The notes under the pieces: generated by a model
What the model was told of the DNA's origin: nothing
The model's input: only the letters and a program-made list of their open reading frames with translations
Databases searched by the model: none
Source: an uncultured Pseudomonadota bacterium
Lineage (GTDB): Bacteria > Pseudomonadota > Gammaproteobacteria > Steroidobacterales > Steroidobacteraceae
Assembly: GCA_903832085.1 (NCBI GenBank)
Contig: CAIKZZ010000001.1
Coordinates: 62,001 to 126,000, forward strand
DNA: 64,000 bases
Direction of reading: 5' to 3'
Made by a program: the position numbers and the translations under genes
Part shown: positions 1-64,000 of the stretch, one piece after another
Numbering within the stretch: position 1 is the first letter of the stretch
Layout of the letters: the number at the start of each line of letters is the position of its first letter

Positions 1-422
1 AGGACATGAAGACCGCGATGCGCGCGGGCGAGAAAGAGCGCCTCGGGCTTATTCGCATGCTCCTTGCAGCCATTAAGCAACGCGAAGTCGACGAGCGCAT
101 CACGCTTGACGATGGTCAGACGCTGTCTGTCATCGAAAAAATGATTAAACAACGCAAAGAGTCGGTCATCCAATTTGAAGCGGGTGGTCGAACGGACCTT
201 GCTGAGAAAGAAACGGCAGAGATCGCAGTACTTGCCGCGTACCTGCCAACACAGCTGTCAGCCGCAGAACTCGATGCATTAATTCAAGAGGCAATCTCAA
301 CGACCGCAGCACAGTCTATTAAAGACATGGGCAAAGTCATGGGGATCGTCAAAGGCAATGCCGCAGGGCGTGCCGACATGAGCGCTGTAGGCGCCCGCAT
401 CAAGGCGCTGCTCGGCGGCTGA
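1..422 (+). CDS. yqeY: GatB/YqeY domain protein, 5' end outside window
   Basis: This is a YqeY-family protein resembling the tail domain of the amidotransferase subunit GatB. Its exact role is unknown, although binding to tRNA or tRNA-charging complexes has been proposed for the family. The ATG at base 6 is probably internal: the codon before it reads Asp, and family members have about ten residues ending in 'DDMK' before the conserved 'AMRAGEKERLG' stretch, so the true start lies upstream of the window. The conserved 'AAIKQREVDERI' and the C-terminal 'MGKVMGIVK' are visible. It lies 19 bases before dnaG on the same strand. In many gammaproteobacteria the order is rpsU-yqeY-dnaG-rpoD, so rpsU is expected just outside. 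The family call is secure; the function is not. Confidence 0.93.
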   Translation, partial: DMKTAMRAGEKERLGLIRMLLAAIKQREVDERITLDDGQTLSVIEKMIKQRKESVIQFEAGGRTDLAEKETAEIAVLAAYLPTQLSAAELDALIQEAISTTAAQSIKDMGKVMGIVKGNAAGRADMSAVGARIKALLGG

Positions 423-441
423 AGCGACCCGGGGGCCAAAC

Positions 442-2256
442 ATGCCCGGCCTAATTCCACGCGCGTTTATCGACGAACTTCTTGCTCGTACCGATATTGT
501 TGATGTTATCGGCGGCCGCATCACGCTGAAAAAAGCTGGCCGCGAATGGAAAGCAAACTGTCCATTCCATGGGGAGAAAACTCCTTCATTCACCGTCTCT
601 CAAACTAAACAGTTTTACCACTGCTTTGGTTGTGGCGCGAACGGCACTGCTCTGAGCTTCCTCATGGAGCATGATCGTTTAAGTTTTCCAGAAGCAATCG
701 AAGATCTCGCGGCTCGCGCGGGACTTGAGGTACCACGTGAAGGCGGTAGCACGGCGGACCCGCGCGACCGCCAGCTCGATGATCTATACGCAATCAATGC
801 CAGCGCAGATCAACATTTTCGCGATGCACTACGTGAGTCTGAACGCGCTAAGGATTACTTAAAGCAACGCGGACTTACCGGAGAAACGGCTGCTCGCTAT
901 CACTTAGGATATGCCCCTGCCGGATGGGATGGCTTACTGCGCACATTTGGCTCCACAGACGTTGGCCGCCAGACTCTACTCACGGCAGGCCTCATCATTG
1001 AGCGCACTCCTGACGCACAACGCAACATGAGCGCAGGGCATTACGATCGGTTTCGGGACCGGATCATGTTTCCGATCCGCGACACACGCGGCCGAGTTGT
1101 TGGTTTTGGCGGTCGCATTATTGACGATGGCGAACCCAAATATCTGAACTCGCCAGAGACTCCGTTGTTTCATAAAGGACGCGAACTGTACGGCCTTTAT
1201 GAAGCCCGACAGGAACTACGCACAATCAGCACGCTGCTTGTAGTTGAAGGCTACATGGACGTCGTCCGCCTCAGCCAAGCAGGTATCCATTATGCGGTTG
1301 CCACACTAGGTACCGCGACGACTCCCGAACATTTGAGCAGAATGTTCCGTGTCACAAATGATGTTGTTTTTTGCTTCGATGGGGACAAGGCTGGGCGTCA
1401 AGCAGCCTGGCGTGCGCTTGAAACTTGCTTGCCGCATGCAAAAGATGGGCGACAACTAAAGTTCTTGTTTCTCCCCGAAGGCCATGATCCAGACACGCTA
1501 GTTGCAGCGGAGGGTCGTGCTGCCTTTGAGACACGTTTAGAAACCGCCCTACCGCTATCAGAGTACTTTGTCAGCCACTTAGCCATTGATGTGGACCTTG
1601 CCAGCGTCGATGGTCGCGCACGCCTTGCAGAGCTTGCGAAACCGATGATTGCCCGCATACCTGACGGCATTTATCGTGAATTGCTCATTGAACGCCTAGC
1701 GCGTGATGTACGTATGCCCGCTACACGCCTCGCTGATTTGTTAAGTCGCGGCAATACGGAAAAAACCGCAAGCAGCAATAACGCACCAATGACTCGGGCA
1801 CGGCTAAGCACTAGGCCAACAACGGGACGTGGCTCACTGATCAGCCAAGCCATTGCGCGTATCGTCCAGTGCCCAGAAGCGGCAGGAGCCGTACGCACGA
1901 CCGAGGCACTGCGCATGAGCGGTGATCGGGGCTTAGACGTATTGGCGGACCTTATTGACACTGCTCAAGCAAACCCGCAGCTATCCTCAGCCCAGCTCGT
2001 GGAGCGCTGGCGCGATCGTGCCGAACATACGCGCTTAACGGAACTTGCCGCCGCGCCTCTACCGGAGCTTGATGTGGCAGCAGTAAGCCGCGAGCTCGTG
2101 GCTAACATCACACGACTACTGAGTGAGGCAGGTCCCGAACGCCGTTGGAATGAACTGATTGCGCTCGCTGAGTCCACGGGCCTTAGCGACGAGGAAAAAC
2201 GCGAACTGACTGAATTACAAAAACAACGCCGCCCCGCGACCCCGCCGACGACGTAA
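442..2256 (+). CDS. dnaG: DNA primase
   Basis: DnaG makes the RNA primers for lagging-strand synthesis and for fork restart, working with the DnaB helicase. At 604 aa it has the usual length. The N-terminal CHC2 zinc ribbon is intact (C40, H43, C61, C64, in 'CPFH' and 'CFGC'). The TOPRIM core has the catalytic glutamate in 'VVEGYMDVV' near residue 269 and the metal-binding 'DGDKAG' near 313. The last ~150 residues are the less conserved helicase-binding region. A G-rich stretch (GGGGG) precedes the ATG. The gene sits between yqeY and rpoD, the classical macromolecular synthesis operon order. Confidence 0.98.
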   Translation: MPGLIPRAFIDELLARTDIVDVIGGRITLKKAGREWKANCPFHGEKTPSFTVSQTKQFYHCFGCGANGTALSFLMEHDRLSFPEAIEDLAARAGLEVPREGGSTADPRDRQLDDLYAINASADQHFRDALRESERAKDYLKQRGLTGETAARYHLGYAPAGWDGLLRTFGSTDVGRQTLLTAGLIIERTPDAQRNMSAGHYDRFRDRIMFPIRDTRGRVVGFGGRIIDDGEPKYLNSPETPLFHKGRELYGLYEARQELRTISTLLVVEGYMDVVRLSQAGIHYAVATLGTATTPEHLSRMFRVTNDVVFCFDGDKAGRQAAWRALETCLPHAKDGRQLKFLFLPEGHDPDTLVAAEGRAAFETRLETALPLSEYFVSHLAIDVDLASVDGRARLAELAKPMIARIPDGIYRELLIERLARDVRMPATRLADLLSRGNTEKTASSNNAPMTRARLSTRPTTGRGSLISQAIARIVQCPEAAGAVRTTEALRMSGDRGLDVLADLIDTAQANPQLSSAQLVERWRDRAEHTRLTELAAAPLPELDVAAVSRELVANITRLLSEAGPERRWNELIALAESTGLSDEEKRELTELQKQRRPATPPTT

Positions 2257-2425
2257 CGCTCAGGCGTCTCTACCAGCCCTTTTGCCGCGCCCCCATTGAG
2301 CCTGGTCCCTTGTGCCGCCCTGCAAGCTGGCGCGAGTCCGAGCAGCACGATGAATGCTGGGTGCCACGCCGTGAGGCCTAAACTCGGCACGATTCTTGAC
2401 TGCTCAAAAAAAGAACTTATGGACC

Positions 2426-2454
2426 TTGGGTTGGTCACACGGTCAGTGTAAGAT
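2426..2454 (+). promoter_or_regulatory. candidate sigma70 promoter for rpoD
   Basis: TTGGGT (2426-2431) and TAAGAT (2449-2454) are separated by exactly 17 bases, in the 226-base gap between dnaG and rpoD. An internal rpoD promoter is usual in this operon. The match was judged by eye only. Confidence 0.4.
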
Positions 2455-2491
2455 GATCGGCTAATTTGAATTCGGATAGAGGGTGCCCACT

Positions 2492-4369
2492 GTGACCGAA
2501 AAGAAAGCCTCCGTCCTGCCCGTCACCGCGGTTCCCGATGAGCGCCAATCGCAGCTCAAGCGCTTGATTGCCAAAGGTAAAGAGCAGGGCTTTCTAACGT
2601 ACGGCGAGGTCAACGACCATCTGCCGAGCGAAATCGTCGATCCAGAGCAGATCGAAGATATTGTCAATATGATCAATGACATGGGCATTCCGGTCTACGA
2701 AAAGGCCCCGGATGCTGAATCATTGATCATGGCCGACGGGCCTGTTGCCACAGACGACGAGGCGGTCGAAGAAGCCGCTGCGGCACTCGCCACAGTTGAT
2801 GCCGAATTTGGACGCACCACCGACCCCGTACGCATGTACATGCGCGAAATGGGTACCGTGGAACTCCTGACCCGCGAGGGTGAGATCCGTATTGCCAAGC
2901 GCATCGAGGAAGGCCTAGATGCCGTGAAGTCGGCCCTTGCCAACTTCCCCGCCACGTATGACCACCTACTCGCTGCCTATGAGCCGGTCAAAACGGGGCA
3001 AGGCCGTCTCGTCGATATCATCGTCGGCTTCGTTGATCCGAATGCACCAGATGAAATCGCTCAGCCACAAAATCCAAAACTACTAGCGCTCGAAAAACCG
3101 GAAAACGAAACCGAAGAAGACGAGTCAGCCGACGAAGAAGAGGCTCTCGAAACAGGTCCGGATCCGATCGAAGCGGCAAAACGGTTTGCAGGGATTGCAA
3201 AACTGCATGCACAGCACCTGAAATCTTTAGATACCGCGGGCATTAAGGATCCAAAAACCCAGAAGATCCGCAAAAAGATTGCTGGCCAGTTTCTGGAACT
3301 GAAACTTGCGCCAAAAATGTTTGAAGCGTTGATTGCTAATCTGCGTGCACACATCGCCACGATCAGAGGACATGAAAAAGAAATTATGCTGATCTGCGTT
3401 AGGCAAGCCAGCATGCCACGTAAGGATTTCATCACCGTTTTCCCAAAAAACGAGACGAAGACTGCGTGGATCGACAAGCAGATCAAATTAAAGCGCAAGC
3501 ATTCGGCCGCACTTGCGCGCCTCAAGCCCGATATTCTGGCACGCCAAGAGCTCATCAAAACTCTCGAAACTAGCCTGCATTTGACTACACAAGATGTGCG
3601 TGAAATTAACCGGGAAGTTGCCGTAGGTGAAGCACAAGCGCGTCGCGCCAAGAAAGAAATGGTCGAAGCGAACTTGAGATTAGTTATTTCTATCGCGAAG
3701 AAATACACCAATCGTGGTCTGCAGTTCCTCGATTTAATTCAGGAAGGCAACATAGGTCTGATGAAAGCGGTTGATAAATTTGAATATCGCCGTGGCTACA
3801 AATTCTCAACCTATGCCACCTGGTGGATCCGACAGGCGATCACCCGCTCTATCGCCGATCAGGCGCGCACCATTCGTATCCCGGTGCATATGATTGAGAC
3901 AATCAACAAGCTAAACCGCATTTCGCGGCAAATGCTACAAGAAATGGGCCGCGAAGCGACGCCAGAAGAACTGGCTGTGCGCATGGAAATGCCAGAAGAC
4001 AAGGTGCGTAAAGTACTGAAAATCGCCAAAGAGCCCATCTCGATGGAGACGCCTATTGGTGATGATGAAGATTCGCATCTTGGAGACTTCATCGAAGACT
4101 CGTCCGTGCAGTCACCACTGGAATCAGCAACAACCGAGAGCCTGCGGGAGACTACGCATTCCGTGCTCGCGCAACTGACGCCACGGGAAGCAAAAGTGTT
4201 GAGAATGCGCTTCGGGATTGACCTCAATACAGACCATACGCTTGAAGAAGTTGGCAAACAATTTGATGTGACGCGTGAGCGCATTCGCCAAATTGAAGCC
4301 AAGGCACTGCGTAAACTGCGCCATCCGAGCCGGTCAGAGCAATTGCGCAGCTTCTTGATGGAAGACTAA
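2492..4369 (+). CDS. rpoD: RNA polymerase primary sigma factor (sigma-70)
   Basis: RpoD is the housekeeping sigma factor that directs RNA polymerase to -35/-10 promoters. Region 1.1 and an acidic non-conserved region (runs of E/D around residues 195-225) precede region 1.2 ('[16 protein letters not shown]', near residue 115 onward). Region 2 is near residue 393 ('[18 protein letters not shown]', '[12 protein letters not shown]'), and the region 4.2 helix-turn-helix is near 583 ('[18 protein letters not shown]'). The ORF track starts at the GTG at 2483. I prefer the in-frame GTG at 2492, because AGAGGG (2478-2483) is then a well-spaced ribosome binding site, whereas it would overlap the earlier start. 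The product is about 625 aa. The stop lies one base from the convergent azlD stop. Confidence 0.97.
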
Positions 4370-4370
4370 A

Positions 4371-4697
4371 TCAGGCATATAAGCGCAGCGCTGTCAGGAC
4401 GATCATTCCAGCGAAAATAGTCCACAGCATGCTCTTTGTGCGCCAGATCACCATCGCTGCAGCGATTGCAGCGATGAGCCTGTGATTCGCTAACGAAAAA
4501 TCCACATGGCCCGCCCGCAGAATGAGGGCCGGCGCCAAAATAGCCGCTAAGGCCGCGGCCGGTGCAAATCGTAGTGCGTGCTCGACCGCCACCGGCAATT
4601 TCAGCCGAGCGCCAAAAACAACAAAGCTCGTACGCGCGACGATGGCACTAAGGGCAACGCCCACGATAGCAAGCCAGGTGCCTAGATCATCGATCAT
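4371..4697 (-). CDS. azlD: AzlD-type branched-chain amino acid exporter small subunit
   Basis: This is a 108-aa membrane protein of the AzlD family, the small partner of AzlC in export of branched-chain amino acids. It is almost entirely hydrophobic, with three to four predicted helices ('LAIVGVALSAIVARTSFVV', 'AAALAAILAPALILRAG', 'FAGMIVLTALRLYA'). The ORF track extends it to 4955, but that extension overlaps azlC in another frame and has a Cys/Arg-rich composition unlike a membrane protein. The ATG at 4697 shares one base with the azlC stop (TGATG), the usual translational coupling of this pair. It converges with rpoD. Confidence 0.9.
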   Translation of the reverse strand: MIDDLGTWLAIVGVALSAIVARTSFVVFGARLKLPVAVEHALRFAPAAALAAILAPALILRAGHVDFSLANHRLIAAIAAAMVIWRTKSMLWTIFAGMIVLTALRLYA

Positions 4698-5407
4698 CAG
4701 GAAGGCCTCAAGTGATCCACGACGACCGCGCCAGCAATCCCCAATAAAGTCGCAACGATTAAGCCCGCATGGGCCGGCAGTCCGTTCAAAGCAACACCTG
4801 CGATCCCTGCAATCAAACAGCCAGTCACGGCCGGAATACTCGCGAGTAGTGGCACCAGCAGTGCGAGTAGCGCCAATAAGCCTGCAAAATCGAGCCCCCA
4901 GGCAGCTGGGATATGTCCAGCTGCATAAAGGCCCACATAGGAGCCAAAGTGCCACGGCAGGAAATTAGCGGCCGACAGTCCGCCGAAGTATGCAGCGCGA
5001 ATCGCAGGGACTTTGCTCGATGAGTGACGCATATACATCACGAAGCTCATATCACCAATCAAGTAAGCCAAGCCAAAGCGGCGGCGCAATGGCAACTCAG
5101 CAAGTACAGGCCTAAGAGCTGCACTATAAATAACAAAACGCAAATTAACCATGAGTGCCGTGAGCGTAATCACCCACGCTGGAGCATGCCCAACCAGCAG
5201 CGGTAAGGCAGCTAGCTGGGCGGATCCGGCATAGGCAATTGTGGACAGCCCATAAGCCTTCATCAGTGGGAGGCCCGACTGCGCCATCGCAACTCCAGTC
5301 ACTAGGCCCCACGCGATGATCGCGGGAAATGCCGGCACCATGTCTTTAAGGCCCGCACGAAATGCTGCTTGCGCATCCGCAACCGCCGTGCCAGCACCCT
5401 TATCCAT
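4697..5407 (-). CDS. azlC: AzlC family branched-chain amino acid exporter large subunit
   Basis: AzlC forms an inner-membrane exporter with AzlD, removing excess branched-chain amino acids or their analogues. The conserved family opening 'AFRAGLKDMVPAFPAIIAWGLVTG' is followed by several hydrophobic segments and 'STIAYAGSAQLAALPLL'. I start at the ATG at 5407; the ORF track uses a TTG at 5440, and neither has a convincing ribosome binding site. The length (about 236 aa) is typical. It is the first gene of a two-gene operon with azlD. Branched-chain synthesis genes (ilvA, ilvB, ilvH) occur elsewhere in the window, which fits the predicted substrate but is not proof. Confidence 0.92.
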   Translation of the reverse strand: MDKGAGTAVADAQAAFRAGLKDMVPAFPAIIAWGLVTGVAMAQSGLPLMKAYGLSTIAYAGSAQLAALPLLVGHAPAWVITLTALMVNLRFVIYSAALRPVLAELPLRRRFGLAYLIGDMSFVMYMRHSSSKVPAIRAAYFGGLSAANFLPWHFGSYVGLYAAGHIPAAWGLDFAGLLALLALLVPLLASIPAVTGCLIAGIAGVALNGLPAHAGLIVATLLGIAGAVVVDHLRPS

Positions 5408-5579
5408 GAGCGGGTACGCGACTAATAGGGGCCAAGCCAACTATTGAGAGGGCGATCACTTCAGAACTCGGACGATGCCACACACTAATTCCTCGACTCG
5501 CACACGCAACAACGTCGGCACAATACGCGCGAATCGCCTCTATCGCGAGCAATTATACAAAGCACTCGGACTGGGCGTG

Positions 5580-6356
5580 TTAACGCGCCCCAGGCAGTGG
5601 CGGCCCTTCGGCCGGTAGATCAGCGATCTCTTGCGGCGTTGCTCGGCGATACTGCGCCTTGATCTTCAGTGGTTTGATTCCAGATGCATTAAATTCGACG
5701 GATGCTTCAAAGCGATCGTTAGCGACTCGTTGATACCGCTCGGTCACTCGCAAACGAGACCCGTCGCGACTATCGATCACAAATGCGGTTCCATTCCAGC
5801 CCGACCACACATTGCGAGACCCAAAGCGGTCGTTGATGCTGACCGGATCTAGATCTCCAGGAACCAGGGACCTACGCCGTTCGCCACCGGCGATCATGAC
5901 TGCCGCTTGCGTTGCATTAACCTCTAGACGGGACGGCGGTAGCGCAAATGCGCGGACAAAATCACCAGGTCCCATCCGTAACCAAGGCGGCGGCTCCGCC
6001 TGCTGCATCACCGGAGCCGCTGCACTACTGCGCTGACCCTCACTCTGTCGCCGACCACCACCGCCCCGGCCACTTTGCTGCTCGGGCATCGAGATCGGCT
6101 CGCCTGCATCCATCGCTCGCTCTGCTCTAGCAGTGCGCTTACGCGGCACGGGCAGAGCCGCCTTAATCAGTGACACTGCATCATCACTCAGCGCAGGCTC
6201 AAGTACCCAGTGCCCAGATAAATCTGTAGGCGCTGCGGGTGCATTCGCTAGTCGAGGAGCGCCACAAGCAGCGCAGGCCAGCAACAGCAGTACAGCGCAG
6301 TGCCGACCACACACTGCCAAACCACTGCGCTTATATAGCGGTGCGTTACTCTTCAC
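5580..6356 (-). CDS. putative lipoprotein of unknown function
   Basis: This is a 258-aa protein I do not recognise. A hydrophobic N-terminus ending in 'LLLLACAACG' offers a lipobox (LLAC or LAAC), suggesting an envelope lipoprotein. A 'DLSGHWVLEPALSDDA' segment follows, resembling the opening beta-strand of small binding domains in uncharacterised proteobacterial proteins. A low-complexity Gly/Arg/Gln stretch then leads to a beta-rich half ('GSRNVWSGWNGTAFVIDSRD'). The GTG start overlaps the stop of the upstream gene (GTGA), so it is translationally coupled as the third gene of the 7593-5580 operon. No catalytic motif is visible. Confidence 0.75.
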   Translation of the reverse strand: MKSNAPLYKRSGLAVCGRHCAVLLLLACAACGAPRLANAPAAPTDLSGHWVLEPALSDDAVSLIKAALPVPRKRTARAERAMDAGEPISMPEQQSGRGGGGRRQSEGQRSSAAAPVMQQAEPPPWLRMGPGDFVRAFALPPSRLEVNATQAAVMIAGGERRRSLVPGDLDPVSINDRFGSRNVWSGWNGTAFVIDSRDGSRLRVTERYQRVANDRFEASVEFNASGIKPLKIKAQYRRATPQEIADLPAEGPPLPGAR

Positions 6357-7024
6357 TTGACACTATAGTCACGTCCTTCGAGGCACGCGGACATCGCCCG
6401 AAAATACTCTGCGCGCCGACTCGCCCACTGTGCCGCCGGCACATCACCCGCGGCGCGTGTCGGATCAAATGTCGTCTGATCCGCGGCCCATCGATGGCAC
6501 TCATAGCGATCCTGAGCCTGCTGCGCTTCACTTTGATTATTTCTAGGATACATAATCAAATCCTGGATCGGGGCCGCAATGGATGGTTGCACATCCGCTG
6601 GCGGCTCCACCACCTCATATCCACGCTGACCGTCCCGCCACACGTAGTACGAATCGTTGGCGTAATAATAAGGCATGCCGCCAAACCACACCGTTGTGTA
6701 AAAATCCGGTAACAGTGGTACATACACGCCAAAAGGCGGGCCCACGACGCGCCAGCGCGGCCCGTAAGCCGAATACCAGACCCCGCCACCGTATCTGTAG
6801 CGGGCACCCCCATGCTCCACCTCGATTGAACGACGTGGCGTGGAGGGACTCACGTGCCCCCGGTTTGGATAGTACTGATTGTGCGCATAACGGCCGTCCA
6901 AGTGCCCCTCATGCGTCGGTGGGCCACGATCACTTGCTGCACTGACCCCAAAGAGTCCCGCGCCTAGCAGTGCTAGCGCGCAAACCGCTTTTGCCAAGCC
7001 AAACACGGTGGTTTGAGTTTTCAC
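6353..7024 (-). CDS. secreted protein with DUF6515-like region and C-terminal DRYECH module
   Basis: The product is about 223 aa. I start at the GTG at 7024, preceded by AAAGGA with good spacing; the tracked start at 7075 lies inside the upstream gene. A signal peptide ('LAKAVCALALLGAGLFGVSAASD') is followed by an aromatic, Gly-rich region ('YRYGGGVWYSAYGPRWRVV', 'VWFGGMPYYYANDSYYVW') as in DUF6515-type envelope proteins. The C-terminal module has 'QDRYECHRWAADQTTFDP' and then 'YFRAMSACLEGRDYSVK'. The same two motifs occur, further apart, in the upstream gene at 7593. Its function is unknown. It sits in the middle of a three-gene operon. Confidence 0.8.
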   Translation of the reverse strand: MKTQTTVFGLAKAVCALALLGAGLFGVSAASDRGPPTHEGHLDGRYAHNQYYPNRGHVSPSTPRRSIEVEHGGARYRYGGGVWYSAYGPRWRVVGPPFGVYVPLLPDFYTTVWFGGMPYYYANDSYYVWRDGQRGYEVVEPPADVQPSIAAPIQDLIMYPRNNQSEAQQAQDRYECHRWAADQTTFDPTRAAGDVPAAQWASRRAEYFRAMSACLEGRDYSVK

Positions 7025-7041
7025 GATCGTATCCTTTTGAT

Positions 7042-7593
7042 TCAACGCACTGTGTACCCGCGGCCTGCGAGGCACGCGCCAATCGCGCGCCGATAAGCCC
7101 CCACCTGCTGTGTTTGTGCTGATACACGGGCCGCATGACGCGCATGGTCTGCCTCATCCGCTCTTTCGATCGCATCATTACGCGACGCTTCTGCCACAGC
7201 GCCTATAGCCGCCCCCGCAAGAGCTCCTAAGAGCGCTCCCTGCCCTGTCTGGCGTGGGCTGGAAACAACCGCTCCAAGCACGGCTCCCGTCACAGCACCA
7301 CCCATAACGTCCGCGCCAGGCGGCGGACCTTGCACTACCCGCACGCGCTGCTCAGGCGGTAGCCCAGGAAGGCTCGGATCAAACCCTGTCTGCTTAACAG
7401 CCCAAATGTGACACTCATACCGATCACGATCCGCCTGCTGTGCAGACTGCCCTTGGGCAGGATACGCAATGACGTCAGGTATCGGCGGCGGCGACACCTG
7501 CTCGACTGACCGTACATAGCGCGGAGGGGCATCCACGCACCCTCCAAGACCGACCGCCACGGCAAGAGCCGCTGCAAAACTGAACGTCCGCAT
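7042..7593 (-). CDS. glycine-zipper outer-membrane lipoprotein
   Basis: This is a 183-aa predicted lipoprotein; 'AVAVGLGGC' is a clear lipobox ending at residue ~19. The centre is a glycine zipper ('GGAVTGAVLGAVVSSPRQ', 'GALLGALAGAAIGAVAE'), a membrane-inserting repeat common in Gram-negative lipoproteins. It is flanked by 'DRYECHIWAVKQTGFDP' and a C-terminal 'YRRAIGACLAGRGYTVR', so the zipper separates the two halves of a module found joined in the next gene. GGAG lies 9 bases before the ATG. It is the first gene of a three-gene operon, presumably expressed from the 7.6-8.0 kb gap. The exact role is unknown. Confidence 0.82.
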   Translation of the reverse strand: MRTFSFAAALAVAVGLGGCVDAPPRYVRSVEQVSPPPIPDVIAYPAQGQSAQQADRDRYECHIWAVKQTGFDPSLPGLPPEQRVRVVQGPPPGADVMGGAVTGAVLGAVVSSPRQTGQGALLGALAGAAIGAVAEASRNDAIERADEADHARHAARVSAQTQQVGAYRRAIGACLAGRGYTVR

Positions 7594-8014
7594 ATGTCAA
7601 TCTCCACGTTGCTCTTAAAGGCGGCTCGCCACCTCACACCGCAGGACGCCACCCAAACTGTCGCATCCCTTTTACACCCATTCTAGGGCGTTAGATTATG
7701 GTTACTTACCGTAGTTCAATTTCTTTGCAAAGACCTTCAATTTATCGCCCTACCGACGTAGCACCACCGCTGCATCGAGTGAAGTACCAACGTACACCCT
7801 TTGCATATCTTTGCCTGTCAGCCAACGGTGGGGTGACTGGCTGCTCGGCGGTTAAGTGGTGTCAAGCCACGGTACGGTCTTTAAGGCGAACTGCCCTAAT
7901 TTCGCAAAGTTTCGACGTTTTGCGACGACGGAGCCAGTTAAACTAGGCCACCCTCCCCTCGTTAGGGCTTAGGGATGCAAACCGCCCAACACTGTTCAGA
8001 GTCACCAACTTCCG
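7594..8014. other. intergenic gap between divergent genes
   Basis: This 421-base gap must carry promoters for the lipoprotein operon (leftward) and the ABC exporter (rightward), but I find no convincing -35/-10 pair. An 82-codon ORF (7698-7946) has no ribosome binding site and unnatural composition, so I do not call it. A weak hairpin (CGCAAA/TTTGCG) lies near 7903-7924. I could not match it to 6S RNA, tmRNA or RNase P RNA. Confidence 0.4.
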
Positions 8015-9811
8015 ATGAGCAATTCTCTACCAGAGCGGCCCAAAAGCCGGTCACTTAAGCCACTAGCAACTCTGCGGCCTTTCGTTCGCCCTTACCGCAG
8101 CTACATGTTGATTGCTCTTTTTGCGCTGATTGTAGCGGCAGGAGCAATGCTGTCACTGCCCGTTGCCCTACGCCAACTTATCGACCACGGTATCTCTCAA
8201 CAAAATGCAGTATCTATTGACCATTATTTCGGCGGCTTTTTAGCGGCCGCGGTGGTATTCGGCGCCTTTGCGGCCTTACGCTTTTATTACGTCACCTGGA
8301 TCGGTGAGCGAGTGGTCGCCGATGTGCGCTCCGCGGTGTACCAAGCCGTCATCCGCATGGATCCAACCTTCTTCGAAACCACTAAAACAGGCGAAGTGCT
8401 GTCTCGTCTGACCACTGATACGACCCTCGTACAAACCATCGCAGGCTCTTCCCTATCAATGGCCCTGCGCTCTACTTTAAGCATGATCGGCGCACTCGTG
8501 ATGCTGGCTTTGACCAGCGCCAAACTGATGGGTGCGCTGATGATCTTACTGCCACTTGTCGTGATCCCCTTAATTGTGGTCGGTCGCTCCGTCCGCAACC
8601 TATCTCGCAAAGCCCAAGATCGTATCGCGGACTCAAGTGGCTTGGCTGGCGAAGTGCTGAACTCCATTCAGACCGTGCAGGCCTATACCCTCGAAGTACT
8701 GCAGGCAAAGCGATTTAACGAGGCGGTGGAAGCTGGCTTTGTGACTGGCATTCAGCGTACGCGCGTACGTGCCATTTTAACGGCACTCGGCACCATGCTC
8801 GTGTTCGGGGCAATCACGCTCGTACTGTGGCTAGGCGCTCATGAAGTACTTGCTGGTCGCATGACAGGTGGGCAGCTCGGGCAATTTCTCCTCTATGCCG
8901 TTTATGTAGGCACTGCCGCTGCCGGACTCACTGAAGTATGGGGCGATGTACAACGTGGTGCCGGAGCTATGGAGCGCCTATCAGAACTGCTCGCCGCCAA
9001 GTCAGCTATCGCGGCGCCAGCTAACCCCATTGCCCTACCTACGCGCGCTCTAGGTCGGATTACATTTGATAACGTCACGTTCAACTATCCATCGCGACCC
9101 AATAGCAACGCACTACAAGACTACTCCCTTACAATTGAGCCTGGCGAAACAGTGGCGTTTGTCGGCCCATCCGGTGCTGGAAAAAGCACCGTGTTTCAGC
9201 TCTTACTCCGCTTTTATGATCCTCAAACCGGCCGGATCACCATCGACGGCATTGATCTACGCGAACTTGCCCCCGAAGATCTGCGCCATCAAATCGGCCT
9301 TGTTCCCCAAGATACGGTTTTGTTTGGTACGAGCGCGCTTGAGAACATTCGTTACGGACGGCCTGACGCGACGGACACAGAAATTCTAGCTGCCGCTGAT
9401 GCCGCAGCAGCCGACGGATTTTTACGCGCGCTGCCTAACGGCTACGACTCATTCTTAGGAGAGCGCGGATTGCGCTTGTCTGGTGGTCAACGGCAACGCA
9501 TCGCTATCGCCCGCGCTGTACTCAAAGACCCGCCAATATTACTACTGGATGAGGCGACCAGCGCACTTGATGCTGAAAGCGAGCGGCTCATTCAGCAGGC
9601 ACTGGAAAATGTCACCCGCGATCGTACAACAATCATCATCGCGCATCGTCTTGCTACAGTACTAAAAGCAAATCGCATTGTGGTCATGGACGAAGGCAGA
9701 ATTGTTGGCGTTGGCACCCACACACAGCTGATAGCGACAAATGCCGTCTATGCACAATTAGCCGCTCTACAGTTCAACACCCCTGCATTAGCTACTGGCC
9801 AATCCACTTAA
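8015..9811 (+). CDS. ABC exporter half-transporter (MsbA/ABCB type)
   Basis: This is a 598-aa fused membrane-ATPase half-transporter that would work as a homodimer exporting lipids, peptides or drugs. The first ~320 residues form six membrane helices ('SYMLIALFALIVAAGAMLSL', 'LMILLPLVVIPLIVVG'). The nucleotide-binding domain has Walker A 'GPSGAGKST' (~385), signature 'LSGGQRQR' (~488), Walker B 'ILLLDEATSALD' (~508) and the 'IIAHRL' switch histidine. The substrate is not predictable: it resembles the ABCB/MsbA group, but there is no lpxK or other lipid A gene beside it, so I give no symbol. It converges on the SPFH gene with a perfect hairpin in between. Confidence 0.93.
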   Translation: MSNSLPERPKSRSLKPLATLRPFVRPYRSYMLIALFALIVAAGAMLSLPVALRQLIDHGISQQNAVSIDHYFGGFLAAAVVFGAFAALRFYYVTWIGERVVADVRSAVYQAVIRMDPTFFETTKTGEVLSRLTTDTTLVQTIAGSSLSMALRSTLSMIGALVMLALTSAKLMGALMILLPLVVIPLIVVGRSVRNLSRKAQDRIADSSGLAGEVLNSIQTVQAYTLEVLQAKRFNEAVEAGFVTGIQRTRVRAILTALGTMLVFGAITLVLWLGAHEVLAGRMTGGQLGQFLLYAVYVGTAAAGLTEVWGDVQRGAGAMERLSELLAAKSAIAAPANPIALPTRALGRITFDNVTFNYPSRPNSNALQDYSLTIEPGETVAFVGPSGAGKSTVFQLLLRFYDPQTGRITIDGIDLRELAPEDLRHQIGLVPQDTVLFGTSALENIRYGRPDATDTEILAAADAAAADGFLRALPNGYDSFLGERGLRLSGGQRQRIAIARAVLKDPPILLLDEATSALDAESERLIQQALENVTRDRTTIIIAHRLATVLKANRIVVMDEGRIVGVGTHTQLIATNAVYAQLAALQFNTPALATGQST

Positions 9812-9816
9812 GTCCA

Positions 9817-9842
9817 CGCGACACGATACGCGTCGTGTCGCG
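9817..9842. terminator. perfect hairpin between convergent genes
   Basis: CGCGACACGA (9817-9826) and TCGTGTCGCG (9833-9842) form a perfect 10-bp stem around a 6-base loop, just after the exporter stop and 30 bases before the SPFH stop. It could terminate transcription from both sides, but neither side has a good T run. Confidence 0.45.
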
Positions 9843-9871
9843 TTATGAACTCATTAGCGGCTTACTCAGGT

Positions 9872-10825
9872 TTACTCTGGTTTAGTATGTAAAGCAGCAC
9901 TACTCGTGTCTGCCCCCATACTCAAAATTCCCTGCATCACACGTGCAGCTGAGGAAGCTCCGTTATCCATAAAGATTACTTTGCCCTGCCCATGATCCGC
10001 TACATATTTCAGGGCATCGGTATATTCAAGAAACAGTAAAAACTCGGCTGTCACACCAGCAGCCTTCAGGCTGTCGGCCGCATCTTTCATGCCTGAGGCA
10101 ATGTTCTTCCTAAAAAGTGCCAGCCCTTCTCCACGTAACGCAGATGCTTTCTTTTCGGCTTCTGCACCGATCGTTTTGTAAGCAGCTTCCGCTTCAGCGT
10201 CTTTGGTGCGCTTGACGAGCAAGGCCGCACCCTCATTTGAAGCAGCAGCCAGTAAATTCTTTGAAGAAACCACCCGCGCCATCGAATCAATAATCTCTTT
10301 ATCAAAGGTCATATCAGTAATCTGTATATCTCTGACCACATATCCCCAGTTCAAGACCACCTCATCAAGATTCTTCTTGGTGTGATCAACAATTTCAGCC
10401 CTCATACCTAGAATATCGGATTGCTTCGTTGTTGCAACAAACTGCCGGATTGAGCCGTCAATGGTTCGTTGCAGTGCTAACTGAAACTCCTGTGGAGTTG
10501 CAAAACTGAACACCGCTTTCTTGATGGCCTCTTCATCAGAACCTGCCACCGCATACAACACCATCGTGGCGAACTTAACGTTCGCCTGATCCTGAGTAAT
10601 TGCCTGAAACTCAAGTTGGAGCGCCCGATTTTGCAATGACAACCGATAACTCAGTTTTTCCCACGGCATTTTGAAGTTCAGCCCCTCGCGCATGACTCGA
10701 TGGTACTTTCCAAATAATGTAATAACGCCCACAGTCGCCTGCGGGATCGTACGTGCCATGGTAAAAGCAAGGTAGATCGCAAATACTGCGATCATGAATA
10801 AGACTACTGTCGAAAAGTCAGCCAT
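9872..10825 (-). CDS. SPFH/Band 7 domain membrane protein
   Basis: This is a 317-aa protein of the stomatin/prohibitin/flotillin/HflK superfamily, which oligomerises at membranes and often scaffolds proteases or microdomains. One N-terminal membrane helix ('VVLFMIAVFAIYLAFTMA') is followed by the SPFH domain ('AAVGVITLFGKYHRVMREGLNF'-like stretch, residues ~25-190). An Ala/Glu/Lys-rich helical segment then follows ('KDAEAEAAYKTIGAEAEKKA', ~205-240), as in coiled-coil tails of the family. GGAGGG is well placed before the ATG. No NfeD-like or protease partner lies beside it, so its specific role is open. Confidence 0.9.
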   Translation of the reverse strand: MADFSTVVLFMIAVFAIYLAFTMARTIPQATVGVITLFGKYHRVMREGLNFKMPWEKLSYRLSLQNRALQLEFQAITQDQANVKFATMVLYAVAGSDEEAIKKAVFSFATPQEFQLALQRTIDGSIRQFVATTKQSDILGMRAEIVDHTKKNLDEVVLNWGYVVRDIQITDMTFDKEIIDSMARVVSSKNLLAAASNEGAALLVKRTKDAEAEAAYKTIGAEAEKKASALRGEGLALFRKNIASGMKDAADSLKAAGVTAEFLLFLEYTDALKYVADHGQGKVIFMDNGASSAARVMQGILSMGADTSSAALHTKPE

Positions 10826-11121
10826 GGGTATTCCCTCCTATGGGATTGCCGGACAAACCCAAGACCGCCTCTTACAAAGCAAGGTCTGGGATATCTCTGC
10901 AGTATGAACTGCTTTTTAAGCACTTGCCTAGCGTACATGGATAGTCTGTAGCGCTAAGCTGTCAGCACGTTAAGCAGAGGTTCAACTTACTCATACAAGC
11001 ACGCATGCGGCAGGATTCGGTCAAGAGACACGAGGGGATACGTGCAGGTCCACTCGCGCAGCTAGTACTGATCCGATAGCACAAGGCTTCATCGAACAGG
11101 CAACTGGCTGCTCGAAGCGCG
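10826..11121. other. gene-free gap
   Basis: This gap of about 296 bases separates the GH99-like gene from the SPFH gene, both leftward. It should hold the SPFH promoter; the only clear element is the SPFH ribosome binding site. The 69-codon ORF at 10962-11171 overlaps the 3' end of the GH99-like gene and looks spurious. No copy of the tRNA-Ile 3' end (a possible attachment site) is present. Confidence 0.4.
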
Positions 11122-12174
11122 CTACTCGCCAAAAAGCGCTCGTCGAGTGGCAGCAAGATATGCAAGATCATGCTTCAAGTCAGGCTCTAAATGCGCGCCC
11201 TCTGACCATTCGTTCCACGCATTAATAAACAACAATTGGCGGTCCACTGGCATGTTTACGCGCGTGTAGGACACTAGCTCCTTAAGCCATCTTTGATATG
11301 CCTCAGGACTGCTGTTAAGAAACGTCAAACCGGAATCCTGTTTGCGTGCCGTATTGTCCCACGACGGCATAATGCCGCGGTACATCGTAAAAGCAGGTAC
11401 CCCGCGCGCAAGTGACGAAGAGACGACTTTTTCATAATCGGCATATACATGATTTTGTGAGTTCACATTTATGCGAACTGGGCGCTGCTCGACTGGCCAA
11501 AAGAAACCATGCGGTGGAAACTCAACGAGCGCGTCAAAACCGTAGGAACTCGGATCGGTCATCGGATGCGCGTATGACATGACTGAAACCAAATGCAACC
11601 CTTTAAGTCCAGCACGTTTTGCTTCCTCTCTCCAACATAGCGCTGTTTCAGTCGCACTGGGCAAGTCGTCGGTCCTATACACGAGAATGACTGGTTTACC
11701 ATCGACCTGGATGTAGCGCGGATCTTTTAATAGAGGCAGCAAATCACAAAAAAACTGGCGATCCATCTCAGCGGAGTATTGTTGTTCCAACAATATATCT
11801 GTATCCAACCCATACCACGTTCGTGACCAGCTCTCATTCGCCCAACAAATACAAAATGGGAAATTGATATCAGACGAAAGAAAATTGTTGACGGGAGTCT
11901 CAAGGATTCTCCGTCCACCAAACCAGTAATGATAAAAACAAAAGCCAAAAACACCATAATCCCGCGCAAGTGCCACTTGCGCCTGCATGACCTCCGGTAG
12001 GCGCAGATCATAAAATCCAAGGTGCTTTGGAATGTGTGGCTGGTAGTGGCCCACAAAATTAGGCTGAGCTCGCGCCACCATGGTCCACTCTGTAAATCCC
12101 TCGCCCCACCATTGGGAGTTTTCTTTTACCGGATGAAACTGTGGTAAGTAAAAAGCGACTGGCTTGACACTCAT
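11122..12174 (-). CDS. GH99-like (WbsX-type) glycan protein
   Basis: This is a 350-aa protein of the WbsX / glycoside-hydrolase-99-like family, found in O-antigen and other polysaccharide clusters. It has the full set of family signatures: 'FYLPQFHPVKENSQWWGEGF' at the N-terminus, 'FGFCFYHYWFGGRRILE', 'FPFCICWANESWSRTW', and 'FINAWNEWSEGAHLEPD' near the C-terminus. No signal peptide is present, so it is probably cytoplasmic. Members are thought to trim or modify cell-surface or rhamnan-type glycans, but few are characterised. It follows the methyltransferase gene by 3 bases, so the two are almost certainly co-transcribed. This stretch looks more AT-rich than its surroundings. Confidence 0.9.
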   Translation of the reverse strand: MSVKPVAFYLPQFHPVKENSQWWGEGFTEWTMVARAQPNFVGHYQPHIPKHLGFYDLRLPEVMQAQVALARDYGVFGFCFYHYWFGGRRILETPVNNFLSSDINFPFCICWANESWSRTWYGLDTDILLEQQYSAEMDRQFFCDLLPLLKDPRYIQVDGKPVILVYRTDDLPSATETALCWREEAKRAGLKGLHLVSVMSYAHPMTDPSSYGFDALVEFPPHGFFWPVEQRPVRINVNSQNHVYADYEKVVSSSLARGVPAFTMYRGIMPSWDNTARKQDSGLTFLNSSPEAYQRWLKELVSYTRVNMPVDRQLLFINAWNEWSEGAHLEPDLKHDLAYLAATRRALFGE

Positions 12175-12177
12175 TCA

Positions 12178-12996
12178 CTAAACCCGCGTTTTAGGATGTG
12201 ATGAATGCCGCAATGCGAGTTCTGCTGGCGAAAGCACAGCATCTTCAGCCCGTTGAATGTTAAATAATATTTGCTGCGAGTTTAGGCAGACAAACTGTTC
12301 ATGGCTTTGCACGATAAGCTGGACGCCGCCAAAGTCCACCTGCGCTGGAAAAGCGTTGGGAGGATATTTGTGTTTATCAACGCAATAATTGACGACAAAT
12401 GCTCTCTCGACAATGCGAAAGCCCGTCTCGTAAAACATTTTTTCCATCTCAAAGAGCGTAAAAAACCGAATGTGCGTGACATCAAGCAGACCTGTCAGCT
12501 GATATTGCCAGTAGCCATTTGCTAAATCCTGCAGTACCGCTGCATACCCAATATTCGGAAGGCTGATGATCAACTGGGCTGTCGGCGCGAGATGGCGCGC
12601 TAAAAAACATAAGGTGCCCCACGGGTCATACATATGCTCGAGCACATCGAGCAATAGAACCGTATCCATCGTTGGCAAAAGCTGGATTTCAGCCTCACCA
12701 GCTTCCGTCAATGAGCAGCGTGTGACGCGATCGAGATGCTTCTCGGCCTCATCGGCGGCTTGACTGATTTCTACCCCCCAGCAAAAAAGGCCTGGGTATT
12801 TTTGCCTCAGTCTTTTGCTAACCATACCGTCCGCACAGCCAATATCGAGTAGCCGCTGAGGAGGATTTAAGACCACGCAGTCTATTTCGGGACGTCCCTC
12901 TCCCGCCTCGTATGGTGTGTCGACTCTAGCGCCACCACCACTGCCGAGCACTTTCCAAGCCGGATTGGCATCTGTACGCGGGGGATCTGCCGTCAT
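12178..12996 (-). CDS. class I SAM-dependent methyltransferase
   Basis: This is a 272-aa methyltransferase. Motif I is 'LLDIGCADGMVSKRL' (SAM binding), followed by an acidic 'GVEISQAA' and 'VLLLDVLEHMYDPW', the 'D.LEH' motif of the Methyltransf_23/UbiG-like group. Pairing with a WbsX-like gene suggests methylation of a sugar or glycan end, but small-molecule substrates cannot be excluded. It is the upstream gene of the pair, about 270 bases downstream of the tRNA-Ile gene on the same strand. The N-terminal 'KVLGSGGGARVDTPYEAGEG' is poorly conserved. Confidence 0.88.
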   Translation of the reverse strand: MTADPPRTDANPAWKVLGSGGGARVDTPYEAGEGRPEIDCVVLNPPQRLLDIGCADGMVSKRLRQKYPGLFCWGVEISQAADEAEKHLDRVTRCSLTEAGEAEIQLLPTMDTVLLLDVLEHMYDPWGTLCFLARHLAPTAQLIISLPNIGYAAVLQDLANGYWQYQLTGLLDVTHIRFFTLFEMEKMFYETGFRIVERAFVVNYCVDKHKYPPNAFPAQVDFGGVQLIVQSHEQFVCLNSQQILFNIQRAEDAVLSPAELALRHSSHPKTRV

Positions 12997-13262
12997 CTTT
13001 ACACCACCCGGGTATTTGGTCTGTGGCTAAATTCCCCACCAGTATAGCGAGGTTGCCGTTGACGATGCACTTAGAACCGCAATTGAATTTCTCGCAAACC
13101 CTTGGAAACTCTGGGATTCCGGAGAATTGGAGCATCGCAGAATGGTCCTAAAGCTCGCTTTTGGTCAGCCGCTCGCCTATGTGCGAAATGAGGGGTTTAG
13201 AACCGCCAATTTTGCTTGGCCTTTCAAAGCCTTATCTCAGTTCGCACAAGGCGAATTCAGTA

Positions 13263-13617
13263 TGGTGGGCCCGCTGGGATTCGAACCCAGAACCAAGGGA
13301 TTCACTGAACCCCGCGATTTCCCGCGGGAGTGGACTATCTCTTCACCCTCGTAACTGCGCCCAAGGCTCAGCCACGGTCGGGCGCGGGACGCTCTAGCCT
13401 GTTATTAAGGACACTTAGGCCTTTCGACCTCGCCCCCAGGTAGTCTCTGCACCTTCCGGCGGTGTACCGCCGGCTTGGCTCAGGGTTGCCATCCTGCTTA
13501 CGCAGGTACAGGTTTCCCTGAATTCATCCCGTCCACTTTACGCTTTACAACGTAAAGGCACCTTCTCGACATTCCGAGTCGATGAGTCCCCTGCTCTAAC
13601 CGTTGAGCTACAGGCCC
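13263..13617 (-). tRNA. tRNA-Ile2 (anticodon CAU), split by a group I intron
   Basis: Reading leftward, GGGCCTG (13617-13611) pairs with CGGGCCC before an encoded ACCA (end at 13263), forming a full 7-bp acceptor stem with one G-T pair. The D arm ('TAGCTCAACGGTTAGAGCA') and T arm ('CTGGGTTCGAATCCCAG') are canonical. Exon 1 (13617-13582, 36 nt) ends in the anticodon CAT. Exon 2 (13302-13263, 40 nt) begins AATCCCTTGG. Joined, they give a 76-nt tRNA with loop CTCATAA and stem GGGGA/TCCCT. The sequence matches the isoleucine CAU type, whose C34 must become lysidine (TilS) to read AUA, rather than initiator or elongator Met, but this identity is from comparison by memory. Normal function requires intron removal. 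Confidence 0.93.
13303..13581 (-). ncRNA. group I intron (ribozyme) in tRNA-Ile(CAU)
   Basis: This 279-nt insertion lies between tRNA positions 36 and 37. The upstream exon ends in T and the intron ends in G, as group I chemistry requires. Core elements in order: P2 CTTTACG/CGTAAAG; P3 candidate CGGGA/TCCCG; P4 TCAGGG/CCCTGA; P5 CCTGC-GTAA-GCAGG; the conserved joiner 'ATGGCAACCCTGAGCCAAGC'; P6 CCGGCGG/CCGCCGG; P7 GACTA/TAGTC within 'GTGCAGAGACTA' and 'GATAGTCC'; P8 GCGCCC/GGGCGC; P9 CCCGC/GCGGG. The core closely resembles the small subgroup IC3 intron of Azoarcus tRNA-Ile(CAU). It encodes no homing endonuclease. A GTG near the 5' end (in 'AAGGTGCC') could serve as the guide pairing with exon CAT. 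Self-splicing is inferred. Confidence 0.92.
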
Positions 13618-13776
13618 GTTGGGGAGTTTACCGTCTACTGCCTTTCACCGCACCTAACAACGCAGGAATTATTAGCTTTCGAGTAACTATCTGCATTTGC
13701 TGGTTTTTATCTCATGACTGAACTATCTTGCAGTGAGTTTCACAAGACGAGTTTCTTCTTCAAGCCCGATTACACT

Positions 13777-15237
13777 ATGCCAATGGCCTTAAACCCCCTG
13801 ACACTCGCCCTGCTAGTCATCGCCGTCGCGGCTCTCATCGTGGGCTATCTACTTGGCGGTAGCCGCCGGGCGCGTGCGCTTGAAGAGCGCTTACTCACCG
13901 AAACCGGCCTACGCAGCGCCGCTGAGGCCACCGCCGCCCAAATCGGTGGGCTGCGGTCTGAACTCGGACTTAAAGAAACCGAGATTACCAACCTACACCA
14001 CGAGGTCCGAGCGCTTGCCGAAACAAAGCGCCAGCTCGTTACTGAACTTGAGTCCCGCGAACGCGCGCTCGTCGAGCAACGTGGACTGTTGGATTCAGCT
14101 CACGCGAAACTATCTGACACGTTTCGTTCGCTCGCTGCCGAGACATTGCAGGCCAATAACCTGCAATTTATTGATCTTGCAAAATCTCAATTTGAAACCC
14201 TACAACAAGCGGCCCGTGGCGATCTCGAAAAAAGACAGCAAAGCTTTCAGCAGTTAGTAGAGCCCGTGCGAGAGTCTCTTGAAAAAGTACAAACGCGTAT
14301 CGGTGAAATTGAGAAAGAGCGCGTGGGCGCCTACAGCCAGCTACTCAGTCAGGTTGAGTCTTTATCGTTAGGTCAGACCGAACTCAAGCGCGAAACCGGT
14401 AATCTCGTTGGGGCTTTGCGTCGACCTAGCGTGCGCGGCCGCTGGGGCGAAGTGCAACTCAAGCGAGTAGTCGAACTTGCGGGCATGCTCGATCAAGTGG
14501 ATTTTGAGGAACAGGTTCAGATCTCTACAGATGAAGGCGATTTACGACCTGACATGGTTGTACGCTTGCCGGGTGGCAAAACCCTAGTGGTCGACGCCAA
14601 AGCCCCTCTTGAGGCGTATCTTGAGTCTTTAGAGCTCACAGACGGAGCAGCCCGCACTCAAAAGCTGGCTGACCATTCGCGGCAGATCCGCGATCACATT
14701 AAAAAACTATCCGAAAAACAGTACTGGGATCAGTTCACTAACACCCCAGACTTTGTCGTGCTATTCATCCCCGGCGAGATGTTTTACAGCGCGGCCCTTG
14801 AGCAGGACCCAACGCTTATTGAAGCCGGTATCAATCGCAAAGTGATTCTAGCGACACCGACTACATTGATTGCCCTACTGCGCACTGTGGCCTACGGCTG
14901 GCGGCAGGAAGCTCTTGCAGCAGATGCGCGCCAAATTGCCACACTAGGCAAAGAGCTGTACGAACGCATCCAGGTCATGGCCACACATTGGGTCAGCATG
15001 GGCGTTGGTCTGCGTCGGGCGCTCACGTCTTACAACAGCGCGGTGACCTCGCTTGAGTCACGCGTGCTGCCCACGGCGCGCAAATTCCGGACTTTAAATA
15101 TTGGCGAAAACGCCAAAGACATTGAACTGCTTGAGCAGGTCGATACCTTGCCCCGCGATCTGCAGGCCACTGACATGCGCACCGCACTACCGACGCCAGC
15201 GACAGAGCAAGACCCCAACCAAGATCCTATTTCTTAA
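13777..15237 (+). CDS. rmuC: RmuC-family DNA recombination limiting protein
   Basis: RmuC proteins limit recombination at short inverted repeats and have a nuclease-like fold. One N-terminal membrane helix ('LTLALLVIAVAALIVGYLLGG') is followed by a long coiled coil (residues ~35-210, rich in E, Q, R and L). The conserved RmuC domain comes next ('RGRWGEVQLKRVVELAGM', 'LRPDMVVRLPGGKTLVVDAK', 'FVVLFIPGEMFYSAALEQDP'). I start at the ATG at 13777, so that the membrane helix is N-terminal; the tracked ATG at 13714 adds 21 unlikely residues. Neither start has a clear Shine-Dalgarno sequence. The length (~486 aa) fits the family. It stands alone, divergent from the tRNA gene. Confidence 0.93.
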   Translation: MPMALNPLTLALLVIAVAALIVGYLLGGSRRARALEERLLTETGLRSAAEATAAQIGGLRSELGLKETEITNLHHEVRALAETKRQLVTELESRERALVEQRGLLDSAHAKLSDTFRSLAAETLQANNLQFIDLAKSQFETLQQAARGDLEKRQQSFQQLVEPVRESLEKVQTRIGEIEKERVGAYSQLLSQVESLSLGQTELKRETGNLVGALRRPSVRGRWGEVQLKRVVELAGMLDQVDFEEQVQISTDEGDLRPDMVVRLPGGKTLVVDAKAPLEAYLESLELTDGAARTQKLADHSRQIRDHIKKLSEKQYWDQFTNTPDFVVLFIPGEMFYSAALEQDPTLIEAGINRKVILATPTTLIALLRTVAYGWRQEALAADARQIATLGKELYERIQVMATHWVSMGVGLRRALTSYNSAVTSLESRVLPTARKFRTLNIGENAKDIELLEQVDTLPRDLQATDMRTALPTPATEQDPNQDPIS

Positions 15238-15408
15238 GCATTTGTTTTTATTAGATTTTATTTAAAAATCAGCGCATGAGTACGGATTCAAGTGCATCCA
15301 AATACTGATTGGCGTAGCCACTAGCGCACCGTCTGACGCCTGACGCCTAGCCCGTGGTCACATGTTGCAACACCGCGAGGCTGCTGTCCGCTGTATCCTC
15401 GCACCCCC

Positions 15409-18102
15409 ATGGCCATCCGAAATCTACGGCTCCCAGCCTTACTCATAGCGCTTGCTTTCGCAGTCGTTACCGTTACGACTTGGGCGTGGCTTAATCGACC
15501 CGAAAAAGAGCCTGAATGGCCCCACAAGGTCTGGGGATTTGCGTTATCGCCATACCAGCCCAATGAAGATGCGGTCAAAGAGGAATACCCAACGCGCGAG
15601 GAAATCGCGTCAGACCTTGATTTGCTGAAAGGCAAAGTCCAAGCCATCCGCACCTACACCGTTGCAGGCACCATCGGTCTGATACCGGAGCTCGCAGCCG
15701 AACGCGGAATGAATGTCACACTCGGTGTCTGGGTTGACGCGCGCCGCGAACGCGATGAAAGCGAGCTGAACAAAGCAATTGAGCTGTGCAAGAAGTACCG
15801 CAATATTGTGAGGGTCATCGTTGGTAACGAATCCGTACTACGTGGCGATCTACCTTATGCTGATTTTTTGACTTTGCTTGACCATGCACGCGCAGAAATT
15901 GAGCAACCCATCAGTACAGCCGAGCCTTGGCATGTATGGACAAAAAACCCAGATCTAGTGCAACACGTCGACTACATAGCAGTGCATCTACTGCCGTACT
16001 GGGAGGGTGTCGATGTCGAAAAGGCCGTAACCTATTCCATCGACATATACCATCAGCTACAAGAAACGTTTCCAGACAAGCCAGTCATCATTGGCGAAGT
16101 TGGCTGGCCATCCAATGGCCGTACACGCGAAAAGGCCGTGGCCTCTGAAGCGACTGAGGCACTGTTCTTACGGCGCTTCTTAGCTTGGGCTGAGAAAGAG
16201 CACGTCCCCTACTACATCATGGAAGCCTTCGACCAGCCATGGAAACGCCAGAGCGAAGGCTCGGTCGGCGCTTACTGGGGCGTCTATGATGCCAATCGGC
16301 ATCCAAAATTTGAATTCACGAAACCTATCGTTCGAGTGCCGCAATGGCAAATGCTGGCGGCTGTTTCCGTCATATTAGCGGCTGTCATGCTGTGCTGGTT
16401 TTACATGCACAGCGGTACCTTAAAAAATCGTGGTCGTAGCTTTCTTGCGCTCATTATTTACTCAACCAGTGCGCTAACCACCTGGATCATTTACGATTAC
16501 TCGCAACAATACTTGACCATGACGAGCATCAGCGTTGGTATTGTGTTGTTTGTCGGCATGCTCGGTGTTATTGCGGTACTACTGGCTGAGGCGCATGAGT
16601 GGGCAGAAGCGCATTGGGTAAACCTACGCCGGCGACTGCTAGTTAGCCCTGCAACGATCAGCGCTGATCACTCATATCACCCTAAAGTATCAATACATGT
16701 GCCGGCTTATAACGAGCCTCCACAAATGGTCATTGAAACGCTTAATGCATTGGCGCGTCTCGACTACGATGACTTTGAAGTGCTGTTAATCGACAACAAC
16801 ACGAAGGATGAATCGGTGTGGCGTCCCGTTGAAGCGCATTGCGCGGCGCTTGGACCTCGGTTTAAGTTTTTCCATCTTGACTCGCTGGCTGGATTTAAAG
16901 CTGGGGCCTTGAATTTTGCGCTCCGGCACACCGCCGAACACACCGGCGTTGTCGCAGTCATTGATAGCGACTATATCGTCGAGAGCAACTGGCTCAAAGA
17001 TTTAGTGCCCACCTTCAGCGCACCACAAATTGCCATTATTCAAGCTCCCCAAGACTACCGTGATGATGGTCAAAGCGCTTTTAAGGCAATGTGCCATGCT
17101 GAGTATCGAGGCTTTTTCCATATTGGAATGGTGACGCGCAATGAGCGTAACGCCATCATCCAGCACGGCACCATGACCATGGTCCGTTTTGAAACTCTCG
17201 TGAATCTCGGCGGCTGGGCGGAATGGTGCATCACAGAGGATGCAGAATTGGGTCTAAGAGTCTTCGAGGCTGGCTTTGAAGCAACGTATATTCCGCATAG
17301 CTATGGCAAGGGGCTGATGCCGGATACATTTATTGACTTCAAGAAGCAGCGATTCCGCTGGGCCTACGGAGCGATGAGCATACTGCGCGCGCACGCAGCA
17401 GAATTGTTTGGCCGAAGCCCAAAGCAACTCACCGCGGGGCAACGTTATCACTTTCTCGCGGGCTGGTTACCATGGGCTGCCGATGGGCTGAATGTCATAT
17501 TCAATCTATTCGCGCTGTTATGGTCGCTGCTTATGATTTATTTCCCACGCTCAATCGACGCACCGCTAGCGATGTTCTCTGTACTGCCGCTATCGCTATT
17601 TGTGTTCAAGCTAGCGAAGCTTATGCATCTTTATCACGTACGTGTAGGCGCTGGAATACGCCAGACCATTGCTGCGTCTATCGCGGGGCTTGGATTAGCT
17701 CATACGATTGGAATGGCCGTATTAAAAGGCTTGTTCACCGACAATGAGCCATTCTTTCGCACACCGAAGATCGCTCACACTCAAACACTAGTCGGCGCCT
17801 TGGCCGCTTGTCGTGTCGAGGGGCTAATGGCCATAGGGCTTATCCTTTCTGCGATCGGCGTTACCGTTGGATTGAGTGATGGGAGCCTCGACCGCATGCG
17901 CATGGATGGCATTGATCTGCGAGCCTGGGTGCTCGTCATGCTCGTTCAATCCATACCGTACCTTTCAGCTGTGCTGAGCTCACTAATTAGTGCCTTGCCC
18001 ATACCAGCCCGCATCGTTGGACAGGGCTATCAAGTAATGGACGAAGCCCAAGAGTATGCGACCGTTGTGAGTGAACCTATCGCTACACACGGTCACGAGT
18101 AA
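15409..18102 (+). CDS. GH17-GT2 fusion, probable beta-1,3-glucan (NdvB-like) synthase
   Basis: This is an 897-aa inner-membrane enzyme joining two activities. An N-terminal anchor ('LPALLIALAFAVVTVTTWAW') precedes a periplasmic GH17 domain (~40-300) with candidate acid/base Glu in 'VIVGNES' (~140) and nucleophile Glu in 'VIIGEVGWPS' (~231). Membrane helices are followed by a cytoplasmic GT2 domain with 'VIDSDY' (~519), 'TEDAELGLR' (~607) and 'QRFRWAYG' (~647), the processive-synthase motifs, then more helices. The same architecture occurs in Pseudomonas aeruginosa NdvB, which makes periplasmic cyclic beta-1,3-glucans. The GH17 part would act as a transglycosylase closing or branching the chain. 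No obvious operon partner is present. Confidence 0.9.
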   Translation: MAIRNLRLPALLIALAFAVVTVTTWAWLNRPEKEPEWPHKVWGFALSPYQPNEDAVKEEYPTREEIASDLDLLKGKVQAIRTYTVAGTIGLIPELAAERGMNVTLGVWVDARRERDESELNKAIELCKKYRNIVRVIVGNESVLRGDLPYADFLTLLDHARAEIEQPISTAEPWHVWTKNPDLVQHVDYIAVHLLPYWEGVDVEKAVTYSIDIYHQLQETFPDKPVIIGEVGWPSNGRTREKAVASEATEALFLRRFLAWAEKEHVPYYIMEAFDQPWKRQSEGSVGAYWGVYDANRHPKFEFTKPIVRVPQWQMLAAVSVILAAVMLCWFYMHSGTLKNRGRSFLALIIYSTSALTTWIIYDYSQQYLTMTSISVGIVLFVGMLGVIAVLLAEAHEWAEAHWVNLRRRLLVSPATISADHSYHPKVSIHVPAYNEPPQMVIETLNALARLDYDDFEVLLIDNNTKDESVWRPVEAHCAALGPRFKFFHLDSLAGFKAGALNFALRHTAEHTGVVAVIDSDYIVESNWLKDLVPTFSAPQIAIIQAPQDYRDDGQSAFKAMCHAEYRGFFHIGMVTRNERNAIIQHGTMTMVRFETLVNLGGWAEWCITEDAELGLRVFEAGFEATYIPHSYGKGLMPDTFIDFKKQRFRWAYGAMSILRAHAAELFGRSPKQLTAGQRYHFLAGWLPWAADGLNVIFNLFALLWSLLMIYFPRSIDAPLAMFSVLPLSLFVFKLAKLMHLYHVRVGAGIRQTIAASIAGLGLAHTIGMAVLKGLFTDNEPFFRTPKIAHTQTLVGALAACRVEGLMAIGLILSAIGVTVGLSDGSLDRMRMDGIDLRAWVLVMLVQSIPYLSAVLSSLISALPIPARIVGQGYQVMDEAQEYATVVSEPIATHGHE

Positions 18103-18322
18103 GATAGTCACAGTCAGCCTTTCAAACGCTGTCAATCAGGAATGATTCGCATTCCGCTTGCCCTGCTATCAGCTACCTTTGCACAGCACGAAGACAAAAA
18201 AGCTGGGGACACTAGTGGCTAGACCGCTTAGAATCGATCGGCCGAATCGCTCTGAGGGCCATCTCGGCGAGCTAGTACTCGATTTTATTTATACTGCTGA
18301 CATACCGCTGAGGGGTTTTAAG

Positions 18323-18655
18323 ATGTTTGAAAGCAAAATGCCACGCCGCGCTCTGCTAAAAGGCGTACTGACTGGATTGGCGGCTATACCAGTCGTCGGA
18401 GTGTTTTCACGCGCGAACGCAGCACCAGGCGCTATGCTGGATGCAGCTGATCCGCAAGCAAAAGCGCTCGGCTATGTAGCCGACACCACCAAAGTCGATG
18501 ACAAGGCTCGCCCAACACACAAGGCGGAGCAGAAATGCGCGAATTGTGTGCAGTTTCAAGGCAAGGCTGGTGATGCGAATGGTGGATGCCCCATTTTTGC
18601 AGGTCGGCAGGTCGCTGCAAACGGCTGGTGCTCCGTCTGGGTCAAGAAGCCTTAA
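18323..18655 (+). CDS. high-potential iron-sulfur protein (HiPIP), Tat-exported
   Basis: This is a small periplasmic [4Fe-4S] electron carrier that typically delivers electrons from the cytochrome bc1 complex to oxidases or reaction centres. The start at 18323 is fixed by GAGGGG seven bases upstream; the tracked start at 18158 adds 55 unlikely residues. The N-terminus 'MPRRALLKGVLTGLAAIPVVG' resembles a twin-arginine signal, as expected for a cofactor folded before export. The four cluster cysteines are in 'KCANCVQF', 'GGCPIF' and 'NGWCSVW', with HiPIP spacing. The 110-aa precursor would give a mature protein of about 75-80 aa. No photosynthesis genes are nearby, so a respiratory role is more likely. 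Confidence 0.92.
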   Translation: MFESKMPRRALLKGVLTGLAAIPVVGVFSRANAAPGAMLDAADPQAKALGYVADTTKVDDKARPTHKAEQKCANCVQFQGKAGDANGGCPIFAGRQVAANGWCSVWVKKP

Positions 18656-18667
18656 GCATAAGGTAAG

Positions 18668-18694
18668 GGGCTGTGTGCTTCGCTGCCACAGCCC
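18668..18694 (+). terminator. possible terminator after the HiPIP gene
   Basis: GGGCTGTG (18668-18675) pairs with CACAGCCC (18687-18694), 8 bp, 12 bases after the HiPIP stop. Only GTTTA follows, so the T run is weak. It also lies just before the next gene. Confidence 0.4.
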
Positions 18695-18712
18695 GTTTAG
18701 GGCTTCACTCAC

Positions 18713-19483
18713 GTGCCTAGCACTAGCCTGACATTGTACTGGCAGCACGGCTGCACCAGCTGCCTACGGGTGCGAGAGTTTCTTGCAGAGCATTCTGTGG
18801 CATTTGACTCAATGAACGTCACCGAAAGCCCCACCGCACGTGACGCACTCATTGCGCTTGGAGCTCGCTCTATTCCAGTACTTGCACGCGGGAGTGACTG
18901 GATCCATGGGCAGGACATCGATGAGCTCGCGCGTTTTGTTGGCGTAACACTCATAAGGCACCAAATAGAGCCTACGGAGCTTGTCTCTAAATTAGACTAC
19001 TTTCTAGTTACAGCCGCCGAGCTCACACAGCACATTCCGGCTGTGCTGCTTGAAACCGAGCTGCCTAACCGCATGGATCGTACGACTGCGGATCTTGCTG
19101 CCCATATCGCATGGATCGTCAGGGGGTTTCTCATAGCGAGTCTTGGTGGCGAGCTAGAGTTTCGACATTTTGAGATACGGCCACATGGCGCGGATCGCAG
19201 CATTCAAGGCCTGATCGAAGCGCTACAGCAGACCCAAAAAGATCTGCACTCGTGGTGGCAGCATGCCCAGGCGAGTCCACCGCTCACCGTCGTCACGTAT
19301 TACGGCGTCCAGACATTCCACTCAGTGCTCGAACGCACAACCTGGCATGTAGCGCAGCACTGCCGCCAACTCGAATGGGCCCTACGCAGCGCCGGCGTCA
19401 CGCTGCCACGGACGCTATCCTCTGCCGCTCTGGCCCAGTTACCACTACCGAGGGGCATCTGGGATCGGGAAAATTCCAACTAA
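18713..19483 (+). CDS. glutaredoxin-like / DinB-like fusion protein
   Basis: This is a 256-aa two-domain protein. Residues ~5-78 form a glutaredoxin/GST-N-like fold with a redox 'CTSC' and the cis-proline segment 'ARSIPVLAR'. Residues ~90-235 resemble the DinB four-helix bundle, with possible metal ligands in 'LAAHIAW', 'TTWHVAQHCRQL'. Characterised DinB proteins include thiol-dependent S-transferases (mycothiol, bacillithiol). Fusion to a glutaredoxin suggests glutathione chemistry, and gshA is encoded at 56.1-57.7 kb. The start is a GTG. It is not obviously in an operon. The glutaredoxin part is confident; the DinB assignment rests on helix pattern and histidine placement. Confidence 0.82.
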   Translation: MPSTSLTLYWQHGCTSCLRVREFLAEHSVAFDSMNVTESPTARDALIALGARSIPVLARGSDWIHGQDIDELARFVGVTLIRHQIEPTELVSKLDYFLVTAAELTQHIPAVLLETELPNRMDRTTADLAAHIAWIVRGFLIASLGGELEFRHFEIRPHGADRSIQGLIEALQQTQKDLHSWWQHAQASPPLTVVTYYGVQTFHSVLERTTWHVAQHCRQLEWALRSAGVTLPRTLSSAALAQLPLPRGIWDRENSN

Positions 19484-19540
19484 ACAAACAAAAACTTAAT
19501 AGCAGCCTAAGTGCCCGCTAAATCCTCCTACCATATACAT

Positions 19541-19576
19541 AAAAAAGGCCTTCGGAGATCACACCCCCGAAGGCCC
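19541..19576 (-). terminator. rho-independent terminator of the small secreted protein gene
   Basis: Read leftward, GGCCTTCGG (19575-19567) and CCGAAGGCC (19555-19547) form a 9-bp stem followed by six T residues (19546-19541). It is the clearest intrinsic terminator in the window and lies about 30 bases after the stop at 19607. Confidence 0.88.
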
Positions 19577-19606
19577 ATTTCAACAGGTTAACTGTTAACG
19601 CGCGAC

Positions 19607-19813
19607 TTAGTTCTTAGGCGCATCCGCTTCTTTGGCTTTCTTATGCGAATGTTTAGCAGCGTGGTGCTTTTTGGCCTTCGCTGGCTTGGCATCGGTCGTG
19701 GTGGTTGTGGCAGCAGCAGGTGCAGCCGTCGAACCAGACGTGGTGGTTCCCTGCGCAAACACAGGCATCGTCAACGTCAGGGCGGCAGCCAACAGGGCAA
19801 GTTTCTTAAACAT
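19607..19813 (-). CDS. small secreted Ala/Thr/Lys/His-rich protein
   Basis: This is a 68-aa protein with a textbook signal peptide ('KKLALLAAALTLTMPVFAQG', cleavage after AFA or AQ). A low-complexity Thr/Ala/Ser stretch follows, then a strongly basic tail ('KAKKHHAAKHSHKKAKE'). GGAGGT is well spaced from the ATG and a strong terminator follows, so the gene is almost certainly real and monocistronic. The composition resembles acid-shock (Asr-like) or PsiF-like periplasmic peptides, but I do not assign it to either. The His/Lys tail could bind acid, metals or anionic polymers. Confidence 0.8.
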   Translation of the reverse strand: MFKKLALLAAALTLTMPVFAQGTTTSGSTAAPAAATTTTTDAKPAKAKKHHAAKHSHKKAKEADAPKN

Positions 19814-19955
19814 GGGAAAGACCTCCGGGGTTCGTCAATTCAGATCGGTGCGCCCAACTGGGCGTCGAGGTAGATGTTGCGTCGAATATCATCAATCCCC
19901 ACAAGTATGAAGCACACTTAATTCAAGGAATCCCCCTGTACTTTGGTTGCTGCAC

Positions 19956-20420
19956 TCAAGGGAAACGCCCCGCCCCTTCAAATCCTAGAATAAAAAAGGG
20001 CGAATTCATGCGAGCGCGGGTCACGAGCCGCCCTGTTGTTGGCGCATGCACAAACTCCTCCCCGCCTAGGTAAATCCCCACATGATCCTTTGGCGTATAA
20101 AAAAATAGCAGATCCCCAGGCTGCAGCATGTCCTTTGAGACTGGCCGGGCACGACCACGTTGCTCCTGTGCTGTACGGGGCACGGGCACACCGAGTTGCT
20201 TGAACACGTAATACACGAGTCCGCTGCAATCAAAGCCTTCGGGAGTGATTCCACCAAACCGATAAGGCGCTCCAACCAACGTACTGGCCAAGGATGCCGC
20301 CTGCATGCCCAGCGAAGTCGTGGGAGCGGCCAGGTCGTGTGCCGCAGGACTTGGCGCATGTGGGTGCCCAGCACACCCTACAATCAAAAGACAGCCGAAA
20401 AGAACTGCTATTTTGCGCAT
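19956..20420 (-). CDS. NlpC/P60 cell-wall peptidase lipoprotein
   Basis: This is a 154-aa lipoprotein ('LLIVGC' lipobox) with an NlpC/P60 domain, a cysteine peptidase that cuts peptidoglycan stem peptides (D-gamma-glutamyl-meso-DAP type). The catalytic Cys is in 'GFDCSGLVYY', the His in 'DHVGIYLG', and a third polar residue in 'EFVHAP'. The size resembles MepS/Spr and NlpC of enterobacteria. It is divergent from the hydroxyproline epimerase gene and monocistronic. Confidence 0.93.
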   Translation of the reverse strand: MRKIAVLFGCLLIVGCAGHPHAPSPAAHDLAAPTTSLGMQAASLASTLVGAPYRFGGITPEGFDCSGLVYYVFKQLGVPVPRTAQEQRGRARPVSKDMLQPGDLLFFYTPKDHVGIYLGGEEFVHAPTTGRLVTRARMNSPFFILGFEGAGRFP

Positions 20421-20600
20421 GGCTCATTGTAGCTGGCGCGATTAACCAGTGGGTAACTGCTATACAAGCGCATCTCAATGCTAGTCGATCATTCCCATGC
20501 ACGGGGGTGTGAATCGGCCCTATGATCTGCGGTATCGTACGGCGTGTCGCACGGCGCCTCAGTAGATACCGAGCGACGCCTGTCATTTAAGGAACGAAAA

Positions 20601-21563
20601 GTGCCCCTAAATACCATTCGAGTGATCGACTCTCACACGGGCGGCGAACCAACCCGTGTGGTGATCGACGGCGGCCCCCAACTGACCGGTAGTTTCGCAG
20701 ACCGCGTCAAAACCCTACAAAAGAATCACGAAAACTTTCGTGCCGCAGTCTGCAACGAGCCGCGAGGTTCGGATGTGCTAGTCGGCGCCCTACTGACCCC
20801 ACCTGTAGACCCCACAGCGACCGCAGGGGTCATCTTCTTTAACAACGTCGGTTATCTCGGAATGTGCGGCCACGGGACCATCGGCGTGGTTACTACGCTA
20901 GCCTGGCAGGGACTGCTCTTACCCGGTATACATCGGATCGAAACACCCGTGGGCACGGTGACCACTGAACTGCATGCATCAGGCCGAGTATCGGTACGAA
21001 ACGTGCCTTCCTTTCGTCATGCTAAAGATGTGGAGGTCGAGGTACCAGGTCATGGCACTGTGCACGGTGACATTGCGTTTGGTGGTAACTGGTTCTTTCT
21101 GTGCGCCGACCATGGCAAAACTCTGGCACAAGAAAATATCGAGGAACTAGTCGATTTTAGCTGGCGTATCCGGCTCACACTTGAGTCGAAAAATATTACC
21201 GGCCGTAGTGGTGCCCACATTGATCATATTGAACTCACAAGCTCTGGGAGCCTCCCCCACATTAACAGTAAGAACTTCGTGCTGTGTCCTGGAAAAGCAT
21301 ACGATCGCTCGCCGTGCGGAACAGGTACCAGTGCAAAACTCGCCTGCCTGGCAGCCGATGGAAAACTAAAACCATCCGAACGCTGGCTGCAAGAAAGCAT
21401 CATAGGCAGCGTCTTCGAAGGCTCATTTGAGCCTGATGAAGCAGGCATCATCCCCACCATCGAGGGAATTGCCTATGTAATGGCCGAAACCACCTTAGTT
21501 ATTGATCCAAATGATCCTTATCGAAACGGTATTCCATCTGTGCAGCAAGCGATTAGCAACTGA
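20601..21563 (+). CDS. 4-hydroxyproline epimerase / proline racemase family
   Basis: This is a cofactor-independent two-base epimerase. Both catalytic cysteines are present, in 'GMCGHGTIG' and '[12 protein letters not shown]', which points to racemase or epimerase rather than the dehydratase subgroup that has Thr in place of the second Cys. The start at 20601 (GTG) is supported by AAGGAA six bases upstream and gives '[20 protein letters not shown]' at the N-terminus as in the family; the tracked 20544 start adds 19 residues. The 320-aa length is typical. No other hydroxyproline catabolic genes are adjacent, so the substrate (4-hydroxyproline versus proline) is inferred from family resemblance. 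Confidence 0.9.
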
Positions 21564-21593
21564 TCGCTAGCATGGAATGACGATAAAGAACGG

Positions 21594-24155
21594 ATGTCCA
21601 TACTCTCCCATGACAATGACCCGCGTGTGACTCAGGCTCCACGCTGGTCAGCACTACCCTCCCTGCCCATTCTTGCTGTTGCAGAAGAATTGGATGAAGC
21701 ACTCACCAAACACCATGCAGCAGTCCTTGAGGCACCTACGGGAGCTGGCAAAAGCACGCTCGTACCACTGATCTTGTACACGGCAGGCTGGCTGCGTGGG
21801 CAGCGTGTCATCATGCTAGAGCCCCGCCGCCTTGCGGCTCGCGCAGTTGCCACACGCATGGCTCAACTCCTTGGCGAAGCAGTCGGTCAGACCGTCGGCT
21901 ACAGGATGCGGCTTGATACAAAGGTCAGTCGCAGCACACGCATTGAGGTCGTCACTGAAGGGATTCTGGGCCGCATGTTAAATGACGATCCGGCACTCGA
22001 GGGCGTGGGGCTCGTGATTTTTGATGAGTTTCATGAGCGCAGCTTGTCGGCTGATCTCGGACTCGCTCTGTGCCTTGATGCACAGAAAAATATACGGAGT
22101 GATTTAAGGCTGCTGGTCATGTCAGCAACCCTGGATGGGGCAAGCATCGCACAACTCATGAGCCACGCCCCCCGAATCACCAGCGCTGGGCGTGCCTTCC
22201 CTGTGGAACTGCGCTATGCAAAACGACGTCCTGAGAATCTAGACCGGGAAATTGCTGCTACCGTCCGACGTACCCTCACTGAGGATATTGGAGACATCCT
22301 TGTTTTTTTGCCGGGAGCGGCAGAAATTCATCGACTGCAGCGCAACCTGATAGACGCACAGCTACCACCACACATCGTCGTTTTGCCGCTATTTGGCGAT
22401 CTAACCCAAGCGCAACAAGATCTTGCGTTAGAGGCCAGCCCCGCTGGTCATCGCAAAATTATCCTCGCGACGAGTATTGCCGAAACCTCACTCACCATTG
22501 AGGGCGTGCGTGTCGTCATTGATTCTGGGGTCTCGCGCCGCCCGCGCTTCGATCCTGCGAGTGGCATGAGCCGTCTAGACACCATGGCGGTATCGCTGGC
22601 AAGTGCTGAGCAGCGCCGTGGCCGTGCAGGACGCGTCGCGCCTGGCGTTTGCTACCGTGTCTACACACAGGCAAGTGAACGCGAACTGCTGGCCTCTACA
22701 CCACCCGAAATACTGGAGACAGATCTGTCGCCACTCGCTCTGGAGCTAGCATGTTGGGGGACTCAGGCGAGTGCACTGTCGTGGCTAGACCCACCACCGC
22801 CTGCACATTTAGCGCAGGCTAACGATTTACTCAAACTACTAGGTGCTCTAGACCAGACTGGTCGAGTCACAGCAGCTGGCCAAACAATGGCACGCATGGG
22901 GATGCATCCACGCTTAAGTCGCATGCTAATGGCTGCGCGTGGACCCGCGAAAGTCATGGCAGCACAACTCGCGGCGCTCTTATCGGACCGTGATTTGGTC
23001 AAAGGACAGATTGGCAGTCGCGACAGTGATCTCGGAAAACGTATCGATCTTTTGAATGGCCATGCCGTTGTAGGCCTTGAGGCTGATAGAGCAACTGCTG
23101 AACGCGTGCGGCGCTTAAGCTCAACATGGCAGCGCGCCATCGTCACCCCTGACGCGCTCTCAGTAGATCCTGCCATTGAAGTGCCAGATATTGGCCTGCT
23201 ACTAGCATGCGCATATCCTGACCGCATTGCCAGACGACGCGCAGAAACAGGCCGCTATGTATTAGCCAATGGTCGTGGGGCCGCTTTTCAAACAGCAGAC
23301 TCGCTCTCCCAGCACGAATTTCTTGTGATCGCGACCGTAGATGGTGGCGATCGAGATGCACGCATTCAGCTCGCAGCAGCACTCGATAAGTCTTTGCTAA
23401 TAAAACACTTTAAAGATTCAGTCACTATAAGAGACCGTATCGAGTGGGATCGAAGGCAAAGCGCTGTGATTTCAAAACGGGAGCGCTGTTTTGGTGAGCT
23501 CGTTTTGGAAGACAGTGTTTTAACAGGAATGCCGCCATCGGCAACGGTTGAGGCTATGCTTGCCGGAATCGCCGAAATGGGGCTGAACTGCCTTCCCTGG
23601 ACGCCAACGGCGACTGCTTTCCGAGATCGCGTCCTTTTTTTGAAAAACCTCGACTCAGACTCAGAAAAGGTTTTATGGCCAGATTTATCTGACACGGCTC
23701 TCATGGCAACGTTGGCTGAGTGGCTTGCACCCTATTTGGATGGCATCAGCAGACGCGACCATCTTTCGAAACTAAACCTCGCGAATATACTTAAAAACAG
23801 CCTTAATTATGCGCAGCAAAAGTTTCTCGATCAACTTGCGCCTACCCATCTGACCGTGCCAAGCGGATCACAGATTCCGATCAATTACACACCGGACGGC
23901 CCCACGATGTCTGTGCGCTTACAAGAAATGTTTGGTCTCAGCACGACGCCACTGATCGCCGGTAAAACGCCCCTGACTATTGAGCTGTTATCACCCGCGC
24001 GCCGACCAGTACAAGTGACGCGTGATCTTTCAAGTTTCTGGAGTCGCGGCTACATTGAGGTAAAGAAAGAACTCAAGGGCAGATATCCAAAGCACTATTG
24101 GCCAGATGATCCCCTAGTAGCACAAGCAACTGCTCGCGCAAAACCTCGCCACTAA
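21594..24155 (+). CDS. hrpB: ATP-dependent RNA helicase HrpB
   Basis: This is an 853-aa DEAH-type helicase of the HrpB family. Walker A is 'APTGAGKST' (~46-54), motif II reads 'DEFHERSL' (~142), motif III 'MSATLDG', and motif VI 'QRRGRAGRVAPGVCYR'. HA2/OB-like and HrpB-specific C-terminal regions follow ('FWSRGYIEVKKELKGRYPKH'). The cellular role is poorly defined: some homologues act in mRNA processing or stress. It follows the epimerase gene by 30 bases and could be co-transcribed. It ends 15 bases from the convergent DedA gene. Confidence 0.96.
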   Translation: MSILSHDNDPRVTQAPRWSALPSLPILAVAEELDEALTKHHAAVLEAPTGAGKSTLVPLILYTAGWLRGQRVIMLEPRRLAARAVATRMAQLLGEAVGQTVGYRMRLDTKVSRSTRIEVVTEGILGRMLNDDPALEGVGLVIFDEFHERSLSADLGLALCLDAQKNIRSDLRLLVMSATLDGASIAQLMSHAPRITSAGRAFPVELRYAKRRPENLDREIAATVRRTLTEDIGDILVFLPGAAEIHRLQRNLIDAQLPPHIVVLPLFGDLTQAQQDLALEASPAGHRKIILATSIAETSLTIEGVRVVIDSGVSRRPRFDPASGMSRLDTMAVSLASAEQRRGRAGRVAPGVCYRVYTQASERELLASTPPEILETDLSPLALELACWGTQASALSWLDPPPPAHLAQANDLLKLLGALDQTGRVTAAGQTMARMGMHPRLSRMLMAARGPAKVMAAQLAALLSDRDLVKGQIGSRDSDLGKRIDLLNGHAVVGLEADRATAERVRRLSSTWQRAIVTPDALSVDPAIEVPDIGLLLACAYPDRIARRRAETGRYVLANGRGAAFQTADSLSQHEFLVIATVDGGDRDARIQLAAALDKSLLIKHFKDSVTIRDRIEWDRRQSAVISKRERCFGELVLEDSVLTGMPPSATVEAMLAGIAEMGLNCLPWTPTATAFRDRVLFLKNLDSDSEKVLWPDLSDTALMATLAEWLAPYLDGISRRDHLSKLNLANILKNSLNYAQQKFLDQLAPTHLTVPSGSQIPINYTPDGPTMSVRLQEMFGLSTTPLIAGKTPLTIELLSPARRPVQVTRDLSSFWSRGYIEVKKELKGRYPKHYWPDDPLVAQATARAKPRH

Positions 24156-24170
24156 AACGCGCATCTTTAA

Positions 24171-24791
24171 CTACTTGGCTGCAGTACGCCGCATGAATCG
24201 ATGCACCAACACCCAATAGATAAAACCCAGTATTAACAAAGCACCAAGAACCCAGACACTCGCGTGTTTTAAGTTACCGGCAACAAGCGCTTGGTCACGT
24301 CCTGCGGTTACTCCGACCCAGCAGAGCACACTGCTCCAGATGGCGGCGCCAACTAGCGTCGCTAAGCTGTACCAGCCAAAATGCATACGCGCTATACCAG
24401 CTGGAATTCCAATCAGATGACGGATCACCGGCAGGAGTCGCGCGGCAAAGACACCGTAGCTACCAAATTGGGCAGCCCAACGTTCTGCCCGCTCAATGGT
24501 CTGTGGGGCGAGCAGAATATAGCGCCCGTAACGCAGAATGAGCGGCCTACCAAAGCATCGGGCCAGCAAATACATCACGGAGGCCCCACACCATGAGCCC
24601 ACCGTCGAGGCGACGACGAGACCTAGGAGCGACATATTGCCAGTACTGACAGCCAAAAAAGCTGCTGGCGGAATCACCATTTCCGATGGAATTGGTACGA
24701 TTGAGCTTTCCAGTGCCATTAAGACAGCAACCAGCGCATACCCACCAGTACTGAGAGCTCCTAAGTACCAGCCGATGATTGCCTGAATCAT
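24171..24791 (-). CDS. DedA family membrane protein
   Basis: This is a 206-aa polytopic protein of the DedA/SNARE-associated (VTT) family, which includes undecaprenyl-phosphate and phospholipid flippases. Characteristic stretches are 'ESSIVPIPSEMVIPPAAFLA' and the charged 'RLLPVIRHLIGIPAGIARM', holding the conserved Arg and Pro residues. Four or more hydrophobic segments are present. GGGAG lies well placed before the ATG. It converges with hrpB. Confidence 0.93.
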   Translation of the reverse strand: MIQAIIGWYLGALSTGGYALVAVLMALESSIVPIPSEMVIPPAAFLAVSTGNMSLLGLVVASTVGSWCGASVMYLLARCFGRPLILRYGRYILLAPQTIERAERWAAQFGSYGVFAARLLPVIRHLIGIPAGIARMHFGWYSLATLVGAAIWSSVLCWVGVTAGRDQALVAGNLKHASVWVLGALLILGFIYWVLVHRFMRRTAAK

Positions 24792-24885
24792 GTGATCTCC
24801 CTGTGCACTAACTCGTACGATACCTGATAATGAACTCGACCAATATGTGGATCAGGATCACGACGTGCGCCTCGGAGCCCCGAAG

Positions 24886-26703
24886 ATGTCTATCATAATC
24901 CGTTTCCTTTGGGCGCTAAGTGCTAGCGGTCTGTTGATACCTTGTGCCAATTCTCAAGAATCACAGGACCCCCTGCTCAGACGCGCGTCAACCGCGCTAG
25001 TCAGCTGGAGAGCTCCGACCGTTTCTAGCAAGCCCGTCAGCGTCCGTTTGATTGGTATTAACGACTTTCATGGGGAGCTCCTGTCACAAACAGATCCCAG
25101 CGGCCACGACGTTGGAGGCGCTGCCGTCCTTGCCGCCTACATTGCTGCCGAACGGGCCTCGATTAAGAACCACTCCCTACTGCTGATTGCTGGAGACTCA
25201 ATCGGTGCAAGCCCATTAATTTCAGGTCTACTGCAAGATGAGCCGACGATACGCGTGCTGAATGCCTTGGCTGTGGGAGACTGCCCGTTCATCAGTCGGC
25301 ACAAAACACCTGACCCGACTCCACCCATGACGCGCTGCCAGACAATTGCGACCGTAGGTAACCATGAATTTGACCATGGCACCACTGAACTCACGCGTCT
25401 GCTCTATGGAAGTACGACAAGTAAAACACCTGCATGGCCGGGCAGTCGCATCCCGTTTACAGCTGCTAATATTTTGTTAGAAGGCACAGATCAATCCCTC
25501 TTCCCGACTTCATTGATCGCAAATCTCGGTGATCTGCGTATCGGCATTATTGGTGCCGGCCTCTCATCGACGCCCTCACTTGTTTCGACAGCCCAGATCC
25601 ACGATCTGCGGTTCACCTCCGAAGCTCCTGCCATTAATAAAGAAGTGACCCGCCTGAAGGCCGCCGGGGTTAATACCATCGTATTGGTCATCCACCAAGG
25701 CCTATATTCGCCCTCAACACCCCAGCCAGCGACTTTGGTAATTGATGAACTTCAAGGCGGCCTTAAAGAAGTATTAGCTGAACTAGACGGCGGCATTGAC
25801 GTCATCGTTGCCGGGCATACTCACAGTTTTAACAATATGCTGGTTCGTCTACGCGACGGTTCGGAAGCTCTAGTTACTCAGGCTCGCAGCTATGGCACCT
25901 CCTATAGCGCCATCGACTTGGTCATAGACCAAGCGAATGGCCGAACGATCGAGAAATCTGCTCGTATCATGACTGCTTGGACCAATAGCGTGACCGGTCA
26001 ACATCCTGATCGCACGATTGAGAAGATCGTTGCCGATGCCAATAACAAGACGCGGGCAATCGCAAATCGACAGATTGGGATCGCGGATCAACCTATCCGA
26101 CGCGAGCCATCCCCGTCCGGAGAGTCTGCCCTCGGCGATCTCGTCGCTGATGCACAGCGTGCCGCTGCTGGCACCGAAATTGCCTTCATGAACCAAGGCG
26201 GTCTACGCCATGACCTAGAAGCTGGCCCGATCTCATACGGTCAACTGCACTCGATACAGCCTTTCGGAAATGTTGTGAAACGATTCTCGCTAACTGGCGA
26301 ACAAGTGTTGCGTCTATTAATGGAGCAGTGGACTGGAAAACACGCCAAAACCCCTTTGTTCTTGCATCCATCTGGCTTGCGTTATGAATATGATTTAAGC
26401 GCTCTGCCTGTCAGTCAGCTCATTGCGGCATGGGATGCTGACGGTCAGCCCATTGATCGCGACAGGCATTACACGGTCGCTGCAAGTGACTACTTGCTTG
26501 GTGGCGGTGACTCGTATCCAGTGTTTAGCGAAGTCACAACTGCCGAGACAGTGGCACTGGATCTTGTAGCATTGGAACACTGGCTAACTGTCGCTAAGAT
26601 GCCACTTGTGTATCACGCTGACGGACGAATTAAGCGACGCACGGGGGCTCCATGTGTACCAAGCGGTCTACCATGCCCCGCCACTTTAAGGAGTTCGCCA
26701 TGA
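24886..26703 (+). CDS. periplasmic bifunctional metallophosphatase / 5'-nucleotidase (UshA-like)
   Basis: This enzyme hydrolyses nucleotides or related phosphoesters in the periplasm. The start at 24886 places a signal peptide first ('IIRFLWALSASGLLIPCANS') with GGAG upstream; the tracked GTG at 24847 is less likely. The metallophosphoesterase domain has 'GINDFHGELL', 'GDSIGASP', 'GNHEFDHG' and 'IVAGHTHSF'. The C-terminal 5'-nucleotidase domain has 'NQGGLRHDL' and 'VAASDYLLGGGDSYPVF'. The length (~605 aa) fits. The stop overlaps the start of the next gene (ATGA). Confidence 0.94.
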   Translation: MSIIIRFLWALSASGLLIPCANSQESQDPLLRRASTALVSWRAPTVSSKPVSVRLIGINDFHGELLSQTDPSGHDVGGAAVLAAYIAAERASIKNHSLLLIAGDSIGASPLISGLLQDEPTIRVLNALAVGDCPFISRHKTPDPTPPMTRCQTIATVGNHEFDHGTTELTRLLYGSTTSKTPAWPGSRIPFTAANILLEGTDQSLFPTSLIANLGDLRIGIIGAGLSSTPSLVSTAQIHDLRFTSEAPAINKEVTRLKAAGVNTIVLVIHQGLYSPSTPQPATLVIDELQGGLKEVLAELDGGIDVIVAGHTHSFNNMLVRLRDGSEALVTQARSYGTSYSAIDLVIDQANGRTIEKSARIMTAWTNSVTGQHPDRTIEKIVADANNKTRAIANRQIGIADQPIRREPSPSGESALGDLVADAQRAAAGTEIAFMNQGGLRHDLEAGPISYGQLHSIQPFGNVVKRFSLTGEQVLRLLMEQWTGKHAKTPLFLHPSGLRYEYDLSALPVSQLIAAWDADGQPIDRDRHYTVAASDYLLGGGDSYPVFSEVTTAETVALDLVALEHWLTVAKMPLVYHADGRIKRRTGAPCVPSGLPCPATLRSSP

Positions 26704-27050
26704 CGAGCAGGGACACGTTGCGATTACTTTTTGGCTGCATCCTATTAACCATGGTTGCCGTAACACTGTGGGCAAGTAGTAACCAATCCATTTGGCAATG
26801 GCAGGGCCTCGCCCAACAACCAGATAGAGCGTGGACGATCGCGACACTCTGTGATGCGTATGCCGGATTTCTGACGTTTTACGCATGGGTCTACTACAAG
26901 GAGCATGCGATAGGCCGCGTGACTTGGTTTATCGCAATCATGCTATTTGGCAACATTGCAATGGCGAGCTTTATGCTACGAGAGCTCGCGCGCCTCAAAG
27001 CAAATGAGCCTCTCGAACAGTTACTCATGAGACGTCCCGATGCTCGCTGA
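26700..27050 (+). CDS. small membrane protein, DUF1475-like
   Basis: This is a 116-aa protein with about three hydrophobic helices ('LLFGCILLTMVAVTLWASSN', 'LCDAYAGFLTFYAWVYYKE', 'WFIAIMLFGNIAMASFML'). The start at 26700 is fixed by AAGGAG six bases upstream and an ATGA overlap with the nucleotidase stop; the tracked start at 26652 lies inside that gene. I assign it tentatively to DUF1475 from the pattern of helices and the 'YKE' and 'GNIAMASF' segments. The function is unknown. It is translationally coupled to the nucleotidase gene. Confidence 0.82.
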   Translation: MTSRDTLRLLFGCILLTMVAVTLWASSNQSIWQWQGLAQQPDRAWTIATLCDAYAGFLTFYAWVYYKEHAIGRVTWFIAIMLFGNIAMASFMLRELARLKANEPLEQLLMRRPDAR

Positions 27051-27142
27051 TCAGGCGCTCTAGCCGCATGCATACTAATTTCTAGGACAAACTTCTTTCC
27101 GTGCTTTTTAGTTATTGATGTTTGTATAAGTGAGGTTCTGAG

Positions 27143-28246
27143 ATGAATGCCTCTGTCGATCCGCAGAATACAACGACGTCATGGCAGCTTGAGTTGCTGG
27201 AGAAGAATTTACTCCCAGATTTTGTCATACGCTTTGGCATACGCAGGCTGCTGAAACAACGACTCCGGAGCGAAAACAGAGGAAATCCCGAAGCGCAACA
27301 AGCACATTTGAGCAAACTCGTTGCGATGCTGAGTGACAGCCCTATCGCAATCCACACGCAGGCGGCAAATGAGCAACACTACGAATTGCCTAGTGGCTTT
27401 TTCGAGCTGGTGCTAGGTCGGCATTTAAAATATTCAAGTTGCCTTTACGACCTAGCAGGGCCAACCAACCTAGAAAGTGGCCGCGGCGGTAGTGCCCTTG
27501 ATTCTGCTGAGGCTGCCATGCTCGAGCTCACGATTCAGCGTGCACATATCAGCGATGGTGACCGGATACTTGAACTAGGATGTGGTTGGGGGTCGCTGAC
27601 CCTCTACATGGCAGAGAAGTTTCCGTCTGCAAGAATTGTTGGAGTATCAAATTCTGCTTCGCAACGCGCCTTCATTCGCGCCCGCGCCAAAGAGCGGGGG
27701 CTAACTAATATTGAAATCATGACCTGTGACGCGAATGTTTTGCAGTTTCCAGTAGGCACAGTGTTTGACCGGGTTGTATCCGTTGAGATGTTTGAACATA
27801 TGCGCAATTACCGGAGCTTACTGAGCAAGATCGCAAACTGGCTGCGGCCGGACGGCACTCTTTTTGTCCATATTTTCACGCATCGCGAATATGCTTACAC
27901 GTTTGAGATTGAACACTCAGATGATTGGATGGCGCGCTGGTTTTTCTCAGGCGGCATCATGCCATCGGATGATCTGCTTCTTTACTTTCAAGAAGATATG
28001 AGAATCGTCAAACATTGGCACGTTGATGGTCGGCACTACCAGCGTACTGCTGAGGACTGGCTGGGCAATATGGATCGGAACGTAGGTGCTATACGCCCCC
28101 TATTAGAGAGCACGTATGGTGCTGAAAATACGACCCTGTGGTGGGTGCGGTGGCGCGTGTTTTTTATGTCCTGCGCCGAGCTGTGGGGTTATAAAAAAGG
28201 GCGAGAGTGGCTAGTCTCCCACTATTTATTTAAGAAGCCCGCTTAA
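27143..28246 (+). CDS. cyclopropane-fatty-acid-synthase-like SAM methyltransferase
   Basis: This is a 367-aa methyltransferase of the Cfa/CMAS superfamily. SAM motif I is 'ILELGCGWGSLTLYMAEKFP', followed by 'IVGVSNSASQ' and 'FDRVVSVEMFEHMRNY', all typical of the group. The active site of true cyclopropane synthases includes a C-terminal Cys/Tyr/His set that I cannot map with confidence. The N-terminal ~100 residues differ from E. coli Cfa. The substrate may be unsaturated fatty acyl chains of phospholipids or another lipid. GAGG precedes the ATG. Confidence 0.87.
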   Translation: MNASVDPQNTTTSWQLELLEKNLLPDFVIRFGIRRLLKQRLRSENRGNPEAQQAHLSKLVAMLSDSPIAIHTQAANEQHYELPSGFFELVLGRHLKYSSCLYDLAGPTNLESGRGGSALDSAEAAMLELTIQRAHISDGDRILELGCGWGSLTLYMAEKFPSARIVGVSNSASQRAFIRARAKERGLTNIEIMTCDANVLQFPVGTVFDRVVSVEMFEHMRNYRSLLSKIANWLRPDGTLFVHIFTHREYAYTFEIEHSDDWMARWFFSGGIMPSDDLLLYFQEDMRIVKHWHVDGRHYQRTAEDWLGNMDRNVGAIRPLLESTYGAENTTLWWVRWRVFFMSCAELWGYKKGREWLVSHYLFKKPA

Positions 28247-28425
28247 GGGGCCGCTCACCAAAGTGTGTGGTAACGATTTTGATGCCATTGCGAGAGTCTG
28301 GATCGTGCGGTGTTAAATTGGCTGAAATTCAAAAAACCGCTTATGAAGGGTTGATCCGTCACGGAATTGTGTCAGACTCCTGCGCTTCTGGGCTCCAAGG
28401 CTACTTCCATTAGTACTCACCCCCC

Positions 28426-30150
28426 ATGCCGCACACAACCACCGCCTGGAGCACGGCTAGTCGCGGCGCGCCTTCGCGCTTTGACCTAATAGCCCTAATT
28501 TTGATTGTTGGCTTGCTTGCCTTTCTGGCAGCAGGCAGCAGGGGCGTCCTTGCGCCACTAGACGCCATCACTGCCAAACAGATCTCGCTAGCGCCTAGCC
28601 ATCTTCCTGAATATGCGGCACGCACCACACTGCGCATGCTGGCGGCAATGTGTCTATCGCTGCTGTTCACCTTCACGTATGCGACATGGGCGGCAAAAAG
28701 CCCGCGCGCTGGCCGCATATTAGTGCCATTGCTCGACGTGCTGCAGTCAGTTCCAATTCTCGGCTTTATCTCCATGACGGTTGTTTGGTTTATGGCCTTG
28801 GCGCCTGGAAAGGTGTTAGGCGCTGAATTTGCTGCCATTTTTGGGATCTTCACGAGCCAAGCTTGGAACATGGCTTTCAGCTTTTATCAAAGCCTGCGAA
28901 CTGTCCCGACAGAGCTTGCCGAGGCAGCACGTAGCTTTCGGCTATCGGCGTGGGCTCGCTTCTGGCGCCTCGAAGTCCCGTTTGCAATGCCGCCATTAGT
29001 TTGGAACATGATGATGTCCATGTCCGGCGGTTGGTTCTTCGTAGTGGCCTCTGAGGCCATCAGCGTAGGGTCTACAACGGTGACTTTACCTGGCATGGGC
29101 GCGTACATCGCGCTGGCGATTGAGCAAAAAAATCTGTCTGCGGTTGGCTGGGCTATAGGCACCATGCTGATCGTCATATTGATCTACGATCAGGTGCTTT
29201 TTAGACCCCTAGTGGCATGGGCCGACCGTTTCCGTGTTGAGCAAGAAGCTGGCGATCTACCGCCACGATCTTGGCTATTAGAAGCGCTCGGAGCCTCGCA
29301 TTTTGTGGCACGCTCTCTACGCATGATGCGACGCAGTTCGCGCGTCGTTAGCGCGGCCTTTGTCGCAGCACCTGGACTACCACAATTTGAATCGCCGCTA
29401 GCGGCAAAGAGATTAGATTTTGCGGCGGTGATTGTAGTAGGCACATTACTAGCACTGGCTGTATGGCAAACCTTTCAATTCTTGGCTCCGGAACTGAATT
29501 GGCGTGACATCGCTGTGACCGTCGGACTCGGGGCTATCACGATGGTCAGAGTCTTTGTGCTGATTACGCTGGCAAGCCTGTTTTGGGTGCCCATCGGCGT
29601 ATGGATCGGATTAAAACCCCGCGTTGCCCGCGTGGTGCAGCCCCTCGCGCAATTTATGGCCGCATTTCCGACAAATCTGCTCTTTCCAGTCGTTGTATTC
29701 ATTATCGTTACATGGAAACTCAACCAAAATATCTGGCTGAGTCCGTTAATGATTCTCGGCACACAGTGGTACATATTATTTAATGTCATTGCGGGCGCCT
29801 CTGCCATGCCGAGCGAGATGAGGCATGTTGCTCAAAACTTCCATGTCCGCGGCTGGCTCTGGTGGCGTAGAGTCGCCCTGCCCGCCGTCTTCCCGTTTTA
29901 TGTGACCGGCGCTCTAACGGCCTCTGGGGGCTCCTGGAATGCAAGTATCGTGGCTGAAGTGGCAAGTTGGGGGAATGAGCGTATCGAGGCGACGGGCCTA
30001 GGCGCATATATCGCCAATGCAACGGCTGTGGGTGATTTTCATCGTATCGTGCTCGGTGTCGTCACAATGAGCGTGTATGTATTACTGATCAACCGCCTCT
30101 TATGGCGCCCTTTGTACTACTTTGCAGAACGTAAGTTCCGGCTGAGCTAA
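28426..30150 (+). CDS. ABC transporter permease with two fused permease domains
   Basis: This is a 574-aa membrane protein with two copies of the NitT/TauT-type permease domain, each with an EAA-like loop ('ELAEAARSFRLSAWARFWRL' in the first half, 'RHVAQNFHVRGWLWWRR' in the second). One chain thus supplies both membrane subunits of an importer. Hydrophobic helices fill both halves and no signal-anchored binding domain is visible. The ATPase gene follows by 4 bases. No substrate-binding protein is encoded nearby, so the substrate (sulfonate, nitrate, bicarbonate or other) cannot be inferred. Confidence 0.9.
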   Translation: MPHTTTAWSTASRGAPSRFDLIALILIVGLLAFLAAGSRGVLAPLDAITAKQISLAPSHLPEYAARTTLRMLAAMCLSLLFTFTYATWAAKSPRAGRILVPLLDVLQSVPILGFISMTVVWFMALAPGKVLGAEFAAIFGIFTSQAWNMAFSFYQSLRTVPTELAEAARSFRLSAWARFWRLEVPFAMPPLVWNMMMSMSGGWFFVVASEAISVGSTTVTLPGMGAYIALAIEQKNLSAVGWAIGTMLIVILIYDQVLFRPLVAWADRFRVEQEAGDLPPRSWLLEALGASHFVARSLRMMRRSSRVVSAAFVAAPGLPQFESPLAAKRLDFAAVIVVGTLLALAVWQTFQFLAPELNWRDIAVTVGLGAITMVRVFVLITLASLFWVPIGVWIGLKPRVARVVQPLAQFMAAFPTNLLFPVVVFIIVTWKLNQNIWLSPLMILGTQWYILFNVIAGASAMPSEMRHVAQNFHVRGWLWWRRVALPAVFPFYVTGALTASGGSWNASIVAEVASWGNERIEATGLGAYIANATAVGDFHRIVLGVVTMSVYVLLINRLLWRPLYYFAERKFRLS

Positions 30151-30154
30151 GCAC

Positions 30155-31480
30155 ATGAATGCAATCCTTAGACCTACGACTCATCAACAGCCTTTGCTAA
30201 CGGTCGATCGTGCTCGGAAGACTTTTCCACGCGGCGATGGCGGTGAATTGCTGGTGCTGGACGATGTCAGCCTGAGCCTTGCCCCCGGTGAGGTTGTAGG
30301 CCTATTGGGACGCTCTGGCTCTGGAAAATCGACACTCCTACGCCTTATTGCCGGACTGTCTGAACCCTCCGGCGGCGAAGTGCGTTATTTAGGTGAAAAG
30401 ATTGAAGGCCCCGCTGCTGGCATTTCAATGGTGTTTCAAGGTTTTGCACTCTTCCCATGGCTCACCGTCTATGAAAATGTAGCGCTTGGGCTAGAGGCAC
30501 TCCATGTCTCTCGTGAGGAAATTCGCCGCCGGTCTTTGCAGGCTATCGATCTGATAGGCCTCGACGGATTTGAATCTGCTTATCCGCGCGAACTTTCCGG
30601 TGGCATGCGTCAGCGTGTGGGCTTCGCCCGTGCTTTGGTTGTACACCCGAGCATTATGCTGATGGACGAGCCTTTTTCAGCACTTGACGTACTCACTGCG
30701 GAAAACTTGCGCACAGACTTTCTCGACTTGTGGTCTGAAGGCAAGATGCCGATCAAAGGTGTGCTGCTTGTGACGCATAATATTGAGGAAGCGGTGCAAA
30801 TGTGTGACCGGATCCTGGTGTTCGCGACCAACCCTGGTCGCATCGTCACAAGCATCGACGTCACGATCCCTAGACCACGTGACCGCCTTGATCCTGCCTT
30901 TGCTGCGCTCGTGGAGCGAATTTATGTAGAAATGACGGCGAAACCAGGCAGAGGCGCAGTCACTCGCCTAGAACGGACAGCAGGCACAGGCATCGACACT
31001 ATCCTCCCACGCGTCTCCTCAAGCCTGCTGTCAGGACTACTTGAGACAGTTGCTGTTCAGCCGTTTAATGGCAAAGCTGATTTGCCCGAGATAGCCTCGG
31101 AATTACAACTAGAAATCGATGAACTCTTTCCAGTGGTCGAATCACTGCAAATGTTACGTTTCGCAGAAGTCGAAGGTGGCGATCTACGCTTGACCACTGA
31201 TGGCATCGCCTTTGCTGACTCGAGCAGCGATGAACGCAAAATAATGTTCGCACGCCACATGCTTGCGTACGTGCCACTAGCTGCCCACATTCGTCGCGTA
31301 CTCGACGAACGCGAAAGTCATCATGCTCCTAAAAGCCGTTTTCTGGATGAGCTTGAGGATCATATGTCGCCAGGATCAGCCGATCAGACCTTGCGCGCAG
31401 TGGTTAGCTGGGCGCGATACGCTGAAGCGTTCGCCTATGATGACGAAACTGGCACGTTCAGTCTCGAGAATCCGAGCTAG
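30155..31480 (+). CDS. ABC importer ATPase with C-terminal AAA-associated domain
   Basis: This is a 441-aa ATPase. The nucleotide-binding domain occupies the first ~260 residues, with Walker A 'GRSGSGKST', signature 'LSGGMRQR' and Walker B 'IMLMDEPFSALD'. The remaining ~170 residues form a winged-helix-like region ('FNGKADLPEIASELQLEID', 'RFAEVEGGDLRLTTDGIAFA') matching the AAA-associated C-terminal domain seen on NitT/TauT-family ATPases, probably regulatory. It forms a two-gene operon with the double permease. Confidence 0.92.
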   Translation: MNAILRPTTHQQPLLTVDRARKTFPRGDGGELLVLDDVSLSLAPGEVVGLLGRSGSGKSTLLRLIAGLSEPSGGEVRYLGEKIEGPAAGISMVFQGFALFPWLTVYENVALGLEALHVSREEIRRRSLQAIDLIGLDGFESAYPRELSGGMRQRVGFARALVVHPSIMLMDEPFSALDVLTAENLRTDFLDLWSEGKMPIKGVLLVTHNIEEAVQMCDRILVFATNPGRIVTSIDVTIPRPRDRLDPAFAALVERIYVEMTAKPGRGAVTRLERTAGTGIDTILPRVSSSLLSGLLETVAVQPFNGKADLPEIASELQLEIDELFPVVESLQMLRFAEVEGGDLRLTTDGIAFADSSSDERKIMFARHMLAYVPLAAHIRRVLDERESHHAPKSRFLDELEDHMSPGSADQTLRAVVSWARYAEAFAYDDETGTFSLENPS

Positions 31481-31495
31481 CAAGCCACCATGTGT

Positions 31496-32728
31496 TTAGA
31501 GTCTGTCAAGTTTCCAAAGCCGTGGAAACCAGCGGATCCACAGAGCTGCCACTGTCATCGTTGCGAGGCCACCGATCATCACCGCAGGCTTTAAGCCCCA
31601 CCAAGCGCCAGTCACGCCGGATTCAAACTCGCCGAACTCATTCGATGCTCCAATAAACATCCAACTGACGGCCCCAACACGACCACGCATTTCATCTGGC
31701 GTCTCTAACTGTACGAGCACATGACGTATAAATACGCTGATCATGTCCGCGGCGCCAAGTATCACCAAAGCGAGCAGCGAGATCCAGAAGTTTGTTGATG
31801 CTCCGAAAACGATGGTCGCGATTCCAAATACAATGACTCCAGCGAACATAAAAAATCCCGCGCGCTGGGTAATTGGCCGCACTGCCAAAGCCACTGCAAC
31901 GGCCGCAGCACCAATACCAGGTGCTGCTCGCAACCAGCCAAGACCGATTGCATCAACATGCAAGACATCGATCGCATAGGCTGGCAATAAAGCTGTCGAA
32001 CCACCGAAAAGTACTGCGAATAGGTCTAGAGAAATGGCGCCAAGAACCACATCTCGCCGCCATACAAACCGTAACCCTTCCACAACACTTACCCACGTTG
32101 CCGGACTTGTGAATTTGACCAACCGTGGCGCACAAATTCCACGATACACCAACGCTGCGAAGGCAAGCAGAACTGCAACTAGACTATAAACTGCTGCAGG
32201 CCCTAGTGTCGCGTACAGGACACCAGCGAGCGCCGGCCCCGCGACAGTTGCGATTTGCCATGTCGAGGAACTGATTGCAACAGCATTACTAAATAACTCA
32301 GGCTTAACAAGGTTAGGGAGTAATGCATTATTGGCAGGTGCCATAAAAGCCCGGACTACACCAACCGGCACTAAAATAGCGAATACCATCACCGCACGCT
32401 GGGCACCGTAAAGTGTCCATAGTAGTAACGCTATAGCACCCATGCATTCAACGAGTAAGCAGCACAGCACAATGCTTTTACGATCGACCCGATCTGCGAC
32501 ATGGCCTGCAATCAGCACACAAACAATGAACGGCAGAAATTGGGAGAGGCCGATTAGCCCTAAAGCGAGTGCACTGTGGGTAATTGAGTAAACTTGAATG
32601 CCAATGGCAACCGTCTGTATTTGCATTGCAAGTGCACCGACTAGGCGGGACATCAGAAATCGACTGACAGAAGGCGTTGAGAACACCTGCCGCATACCAT
32701 GCATACGCGCCCACGCTAAGGAACCCAT
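31496..32728 (-). CDS. MFS transporter
   Basis: This is a 410-aa major facilitator with about 12 hydrophobic segments and the loop motif 'GHVADRVDRKSIVL' (G-x-x-x-D-R). It resembles enterobactin-exporter-like (EntS/MFS_3) proteins ('TAGPALAGVLYATLGPAAVY'), though the substrate is unknown. It is the last gene of a leftward cluster, 10 bases after the alpha/beta hydrolase stop. Confidence 0.9.
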   Translation of the reverse strand: MGSLAWARMHGMRQVFSTPSVSRFLMSRLVGALAMQIQTVAIGIQVYSITHSALALGLIGLSQFLPFIVCVLIAGHVADRVDRKSIVLCCLLVECMGAIALLLWTLYGAQRAVMVFAILVPVGVVRAFMAPANNALLPNLVKPELFSNAVAISSSTWQIATVAGPALAGVLYATLGPAAVYSLVAVLLAFAALVYRGICAPRLVKFTSPATWVSVVEGLRFVWRRDVVLGAISLDLFAVLFGGSTALLPAYAIDVLHVDAIGLGWLRAAPGIGAAAVAVALAVRPITQRAGFFMFAGVIVFGIATIVFGASTNFWISLLALVILGAADMISVFIRHVLVQLETPDEMRGRVGAVSWMFIGASNEFGEFESGVTGAWWGLKPAVMIGGLATMTVAALWIRWFPRLWKLDRL

Positions 32729-32738
32729 CAGCCGTTAC

Positions 32739-33638
32739 TCATACGGCACTAGAATCGGTGGAGCGCGCCAACCAAGGCTCTATGATGCGCGCTAACTCTT
32801 CTGGAGCATCGTGGTGCAGCATATGGCCGGCCGTGGCAACAGTAACGACTTTCAGGTTTTGATAAAGTCTGGCAAGGCTCTCAACAGTACCTTCGTCACC
32901 CAAACCAAGACGGAACTCAGATTCTCCACCCAGAACTAAAAGCCCAGGCGCCACGCATTCACGCCAGCATGCCCTAGCTCCGTCTCTTTGGTACAAAACT
33001 GGATTGATGATTTTATGATATGGATCTGCACAAATCGTGTAGCTCCCATCGGGCAAACGTCGACTCCATTCAGCCGCAACAAAGAGTGCGCGGCTATCAG
33101 TCAGTCGCTTGTTACGGCGCTGCAAGACCGCTGCAAAGTCCTCAATAGAAGCAAAGCGCGAAAAGGTAGGTTCTGTCCGTAGCTCCTCTAGCCAGCGGCG
33201 AAAGCGACTTGGCGTTTCAGCTGCTGTTGTAGGGGGCAGACCGAAGCCCTCTAAATTCAGCAAAGCGCGTACCCGCTCGGGACGCACGCCCGCATACAGG
33301 CTGGCAACATGTCCACCCATGCTATGCCCAACGAGTACGGCGCCTGAATTAGGAATCATCATGTCAAGAAACTGATCAAGGTCAGCAAGGTAATCTGGGA
33401 ACCAATACGGCTCATTACGCCACTGGCTACCTCCGAACCCACGCCAATCAAGCGCGACTATCGGATATTCGTCCGTCAACGAATCAATCACGAACTGAAA
33501 CGTTGCTGCCGTGTCAGCCCAACCGTGTAGATAAACGGTAGGCTCCGCCTGTGGGTCTCCCCACGCAAGCACTCGGTGCTCACACCCCCGTAGCTGTATG
33601 AATGACTGCCGTGGCACCCGTCGACTTTTATAAATCAT
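32739..33638 (-). CDS. alpha/beta hydrolase
   Basis: This is a 299-aa alpha/beta-fold hydrolase. The oxyanion-hole 'LHGWADTAATFQF', the nucleophile elbow 'VGHSMGGH' and the catalytic His near 'TAGHMLHHD' are all present, with an Asp/Glu partner likely around 'LVLGGESEFRL'. The substrate is unknown. It lies between ilvA and the MFS gene, all leftward with short gaps, and is probably co-transcribed with both. Confidence 0.9.
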   Translation of the reverse strand: MIYKSRRVPRQSFIQLRGCEHRVLAWGDPQAEPTVYLHGWADTAATFQFVIDSLTDEYPIVALDWRGFGGSQWRNEPYWFPDYLADLDQFLDMMIPNSGAVLVGHSMGGHVASLYAGVRPERVRALLNLEGFGLPPTTAAETPSRFRRWLEELRTEPTFSRFASIEDFAAVLQRRNKRLTDSRALFVAAEWSRRLPDGSYTICADPYHKIINPVLYQRDGARACWRECVAPGLLVLGGESEFRLGLGDEGTVESLARLYQNLKVVTVATAGHMLHHDAPEELARIIEPWLARSTDSSAV

Positions 33639-33689
33639 AGCGTTCTATCGCACCACGTTCCCTGCCCATAATCACTCTAAGTTTAGAAA

Positions 33690-35207
33690 TCAGCCACTCA
33701 GAAAGCTGGTATACGCAGGATTGCTCGTTTCTTCCACATAATGAAATTTGAGCTCTCTTAAATGCATTAAGAAATCGGTTTCAGTATTTGTCGGGACCTG
33801 GATACCGGCCAACACTCGGCCGTAGTCTGATCCGTGATTCCTGTAGTGAAACAAACTGATATTCCAGCGACTACCGATGGCCTGAAGAAACCGCAGTAAC
33901 GCGCCTGGCCGCTCTGGAAACTCGAATCGAAATAAGCGCTCATTCTGTAGCCCCTGAGCCACGCCCCCAACCATGTAACGTGCGTGGAGTTTCGCAACCT
34001 CATTCGTACTCATGTCGATTACTGGAAAGCCTGCTTGCCGAATTTGACTTTCGACGAGTTCTTTTTCAGCAGCGCCACCTGATAGCGCGATACCGACGAA
34101 CATGTGCGCTTTAGTGGCATTAGCAAAGCGATAGTTGAATTCAGTAATGCTCCGAGACCCCAACGTCTCGCAGAAGTTCAAAAAACTCCCTGGTTTTTCA
34201 GGTATCTCCACTGCAAACAGCGCTTCCCTCTGTTGGCCTAAGTCAGCACGCTCAGCCACATGCCGCAGGCGATCAAAATTCATGTTGGCGCCGCAATTAA
34301 GAGTCACCACTGTTTTACCGATAGCGCCCTCACGGGTAACCCATTTTTTAAGACCAGCCACTGCAAGAGCGCCCGCTGGTTCCACAATGGATCTTGTATC
34401 CTCAAATATGTCTTGAATCGCTGCACAAATCTCGTCTGTTGTGACAAGAATTACCTCATCAACATATTTTCTTGCGAGACGAAATGGCTCTTGACCTACT
34501 CGTTTGACAGCAACTCCATCTGCGAAGATGCCTACGCGGTCAAGCGTAATCCGCTCACCAGCAGCCAGCGAGTCGTGCATACTCGCGGCGTCTTCTGGCT
34601 CAACTCCGATTATTTTAATCTCCGGTCTGAGCGCTTTTACGTAGCTCGCGATACCTGCAATTAGGCCCCCACCACCGATCGGAACAAAGATCGCATCAAT
34701 TGGTCCCGGATTCTGTTCAAGAATTTCCATAGCGATAGTGCCCTGCCCAGCGATAACCTGCACATCATCGAACGGATGGATGAACGTGAGGCCACTCTCA
34801 GCAGCTATGGTTTGAGCATGCTGGTTTGCGGCATCGTAATCGTCACCGACCAGCTCGATCTCGCCACCGAGTGCGCGTACAGCATCAACTTTTATCTGCG
34901 GGGTGGTACGAGGCATAACAACATGAGCGCGAATGCCGCGCCGTCCTGCTGCTAACGCGACCCCCTGAGCATGGTTACCAGCCGACGCGCAAATAACGCC
35001 GCGGGATGCTTCTTTGTTGGTTAGCGACGCAATTTTGTTTGATGCACCACGTAACTTAAAGGAAAATACGGGCTGTAGGTCTTCACGTTTAAACAACGTG
35101 TTGTTTTGTAAACGCTTTGATAGCCTGGGGGCCGGCTCAAGTGGTGACTTGATTGCGACCTCATAGACGTTCGCCTGACGTATCAACTCGACGTAATTAG
35201 TACTCAT
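33690..35207 (-). CDS. ilvA: threonine ammonia-lyase, biosynthetic
   Basis: IlvA deaminates threonine to 2-oxobutanoate, the first committed step to isoleucine. At 505 aa it is the long biosynthetic form. The PLP lysine is in 'FSFKLRGASNKI' (~50), the phosphate-binding Gly loop is 'PIGGGGLIAGIA', and two C-terminal ACT-like domains ('IPEKPGSFLNFCETLG', 'FPERPGALLRFLQAIG') provide isoleucine/valine feedback control. It heads an operon with a hydrolase and an MFS gene instead of other ilv genes; ilvB and ilvH lie 6 kb away. Confidence 0.97.
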   Translation of the reverse strand: MSTNYVELIRQANVYEVAIKSPLEPAPRLSKRLQNNTLFKREDLQPVFSFKLRGASNKIASLTNKEASRGVICASAGNHAQGVALAAGRRGIRAHVVMPRTTPQIKVDAVRALGGEIELVGDDYDAANQHAQTIAAESGLTFIHPFDDVQVIAGQGTIAMEILEQNPGPIDAIFVPIGGGGLIAGIASYVKALRPEIKIIGVEPEDAASMHDSLAAGERITLDRVGIFADGVAVKRVGQEPFRLARKYVDEVILVTTDEICAAIQDIFEDTRSIVEPAGALAVAGLKKWVTREGAIGKTVVTLNCGANMNFDRLRHVAERADLGQQREALFAVEIPEKPGSFLNFCETLGSRSITEFNYRFANATKAHMFVGIALSGGAAEKELVESQIRQAGFPVIDMSTNEVAKLHARYMVGGVAQGLQNERLFRFEFPERPGALLRFLQAIGSRWNISLFHYRNHGSDYGRVLAGIQVPTNTETDFLMHLRELKFHYVEETSNPAYTSFLSG

Positions 35208-35325
35208 AGGCGTATCTTGGGGGTAACGCGGCTAGAGCTGCAATACCGAACCTCCCTTGATCTCCTACAATCTGGATTTTTATGAGCAAATTGCTTAAGA
35301 AACCGCACGTAAGGTCGGCCTTCCT

Positions 35326-36048
35326 TTGTTAAAGATCGGCATTGATGTGGAATTTCGGCGCCCACAGCCGGCCCCCCAGCGGGTGGCGCTGCGGACGCTT
35401 GCGCTTGCGGCTGTAGCCTGCCGGGGCGCGCTCGAAAGGGACGGGCCCCAGGTGCAAGCGTATGAGCTGCACAGGCAAATACATCAGTGGCTTATCCAGG
35501 TGGGGGTTGATGGTGAATTCGAGGACGCGGAACGACAGTTATTTCTACAACCTCTAGGGACACTCTCAGATACGCAAAGGATGACTGCAGCGCTTCATGG
35601 CACAGCGACTGGCGTCCTTGGGTGGGGGCTGAAAGCCGTAGATTTGCCAGAGATTGACACTGAGGTCGATGTGCTTGCCGTCATCGATCAACTTGGCTGG
35701 CTAAATCCGCAAGCAGCTGGATTATTGAATACCTTGCGACTGCGGGCACGCACAGACATGGTGGCGCTCGCCGAACAACTAGAAGTGACTCAATGGTGGC
35801 TGGAGCACAGCGCTGCGGGCTCAAAGCCGGCTAGCCTTGCTCATTTTAAATCAGTGAGCGATAGCGCAAATGCTACAGGCATGCGTCTTGGCCCAGACGG
35901 AACCCCATGGATCGATGGCGCACCGCTAACACAGGCATCCAAAGAACGTGCACTGCAAATCACGCTGTCTGTGCGCACCCGGCGACGTGCCTTATTGTGG
36001 CTCTTAGGACAGGCAGAGCTCTATTCCACGATCGACACTGACCTTTAA
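35326..36048 (+). CDS. DUF4272 domain protein
   Basis: This is a ~240-aa protein matching the DUF4272 pattern ('RVALRTLALAAVACRGALE', 'LHGTATGVLGWGLKAVDLPE', 'RRRALLWLLGQAELYSTIDTDL'). The function is unknown. The tracked start is a TTG with a weak, distant AAGG. An ATG at 35282 in another frame begins 'MSKLLKKPHVRSAFL', which resembles the N-terminus usual for the family, so a frameshift (biological or sequencing) near 35320-35330 is possible. It is divergent from ilvA. Confidence 0.75.
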   Translation: MLKIGIDVEFRRPQPAPQRVALRTLALAAVACRGALERDGPQVQAYELHRQIHQWLIQVGVDGEFEDAERQLFLQPLGTLSDTQRMTAALHGTATGVLGWGLKAVDLPEIDTEVDVLAVIDQLGWLNPQAAGLLNTLRLRARTDMVALAEQLEVTQWWLEHSAAGSKPASLAHFKSVSDSANATGMRLGPDGTPWIDGAPLTQASKERALQITLSVRTRRRALLWLLGQAELYSTIDTDL

Positions 36049-36071
36049 GTTAAGCCCATGCCAACAGACAG

Positions 36072-36671
36072 TTAATCGAGTAGCTGCCGAATAGCCTTGA
36101 GAATTGCTTTCGTTGGCGATTCGATCTGCGCACGAGTTACATCGCGCACCTCGCTAACAACGCTAGACAGCGCCACACTGGTGTCGACAACTCGCCGGCT
36201 CGGGGTGGTCAGTGTTTGTTGGGCGGATGGACCCACAATCGATGCGCCAGATTCCAAACCTAGACATAGGGCTTTACGTACCAAATTGGGCCTTTGACGC
36301 GCGATCTCGATTGCAAGCATGGCTCCATGCCCCACGCCGATCAGATCAATTCGATACAAGCATAGATCCTCAAATAACCGGATCAGAATCGCCACACTAT
36401 CTGCGAAGCCTGCGCTCGCAGATAGCTTATCAGACGCGCCATAACCCGGTAAATCCACTGCATAAACAGATCGATCTGCAGCCATCACCGGTAAAAACTG
36501 ACCGAACATCCGGCTGGAGCACCCGTGATCATGAAGACAGATTAAGGGCAGCGGCTCATCAAATCCACCCGTATGCGGCAAGGCCGAACTCAAGTGAAGC
36601 TGGCCATACTTGAATTCGACATAGCTGCGCCTAAGACGGGCGGCATTCACTAAGTGGGCTGCTTCTTGCAT
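36072..36671 (-). CDS. alpha/beta-hydrolase-like protein lacking the nucleophile
   Basis: This is a 199-aa protein that aligns with the first two thirds of an alpha/beta hydrolase: 'LICLHDHGCSSRMFGQFLP' (oxyanion loop), 'VYAVDLPGYGASDK', and an elbow reading 'IGVGHGA' where active enzymes have G-x-S-x-G. The nucleophilic Ser is replaced by Gly, and the usual C-terminal Asp/His segment is missing; the protein ends after 'ILKAIRQLLD'. It may be a non-catalytic relative or a decaying gene. The ribosome binding site is AGGA-like before the ATG. Confidence 0.65.
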   Translation of the reverse strand: MQEAAHLVNAARLRRSYVEFKYGQLHLSSALPHTGGFDEPLPLICLHDHGCSSRMFGQFLPVMAADRSVYAVDLPGYGASDKLSASAGFADSVAILIRLFEDLCLYRIDLIGVGHGAMLAIEIARQRPNLVRKALCLGLESGASIVGPSAQQTLTTPSRRVVDTSVALSSVVSEVRDVTRAQIESPTKAILKAIRQLLD

Positions 36672-36968
36672 AGAGATCCTAATGCCATTTTTTACAAAGC
36701 TCGTCAGGCTTCTCTATGGGGCGCTAACGGCAACGCCATAGAAACCCTGGGTGGCTTGCAGTTTAGTCGAGTTATTTTTTCTGTGCGCAATGCGCGACTG
36801 AGATTTTCTAAAGTCAGACGTAGGCCACATTTTGTGTGCCGAGTCGCACTCAATAGTTAAACCAAATGCGCCGCGCCGGGTAGTTATTGTTAATAGCGCG
36901 CTGGCTGTTTACATAATACGCAAGAAAAACGGAGATTATCCAATCAGCATCGTCGCGTGGATACCCTG
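36672..36968. other. gene-free gap
   Basis: This gap of about 297 bases lies between msrB and the degenerate hydrolase gene, both leftward. The 68-codon ORF starting at 36654 overlaps the hydrolase start, has no ribosome binding site and is not called. A short GCGCA/TGCGC self-complementary stretch near 36786 is the only structure I noticed. Confidence 0.4.
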
Positions 36969-37376
36969 CTAGGTCTCAGATTTTTCAAACACTAACACTG
37001 TCCCATTGATACAAAACCGTAATCCTGTTGGTCGTGGCCCGTCTGGAAATACGTGTCCCAAATGGCCATCGCAGCGAGCACAGACAACTTCGGTTCGCTC
37101 CATCCCATGGCTATGATCAGTATGGGTGGCGATAGCGTCAGCTACTGGGGCAAAAAAACTCGGCCACCCTGTTCCACTGTTAAACTTTGTATCCGAGGTA
37201 AATAAGTGGCTACCACAGCCGGCGCACCGGTAAGCCCCTGTGCGATACTCCTTATCGAGTGGACTCGATCGTGGCGGTTCGGTGCCACGTTCTTTCAATA
37301 CCCGCTGCTGCTCTGGTGTTAAAATCATGCACCAGTCTGCAGATGCGGAATCTAGGTCTTGTTTATCGTCTGCCAT
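36969..37376 (-). CDS. msrB: peptide-methionine (R)-S-oxide reductase
   Basis: MsrB repairs the R-epimer of oxidised methionine in proteins. The 135-aa protein has the structural zinc cysteines ('CAGCGSHLF', '[12 protein letters not shown]') and the catalytic Cys in '[10 protein letters not shown]'. The family core 'TGWPSFF' is present. No msrA is adjacent. No signal peptide is visible, so it is cytoplasmic. It is divergent from the M23 peptidase gene, which starts about 35 bases away. Confidence 0.96.
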
Positions 37377-37411
37377 AACTCACCATTACCGCGTTGCTTC
37401 GCCAAACGTAT

Positions 37412-38275
37412 ATGTTACACGCCCACACGGATTTTGCCTGCCGCCTAGCTGCACTGCTCGGGCTCTTGTGCCCACTACTAGGCAGTGCAGCTACCACAGT
37501 AGGGTTACCACAGCCACGCTTGGTGCCTGGTGGTATCGCTGTGATTGCGGTAGGCCCAAGCAGTGCGGCGGCTCCTGAAGTATTTCAAGACGGGCATCGA
37601 GTATTAGTCGTTGATGCTGATTCGCAATGGCAGGCGATTGTTGGATTACCCTTATCGCTAGAGCCAGGCGAACAATTCGTAGAGGTGCGCCGCGGAGGCA
37701 GTGACAAAGAAAAACGCAGCCTCGTTATTGAAAGCAAACCTTATGCTACTCAAGCTCTTACGGTCGAACCTAAGCACGTTGATCTGTCGAAAAAAGATCT
37801 TGCCCGCTATAACAAAGAAAGCAAGCGCCTTGCTGAGCTGTTCAGTAATTTTACAGCGAAGCCACCACCCACTCTGGCCTTTGGCGCACCCGTCGATGGC
37901 TTGCGCTCAAGCTCCTTTGGTCTACGCCGGGTATTTAATGGGCAGTCACGCAATCCCCATACCGGCATGGATATTGCGGCAGCAACGGGCACGCCAGTCG
38001 CCGCCGCCGCCGCAGGCATCGTCATTGAAGCGAGCAATTATTTCTTTAACGGCAACACAGTCATCATCGACCATGGGCAAGGTCTTATCAGTCTGTACTG
38101 CCATCTGAGCCGCATTAATGTCAGTGCTGGGCAACACATGAGTCAGGGGCAGAATCTTGGCCTGGTGGGGGCAACTGGTCGCGTGACAGGACCGCACTTG
38201 CATTTCAGCGTCATGCTTAATCACGCATGGGTGGACCCGGAACTTTTTTTACCCGCCGCTTCAAATACTGAGTAA
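37412..38275 (+). CDS. secreted M23-family peptidoglycan endopeptidase
   Basis: This is a zinc metallopeptidase (LytM/M23) acting on peptidoglycan cross-links in the periplasm. The start at the ATG 37412 puts a signal peptide first ('CRLAALLGLLCPLLGSAAT'). The C-terminal M23 domain has 'SSFGLRRVFNGQSRNPHTGMD' (zinc His and Asp) and 'ATGRVTGPHLHFSVML' (H-x-H), so it looks catalytically complete. An N-terminal beta domain (~25-120) is probably regulatory. The length is ~287 aa. It converges with the S1/P1 nuclease gene. Confidence 0.93.
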   Translation: MLHAHTDFACRLAALLGLLCPLLGSAATTVGLPQPRLVPGGIAVIAVGPSSAAAPEVFQDGHRVLVVDADSQWQAIVGLPLSLEPGEQFVEVRRGGSDKEKRSLVIESKPYATQALTVEPKHVDLSKKDLARYNKESKRLAELFSNFTAKPPPTLAFGAPVDGLRSSSFGLRRVFNGQSRNPHTGMDIAAATGTPVAAAAAGIVIEASNYFFNGNTVIIDHGQGLISLYCHLSRINVSAGQHMSQGQNLGLVGATGRVTGPHLHFSVMLNHAWVDPELFLPAASNTE

Positions 38276-38285
38276 GGCTCCCTAA

Positions 38286-39128
38286 TCAGCGCAAATTGTC
38301 GCGCAATACGTAGGCTAGCCGAGCACCAGCACGCAATAACTGTTGCTTAACTAATATCACTGCCGACTGCTGATACTCGGGGGTCAATGCCAGCGCCCCA
38401 TTATTTGACTCCCCACAACGAAAGTTCGGCAGCTGACCATAGACCTGCCGCTGAGCCAAGCCATAGGACTCCTCGAGCCAGTCATTTATGGCGAATGACC
38501 CCGTCTTTAGCTGCTTTTTGTCATCACTCACCAGCTGCTCTGCGAACTGTTGAGTACTATGTCCGGCCATTGCCAGCACTACAAAATCGCTATCCCAGAC
38601 GCTATGTAACTTGTGCTCAGCCCGATGTCCTGGCAGCACAACGATAACCTCATTGCCTCCTCGATCATGATTATTGGCGGCATGTAGTGGCTGATGGACA
38701 TCCGCGACAAGATGCACAATGACCCGCAACGAAAAAAGGCGCTGCTCTTTGGATGCTCCGTGATCTTTCAAAACCGCAAGGTTTGCATCATACGCTCGTG
38801 AAGCGCATTGGCCGTCTTTACAGTACTGCTCAAGAGCCACTGATGGTCCACAGATTGGTCGATCATTGTAGTGCCAGTGCTCGGAACCAGGAACTGTGTG
38901 CTTAAGCGCCAAGCGCTCGTGGTCTAACCAAAGGCCCACGGAGTCTAACTGCTCACCATCAGTTAGCTGCGCAATTGCCCGCAATGTTTGCTTGTCCAGC
39001 AACTGCTCGGCAACAGCCCCTACAACTTGGTGTCCTTGCTGTCCCCATCCAAACGCTGGTATCGCAGCGAGTAGTGCAATAGCAGCACATAAAACCCGGA
39101 TTGCTCTGCGAGCATTATGTGAGCGCAT
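38286..39128 (-). CDS. S1/P1 nuclease family protein
   Basis: This is a zinc-dependent single-strand nuclease/3'-nucleotidase of the S1/P1 family, secreted by the signal peptide 'VLCAAIALLAAIPAFG'. After cleavage the mature N-terminus would be 'WGQQGHQVVG', whose Trp is a zinc ligand in the family. Other ligands lie in 'SEHWHYNDR', 'VIVHLVADVHQPLHA' and 'HDRGGNE'. The length of 280 aa is normal. It is 9 bases downstream of gloA on the same strand and probably co-transcribed with it. Confidence 0.93.
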   Translation of the reverse strand: MRSHNARRAIRVLCAAIALLAAIPAFGWGQQGHQVVGAVAEQLLDKQTLRAIAQLTDGEQLDSVGLWLDHERLALKHTVPGSEHWHYNDRPICGPSVALEQYCKDGQCASRAYDANLAVLKDHGASKEQRLFSLRVIVHLVADVHQPLHAANNHDRGGNEVIVVLPGHRAEHKLHSVWDSDFVVLAMAGHSTQQFAEQLVSDDKKQLKTGSFAINDWLEESYGLAQRQVYGQLPNFRCGESNNGALALTPEYQQSAVILVKQQLLRAGARLAYVLRDNLR

Positions 39129-39137
39129 TGACTATGC

Positions 39138-39557
39138 CTACCATTGCCCCGTATTTACCATCGACTTCCATGGCTCTGCTAAGGGGAGCGCTGCGCCCTG
39201 CTGCAGCAGCTCAATCGAAATATTATCGGGGGACCGAATGAATGCCATTCGGCCATCACGCGGCGGTCTATTTATAATGACGCCAGCATCCATCAGCTTT
39301 TGGCAGGTTGTATAAATATTAGTGACTTCATACGCCAGATGACCAAACGCGCGTCCGATACCATATATCTCCGGATCCCAGTTATACGTTAGCTCCACAT
39401 GGACATCGGGATTTTCCGGTGCTCCCAGATAAACGAGGGTGAAGCGGCCCGCCTCACTTTCGTAACGCTTTATCTCCGCCAATCCAAGTTTGTTGCAATA
39501 AAAATCAAGCGACGCCGTAAGGTCAGAAACCCTAACCATCGTGTGCAAAAATTTCAT
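39138..39557 (-). CDS. gloA: lactoylglutathione lyase (glyoxalase I)
   Basis: GloA converts the methylglyoxal-glutathione hemithioacetal to S-lactoylglutathione. The 139-aa length and the sequence '[20 protein letters not shown]' are typical. Metal ligands are the first His ('LHTMVRV'), Glu in 'VHVELTYNW', His in 'AFGHLAYEV' and Glu in 'ISIELLQQG'. 'NDPEIY'-like '[20 protein letters not shown]' is the characteristic core. Glutathione supply is plausible from gshA in this window. Confidence 0.94.
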
Positions 39558-39667
39558 AAAAGTCTCCGAACTGTAACTGGTCTACTCTTGCCATTGTATC
39601 GCAGGTACCGCCTGTTACTAGCGCCTTATGGTAGGCTGGCACTACAGTTCTTAAGAGACCTTAAAGC

Positions 39668-40444
39668 ATGACAGCGGCATCACAAACAGCGCGACACATC
39701 GTAAGAGCCGCGTTTGTAATCACTCTCACGATGGTCAGTGCCTGCGCTGTGTCGCCCGCCTCGCCATCATTAAGCGTACAACAAGGCGAGGAAATCCTTG
39801 CGGAACTGAAAGATTTACGTCAATTAGTTGGTGACCTTCGCCAAGAGCAGCACGCTGCGCAACAAGCCAATGTCTCTCCATCAATTGAAATCAAAGATTC
39901 AGGCGCAAATGCGCTCGGCTCACCCACCGCGCAAGCGGTGCTCGTTGAGTACACAGACTATCAGTGCCCATTCTGCAAGCGCTTCCATGACGAGACGCTG
40001 CCGGAGCTCAAAAAGCGATACATCGATACTGGCAAACTGCGCTACGAAGTGCGGGACATGCCACTGTCATTTCATCCGTTTGCGATGTCTGCCGCGATTG
40101 CTGCCTACTGTAGTGGCCAACAAGATCAGTTTTGGCCAGTACATGAAGCGCTTTTTCAATCGCAGGTGGCACTCTCTGCGGCAAAGGTTAGACAAATAGC
40201 AATCGGTTTTGGTGTCAATGCAGCTCAGTTTGATGCCTGCATCGCCAACTCAGCTTCTCGACAATACGTTGAGAACAATATTGCTGAGGCGACACGTATT
40301 GGCATCAATGGAACGCCTGGCTTTATTTTAGCGAAGAAAGGTGACGGTAGCCTTGCTGGAACACTCATCCTCGGAGCACAACCAATCACCGTCTTTATTG
40401 CTAAAGTTGACGATATTCTAGCCGCGGCATCCCCAAAACGGTAA
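39668..40444 (+). CDS. DsbA-family thioredoxin-fold lipoprotein
   Basis: This is a 258-aa protein with a lipobox-like 'TMVSAC' after a hydrophobic N-terminus, so probably a periplasmic lipoprotein. A short coiled segment ('EILAELKDLRQLVGDLRQEQ') is followed by a thioredoxin fold with active site 'DYQCPFCKRFH' and cis-Pro segment 'INGTPGFIL'. It resembles DsbA/DsbG-type (Thioredoxin_4) oxidoreductases. The partner and substrate are unknown. It ends two bases from the convergent chrA gene. Confidence 0.9.
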   Translation: MTAASQTARHIVRAAFVITLTMVSACAVSPASPSLSVQQGEEILAELKDLRQLVGDLRQEQHAAQQANVSPSIEIKDSGANALGSPTAQAVLVEYTDYQCPFCKRFHDETLPELKKRYIDTGKLRYEVRDMPLSFHPFAMSAAIAAYCSGQQDQFWPVHEALFQSQVALSAAKVRQIAIGFGVNAAQFDACIANSASRQYVENNIAEATRIGINGTPGFILAKKGDGSLAGTLILGAQPITVFIAKVDDILAAASPKR

Positions 40445-40446
40445 GC

Positions 40447-41700
40447 CTAGTGGTGCAGAACCTCCCTTAAAAACCATTCTGCGATTGGAGCTAAAAACCA
40501 AAGCCACCCCAGATGGACCTTATTAGCTATAGCGGCAAGCGCTGCTAGGGAGATGAGACACTGGATCCAATCTGGATGCCCGAGGCCTGCGGAAAAAAGC
40601 ACGCTCGACGTCACAGTAAGTGCAAAACTCGCAATGACTCCGACGACGCTCGCCGTTACCATGCTCAGCGCGTACTCTAGTCGATGATTACCAAAGAACT
40701 CTCTGATACGTGGCGCGCCAAAAAGAACAAGTACGAACGACGGCAAAAATACTCCCCATGCCACCAGGCAGGCGGTGAGCAATGCTGCGGAAAATGGCGC
40801 CATTGATCCTGGGTTGTTCCAGCCGATGATGAATCCGTAAAACTGCAACACCAACATCAAAGGCCCAGGAGTAGTCTCCGCAAGCGCAAGCCCCGCGATG
40901 ACCTGTGACTCGCTGATCCAATGTAGAGTTGCACTAAGCTCATGATTGATATAGCCAAGTATTGAGTAGGCACCGCCAAAGGTGACAACCGCAGCAAGCG
41001 AAAATGTATGGTAGACCTGCGCAAATAAGAGTGCCCTTGGACTGCTTTTTAAGAGCACCAATGGCAACAGCCATAGAGCGAGGCCACCGCCGAGCACTCC
41101 AGCGCCCGTGCGCCAGTCAATACTGTGACGACGCCGATGCATCTGCTGCTGACACGGCCGTGCCAACAGATAAGTAACCAGAAATATTGCCGTGACCACC
41201 AGCGGAAATGGCAAGCCGACTAGTGCTACACCAATGAAGGCGCCTACGGCGACAAGGCCGAAGCTTGTTGTGGTCAATGTGCGCCTGGCAAAGCGTGAAA
41301 CTGCATCCATCAGTAAGGCAACAACCACCGCTTTCATACCCGCGGCCACTAAGACCACGGCAGGATGCGCTCCAAAAATCACAAAACCAAACGACAGAAC
41401 GAGCAACAGCAATGATCCAGGCAGCAGGAAGAGCAGGCCCATGGCCAATCCCCCACAAACGCCACGCAACCGCCAACCCATATAGATAACTAACTGCAGT
41501 GCCTCAGGACCGGGCAGTAGCATGCAGAAATTTAATGCTTGGGCGAAATCCTGTGCGTTTACCCACCGTTTTTCGTCAACTAAATCGCGATACAGTATGC
41601 CGATTTGTGCGGCAGGCCCACCAAAAGACACGCATCCAAAATGCAAGCCATAACGTAAAACAGCAGACCAAGTTGGAACTGTGAGCGGTTGCTCTGACAC
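40447..41700 (-). CDS. chrA: chromate transporter, long-chain ChrA type
   Basis: This is a 417-aa membrane protein of the CHR family, which exports chromate in exchange for other anions. Two homologous halves are present, each with the CHR core ('FGCVSFGGPAAQIGIL' and 'LAAVVTFGGAYSILGYI') and a 'PGP'-type motif ('MLLPGPEAL', 'ETTPGPLML'). The start is GTG, with only 6 bases after the ilvB stop, so it is probably read through from ilvB. Chromate specificity is a family assignment; many members are untested. Confidence 0.93.
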   Translation of the reverse strand: MSEQPLTVPTWSAVLRYGLHFGCVSFGGPAAQIGILYRDLVDEKRWVNAQDFAQALNFCMLLPGPEALQLVIYMGWRLRGVCGGLAMGLLFLLPGSLLLLVLSFGFVIFGAHPAVVLVAAGMKAVVVALLMDAVSRFARRTLTTTSFGLVAVGAFIGVALVGLPFPLVVTAIFLVTYLLARPCQQQMHRRRHSIDWRTGAGVLGGGLALWLLPLVLLKSSPRALLFAQVYHTFSLAAVVTFGGAYSILGYINHELSATLHWISESQVIAGLALAETTPGPLMLVLQFYGFIIGWNNPGSMAPFSAALLTACLVAWGVFLPSFVLVLFGAPRIREFFGNHRLEYALSMVTASVVGVIASFALTVTSSVLFSAGLGHPDWIQCLISLAALAAIANKVHLGWLWFLAPIAEWFLREVLHH

Positions 41701-41706
41701 AAAAAC

Positions 41707-43569
41707 CTAAAACATTTCATTCGCACCAGGTGGGCGCGTCGGACCTTTACCACGAGAGACTATATGATCACCGGTGATCATTTCATCGTAGGCTTGCCCT
41801 GGGCCCACCATCGGATAAACACCCGCGTCTGGGTCAATTAGCACTTCCAGAAATGCTGGGCCTTTAAAAGCGATGAATTCTTCAACAATACGTGGCACAT
41901 CTTCTTTACGATCTAGCCGCCGTACCCATGGAAAGCCATCGGCTTCTGCCGCTTTAACGAAATCTTTTTTGTGCAGCGATTTGTCACTGGCAGATAGGCG
42001 ACCCTTAAAAAAGAGCTTTTGCCACTGTTTGACCATGCCATCGCCGAAATTATTTAGCACTACTATTTTTACTGGCAGATCGTAGGTTGTGACTGTTTCT
42101 AGTTCGCCAAGGTTCATTCGAATACTGGCATCCCCGTCAATATCAATCACGATCCGATCTGGGCGCGCGAATTGAGCGCCGATAGCGGCAGGTAATCCGA
42201 ATCCCATTGTGCCCATACTGCCTGATGTGAGCCATAAGCGCGGGCTTTTGAAATCAAAGTACTGTGCCGCCCACATTTGGTGCTGTCCCACACCCGTTGA
42301 AATGACGGCTTCGCCCCGCGTCAGTCGATTTAGCTCTTCGATCACATAGTACGGTTGAATCAGCGCACTTTCACGGTCGTAGTTCATACGATGTGTTTGC
42401 GCCAACTGTGCACAGTGGCGATGCCACTCTGACCAGTCTCGTGCAAAGTGCACGGCAAGCGCATGAGCGGTCAGCCTACGTAGCGCATCGTCAAGGCCGC
42501 CAACATAGCTAAACTGTACGCGTTTAACCTTATTAATCTCCGACGCGTCGACATCAAAATGCGCAATTGCTACAGCATTCTTGGCAAAGCGTGCCGGAAC
42601 TGCCGCGACTCGATCATCGAAACGCGCACCGAGCGTAATCAAGAAATCACAGTCATCTACCGCATAGTTAGCAAAGGCAGCGCCGTGCATGCCCAGCATT
42701 CTCATTGAATGCTCATGCATCGTATCAACAGCCCCGATCGCCATCAGCGTCGTCACGACAGGGATGCCTAGGCCATGTGCAAACGACCGTAAAGAATCTG
42801 TGGCGTTTGCGTTAATGACGCCGCCGCCCGCATAAATGAGTGGTCGCTTGGCAGCGCCCAGCAAACTGAAGAACTCTTCAATACTCGCAGGGCTTAGTTG
42901 CTGTGTTTCGACCTGCTGCAAACGGCGCCTATAGCCAGGGATCGGTAGCGTACCGCTGCCCTGAAAGACTCCCTGCCACGTCTGTATGTCTTTCGGCAGA
43001 TCCACCACCACAGGACCCGGTCGACCCGTACGCGCCAGTTCGAACGCCGTACGTATCGTTGCCTCAAGCTTGTGGGGATCAGTGACTAGGAAGACATGCT
43101 TGGCCACGGAGCCCATCAGTGCGGAAACCGGAGCCTCTTGGAACGCGTCAGAACCGATGGCGCTCGTTGGGACTTGCCCACACAACACAACCACCGGAAT
43201 GGAATCCGCCATACAGTCCCGGACTGGGGTAACGGTATTGGTAGCACCAGGCCCTGAGGTGACCACGCACACGCCCACCCGCCCGCTAGCCCGCGCGTAA
43301 CCCGCCGCCATAAAGCCGGCTCCCTGCTCATTCGCAGGGACGATTAGCGGCATGGGTCGCCGCGTTGTATCCTGATTGTGGACAAAAATGGCGTCGTAGG
43401 TCGGCAGGATCGCCCCGCCACTGTAGCCAAAAATCACGTCGACACCCTCGTCGGCGAGGACTTGGACGACCATTTCAGCCCCTGACATGGTCTGGCCAGT
43501 ACGAGGGTGCGCAGTACCCGCGGCGGCTGAGGCGCCGGCAGGAGCAGATTTGGGGGTGTGCGTAGACAT
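41707..43569 (-). CDS. ilvB: acetolactate synthase large (catalytic) subunit
   Basis: This ThDP/FAD enzyme condenses pyruvate with pyruvate or 2-oxobutanoate in valine, leucine and isoleucine synthesis. At 620 aa it is slightly longer than usual, with an Ala-rich N-terminal extension. The catalytic Glu is in 'VPANEQGAGFMAAGYARASG', the FAD-binding region around 'GARFDDRVA', and the ThDP motif is 'DIDGDASIRMNLGELETV'. The region before the Glu ('FVHNQDTTRRPMPLIV') looks longer than in enterobacterial enzymes. The small subunit gene lies divergently 95 bases away, an unusual arrangement; chrA follows by 6 bases. Confidence 0.95.
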   Translation of the reverse strand: MSTHTPKSAPAGASAAAGTAHPRTGQTMSGAEMVVQVLADEGVDVIFGYSGGAILPTYDAIFVHNQDTTRRPMPLIVPANEQGAGFMAAGYARASGRVGVCVVTSGPGATNTVTPVRDCMADSIPVVVLCGQVPTSAIGSDAFQEAPVSALMGSVAKHVFLVTDPHKLEATIRTAFELARTGRPGPVVVDLPKDIQTWQGVFQGSGTLPIPGYRRRLQQVETQQLSPASIEEFFSLLGAAKRPLIYAGGGVINANATDSLRSFAHGLGIPVVTTLMAIGAVDTMHEHSMRMLGMHGAAFANYAVDDCDFLITLGARFDDRVAAVPARFAKNAVAIAHFDVDASEINKVKRVQFSYVGGLDDALRRLTAHALAVHFARDWSEWHRHCAQLAQTHRMNYDRESALIQPYYVIEELNRLTRGEAVISTGVGQHQMWAAQYFDFKSPRLWLTSGSMGTMGFGLPAAIGAQFARPDRIVIDIDGDASIRMNLGELETVTTYDLPVKIVVLNNFGDGMVKQWQKLFFKGRLSASDKSLHKKDFVKAAEADGFPWVRRLDRKEDVPRIVEEFIAFKGPAFLEVLIDPDAGVYPMVGPGQAYDEMITGDHIVSRGKGPTRPPGANEMF

Positions 43570-43664
43570 TAGAGCGAGATTAGCAATCGGCGGCAGCTAC
43601 GTCCATGGACTATAAAAAAAAGCACGGTATGCTGTGGGTCAACTTCTGAACGATCGACAACCGC

Positions 43665-44138
43665 ATGCGCCATATCATCGCCATTCTGTTACAAAATGAA
43701 GCTGGGGCCTTAAGCCGCGTAGCGAACCTATTCTCGACCCGGGGATACAACATTGAGTCGCTGGCCGTCGCGCCTACCGACGACCCTACCGTCTCTCGAT
43801 TAACCCTAGTAACCACTGGCAATGACGCTGTCATTGCTCAGATTGGTAGCCAGCTGCGCAAGCTCATTGATGTCGTCGACGTCATGGATCTAACCGAAGG
43901 GGCTCACTTTGAGCGCGAACTGCTGCTACTCAAATTAAAAGCGAAGCCCTCGCAGTTACAGGCTCTGCAAGAGCTAGTGGCGGCGACAATGGGCCATGTC
44001 CTTTCCAACGAATCCCATAGTTTTGTGATTGAACTAACCAGCAGTGAAGCCCAAGTATCCAGATTTCTTGCGCAAGTCGCTGAATATGCAGAAATCCTTG
44101 AGGTAGTACGTAGCGGCGCTCTAGGCATTGCCCACTAG
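43665..44138 (+). CDS. ilvH: acetolactate synthase small (regulatory) subunit
   Basis: This is a 157-aa regulatory subunit that activates the large subunit and confers valine inhibition. The N-terminal ACT domain 'HIIAILLQNEAGALSRVANL' / 'FSTRGYNIESLAVAPTDD' is textbook, and the C-terminal domain has 'LLKLKAKPSQLQALQEL'. No Shine-Dalgarno sequence is visible. It is transcribed away from ilvB. Confidence 0.95.
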   Translation: MRHIIAILLQNEAGALSRVANLFSTRGYNIESLAVAPTDDPTVSRLTLVTTGNDAVIAQIGSQLRKLIDVVDVMDLTEGAHFERELLLLKLKAKPSQLQALQELVAATMGHVLSNESHSFVIELTSSEAQVSRFLAQVAEYAEILEVVRSGALGIAH

Positions 44139-44175
44139 TAGCGAGGACTTGGTAAAAATGTCCTGTTACTGCTGA

Positions 44176-44604
44176 TCAAGTTAAGGCTGTCACTGCCTCG
44201 CGAATGACCTCTGGGACCGGGACGACTTTGCGGGTGAGTGCGTCTACATAGACATGCACAAACCGACCAACCGCTGCAGAATCTGTAGATGCACCGCCAA
44301 ATAGGCCAACCTGGTAAATCACACTCGACGTGCCCAGCTTCTCAAGTCGTAAGCCCACATCGACCGATTCGGGAAACGACAGCGGTTTCAGAAAACGGCA
44401 ACTCGTTTCCGCTACCAAGCCGATAGCCCCCAGGAGCCGCGTGTCGCTACCAGTCGCCTGCATTAAGTACGAATTCACTGCCGTATCAAAATACGAGTAA
44501 TACACTGCATTATTGACGTGTCCGTAGGAATCGTTATCCATCCAACGAGTCGTCACCGTTTTAAATATTTTATAAGCCGCCCGACTTGTGACCAAAGCAT
44601 CCAC
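44176..44604 (-). CDS. 4HBT-type acyl-CoA thioesterase
   Basis: This is a 142-aa hot-dog-fold thioesterase. The active-site segment 'RWMDNDSYGHVNNAVYYSYF' has the Asp and the 'GHVNN' of the 4-hydroxybenzoyl-CoA/YbgC-like class. The substrate is unknown, probably an acyl-CoA. It is convergent with ilvH and divergent from the alcohol dehydrogenase gene. Confidence 0.92.
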   Translation of the reverse strand: MDALVTSRAAYKIFKTVTTRWMDNDSYGHVNNAVYYSYFDTAVNSYLMQATGSDTRLLGAIGLVAETSCRFLKPLSFPESVDVGLRLEKLGTSSVIYQVGLFGGASTDSAAVGRFVHVYVDALTRKVVPVPEVIREAVTALT

Positions 44605-44681
44605 GGTAAACTACCTATGAACCCAACAATGCGCTCAAGACTACCAGAGAGCCCAAATATTGCTATTGGCAGGCACCTGTT

Positions 44682-45809
44682 ATGAAGATTCGCGCAGCTG
44701 TACTTGATCGATCCGGATGCAGCAAGCCCTACGCTCGGAGCAAACCGCTACGCATTGCTGAGGTCGATCTAGAGCCGCCCGGACCGGGTGAAGTATTGGT
44801 ACGAATCCGCGCTGTTGGTTTATGCCATTCCGATCTGTCAGTTATCGATGGCACCAGACCGCGGCCATTGCCGATGGTCATTGGCCACGAAGCTGCGGGC
44901 ATAGTCGAATCGATCGGTCCTGGGGTGACAGATCTCACCGTAGGTACTCACGTCGTATCGGCTTTCGTGCCGAGCTGCGGTCACTGCGCTCCATGTGCCA
45001 ATAACCGCCCTGCTCTATGTGAGCCCGGATTTGTGTCAAATAGTGCTGGAACACTGTTTTCTGGATCACGCCGCCTGTCTGAAAACCACATAGCACTCCA
45101 TCACCATTTAGGAGTCTCCGGGTTTGCCACATACGCGGTGATATCAAGAACAAGCCTGGTAGCAATTGACCCCACTCTGCCTTTTGAGGAAGCGGCCATT
45201 TTTGGCTGCGCCATCATCACCGGGGTCGGAGCAGTCGCAAACACGGCCAAGTTGCCGGCTGGTGCAAGCGTCGCCATTGTAGGTCTAGGTGGCGTCGGTC
45301 TCGCCTCATTATTAGGAGCCCGCGCCCTAAATGCTGGCAATATTATTGCGATCGATCCGGATAAAAAGAAACGCAGACTCGCTGAAGAGTTGGGAGCCAC
45401 TCATGTATTTGATCCGACCGAATCAAATACGACTCAAAACATCAAACAGCTACTGCGGGGAGGCGCAGATTACGCCTTCGAGATGGCCGGCAACGTTGCG
45501 GCCTTAGAGCTCGCATTTGCAGTCACCGGCCGGGGAGGCACAACCATTTCTGCAGGACTCGCCGCACCCGATGCGCGCTTCCCTCTACCCCAAACACAAC
45601 TGGTCGCCGAAGAACGCACCCTGAAAGGCAGTTATCTCGGCAGCTGCGTCCCAGAGCGCGACATCCCCTTATACATTTCCTGGTATCGCAGCGGTCGGCT
45701 ACCAATTACTAAACTACTTGATCAAAGTCTAAAGCTCGAAGAACTCAATGAAGCTTTCGATCGACTCGCCAGTGGTACTGCACTGCGACAGATCGTCTTA
45801 CCAGATTAA
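44682..45809 (+). CDS. zinc-dependent alcohol dehydrogenase
   Basis: This is a 375-aa medium-chain dehydrogenase. Catalytic zinc ligands are Cys in '[10 protein letters not shown]', His/Glu in 'IGHEAAGIV' and a later Cys ('[10 protein letters not shown]'). Structural zinc ligands are '[15 protein letters not shown]', and the NAD-binding fold is '[15 protein letters not shown]'. It resembles class III-like/AdhC alcohol dehydrogenases, but the substrate cannot be read from sequence. The stop overlaps the convergent quinone oxidoreductase stop by 4 bases. Confidence 0.92.
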
Positions 45810-46783
45810 CCTGGCAATAGGATAACCGAGCCAGTTGTACGCCGAGCCTCCAGATCAATGTGAGCTTGTCGCGCATCCGCCAACGGATAGCTATTATCAA
45901 TTCGCACCTTGACGATCCCCTGACCTACCACCCCGAACAATGAGCTAGCGGCACGCTTAAGGTCAGCTTTGCTTGCTATGTAATGAAATAGGCTCGGCCG
46001 TGTCAGAAAAAGCGATCCACGTTTTGTGAGCTCCAGAGGCGCAACAGGGGACACCGGTCCCGATGCGTTGCCATAGCTCACCATCAATCCAAGCGGCGCC
46101 AAACAATCTAACGAAGCCTCAAACGTATCTTTACCAACGGCGTCATACACTACAGCAACACCTTTGCCCTTAGTACGTGCACGGACCTGTGGCACCAAAT
46201 CGTTGGCGCTGCTCAAAATAACGTCGTTAGCACCATGCGCTATGGCAATTTTCGCTTTTTCCTCACTGCCGACAACACCAATAACATGTGCTCCCAAATA
46301 CCGAGCCCACTGTACTAGTAACAAACCCACGCCGCCTGCAGCCGCATGAATCACGATCGGCTCACGTTTTTTAAGCTTATGAGTACGATGCAGCAAGTAG
46401 TAAGCCGTCATTCCTTTGAGCATGATTCCCGCAGCTTGTGCATCGGAAATACCATCAGGAATTTTCACCAAGCGATCCACAGGCACATGGCGCGCCTCGG
46501 CATAGGACCCAGGGGTCGCGAGTACATAAGCCACTCGATCACCAGGGGCAAAGCCCTTAACTCCGGCGCCTACAGCCTCGATGACTCCGGCCGCTTCACG
46601 ACCTAAGCACAGTGGCAATTTTGCTGCATACAGCCCTGTGCGGTCATATACATCAATGTAGTTGACCCCAATTGCGGTGTGCTTCACCTTCGCTTCATTG
46701 CGCTTTAACCGCGGCAGCTCAAACTCGCTCCATTGCAATACTTCTGGCCCACCGGTTCGGTGCATCAAAATTCCACGAGTCAT
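45806..46783 (-). CDS. quinone oxidoreductase (zeta-crystallin type)
   Basis: This is a 325-aa NADPH-dependent oxidoreductase of the medium-chain family without zinc ligands. The hallmark segments are 'YIDVYDRTGLYAAKLPLCLG', 'LKGMTAYYLL' and the nucleotide-binding 'HAAAGGVGLLLVQWA'. It probably reduces quinones or activated alkenes, as QorA does. GGAG is spaced 7 bases from the ATG. It is the last gene before the convergent alcohol dehydrogenase. Confidence 0.93.
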   Translation of the reverse strand: MTRGILMHRTGGPEVLQWSEFELPRLKRNEAKVKHTAIGVNYIDVYDRTGLYAAKLPLCLGREAAGVIEAVGAGVKGFAPGDRVAYVLATPGSYAEARHVPVDRLVKIPDGISDAQAAGIMLKGMTAYYLLHRTHKLKKREPIVIHAAAGGVGLLLVQWARYLGAHVIGVVGSEEKAKIAIAHGANDVILSSANDLVPQVRARTKGKGVAVVYDAVGKDTFEASLDCLAPLGLMVSYGNASGPVSPVAPLELTKRGSLFLTRPSLFHYIASKADLKRAASSLFGVVGQGIVKVRIDNSYPLADARQAHIDLEARRTTGSVILLPG

Positions 46784-46816
46784 TAACTACTCCAATAGCA
46801 ACCATTAACGTGCCGG

Positions 46817-47185
46817 TTATTGTTCCAGCCGGTTTTCCACAAGCACTAATTCTTGGACGATGCGTCCATTTAGCAAATGCTCATGAATAATTTTTTCGAG
46901 ATTGTCGACCGTACAATCGCGGTACCAAACCCCCTCGGGGTAGACCACTGCAACCGGCCCTGCTTTACACACCCTTAAACACGCAGCGCGCGTACGCAAT
47001 ACCCCACCAACGGTATCCACAACGCCTAATTCTTTCAGTCGTCGCTTTAAGAAAGTCCACGCATTACTACTAGACTCGTCAGTTGCACATTTGCCGCCAC
47101 CCACACACAGCACGATGTGGCGCCGTGCACTCGATAACTGAAGCGCCTCAAGCGTGCTACGCAATGACGAGCCCGATTCATTCAT
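46817..47185 (-). CDS. (2Fe-2S) ferredoxin, thioredoxin-like fold
   Basis: This is a 122-aa protein of the thioredoxin-like 2Fe-2S ferredoxin group. Cluster ligands are Cys in '[12 protein letters not shown]' and in '[20 protein letters not shown]'. The ending '[20 protein letters not shown]' is typical of the family. It lies 39 bases downstream of the PII gene and 33 bases upstream of the quinone oxidoreductase, all leftward, so the three could be co-transcribed. The redox partner is unknown. Confidence 0.9.
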
Positions 47186-47224
47186 CGCATAAGCTCATAG
47201 AGTCTGGCGGTGCGTTCACACTAA

Positions 47225-47581
<357 letters not shown>

Positions 47582-47778
47582 TCACCGATAATTTGACTAA
47601 AATGCGCTAGTGGCATTGACAGTCTGGGCATGGGTTTCAACATCGAATCATTGTAAATCATATGCTTAGCAGTTACAGCAGCGATTGCGGGCGCCGCCCG
47701 GTGGTCAAACGCTTGAATTTCAACGGGTCTTTTTCCGAGGCTAAACAGCGGGTAGGGAAATTGCTCTATTGCATAGTG

Positions 47779-47799
47779 ACACTACCGATATAGAGTGTC
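47779..47799. promoter_or_regulatory. operator-like inverted repeat before the flavoprotein gene
   Basis: GACACT (47779-47784) and AGTGTC (47794-47799) form an inverted repeat with a 9-base spacer that contains TATAGA, a possible -10 box. It lies 24 bases before the start of the FAD oxidoreductase gene. It could be a repressor site; no regulator gene is adjacent. Confidence 0.3.
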
Positions 47800-47822
47800 G
47801 GTCAGATTTAGGAAGGGTTTAG

Positions 47823-49052
47823 ATGAAAGATCACTATGTCATCGTTGGTGCCGGCCAGGTCGCAGCACAGACTCTTGATAGCTTGCGGCGTGGCGGCCAT
47901 ACAGGCCAAGTCACAATTATTGGCGATGAGGCAGAAATTCCGTACCAGCGTCCGCCACTGTCAAAAAAGTTCTTGGCTGGTGAACTCGCGGTTGAGCGTC
48001 TGTATGTGAAGCCTGCGACGTTTTACGTACATCCGAACACGGAGCTTCGCCTTGGTGTGCGAGCAGAACAGCTCGATATCTCGCGCAAAACTGTCTCATT
48101 ATCGGATGGGGATGAGTTGCTATATGAGCGACTGCTCCTAGCTACCGGCACGACACCACGTAAAATCACGGTCCCCGGGAATGACCTCGCAGGGGTGCAT
48201 TATCTGCGGTCAGTAGCTGACGTGGATCGCATTCGTGCTGAATTACCCACTGTTGAGCACGTCGTCGTCATCGGGGGCGGATACATCGGTCTTGAGGTTG
48301 CGGCAACCTGTCGTCAGCTTGGCAAAAAAGTTACCGTCCTTGAGATGGCCGATCGCGTGATGAATCGGGTGGTAGCGCCAGAAATATCTACCTTCTATGC
48401 CGAGGCACACGCCAAGCAAGGGGTACACATTCACACGCAGGCTCTTGTCAGTGCCATACATGCCTCTACAAAAAATCCGGGCCGGGTCGCCGCTGTAGAA
48501 ACGCTCGGTGGCCAATCCTTCCCTGCGGATCTCGTGGTTGTCGGTATTGGCGTTTTGCCTGTCACCTCACTTGCGGCGCGTGCTGGCATTGCCTGTGAAA
48601 ACGGTATTGCAGTCGATGAGTACTGTCGCACGAGTGATAGGGACGTTTTTGCAGCAGGCGATTGTGCGAATCACCCGAGCCTGCGCTATGGACGACGGGT
48701 TCGTTTAGAGTCGGTCGATAATGCTTTCGAGCAAGCAAAAACCGCTGCGGCAAACATGCTAGGGGCGTCCCAAATTCACGATCGAATTCCATGGTTTTGG
48801 TCGGACCAGTTCGATCTTAAGTTATTGATTGTTGGGCTAAATTTTGACTATGACCAAGTTATTCTACGCGGTGATCCAGCATCAAATAGCTTCTCTTGTT
48901 GCTACCTCAGGGGTCAGGAACTGCTTGCACTGGACTGTATCAATAGCCCAAAAGATTACATGGCGGCAAAGAAGCTCATTCAAGACCGGCAACACTGCGA
49001 TCTTGGGCGGTTGGCCGATAGCTCCATCGGTTTAAAAGACACTGTTTTATAA
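47823..49052 (+). CDS. FAD-dependent ferredoxin reductase-like oxidoreductase
   Basis: This is a 409-aa flavoprotein of the rhodocoxin/putidaredoxin reductase type, moving electrons from NAD(P)H to a ferredoxin. It has an FAD-binding 'IVGAGQVAAQTLDSLRRGG', an NAD(P)-binding 'VVIGGGYIGLEVAATCRQLG', the second FAD motif 'DVFAAGDCANHPS' and a C-terminal reductase domain ('ESVDNAFEQAKTAAANML'). GGAAGG is well placed before the ATG. A 2Fe-2S ferredoxin is encoded nearby on the other strand, but it is of a different fold class, so a partnership is only possible. Confidence 0.93.
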   Translation: MKDHYVIVGAGQVAAQTLDSLRRGGHTGQVTIIGDEAEIPYQRPPLSKKFLAGELAVERLYVKPATFYVHPNTELRLGVRAEQLDISRKTVSLSDGDELLYERLLLATGTTPRKITVPGNDLAGVHYLRSVADVDRIRAELPTVEHVVVIGGGYIGLEVAATCRQLGKKVTVLEMADRVMNRVVAPEISTFYAEAHAKQGVHIHTQALVSAIHASTKNPGRVAAVETLGGQSFPADLVVVGIGVLPVTSLAARAGIACENGIAVDEYCRTSDRDVFAAGDCANHPSLRYGRRVRLESVDNAFEQAKTAAANMLGASQIHDRIPWFWSDQFDLKLLIVGLNFDYDQVILRGDPASNSFSCCYLRGQELLALDCINSPKDYMAAKKLIQDRQHCDLGRLADSSIGLKDTVL

Positions 49053-49125
49053 GCATGAGTGGATTTGCTGCGGTGCAAGAAACAGCTAAACTGGCGTCAT
49101 TCTCAAGATCGTTACTTGGAAAACC

Positions 49126-50865
49126 ATGTCCGGCGCACCCACCACGACCAACGTCACCGCTCCTAGCAGCGACGCGATCGATCAGGCGTTCAAGGCGGCC
49201 CTTAGCAAGCTGACCGGTGGTATTGCGCCTGGGCCATTTGTGAACGCCTGGGCAGCTTGGGCCGGTCAGCTGGCCGCCTCCCCGACGCGGCAAGCAGAAC
49301 TCTGGCACGCCGCTATGCAAACCACCGTCGACAATCTCGGTTTTGCCAGCCGTGCACTGTCCGGACAACCACTGTCGCCGAGCGATGGAGCGACCCACGC
49401 ACCCGATGCCCGCTTTACAGGGGATGCATGGCAACAGTTTCCATTCAATGTGTGGGCGCGCACCTACCAAAATGGCGCCGCGCTACTCGAACAACTCCCC
49501 CAAAACCTGCGCGATCTTAAAGACGAACAGACGTCCCTCATCGACTTCACCGTTCGTCAGTGGTTAGACGCTTTAGCCCCTAGTAATTATTTGGCCACAA
49601 ACCCCGAACTGCTGGAACTGACTCGAGCCGAAGGAGGCCAAAACCTACTACGGGGGGCGCAAAACTTTATTGAAGATCTGACGAGAACAATACAAAAGCG
49701 CGCCGCCGTGGGAACCGAGGCATTTGAGCCTGGCAAAGGCGTGGCTCTCACCGGAGGCAAAGTCGTATTTAGAAACTCCCTAATGGAGCTTATCCAATAC
49801 GCACCTACCACAGCCGATGTGCATGCACAGCCAATACTTATCGTGCCTGCTTGGATCATGAAGTACTACATTCTGGATCTATCCCCAAAAAATTCTATGG
49901 TGAAGTACCTTGTGGACCACGGCTATACCGTGTTCATGATCTCTTGGAAAAATCCCGACGCTGCAGATCGAGATTTTTCTATGGACGATTATCTTGATTT
50001 AGGAATCAAGAGCGCATTGACGGCCATCACCAACATCGTTCCTGACGAGCCCGTCCACACAGTCGGCTATTGTATTGGTGGCACGTTGCTTGCAATCGGC
50101 GCCGCCGCACTCGCGCGCGATTCAGATCCGCGAATTGCGAGCATGTCACTATTCGCGGCACAAACTGATTTCTCTGAGCCCGGGGAATTATCACTTTTTA
50201 TTAACCGTGATCAGCTCACACTGCTCCAAGCCCAGATGAACGAAAAGGGCGTATTGGATAGCCAACAAATGAGTGGCGCCTTCATGATGCTGCGACCGAG
50301 GGATCTCATCTGGCAGCCCCTACTCAACAGCTACATCAAAGGCCATAGAGACCAGATGATCGATCTCATGGCATGGAATTCAGATGGCACGCGCATGCCA
50401 TACCGTATGCACACTGAGTATCTTTATCGGCTCTATCTAGATAATGAACTTGCTACCGGGCGATTCCCGGTCAACGGCATGCCGGTGCAACTATCTGACA
50501 TACGTCTGCCGACCTTTGTCGTCGGCACTGAAACAGACCATGTAGCACCATGGAAAAGCGTCTACAAGATTAATAGATTGATACGGTCTTGTGATCTGAC
50601 ATTCCTACTCACCAGCGGCGGCCATAACGCGGGCATCATCAGCGGCCCTGCTCATCCGAAGAGAAAATATCGTCTCAGCAACCACACCACCCTCACGCCA
50701 CCGTCGGATGCTGATGATTGGCTGAAAAATACTCCCCTCCAGGCGGGCTCGTGGTGGCCAGCTTGGGAACAGTGGTTAGCAACGCGCGCTGGGGCACGGA
50801 TAAGGCCCCCGAGGATGGGCAACGCGCTATGCGATGCCCCGGGGCAGTACGTACTCACGCGGTAA
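49126..50865 (+). CDS. phaC: class I poly(3-hydroxyalkanoate) synthase
   Basis: PhaC polymerises 3-hydroxyacyl-CoA into storage polyester granules. At 579 aa it is of class I size. The lipase-box-like 'VGYCIGGTLL' holds the catalytic Cys (~316); the Asp is in 'VGTETDHVAPW' and the His in 'TSGGHNAGI'. 'WIMKYYILDLSPKNSMVKYL' and 'FMISWKNPDAADRDFSMDDY' are strong family signatures. No phaA, phaB or phasin gene is adjacent. fadBA at 57.8-61.1 kb could supply precursors, but this is inference. Confidence 0.95.
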   Translation: MSGAPTTTNVTAPSSDAIDQAFKAALSKLTGGIAPGPFVNAWAAWAGQLAASPTRQAELWHAAMQTTVDNLGFASRALSGQPLSPSDGATHAPDARFTGDAWQQFPFNVWARTYQNGAALLEQLPQNLRDLKDEQTSLIDFTVRQWLDALAPSNYLATNPELLELTRAEGGQNLLRGAQNFIEDLTRTIQKRAAVGTEAFEPGKGVALTGGKVVFRNSLMELIQYAPTTADVHAQPILIVPAWIMKYYILDLSPKNSMVKYLVDHGYTVFMISWKNPDAADRDFSMDDYLDLGIKSALTAITNIVPDEPVHTVGYCIGGTLLAIGAAALARDSDPRIASMSLFAAQTDFSEPGELSLFINRDQLTLLQAQMNEKGVLDSQQMSGAFMMLRPRDLIWQPLLNSYIKGHRDQMIDLMAWNSDGTRMPYRMHTEYLYRLYLDNELATGRFPVNGMPVQLSDIRLPTFVVGTETDHVAPWKSVYKINRLIRSCDLTFLLTSGGHNAGIISGPAHPKRKYRLSNHTTLTPPSDADDWLKNTPLQAGSWWPAWEQWLATRAGARIRPPRMGNALCDAPGQYVLTR

Positions 50866-50871
50866 GCCGCT

Positions 50872-53800
50872 TCAGACTAATGTGATCAGCAGGTCCTTGG
50901 ACTCAACCTGCTGCCCAGGCACAATGAGTACCGTAGCAATCTGCCCATCGCGTTCAGCGCGTACTGTCGCCTCCATTTTCATGGCTTCGAGCGTCAGCAG
51001 TACCTCGCCACGTATAACATCTTGTCCAGAGCGAACATTGACTGTGACAACCGTACCGGGCATTTGTGCCCCAATATGTTTGTGATTGCCAGCCTCTGCT
51101 TTGACGGGCGTAGGGCGCCTCGGCGCTCGACTGTGATCGACTGCACGCACCGAGCGTGGCTGCCCATTGAGCTCAAAAAAGACAGTACGCGTCCCATCGT
51201 CGTGCACCTCGCTGACGGCGACAAAGCGAATAATCAGCGTCTTGCCTCGCTCTAGCTCGAGCGATATCTCTTCACCAACCTCCATCCCATAGAAAAACGC
51301 CGGCGTGGGCAGTACCGAAACGTCCCCAAAGCGCAAGACACCTTTTGAGAACTCCTCAAATACCTTCGGGTACATGAGATACGACGCAAACTCCGTCTCG
51401 GATATTACTCGACCAACAGCCGCCTCGGCCTTAATCCTCTGCGACACCAAATCAAGAGCTGGCAGAATAGAACCCGGTCGCACCGTAATTGGCTCACGAC
51501 CGCTAAGCACTTTGTGCTGTAGAGCTTTTGGAAAACCGCCATACGGTTGCCCAATGTCTCCGTGAAAGAAACTCACTACGGACTCTGGGAATGCTACCTC
51601 GTGATCCGGATCCTCGATCTGTGCAATAGTAAGACCACTAGTGACCATCATAATGGCCATGTCACCCACGATCTTTGAGCTAGGCGTCACTTTGATAATG
51701 TCGCCAAAAAGCTTGTTGACCTGCTCATAGGCACTTGCCACCTCCGGCCATCGGTGGCCCGCAATGCCGAGCGATCTGGCCTGCTCTTTTAGATTGGTGT
51801 ACTGCCCACCAGGCATGCCATGTTGGTAAACCTCTGATGCGCCCGAGCGGATATCGCTCTCGAAAGCCGCGTAGCATCGCCGTACCTGCTCCCAATACGT
51901 TGAAACAGTCCGCACCCTGTCGATATTCAACCCCGTATCCTGAGCTGAATGTTGCAATGCCGCGACGATAGAGCCTAGGTTCGGCTGCGAGGTGAGGCCG
52001 CTCATTGAATCCATGGCCGCATCCACCGCATCACAGCCAGCATCAATCGCCGCAAGCACGCTCGCAGCGGCAATACCGCTAGTGTCGTGCGTGTGAAAGT
52101 GCAGCGGTATGGTCACTTCCTGTTTAAGTGCACGTACGAGCATCGCTGCAGCCCGTGGGCTACACAAACCAGCCATATCCTTGATCGCAAGAACATGTGC
52201 ACCAGCCATCTCGAGTTCCTTGGCAAGAGATACGTAGTAGCGCAAATCATATTTTTTCTCAGCGGGATCACATAAATTGCCCGTATAACAAATCGCCGCC
52301 TCAATAACCTTACCGGCATCACCGACCGCATCCATCGCAAAACGCATATTTTCAACCCAGTTAAGTGAGTCAAAAATTCTAAAGACATCGATGCCTGATT
52401 CTGCCGCTTGATTTACAAAGTGCTTAACGACATTGTCCGGATAGTTGGTATAACCGACAGCATTTGCTGAACGTAATAGCATCTGTAAAAGCATATTCGG
52501 CATCGCTTGCCGACATTGCTGCAGCCGTTGCCAGGGGTCCTCTCGCAAAAATCTCATCGACACATCAAATGTTGCCCCACCCCAACACTCGATAGAGAAA
52601 AGATTAGGCAACAGCGCTGCGTAATAAGGCGCGATCGCCACCAAATCATGTGTGCGCACCCGTGTTGCGAGCAACGACTGATGCGCATCGCGCATCGTCG
52701 TATCAGTAATGAGGGCTCGCTGTGACTGCAACATCCATTGCGCCAAAGCTCGCGGCCCCTCGGCATCTAACAGTTGCTTTGCACCAGGCACAATAGCTGG
52801 CAACTCTAATTTGGGTAACTGTGGACTACTCAATGCAACGGGGCGCGCTCTGGACTTCAGATCTGCACTTGGATTTACTATGACATCAGCCAAATAGCTC
52901 AACAGCCGCGTGGCACGGTCACGGCGCTTCGTAAATACATACAGCTCCGGTGTTGAGTCAATAAAGCGCGTTGTGTAGGCGCCTGAACTGAAGTCATTAT
53001 GATTAATCAGCTGGTCAAGGAATCGTAGGTTCGTAACAACACCACGAATGCGAAACTCCCACAGAGCGCGATGCATACGCCGAATCGTTTCCTCAGCCGT
53101 TGGCGCCCAGACTGTCACTTTAACTAACAGCGAATCATATGAGCGTCCGATGATTGCGCCTGCATATGCAGTCCCTGCATCAAGGCGCACGCCGAAACCT
53201 GCAGGACTCCGATAGGCGGTTATTGTTCCGTAATCAGGAATAAAGTTATTCTCTGGATCCTCAGTTGTGACGCGGCATTGCATAGCGTGTCCCACCATGC
53301 GAATGTCTTGCTGAACAGGAACACCAGATGCCGCATCACCGATTACAGATCCTTCCGCAATACGAATCTGCGCTTTAACAATATCGATACCAGTTATAGC
53401 CTCGGTGACTGTGTGCTCAACCTGTATGCGCGGATTTACCTCAATAAAATAAATGTTGCCGCTATCGGCATCTTGCAAGAACTCGACGGTTCCAGCTCCT
53501 CGATATCTGACGGCCCCACCAATTTTCAACGCCAGCTGACATAGACTAAGTCTTGCTGATTCATTAAGAAAAACCGCGGGGGCGCGTTCAATCACTTTCT
53601 GGTTACGTCTCTGCAAGGTGCAGTCTCGTTCCCATAAATGCACTAAATTCCCATGCGCATCGCCTAGCAGCTGAACCTCAATATGGCGGGCGCGGCGGAT
53701 GAGTTTCTCTAAGTAGACCTCATCGTTTCCAAACGCAGCCTTCGCTTCACGCCGTGCTGCAGTCACGAGTTCTGGCAGTTCGGCCGCCGTCTCAACGACC

Positions 53801-54336
53801 CGCATACCCCGACCGCCGCCACCCCAACTCGCCTTGAGCATGACGGGGTAGCCAATGGTGTCTGCTAAAGCTAAAGCTCCATTGATATCGTAAGGTAGAG
53901 GTGGTGTCGCCGGCATGACCGGCACCCCAGCGGCAATCGCAACATGACGTGCAGCGACTTTATTGCCCAATGTGCGCATGGTATCTGGCGACGGCCCTAC
54001 AAAGACGATCCCCGCGCGGGCGCAAGCATCAGCGAAGTCTGGGTTCTCTGACAGAAAGCCGTACCCCGGATGAATGGCGTCACATTTCGAATCCGTTGCA
54101 ATACGGATGATATCGTTAATATCTAAGTACGCGTCAATGGGACTTTTTCCGACGCCGACCTGATAGCTCTCATCAGCCTTGGTGCGATGCAACGAAAAGC
54201 GATCTTCGGCGGAATATATCGCGACCGTGACGATATTAAGTTCATTCGCTGCGCGCATCACCCGGATCGCGATTTCGCCACGGTTTGCAATGAGCAGACG
54301 CCTAATCGCGTGCGTCTGTGCTGGACCTCGAAGCAT
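50872..54336 (-). CDS. pyc: pyruvate carboxylase
   Basis: This is a single-chain biotin enzyme (1154 aa) making oxaloacetate from pyruvate, replenishing the TCA cycle. The order is: biotin carboxylase ('LIANRGEIAIRVMRAANEL', 'SWGGGGRGMRVVE', 'FIEVNPRIQVEHTVTEAI'), carboxyltransferase (from ~530, 'LITDTTMRDAHQSLLATR'), allosteric/PC-tetramerisation region, and biotinyl domain with the lysine in 'LTLEAMKMEATV' (~1120). All parts look intact. It is monocistronic, converging with phaC by 6 bases. Confidence 0.97.
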   Translation of the reverse strand: MLRGPAQTHAIRRLLIANRGEIAIRVMRAANELNIVTVAIYSAEDRFSLHRTKADESYQVGVGKSPIDAYLDINDIIRIATDSKCDAIHPGYGFLSENPDFADACARAGIVFVGPSPDTMRTLGNKVAARHVAIAAGVPVMPATPPLPYDINGALALADTIGYPVMLKASWGGGGRGMRVVETAAELPELVTAARREAKAAFGNDEVYLEKLIRRARHIEVQLLGDAHGNLVHLWERDCTLQRRNQKVIERAPAVFLNESARLSLCQLALKIGGAVRYRGAGTVEFLQDADSGNIYFIEVNPRIQVEHTVTEAITGIDIVKAQIRIAEGSVIGDAASGVPVQQDIRMVGHAMQCRVTTEDPENNFIPDYGTITAYRSPAGFGVRLDAGTAYAGAIIGRSYDSLLVKVTVWAPTAEETIRRMHRALWEFRIRGVVTNLRFLDQLINHNDFSSGAYTTRFIDSTPELYVFTKRRDRATRLLSYLADVIVNPSADLKSRARPVALSSPQLPKLELPAIVPGAKQLLDAEGPRALAQWMLQSQRALITDTTMRDAHQSLLATRVRTHDLVAIAPYYAALLPNLFSIECWGGATFDVSMRFLREDPWQRLQQCRQAMPNMLLQMLLRSANAVGYTNYPDNVVKHFVNQAAESGIDVFRIFDSLNWVENMRFAMDAVGDAGKVIEAAICYTGNLCDPAEKKYDLRYYVSLAKELEMAGAHVLAIKDMAGLCSPRAAAMLVRALKQEVTIPLHFHTHDTSGIAAASVLAAIDAGCDAVDAAMDSMSGLTSQPNLGSIVAALQHSAQDTGLNIDRVRTVSTYWEQVRRCYAAFESDIRSGASEVYQHGMPGGQYTNLKEQARSLGIAGHRWPEVASAYEQVNKLFGDIIKVTPSSKIVGDMAIMMVTSGLTIAQIEDPDHEVAFPESVVSFFHGDIGQPYGGFPKALQHKVLSGREPITVRPGSILPALDLVSQRIKAEAAVGRVISETEFASYLMYPKVFEEFSKGVLRFGDVSVLPTPAFFYGMEVGEEISLELERGKTLIIRFVAVSEVHDDGTRTVFFELNGQPRSVRAVDHSRAPRRPTPVKAEAGNHKHIGAQMPGTVVTVNVRSGQDVIRGEVLLTLEAMKMEATVRAERDGQIATVLIVPGQQVESKDLLITLV

Positions 54337-54428
54337 TGCTCTTCCCTAGTGATGTTGGCACACCCAGTTGGTGCGTTTAGGAGTACATAATAGCGATCCT
54401 TCGCAAACCGAGCGATAGCTTAGATACG

Positions 54429-55655
54429 CTAAATGACGCGTCGTGACATCCGAAAAGCACCAGTTTTGAGGGTATCGTAGGCCCCTTCACTAAACACTGA
54501 GCGATTCCTGCCCTCGCTCTTGGCCTGGTAAAGGGCCTCATCAGCCAATTGTAAGAATCCTTGATAACTGCGGTCGTCGCTCGGAGCCACATATGCCACC
54601 CCAACGCTCACTGTCACGGATGGGCCTACGGTCGAGTCCGCGTGCGGTATACCCAATGCCGCGACATGAGCATGAATTCTTGTAGATATCTCTTGAAGAT
54701 AACTCGTTGTCGGATTGTAAAGAATGATCGCAAATTCCTCACCTCCAAAACGCGCAACTAAATCGAGGGGTCGTCGGGCCGCACGGGATAACGCGACAGC
54801 AACAGCCTTAAGACACTCATCGCCAGCTTGATGCCCATGGCGATCATTAAATGTCTTAAAGCAATCAATATCAACCATTAAAAGAGCCAGTGCCACTTGT
54901 TCGCGCTGTGCCTGCAGCCATGAATTCTGTAACTGTTCATCAAAGCGTCGTCGGTTATGAATCCCTGTGAGTCCATCCCGCGCGGCGGTCTCTGCAAGCA
55001 ATCGTCTTTCAAGAAAGTGTGTCCGCGACTCCATCTCAAGCCCATACGCCATACTGATACAAATTATATTGATTATAAGGAGAACCAACGAGTTATAGAT
55101 GACGTCAGCTTCAGCCACGCCATCAATCACAGAGAATAAAACATAAACAAGCCACAGAATAATATTCGTGCGTATCGCTTGGTAAAAAAGTAAACCGACC
55201 AAAATATAGATGTACAGCGCGGCGATCAGTACGGCGACGAGCATTACTGGCGAACCATTTTCGCTTGCTCGCAATGATGCCAGTGTGACTAAAATTCCGA
55301 GGAATGGAATGCCAATGGCAGCGAAGCGCGGGTAGATTTTTCGCGCTGTTGGCAGGCTAGAAATAGTAACGGCACTGGCAAGACTAACCACGATAGCAGC
55401 AAACAGCCCCATTCCGACGAACGTTAGATGACCAGCATTGCCGGTCAAAAAATTTAGTGCGGCAAATGCTGTGACTGCTGTTGTGGCAAGATAAAAATTG
55501 AAGCGAATCTGTGGCAAACGAGTACGGATATCAGCGCGCCTGAACTCTTGCTCAAGGTCGTTCTCAAAACGTAACCACGTAAAGCCGTCGCGCAGTTGGC
55601 GCTGGGTCGCCGACTGATCCGCAATAATCAGCTGCTGAGTTTCAAGTGGGTTCAA
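54429..55655 (-). CDS. membrane-anchored diguanylate cyclase
   Basis: This is a 408-aa protein that would synthesise cyclic di-GMP. The first ~190 residues hold about six hydrophobic helices, with no recognisable sensor domain. The GGDEF domain (~225-390) has the active-site variant 'ARFGGEEFAIIL' (~303), which is catalytically competent in the family. 'RPLD' lies five residues before it, fitting the inhibitory I-site (RxxD). Further motifs include 'DGLTGIHNRRRFDEQL' and 'LMVDIDCFKTFNDRHGHQAGD'. It is monocistronic. Confidence 0.94.
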   Translation of the reverse strand: MNPLETQQLIIADQSATQRQLRDGFTWLRFENDLEQEFRRADIRTRLPQIRFNFYLATTAVTAFAALNFLTGNAGHLTFVGMGLFAAIVVSLASAVTISSLPTARKIYPRFAAIGIPFLGILVTLASLRASENGSPVMLVAVLIAALYIYILVGLLFYQAIRTNIILWLVYVLFSVIDGVAEADVIYNSLVLLIINIICISMAYGLEMESRTHFLERRLLAETAARDGLTGIHNRRRFDEQLQNSWLQAQREQVALALLMVDIDCFKTFNDRHGHQAGDECLKAVAVALSRAARRPLDLVARFGGEEFAIILYNPTTSYLQEISTRIHAHVAALGIPHADSTVGPSVTVSVGVAYVAPSDDRSYQGFLQLADEALYQAKSEGRNRSVFSEGAYDTLKTGAFRMSRRVI

Positions 55656-55755
55656 TCGAACGCCTTCATCGATTGGTACGACGGGGTTAAGCTATGCGCA
55701 CTGGTCGGTAGCGTATCGCATTCTAATTGTTTTCAAATAAAGATGCGGCTGTTTG

Positions 55756-55962
55756 CTAATCTTGGCCAGGCAAATCGTTGTTACGACGGGCGTTACGCAC
55801 CCGTGTACGCCAAACCTCGAACGGATCCCAGCCGCTGACCCTTGCGCCAGCTTGATTGGATACGTTCTCAGGCTGGTTCTTTTGCTCGTCATTGGCTGCG
55901 TCAGCCATGCCCAATAGCTTGCCGAGTTTAAACCTGCCAGTTAAGTCGATCACGTTACGCAT
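55756..55962 (-). CDS. small hypothetical protein
   Basis: This is a 68-aa reading frame ('MRNVIDLTGRFKLGKLLGMA', then 'SGWDPFEVWRTRVRNARRN'). The C-terminal Trp/Arg-rich stretch has natural protein composition and I think it recurs in related gammaproteobacteria, but I cannot search. No strong ribosome binding site. It lies between gshA and the cyclase gene, both leftward. The function is unknown. Confidence 0.5.
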   Translation of the reverse strand: MRNVIDLTGRFKLGKLLGMADAANDEQKNQPENVSNQAGARVSGWDPFEVWRTRVRNARRNNDLPGQD

Positions 55963-56075
55963 ATTTTAGTGAGTCCCATCGGTCCTTGACGGATTCCATT
56001 TACATAACAGCACAGCCAATCAAAGTACGGGTTAAGGTTATCGGGCTTTATGGCGGGCGCATAGCGTCATAATGG

Positions 56076-56101
56076 AATTATGTTAACAGAATCACATAAT
56101 T
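56076..56101. repeat. AT-rich inverted repeat
   Basis: AATTATGT (56076-56083) and ACATAATT (56094-56101) are perfect 8-base inverted copies around a 10-base spacer, in the gap between gshA and the small hypothetical gene. It may be a protein-binding site for a leftward promoter of gene 55756 or a weak hairpin after gshA; nothing distinguishes these. Confidence 0.45.
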
Positions 56102-56139
56102 AGTCGGGGACACGCCTAAATCGGCGGGATATAGCGGTT

Positions 56140-57723
56140 TTAGTCCGCTAAGTAGCGCGCAAGGTACTCTTTAAAAGGCGGCTGAGGCGCTCGCTCCAGG
56201 TCTGCTTGTGCCTGCAAAGAATGGTTTGCCTCTGCAACAAGCGCTGAGAACTTTTCAGTATCCGGTGCCACTAACTCGTTAAAGTATGACTTGTATCCTT
56301 TAGACAATCGCATGCCAAAAGCAAAGAACGACTCACCCGTTGTGGTTAATTCTTTGAGAACTCGAGCTGAAGGGGTAGCCTCAACGTTGATAATTTTCTG
56401 AGCCTGGGTAGCTAATGCAGCTGAATACGGTTTTTCGGAATCGCCCTCTTCAAGCATTTCACAAACGCCTTGCATTGCATCCAGAATTTCCGAAGCCCAA
56501 CCACGCATCTCAACCGCACGACCCTCCCAATTGAGAATCAGTCCGGGTTCGCGTCCGCGCCTAGCAACCGTCACGTGATTTTGATCAAGCGCCAACTGAT
56601 TCGCATGATCAATGAGTGGGCTTGGCGTCAAGGCACAAAACGCCGCAAACGCTTCTAGGAATCTCAGCTTAGCCTGATTGACCCCTACTGGATCGAGTGG
56701 ACTCACGTCTAACGAACGCATCTCAACATACTCAACCCCCGCTCGACGCAAGGCCTTGGTTGGCCGTTCACCAGACCTTGTTACACGCTTCGGGCGGATA
56801 TACGCATAATATTCATTCTCTATCTGGAGACGGTTTCCATTTAACTGCAACCATTCTCCATCGACCTCTACACCTATACGATTAAACTCTTCGCTGGGCG
56901 TTGAGATTGCCCGACTCATGTCGCGCACATAGTCTGTAAGTGAGTTAACTGAAATCAATACATCAGCCTGGCTTTTATTGCGATAGCCCAAATCGCTCAT
57001 CCGCAGAGATGTGCCATAAGGCGCGTACAAAGTGTCCTTATCCCATTCTTCAAGACCATGATCGTCACGGCCAGCGACAAAAGACCGGCAAACTGTAGGG
57101 GATACGCCAAATAGATAATGAATTATCCAGCCGTGTCGCCGGTAATTCCGCAGTAGAGAAAAATAAGTGTCGGACTGAAAATCTTGCCCACTATCATTGG
57201 TCTCAAGCACATCTGCAAGTACAGGCCAAAACTGTTTCGGAAAGGAGTAATTAAAATGTACTCCAGAAATGGCTTGCATAATTCTTCCATAACGCAAGCC
57301 AAGCCCAACCCGATAAACAGACTTCATCCGACCAATATTAGAGGTGCCATACTGAGCGATCGGAATACTCGCATCGCCGTTTAGTAAACACGGCATGCTT
57401 GTGCTCCATAGCAATTCGTCATCAAGATTGCGATAAACAAACTGATGCATCTCTGTTAAATACTGAAGTAACTCCCAGCTGGTGGTAAACGCTGGGGTCA
57501 CGAGCTCAACGAGAGCCTCAGAATAATCCGTCGTCAGATGCTCATGGGTCAATGCAGAACCAAGCCCTCGCGGGTGGGACCTCATTGAAATATGGCCACC
57601 AGGAGAGACGCGTAATGACTCTTTTTCGACTCCTTTAAGCCCGCCAAGCAAGACGCCGCGTTCACCGGAGTTTATGAGTCCGGCCAGATGGCGATCAAAG
57701 CGGCGATCAATACGTTTGGTCAA
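56140..57723 (-). CDS. gshA: glutamate-cysteine ligase (gammaproteobacterial type)
   Basis: GshA makes gamma-glutamylcysteine, the first step to glutathione. The 527-aa protein fits the gammaproteobacterial GCL group ('GGLKGVEKESLRVSPGGHIS', 'ALTHEHLTTDYSEALVELVTP', 'YGTSLRMSDLGY', 'EYVEMRSLDVSPLDPVGVNQ'). No gshB is adjacent. Glutathione from this pathway would serve gloA and perhaps the glutaredoxin-DinB protein. Confidence 0.96.
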   Translation of the reverse strand: MTKRIDRRFDRHLAGLINSGERGVLLGGLKGVEKESLRVSPGGHISMRSHPRGLGSALTHEHLTTDYSEALVELVTPAFTTSWELLQYLTEMHQFVYRNLDDELLWSTSMPCLLNGDASIPIAQYGTSNIGRMKSVYRVGLGLRYGRIMQAISGVHFNYSFPKQFWPVLADVLETNDSGQDFQSDTYFSLLRNYRRHGWIIHYLFGVSPTVCRSFVAGRDDHGLEEWDKDTLYAPYGTSLRMSDLGYRNKSQADVLISVNSLTDYVRDMSRAISTPSEEFNRIGVEVDGEWLQLNGNRLQIENEYYAYIRPKRVTRSGERPTKALRRAGVEYVEMRSLDVSPLDPVGVNQAKLRFLEAFAAFCALTPSPLIDHANQLALDQNHVTVARRGREPGLILNWEGRAVEMRGWASEILDAMQGVCEMLEEGDSEKPYSAALATQAQKIINVEATPSARVLKELTTTGESFFAFGMRLSKGYKSYFNELVAPDTEKFSALVAEANHSLQAQADLERAPQPPFKEYLARYLAD

Positions 57724-57769
57724 ATCAGCAGCCTAAGTAGCAAACAAATATAGGGTCATTGTAATGGAA

Positions 57770-57812
57770 GCCTGCGGGCAGCGTCCCTGGTACTTCGCTG
57801 GTGCCTGCGGGC
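57770..57812. repeat. short direct repeat flanking a small hairpin
   Basis: GCCTGCGGGC occurs twice (57770-57779 and 57803-57812), with CAGCG and CGCTG between the copies able to pair. It lies in the 99-base gap between fadA and gshA. It may be a degraded repetitive extragenic element or part of a weak terminator for fadA. Confidence 0.4.
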
Positions 57813-57822
57813 TTAAATCTGA

Positions 57823-59004
57823 CTAAAAAACCTCGAACAGGCCGGCAGCACCCATACCACCACCAATACACATCGTTATGACCACATTTTTCGCGTTTTT
57901 CCGCTTACCAGCCAAGAGGGCGTGGCCCACCAATCGCTGCCCACTCATGCCATAGGGATGGCCAACTGCGATCGCTCCGCCATGTATGTTTAACCGCTCA
58001 TCAGGGATTTCCAGGATGTCGCGGCAATAAAGCGTCTGCACAGCAAAGGCTTCGTTGAGCTCCCATAAGTCGATATCTTTAATCCCAAGACCAACACGCT
58101 TCAGTAGCTTCGGGACTGCGAAGACAGGACCAATACCCATGACGGCAGGATCACAACCGGATACAGCAAAACCTTTAAAGAGCCCTAATGGCTCAAGACC
58201 ACGCCGTTCAGCCAAATTGGCGCTCATGACGACACACGCCCCAGCACCATCAGAAAACTGGCTAGCATTACCCGCTGTAATTACGCCACCAGCAAGAGCA
58301 GGCTTTAACTTCTGAAGTGCAGCAAGAGTTGTGCCGGGACGCAAACCCTCATCTACAGCGACCGTCACTTCCCGGCTGGACATACGGCCAGTCACGGGAT
58401 CAACCATGGCACTAGTCACCGTAATAGGCGCTATCTCATCTGTAAACTCACCGGCTTCTTGCGCAGAACATGCGCGCGTCTGGCTACGCACACCATACTC
58501 ATCCATACGCTCGCGCGAAATCCCGTACCGCTTTGCCAACTCTTCTGCAGTCTGCAGCATGTTCCAATAAATATCTGGTTGATGCTTATCTAACCACGCT
58601 TCTTTTACAAAGCTATTATTAGCCCCATTCTGCACCACAGAAATTGCTTCGACTCCACCAGCAACATAAACGTCACCCTCCCCGGCCATAATCCGTTGAG
58701 CTGCCATCGCGATAGTCTGCAAGCCAGAAGCACAAAACCTGTTTACGGTCACACCAGAAACTGACGTTGGGCACCCAGCCCTAAGAGCGCTTTGCCTTGC
58801 AATATTATTACCGGTAGCACCCTCAGTAAGCGTGCAACCTATCAACACATCCTCTACTTCCTGAGGATCAATTTTCGCTCTCTCGATAGCGGCTTTAACG
58901 ACATGCCCAGCAAGAGTGGCGCCATGTGACAGGTTGAAAGCTCCACGCCACGACTTTGCTAAGGGAGTTCGAGCTGTCGAAACAATCACTGCCGCGCGCG
59001 TCAT
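57823..59004 (-). CDS. fadA: acetyl-CoA C-acyltransferase (thiolase)
   Basis: This is a 393-aa thiolase, the last step of the beta-oxidation cycle. The nucleophilic Cys is in '[11 protein letters not shown]' (~89), the catalytic His in '[11 protein letters not shown]', and the second Cys in '[14 protein letters not shown]'. The ATG overlaps the FadB stop by 4 bases, and the pair forms a degradative fadBA operon. Degradative specificity is inferred from the fadB partner. Confidence 0.93.
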
Positions 59005-61115
59005 AGACTTACTCCGGGGGCATTAAACATCAAACCTTGGTCAGCGAGTCGCTGCAACAACGGTGCCGGCGTCCAAAAATCAGGGTCGCCATAAGCGCTA
59101 CGTCCTAGTTCACGCATCCGACGAACGACCGCATAAAGGCCAACTTCATCGGCGTAACGCATCGGTCCACCACGCCAAACAGGAAAGCCATAGCCGGTCA
59201 GATAAACAAGATCGACATCAGATGCTCGCAGCGCGATCCCTTCCTCGAGGATTTTTGCCGCTTCATTGACGAGCGCAAACACCAGTCGATCGACGATTTC
59301 TGCTGCGCCAATACTCCGTGGTGACAAGCTCTTTTCGAGGCGATACTCGATTAAAAGCTGTGCAACGGCCGGGGCAGGATAAGCAGTTCGGTCACCTGGC
59401 TTATAGTCATACCAGCCAGCGTTAGTTTTTTGCCCAAATCGCCCGAGTTCGCATAAACGATCTGCTATTTGTGAATATTTAGTCTGCGGTCGCTCTATGT
59501 AGCGGCGCTTTCGAATATGCCAACCAATGTCATTGCCGGCGAGATCTCCCACCCGGAACGGCCCCATTGCAAAACCAAATTGCTCAGCAGCTGCATCGAT
59601 GGATTCGGGACTTGCTCCTTCATCCAACATAAACAACGCCTGTCGAACATACTGTTCAAGCATCCGATTACCAATAAACCCATCACACACCCCAGACACT
59701 ACAGCTGTCTTTCGCAACACCTTCGCCAGGTCCATTACGGTGAGAAGAACGCTGGGGGACGTCGCTGTCCCTCGAACGACTTCCAGTAGTTTCATTACGT
59801 TCGCCGGGCTAAAGAAGTGAGTTCCAAGAACATCTGCGGGCCTATTCGTAAATGCAGCGATCTTATTAACATCCAGCGTTGATGTGTTTGTTGCCAGTAT
59901 CGCTCCCGGCTTCGCTACCGCATCAAGACGCTTGAAAACCTGCTCTTTGGCCGTCATGTCTTCAAATACAGCCTCAATAATTAGGTCCGCACTTGCAAGG
60001 CTAGAAAAGTCGAGGCTGGGCGTGAGTAATTGTGCTTTGACAGCTGCTGCCTCTTGCGACAAACGCCCTTTCTTTACCTGACTCGCATAGACGTCTTTGA
60101 TTTTAAAAAGACCGCGGTCAAGGGATTCTTTATTAAGTTCTACTAATACGACAGGGATGCCAGCATTTAAGAAATTGATCGCAATGCCAGCGCCCATGGT
60201 GCCCGCGCCAACAATACCCGCAAGCTTTATCTCACGCTTGGGCAGAGCACTGTTGATACCAGGAATTTTGCTTGCGGCACGTTCAGCAAAAAAGGCATGC
60301 CGAAGAGCTCGCGATACAGATCCAGCCATTAGCTCTTCAAATAGCCGTCTTTCGACGGCCAGGCCCTCTTCAAAGGTGCCTTTTGTTGCTGCTTCAATTG
60401 CATCAATACATTTGAGTGGTGCTGGAAAATTTGGGAAGCCTGCTTTGATCATATTTCGTGCGAATATGAAAAGCGCTTCTGCATTAGGCTCACGTATCAC
60501 ACGAGCACTAGCTTTAGGCAAAGGATTCTTGATTAGGTCTTCAGCCTTTCCTGCGGCCAAGGAAACTGCGGCATCTAACAGATCAGATGCAACTACAGCG
60601 TCTAGTAGTGGTGTGCCCTGTAAAGCTTTGGCGGGGACCGGCTCGCCTGATAAAATCAGGTTCAGTGAGGCTTCGACACCAAGTAGACGCGGTAGTCGTT
60701 GTGTTCCACCGGCACCAGGCATTAGCCCCAGCTTAACCTCTGGCAATCCAAGCTTTGCGCTCGCTAGTGCGATGCGATAATGACAGCCGAGCGCTAATTC
60801 GAGCCCTCCACCTAAACACGCGCCCTCGATTGCGGCGATCACTGGCTTGGTCATCCCCTCAAGTATTGTGATTACCTCTCGTAAATTTGGGCTCGCCACC
60901 GCGCCGCTGCTACCGAACTCTTTGATATCAGCTCCGGCGGAAAACAGCCCGTTCACGCCCATCAGCACAACTGCAGCTACCGCTGGGTCGACATCAAGCT
61001 CATCAAAGGCAGCGACTAATTCACGTCGCGTGACAGCCCCTAGGCTATTGACGGGTGGAAGGCCAAAGGCAATGATGGCGATAGCATCTTGTCGGGTCAC
61101 TGTGACGGCGGTCAT
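59001..61115 (-). CDS. fadB: multifunctional enoyl-CoA hydratase / 3-hydroxyacyl-CoA dehydrogenase
   Basis: This is a two-domain beta-oxidation enzyme, ~704 aa. The N-terminal crotonase part has '[19 protein letters not shown]' and '[20 protein letters not shown]' with both catalytic Glu residues. The dehydrogenase part has the NAD-binding '[20 protein letters not shown]' (~300) and '[20 protein letters not shown]'. The start at 61115 is chosen because GGAG lies ~9 bases upstream; the tracked start at 61145 adds ten residues without a ribosome binding site. It sits first in the operon with fadA. It could equally be called fadJ-like. Confidence 0.93.
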
Positions 61116-61304
61116 TTCGCTAAACTCCAAGGGCACTTTGGGCAATTATGCTACTGATTATGGCGGCGAGTGCAGGTGTTAACCGAAAATGACGCTTGTA
61201 CTGGGTGCGTAGTCGGTCAAGAGTAGTCGCATCTGCGTCTAGAGGGCAAAATGGCCTCCGAGGCGAATTCTTTTAGTTCATCCACTTACCATTGGTAGCG
61301 CGTC

Positions 61305-62774
61305 ATGACAACACCCCTCTCCCTCTCGGACCCCTCGTTACTACGCGACAAGAACTATATCAATGGGCAATGGCATGACTCGGATGATCGGGCAAGTATT
61401 ACGGTAACGAATCCTGCTAGCGGAGTCGTATTGGGCACTGTACCTAACTGTGGCGCAAACGAGACTCGCAAGGCGATCGCTGCCGCGAAGGCTGCATTAC
61501 CGGCCTGGTCAGCAAAATCCGCCAAAGAGCGCGGCAAGTTACTTAGACGCCTAAGTGACTTGATGTTGGAAAACACAGAGGATTTGGGACGATTGATGAC
61601 AGCTGAGCAAGGTAAGCCACTTGCGGAAGCCAAAGGAGAAGTCGCTTACGCTGCATCCTTTTATGAATGGTTTGGTGAAGAGGGCCGTCGAATTTATGGG
61701 GATGTTATTCCAGCAGCAGCGGCCGACAAACGTTTGTTTGCGCTGCGTCAGCCGATCGGAGTGGTAGGCGCGATTACTCCTTGGAACTTTCCGGCGGCGA
61801 TGATTACCCGTAAAGCGGGCGCGGCCCTCGCGGCCGGGTGCACCTTTGTAGTGAAACCAGCCGAATCAACCCCTTTTTCAGCACTTGCACAAGCCGAACT
61901 CGCAGCACGAGCAGGCATTCCTCCGGGTGTGTTCAACGTCATTACTGGAAAAGCGTCCGCCATCGGTGGTGAACTCACCTCCAATCGTGACGTCGCTAAA
62001 ATCACTTTCACAGGATCAACTGAGATCGGAAAATTGCTGATGTCCCAATGTGCTAGCACCGTTAAAAAGGTGTCTTTAGAACTGGGCGGTAATGCTCCAT
62101 TTATCGTTTTCGACGATGCCGATTTAGATGCCGCGGTGACAGGCGCGCTTGCAAGCAAGTACCGCAACACTGGGCAAACCTGTGTCTGCGCTAATCGCCT
62201 ATTAGTACAGGCGGGTGTATACGATACTTTTGTTGCAAAACTAATAGAAGCTACAAAAAAATTACGCGTTGGCAATGGCCTTGAGGGTCCCACCGAACAA
62301 GGTCCATTAATTGATGCTGATGCGGTCGCGAAGGTTGAAAGCCATATCGCTGATGCCGTCGGCAAGGGCGCCACCATCGCACTCGGTGGCAAACGTCATA
62401 GCCTTGGTGGCACTTTTTTTGAGCCTACGATTCTGACTGGTGCGACACCAAACATGCGAATCGCTCGCGAAGAGACCTTCGGGCCAGTTGCGCCCATCTT
62501 TCGCTTTACAACTGAACAAGAAGCCATCCATATGGCCAATGACACCGAATTTGGTCTTGCGGCATACTTCTATACGCGTGATCTTGCGCGGTCTTGGCGA
62601 GTTGCGGAAGCACTCGAGTACGGCATCGTTGGTCTAAATACTGGCATCATCTCAACAGAAGAGGCTCCCTTCGGAGGATGGAAGGAGTCAGGCATTGGTC
62701 GAGAGGGCTCCAAGTACGGCATTCTTGATTACACTGAACTTAAGTATCTGTGCATTGGTGGCATTACGCCGTAA
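61305..62774 (+). CDS. gabD: succinate-semialdehyde dehydrogenase (NADP+), GabD-like
   Basis: This is a 489-aa aldehyde dehydrogenase. The catalytic Cys is in 'NTGQTCVCANRLLV' (~293), the general base Glu in 'VSLELGGNAPFIVFDDAD', and the cofactor motif is 'FTGSTEIGKLLM'. The ending 'EEAPFGGWKESGIGREGSKYG' and 'LDYTELKYLCIGGI' are strong GabD signatures, making succinate semialdehyde the likely substrate, though close relatives act on glutarate or other semialdehydes. No gabT is adjacent. It is divergent from fadBA. Confidence 0.93.
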   Translation: MTTPLSLSDPSLLRDKNYINGQWHDSDDRASITVTNPASGVVLGTVPNCGANETRKAIAAAKAALPAWSAKSAKERGKLLRRLSDLMLENTEDLGRLMTAEQGKPLAEAKGEVAYAASFYEWFGEEGRRIYGDVIPAAAADKRLFALRQPIGVVGAITPWNFPAAMITRKAGAALAAGCTFVVKPAESTPFSALAQAELAARAGIPPGVFNVITGKASAIGGELTSNRDVAKITFTGSTEIGKLLMSQCASTVKKVSLELGGNAPFIVFDDADLDAAVTGALASKYRNTGQTCVCANRLLVQAGVYDTFVAKLIEATKKLRVGNGLEGPTEQGPLIDADAVAKVESHIADAVGKGATIALGGKRHSLGGTFFEPTILTGATPNMRIAREETFGPVAPIFRFTTEQEAIHMANDTEFGLAAYFYTRDLARSWRVAEALEYGIVGLNTGIISTEEAPFGGWKESGIGREGSKYGILDYTELKYLCIGGITP

Positions 62775-62860
62775 ACCTTACGCTCGGCTGAGGACTGTGA
62801 CTACACCACGCGCTAGCACAGTGATGCTGGTGTGCATCTAAATTAGCCTGTAAGTAAACC

Positions 62861-63574
62861 ATGCTAGGCCGACTATCAGAGCTGTCCATATCGACGAGTG
62901 ACATCCTCGACTCTTGGAACTTCTACACACGGCTCGGATTCACTACAACGAGCAGTGCCGATATCTGGCCCTATCGATATAGCGTTGTCACTGACGGTCG
63001 TCTCTCCCTAGGCCTACACGAGAACAACCTCAGTGGAGTCGTACTCACATACGTCTTACCTGATATTAATCAACATTTCCTGTCGTTTAAAAAACAAGGC
63101 ATTGTCTTTGAGCTAGAACAGCTAGGTGACCAGCGCTTTAATGAGTTACTTTTTAGATCCCCTGACGGCACCTGCATCCGCCTGATTGAAGCACCAACCT
63201 ACTCTCAGCTAACTCCTGACGCGATCTCGCTTTTAGGCTGGTTTGAGCAGCCCCTAATGGCATCTCACAACCTAAAAGCAGCGACAAGATTTTGGGAAAA
63301 TCTTCAGTTTGTTTCGATGCCAGAAGAGCATTTGCCAGTTAGTCATATCCCGCTCATTAACGATGCGATCAGCCTAGGACTGCATACCGCACGCGGCTGG
63401 GCGAACGAAACTCTCTGGTTTCGAGTTCACGACATAAGCGATGTCCGAGGCAAATTACGGAGTCGCGACATAGCGGTCAACAACCCTCTACCGCCAGGAC
63501 TAGACCCAGCGCATCATGTCATGCTGCGTGCCCCAGAAGGTACCCAGCTGTTACTAAGCAGTATGAGCGAATAA
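62861..63574 (+). CDS. VOC (glyoxalase/bleomycin-resistance) superfamily protein
   Basis: This is a 237-aa protein with two VOC repeats (residues ~1-115 and ~125-235), as in extradiol dioxygenases and glyoxalase-like enzymes. The first begins 'LSELSISTSDILDSWNFYTRLGF'. Metal ligands are not conserved clearly enough to predict the reaction. It precedes the nucleosidase gene by six bases and is probably co-transcribed with it. Confidence 0.82.
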   Translation: MLGRLSELSISTSDILDSWNFYTRLGFTTTSSADIWPYRYSVVTDGRLSLGLHENNLSGVVLTYVLPDINQHFLSFKKQGIVFELEQLGDQRFNELLFRSPDGTCIRLIEAPTYSQLTPDAISLLGWFEQPLMASHNLKAATRFWENLQFVSMPEEHLPVSHIPLINDAISLGLHTARGWANETLWFRVHDISDVRGKLRSRDIAVNNPLPPGLDPAHHVMLRAPEGTQLLLSSMSE

Positions 63575-63580
63575 ATACCC

Positions 63581-64000
63581 ATGAACCCACTAAGTGCGAC
63601 CGACATACTCATTGTTTTTGCAATGAAAGAGGAAGCCGCTGACGAATTCAGTGATGTACTTTCTCCTATACTCTACACAGGCATAGGCAAGATCAATTCC
63701 GCCTGGGCACTTACTAAGCAGCTTATGCTTAATAAACCTCGCCTTGTATTAGATTTCGGAACCGCCGGAAGCCCATCCATTCCTCGCCATACGCTTGTTG
63801 AATGCACTCGCTTCATTCAACGAGACATGGATGCAAGACCACTCGGCTTTCCACTTGGACATACGCCTCTCGATAATATCCCTGCTGATATATCAGCCAT
63901 GCGGCGTCTGCCATTTATTCGTGAGGCCACCTGCGGCAGTGCCGACCAGTTCGTGTCGGGACATGACTTAGGTGACTGCGATCTTGTCGAAATGGAGGCT
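63581..64000 (+). CDS. nucleoside phosphorylase / MTA-SAH nucleosidase family, 3' end outside window
   Basis: An open frame runs from the ATG at 63581 to the window end (140 codons, no stop) and is absent from the ORF track. It begins 'NPLSATDILIVFAMKEEAAD', with the 'AMKEEA' and 'YTGIGKINSAWAL' and 'LVLDFGTAGS' segments of MtnN-like nucleosidases, and ends in 'CDLVEMEA', the ribose-binding motif of the family (M-E in the active site). The product would cleave a nucleoside such as adenosylhomocysteine or methylthioadenosine; the substrate is not settled. It lies 6 bases after the VOC gene. Confidence 0.88.
   Translation, partial: MNPLSATDILIVFAMKEEAADEFSDVLSPILYTGIGKINSAWALTKQLMLNKPRLVLDFGTAGSPSIPRHTLVECTRFIQRDMDARPLGFPLGHTPLDNIPADISAMRRLPFIREATCGSADQFVSGHDLGDCDLVEMEA

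What the first reader, a model, noticed from the sequence alone, without database searches (positions are those of the whole stretch)
13263..13617. Group I intron inserted just 3' of the anticodon of tRNA-Ile(CAU)
The sequence shows a 36-nt 5' exon ending in CAT and a 40-nt 3' exon that together form a perfect 76-nt tRNA, split by 279 nt whose borders (exon T, intron G) and core stems fit a group I ribozyme. From memory, the same site in tRNA-Ile(CAU) hosts the well-studied 205-nt Azoarcus intron in a betaproteobacterium; I recall few gammaproteobacterial examples. tRNA-Ile2 is normally essential for reading AUA codons, so the cell would depend on self-splicing before lysidine modification.
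Basis: partly seen in the sequence, partly recalled or inferred. Interest (0 to 1): 0.85.

Follow-up and report, generated by a model that had tools for sequence, protein, structure and literature searches.

The report
Self-splicing intron in an isoleucine tRNA
[quoted passage not shown] this is real, but the same arrangement is known from relatives of Azoarcus and turns out to be common in Gamma- and Betaproteobacteria.

Summary
On the minus strand, a 36-nt 5' exon (13617-13582) and a 40-nt 3' exon (13302-13263) join into a 76-nt CAU cloverleaf, split by a 279-nt group I intron (13581-13303; RF00028, 70.6 bits, E 6.8e-16). A hand-drawn P1-P9 structure is supported by covariation in 13 same-genus and 48 wider homologues. 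The exons are tRNA-Ile2: C4-G69/C5-G68 are present and an elongator Met gene lies elsewhere. No intact Ile2(CAU) was found in the 98.9%-complete genome, TilS is encoded and AUA codons are used, so splicing is probably required; splicing itself is untested. At least 24 of 369 sampled genomes of the class carry an interrupted Ile2 gene and only 1 of those 24 also has an intact copy. Named carriers include Dyella, Lysobacter, Luteimonas, Rhodanobacter, Variovorax and Limnohabitans. Introns in tRNA-Ile2 were already published for Azoarcus, Acidovorax and Burkholderia. One modest point of interest: the window's lineage has a strongly covarying P7.1-like extension between P7 and P3, which Azoarcus-type introns lack. 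It is an ordinary, well-supported member of a known kind.

The parts
13582..13617 (-). 5' exon of tRNA-Ile2(CAU), 36 nt, ends in anticodon CAU
   Evidence: forms a 76-nt cloverleaf with the 3' exon; identical 36-mer in several same-genus genomes
13303..13581 (-). group I intron, 279 nt, inserted after U36; first base C, last base G (omega-G)
   Evidence: Rfam RF00028 70.6 bits; covarying homologues
13263..13302 (-). 3' exon of tRNA-Ile2(CAU), 40 nt including encoded CCA
13559..13584 (-). P1: exon CAU (13584-13582) pairs with guide GUG (13561-13559), U-G at the splice site; hairpin P1x 13578-13575/13568-13565 in between
   Evidence: CAU/GUG unchanged in 48 of 48 homologues; P1x covaries within the genus
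13536..13557 (-). P2, 9 bp, GUAA tetraloop
   Evidence: 5 of 9 pairs with two-sided changes in the genus, all 9 in the wider set
13385..13531 (-). P3 (13531-13525 / 13391-13385), 7 bp
13452..13522 (-). P4 (13522-13517/13484-13479), P5 (13512-13511/13490-13489), P5a, P6 (13478-13477/13453-13452), P6a
13333..13445 (-). P7 (13445-13441 / 13337-13333), guanosine-binding helix GACUA/UAGUC
   Evidence: unchanged in 48 of 48
13398..13440 (-). P7.1-like extension between P7 and P3: 13440-13437/13401-13398, 13435-13432/13412-13409, 13430-13426/13421-13417
   Evidence: first two helices 100% and 99% paired in 48 homologues with two-sided changes in 7 of 8 pairs; absent from the Azoarcus-type introns that could be read
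13345..13383 (-). P8 and its extension
13311..13328 (-). P9, 7 bp, GAAA tetraloop
   Evidence: 5 of 7 pairs with two-sided changes in the genus, 7 of 7 in the wider set

Best explanation
[quoted passage not shown] The anticodon CAU at the end of the 5' exon pairs with the internal guide GUG to form P1 with a U-G pair at the splice site. Exogenous guanosine bound in P7 attacks after U36, the freed U36 attacks after the intron's terminal G, and the exons join into tRNA-Ile2. TilS then changes C34 to lysidine so that the tRNA reads AUA. Shown here: anatomy, conserved core, covariation, absence of an intact second copy in a 98.9%-complete assembly, presence of TilS. Inferred: that it splices, that this happens without protein help, and that splicing precedes lysidine formation. 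The intron is old in its genus and inherited with it rather than freshly acquired.
For: RF00028 70.6 bits. 76-nt CAU cloverleaf after joining. C4-G69 and C5-G68, the acceptor pairs known from E. coli as TilS determinants (own knowledge), are present; elongator Met is a different, uninterrupted gene at a contig end and initiator Met is separate. No other TAGAGCNNNNNNCTCAT match and no intact Ile2 in the genome. TilS 145 bits. AUA 7.2 per 1000 codons in window ORFs. Structure: 96.6% of cells paired, 28 pairs with two-sided changes, 0 of 500 shuffles, slid controls 36-43%; wider set 92.5%, 56 pairs, 0 of 500. Introns of the genus form one clade, support 0.988, in 13 of the 14 congeners searched, with the same neighbour gene rmuC in most of the congeners compared. 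23 of 24 sampled carriers of the class, and all 13 intron-bearing congeners, lack an intact copy matching the pattern.
Against: No RNA data. The assembly is in 48 contigs and some tRNA genes were not found (His, Ile-GAU, Ala-UGC, Thr-GGU among them), so an intact Ile2 in a gap is not strictly excluded. No sigma-70-like promoter was recognised by the simple scan.
Confidence: 0.95

Rival explanations
1. A decayed intron in a dead tRNA gene copy, with an intact Ile2 gene elsewhere.
For: The genome is a 48-contig assembly with missing tRNA genes.
Against: No intact copy by three searches, nor in any of 13 congeners; core helices invariant and peripheral helices kept by compensatory changes; both exons intact.
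Confidence: 0.03
2. The host is elongator tRNA-Met(CAU), not tRNA-Ile2.
For: ARAGORN labels the joined exons tRNA-Met by anticodon alone.
Against: A separate elongator-Met-like gene with anticodon loop TTCATAA lies at the end of contig C45; exons carry the Ile2 signature GGTTAGAGCAGnnGACTCATAATCnnTTGG and C4-G69/C5-G68.
Confidence: 0.02
3. Splicing of this intron acts as a regulatory gate on AUA decoding, for example by guanosine supply or a protein cofactor.
For: The gene is the only Ile2 copy and the intron persists across a genus.
Against: No direct evidence; close family members do without it; persistence is also explained by neutral inheritance.
Confidence: 0.05

Closest known systems
Azoarcus sp. 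BH72 pre-tRNA-Ile(CAU) group IC3 intron (Reinhold-Hurek and Shub 1992; Tanner and Cech 1996, both cited in PMC4033280; crystal structures cited in PMC3984707)
   Same: Same tRNA and same site after U36, CAU/GUG P1 with U-G at the splice site, same P3-P9 core order, terminal G.
   Different: About 205 nt and, per PMC4498298, without the P7.1 extension; ours is 279 nt with a P7.1-like extension and a P1 hairpin, and falls in another clade. Azoarcus itself was compared from memory and via similar introns, not fetched.
tRNA-Ile2 group I introns in Acidovorax and Burkholderia (tRNAscan-SE 2.0 paper, PMC8450103)
   Same: Same host tRNA and the same reason why annotation programs miss it.
   Different: Betaproteobacterial; that paper gives no structures in the part read. 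Betaproteobacterial introns found here (Variovorax L119, Comamonadaceae L072) also have a long P7-P3 spacer.
Cyanobacterial tRNA-Leu(UAA) and tRNA-fMet group I introns (PMC3984707, PMC4033280)
   Same: Group I introns in the anticodon loop of an essential tRNA.
   Different: Other tRNAs and positions.
Phage T4 td intron, group IA2 (PMC4498298)
   Same: Extension (P7.1/P7.2) between P7 and P3.
   Different: Protein-coding host gene; only the position of the extension is alike, homology of the extension was not tested.

Membership tests
Group I catalytic intron (Rfam RF00028) | Covariance score above the curated cut-off | tested here: met
   70.6 bits vs 50, model 1-253 complete
Group I catalytic intron (Rfam RF00028) | P3-P9 core with pseudoknotted P3/P7 | tested here: met
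   P3 and P7 pair in all 13 congeners and 98.8-100% of cells in 48 homologues
Group I catalytic intron (Rfam RF00028) | U-G pair at the 5' splice site and terminal G | tested here: met
   U-G in 48 of 48; G as last intron base in all rows of A2
Group I catalytic intron (Rfam RF00028) | GTP-dependent self-splicing | not testable with these tools
   needs RNA
Group IC3 subgroup (Azoarcus type) | Core without an extension between P7 and P3 | tested here: not met
   51-nt spacer forming covarying P7.1/P7.1a; PMC4498298 states that td differs from the IC3 ribozymes by such an extension. Filed only as a group I intron, subgroup open.
tRNA-Ile2(CAU) | Cloverleaf with CAU, Ile2-type exon signature, distinct from both Met tRNAs | tested here: met
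tRNA-Ile2(CAU) | Lysidine synthase TilS encoded in the genome | tested here: met
   TIGR02432 145.1 bits vs cut-off 93.6

The most novel reading that the evidence does not exclude
Introns at the tRNA-Ile2 site in Gamma- and Betaproteobacteria are mostly not the Azoarcus type but a separate structural lineage, with a tRNA-intron core plus a P7.1-like extension otherwise known from group IA. It has persisted in single-copy, presumably essential genes, and the two types have entered the same site independently.
Probability: 0.4. Interest if true: 0.45.

Novelty: new member of a known kind. Interest (0 to 1): 0.3.

Why it matters
Annotation programs miss split tRNA-Ile2 genes (here ARAGORN finds none), so genomes appear to lack an AUA-reading tRNA that they have. 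A widespread intron in a single-copy tRNA gene, in two structural types at one site, is a good natural series for studying gain, loss and replacement of group I introns and the role of a P7.1 extension in a small ribozyme.

Tried and rejected
A genome-wide search for relatives through the neighbouring RmuC protein found nothing. DNA search of plasmids gave only a tRNA-half match. The idea that missing tRNAs in the own genome are also intron-split was not borne out: there is one RF00028 match only and the elongator Met gene is simply cut by a contig end. The idea that the tRNA 3' end is an attachment site of an element in the window was rejected: no second copy of the 3' exon in the window. A proper P10 pairing with the 3' exon could not be drawn convincingly for this type (inspection). 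Libraries hold open-access papers only, so absence of a published gammaproteobacterial case is weak evidence.

Full report
Observation. The window's minus strand carries GGGCCTGTAGCTCAACGGTTAGAGCAGGGGACTCAT (13617-13582), 279 nt of intervening sequence (13581-13303), and AATCCCTTGGTTCTGGGTTCGAATCCCAGCGGGCCCACCA (13302-13263). ARAGORN finds nothing in the window as it stands but reads the joined exons as a 76-nt CAU cloverleaf. cmscan gives RF00028 over 13594-13311 minus at 70.6 bits, E 6.8e-16, full model, the only Rfam match at gathering level in 64 kb.

Host gene. The tRNA is Ile2, not Met: the genome has a separate initiator tRNA and an elongator-Met-type gene with loop TTCATAA truncated at the start of contig C45. 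The exons have C4-G69 and C5-G68, which I recall as TilS determinants. In the 2.65-Mb, 48-contig, 98.9%-complete genome there is one RF00028 match, one TAGAGCNNNNNNCTCAT match, no intact 76-nt homologue and no TAGAGCAGNNGACTCATAATC match. TilS is present (145 bits). AUA is used at 7.2 per 1000 codons in 34 long window ORFs, in 31 of them. So the cell most likely needs the spliced product; a gap-hidden copy cannot be fully excluded because several other tRNA genes were also not found.

Structure. Thirteen introns from the window's genus were aligned (A1). The structure written by hand on the window's sequence has every pair standard, and on A1 96.6% of cells pair, with 28 pairs changed on both sides; none of 500 shuffles reached this and slid controls stayed at 36-43% paired. 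On 48 diverse introns (A2) the figures are 92.5% and 56 pairs, again 0 of 500. P1 CAU/GUG and P7 GACUA/UAGUC are invariant in all 48. Between P7 and the 3' strand of P3 lies a 51-nt spacer (36-95 nt in the other introns of this type) that folds as P7.1 (CCUG/CAGG) and P7.1a (GGGC/GUCC); these are 100% and 99% paired with two-sided changes in 7 of 8 pairs. PMC4498298 states that td (group IA2) resembles the Azoarcus and Synechococcus IC3 ribozymes except for an extension (P7.1/7.2) between P7 and P3. The window's intron therefore is a group I intron whose subgroup I leave open.

Distribution. RF00028 matches occur in 34 of 60 relatives. Most are in tRNA-Ile2 at the same site, the rest in 23S rRNA, tRNA-Leu or tRNA-Lys. 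With the relatives' loci, exon pairing recovered 137 loci with a cognate 3' exon, a few of which are not introns. Carriers include Dyella, Rhodanobacter, Lysobacter, Luteimonas, Woeseiaceae, Variovorax and Limnohabitans. In a sample of 369 genomes of the class, 24 carry an interrupted gene, and only one of those (G170) also has an intact one. Close family members such as G029 have an intact gene 97% identical to the spliced sequence, so presence is patchy.

Lineages. In a tree of the introns the genus forms one clade (0.988). The Azoarcus-like short introns form another (0.988), which includes G026, a member of the window's own family. Thus two kinds of group I intron occupy the same site within one family. 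The rmuC gene lies next to the split tRNA in most congeners compared, in line with vertical inheritance in the genus.

Literature. The Azoarcus intron at this site is classical (cited in PMC4033280, PMC3984707). The tRNAscan-SE 2.0 paper reports 36 bacterial genomes whose missing fMet or Ile2 gene is explained by group I introns, and names Acidovorax and Burkholderia for Ile2 (PMC8450103). The review PMC4033280 lists only cyanobacteria, alpha- and betaproteobacteria. I found no paper in the held library that describes the gammaproteobacterial cases or the P7.1 extension, but the library lacks most subscription journals.

Verdict. Real, functional-looking and well explained: a new member of a known kind, with one structural variant worth a specialist's note.

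Noticed in passing
G022:C17:60718-61246 (L188); G011:C58 and C10 (L192, L190); G026:C30 (L058); G045, G058 (L060, L061): Group I introns in 23S rRNA around CGGCGGCCGTAACTATAACGGTCCTAAGGTAGCGAAATTCCTTGTCGGGTAAGT in relatives; in G022 two Rfam matches lie only about 46 nt apart.
   Followed up: partly
L195 (G017), L194 (G023), L067 (G035), L197 (G047): Group I introns inside tRNA-Leu genes of gammaproteobacterial relatives; in L067/L194 the site looks like that of the cyanobacterial tRNA-Leu(UAA) intron.
   Followed up: partly
L043 (G051:C27:99536-99756): Group I intron in a tRNA that ARAGORN reads as Lys(CUU), in a relative of the same order.
   Followed up: no
L193 (G026:C4:128092-128289): Azoarcus-type short intron (198 nt, no P7.1) at the same tRNA-Ile2 site within the window's own family.
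   Followed up: yes
L107 (Hymenobacter coccineus NZ_MDZA01000155.1): A tRNA-Ile2 split by 667 nt that include a Cys/His-rich open frame resembling an HNH nuclease; Pfam gives only a sub-threshold treble-clef match. Possibly a homing-endonuclease intron; not verified.
   Followed up: partly
G170:C10:264905 and 277309: The one sampled carrier with both an interrupted and an intact tRNA-Ile2, 12.4 kb apart on the same strand, perhaps from an integrated element.
   Followed up: no
G046:C23, G059:C26, G026:C4, G030:C40 (L235), L105 (Rugamonas): Extra partial copies of tRNA-Ile2 (3' or 5' halves), some within kilobases of another copy, which look like attachment-site scars of integrative elements.
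   Followed up: no
L076 (contig titled Akkermansia muciniphila, MAG): Carries a tRNA-Ile2 intron gene that looks the same as that of Limnohabitans (L122, L161) in exons, length and intron ends; probably contamination of that assembly.
   Followed up: no
G014:C41:94100-94294 (L234): A second copy of the 3' part of the intron plus 3' exon at a contig end of a congener; assembly overlap or a second locus.
   Followed up: no
window 9872-12996 minus: Downstream of the tRNA: a methyltransferase, a WbsX-type glycosyltransferase and an SPFH/Band 7 protein.
   Followed up: partly
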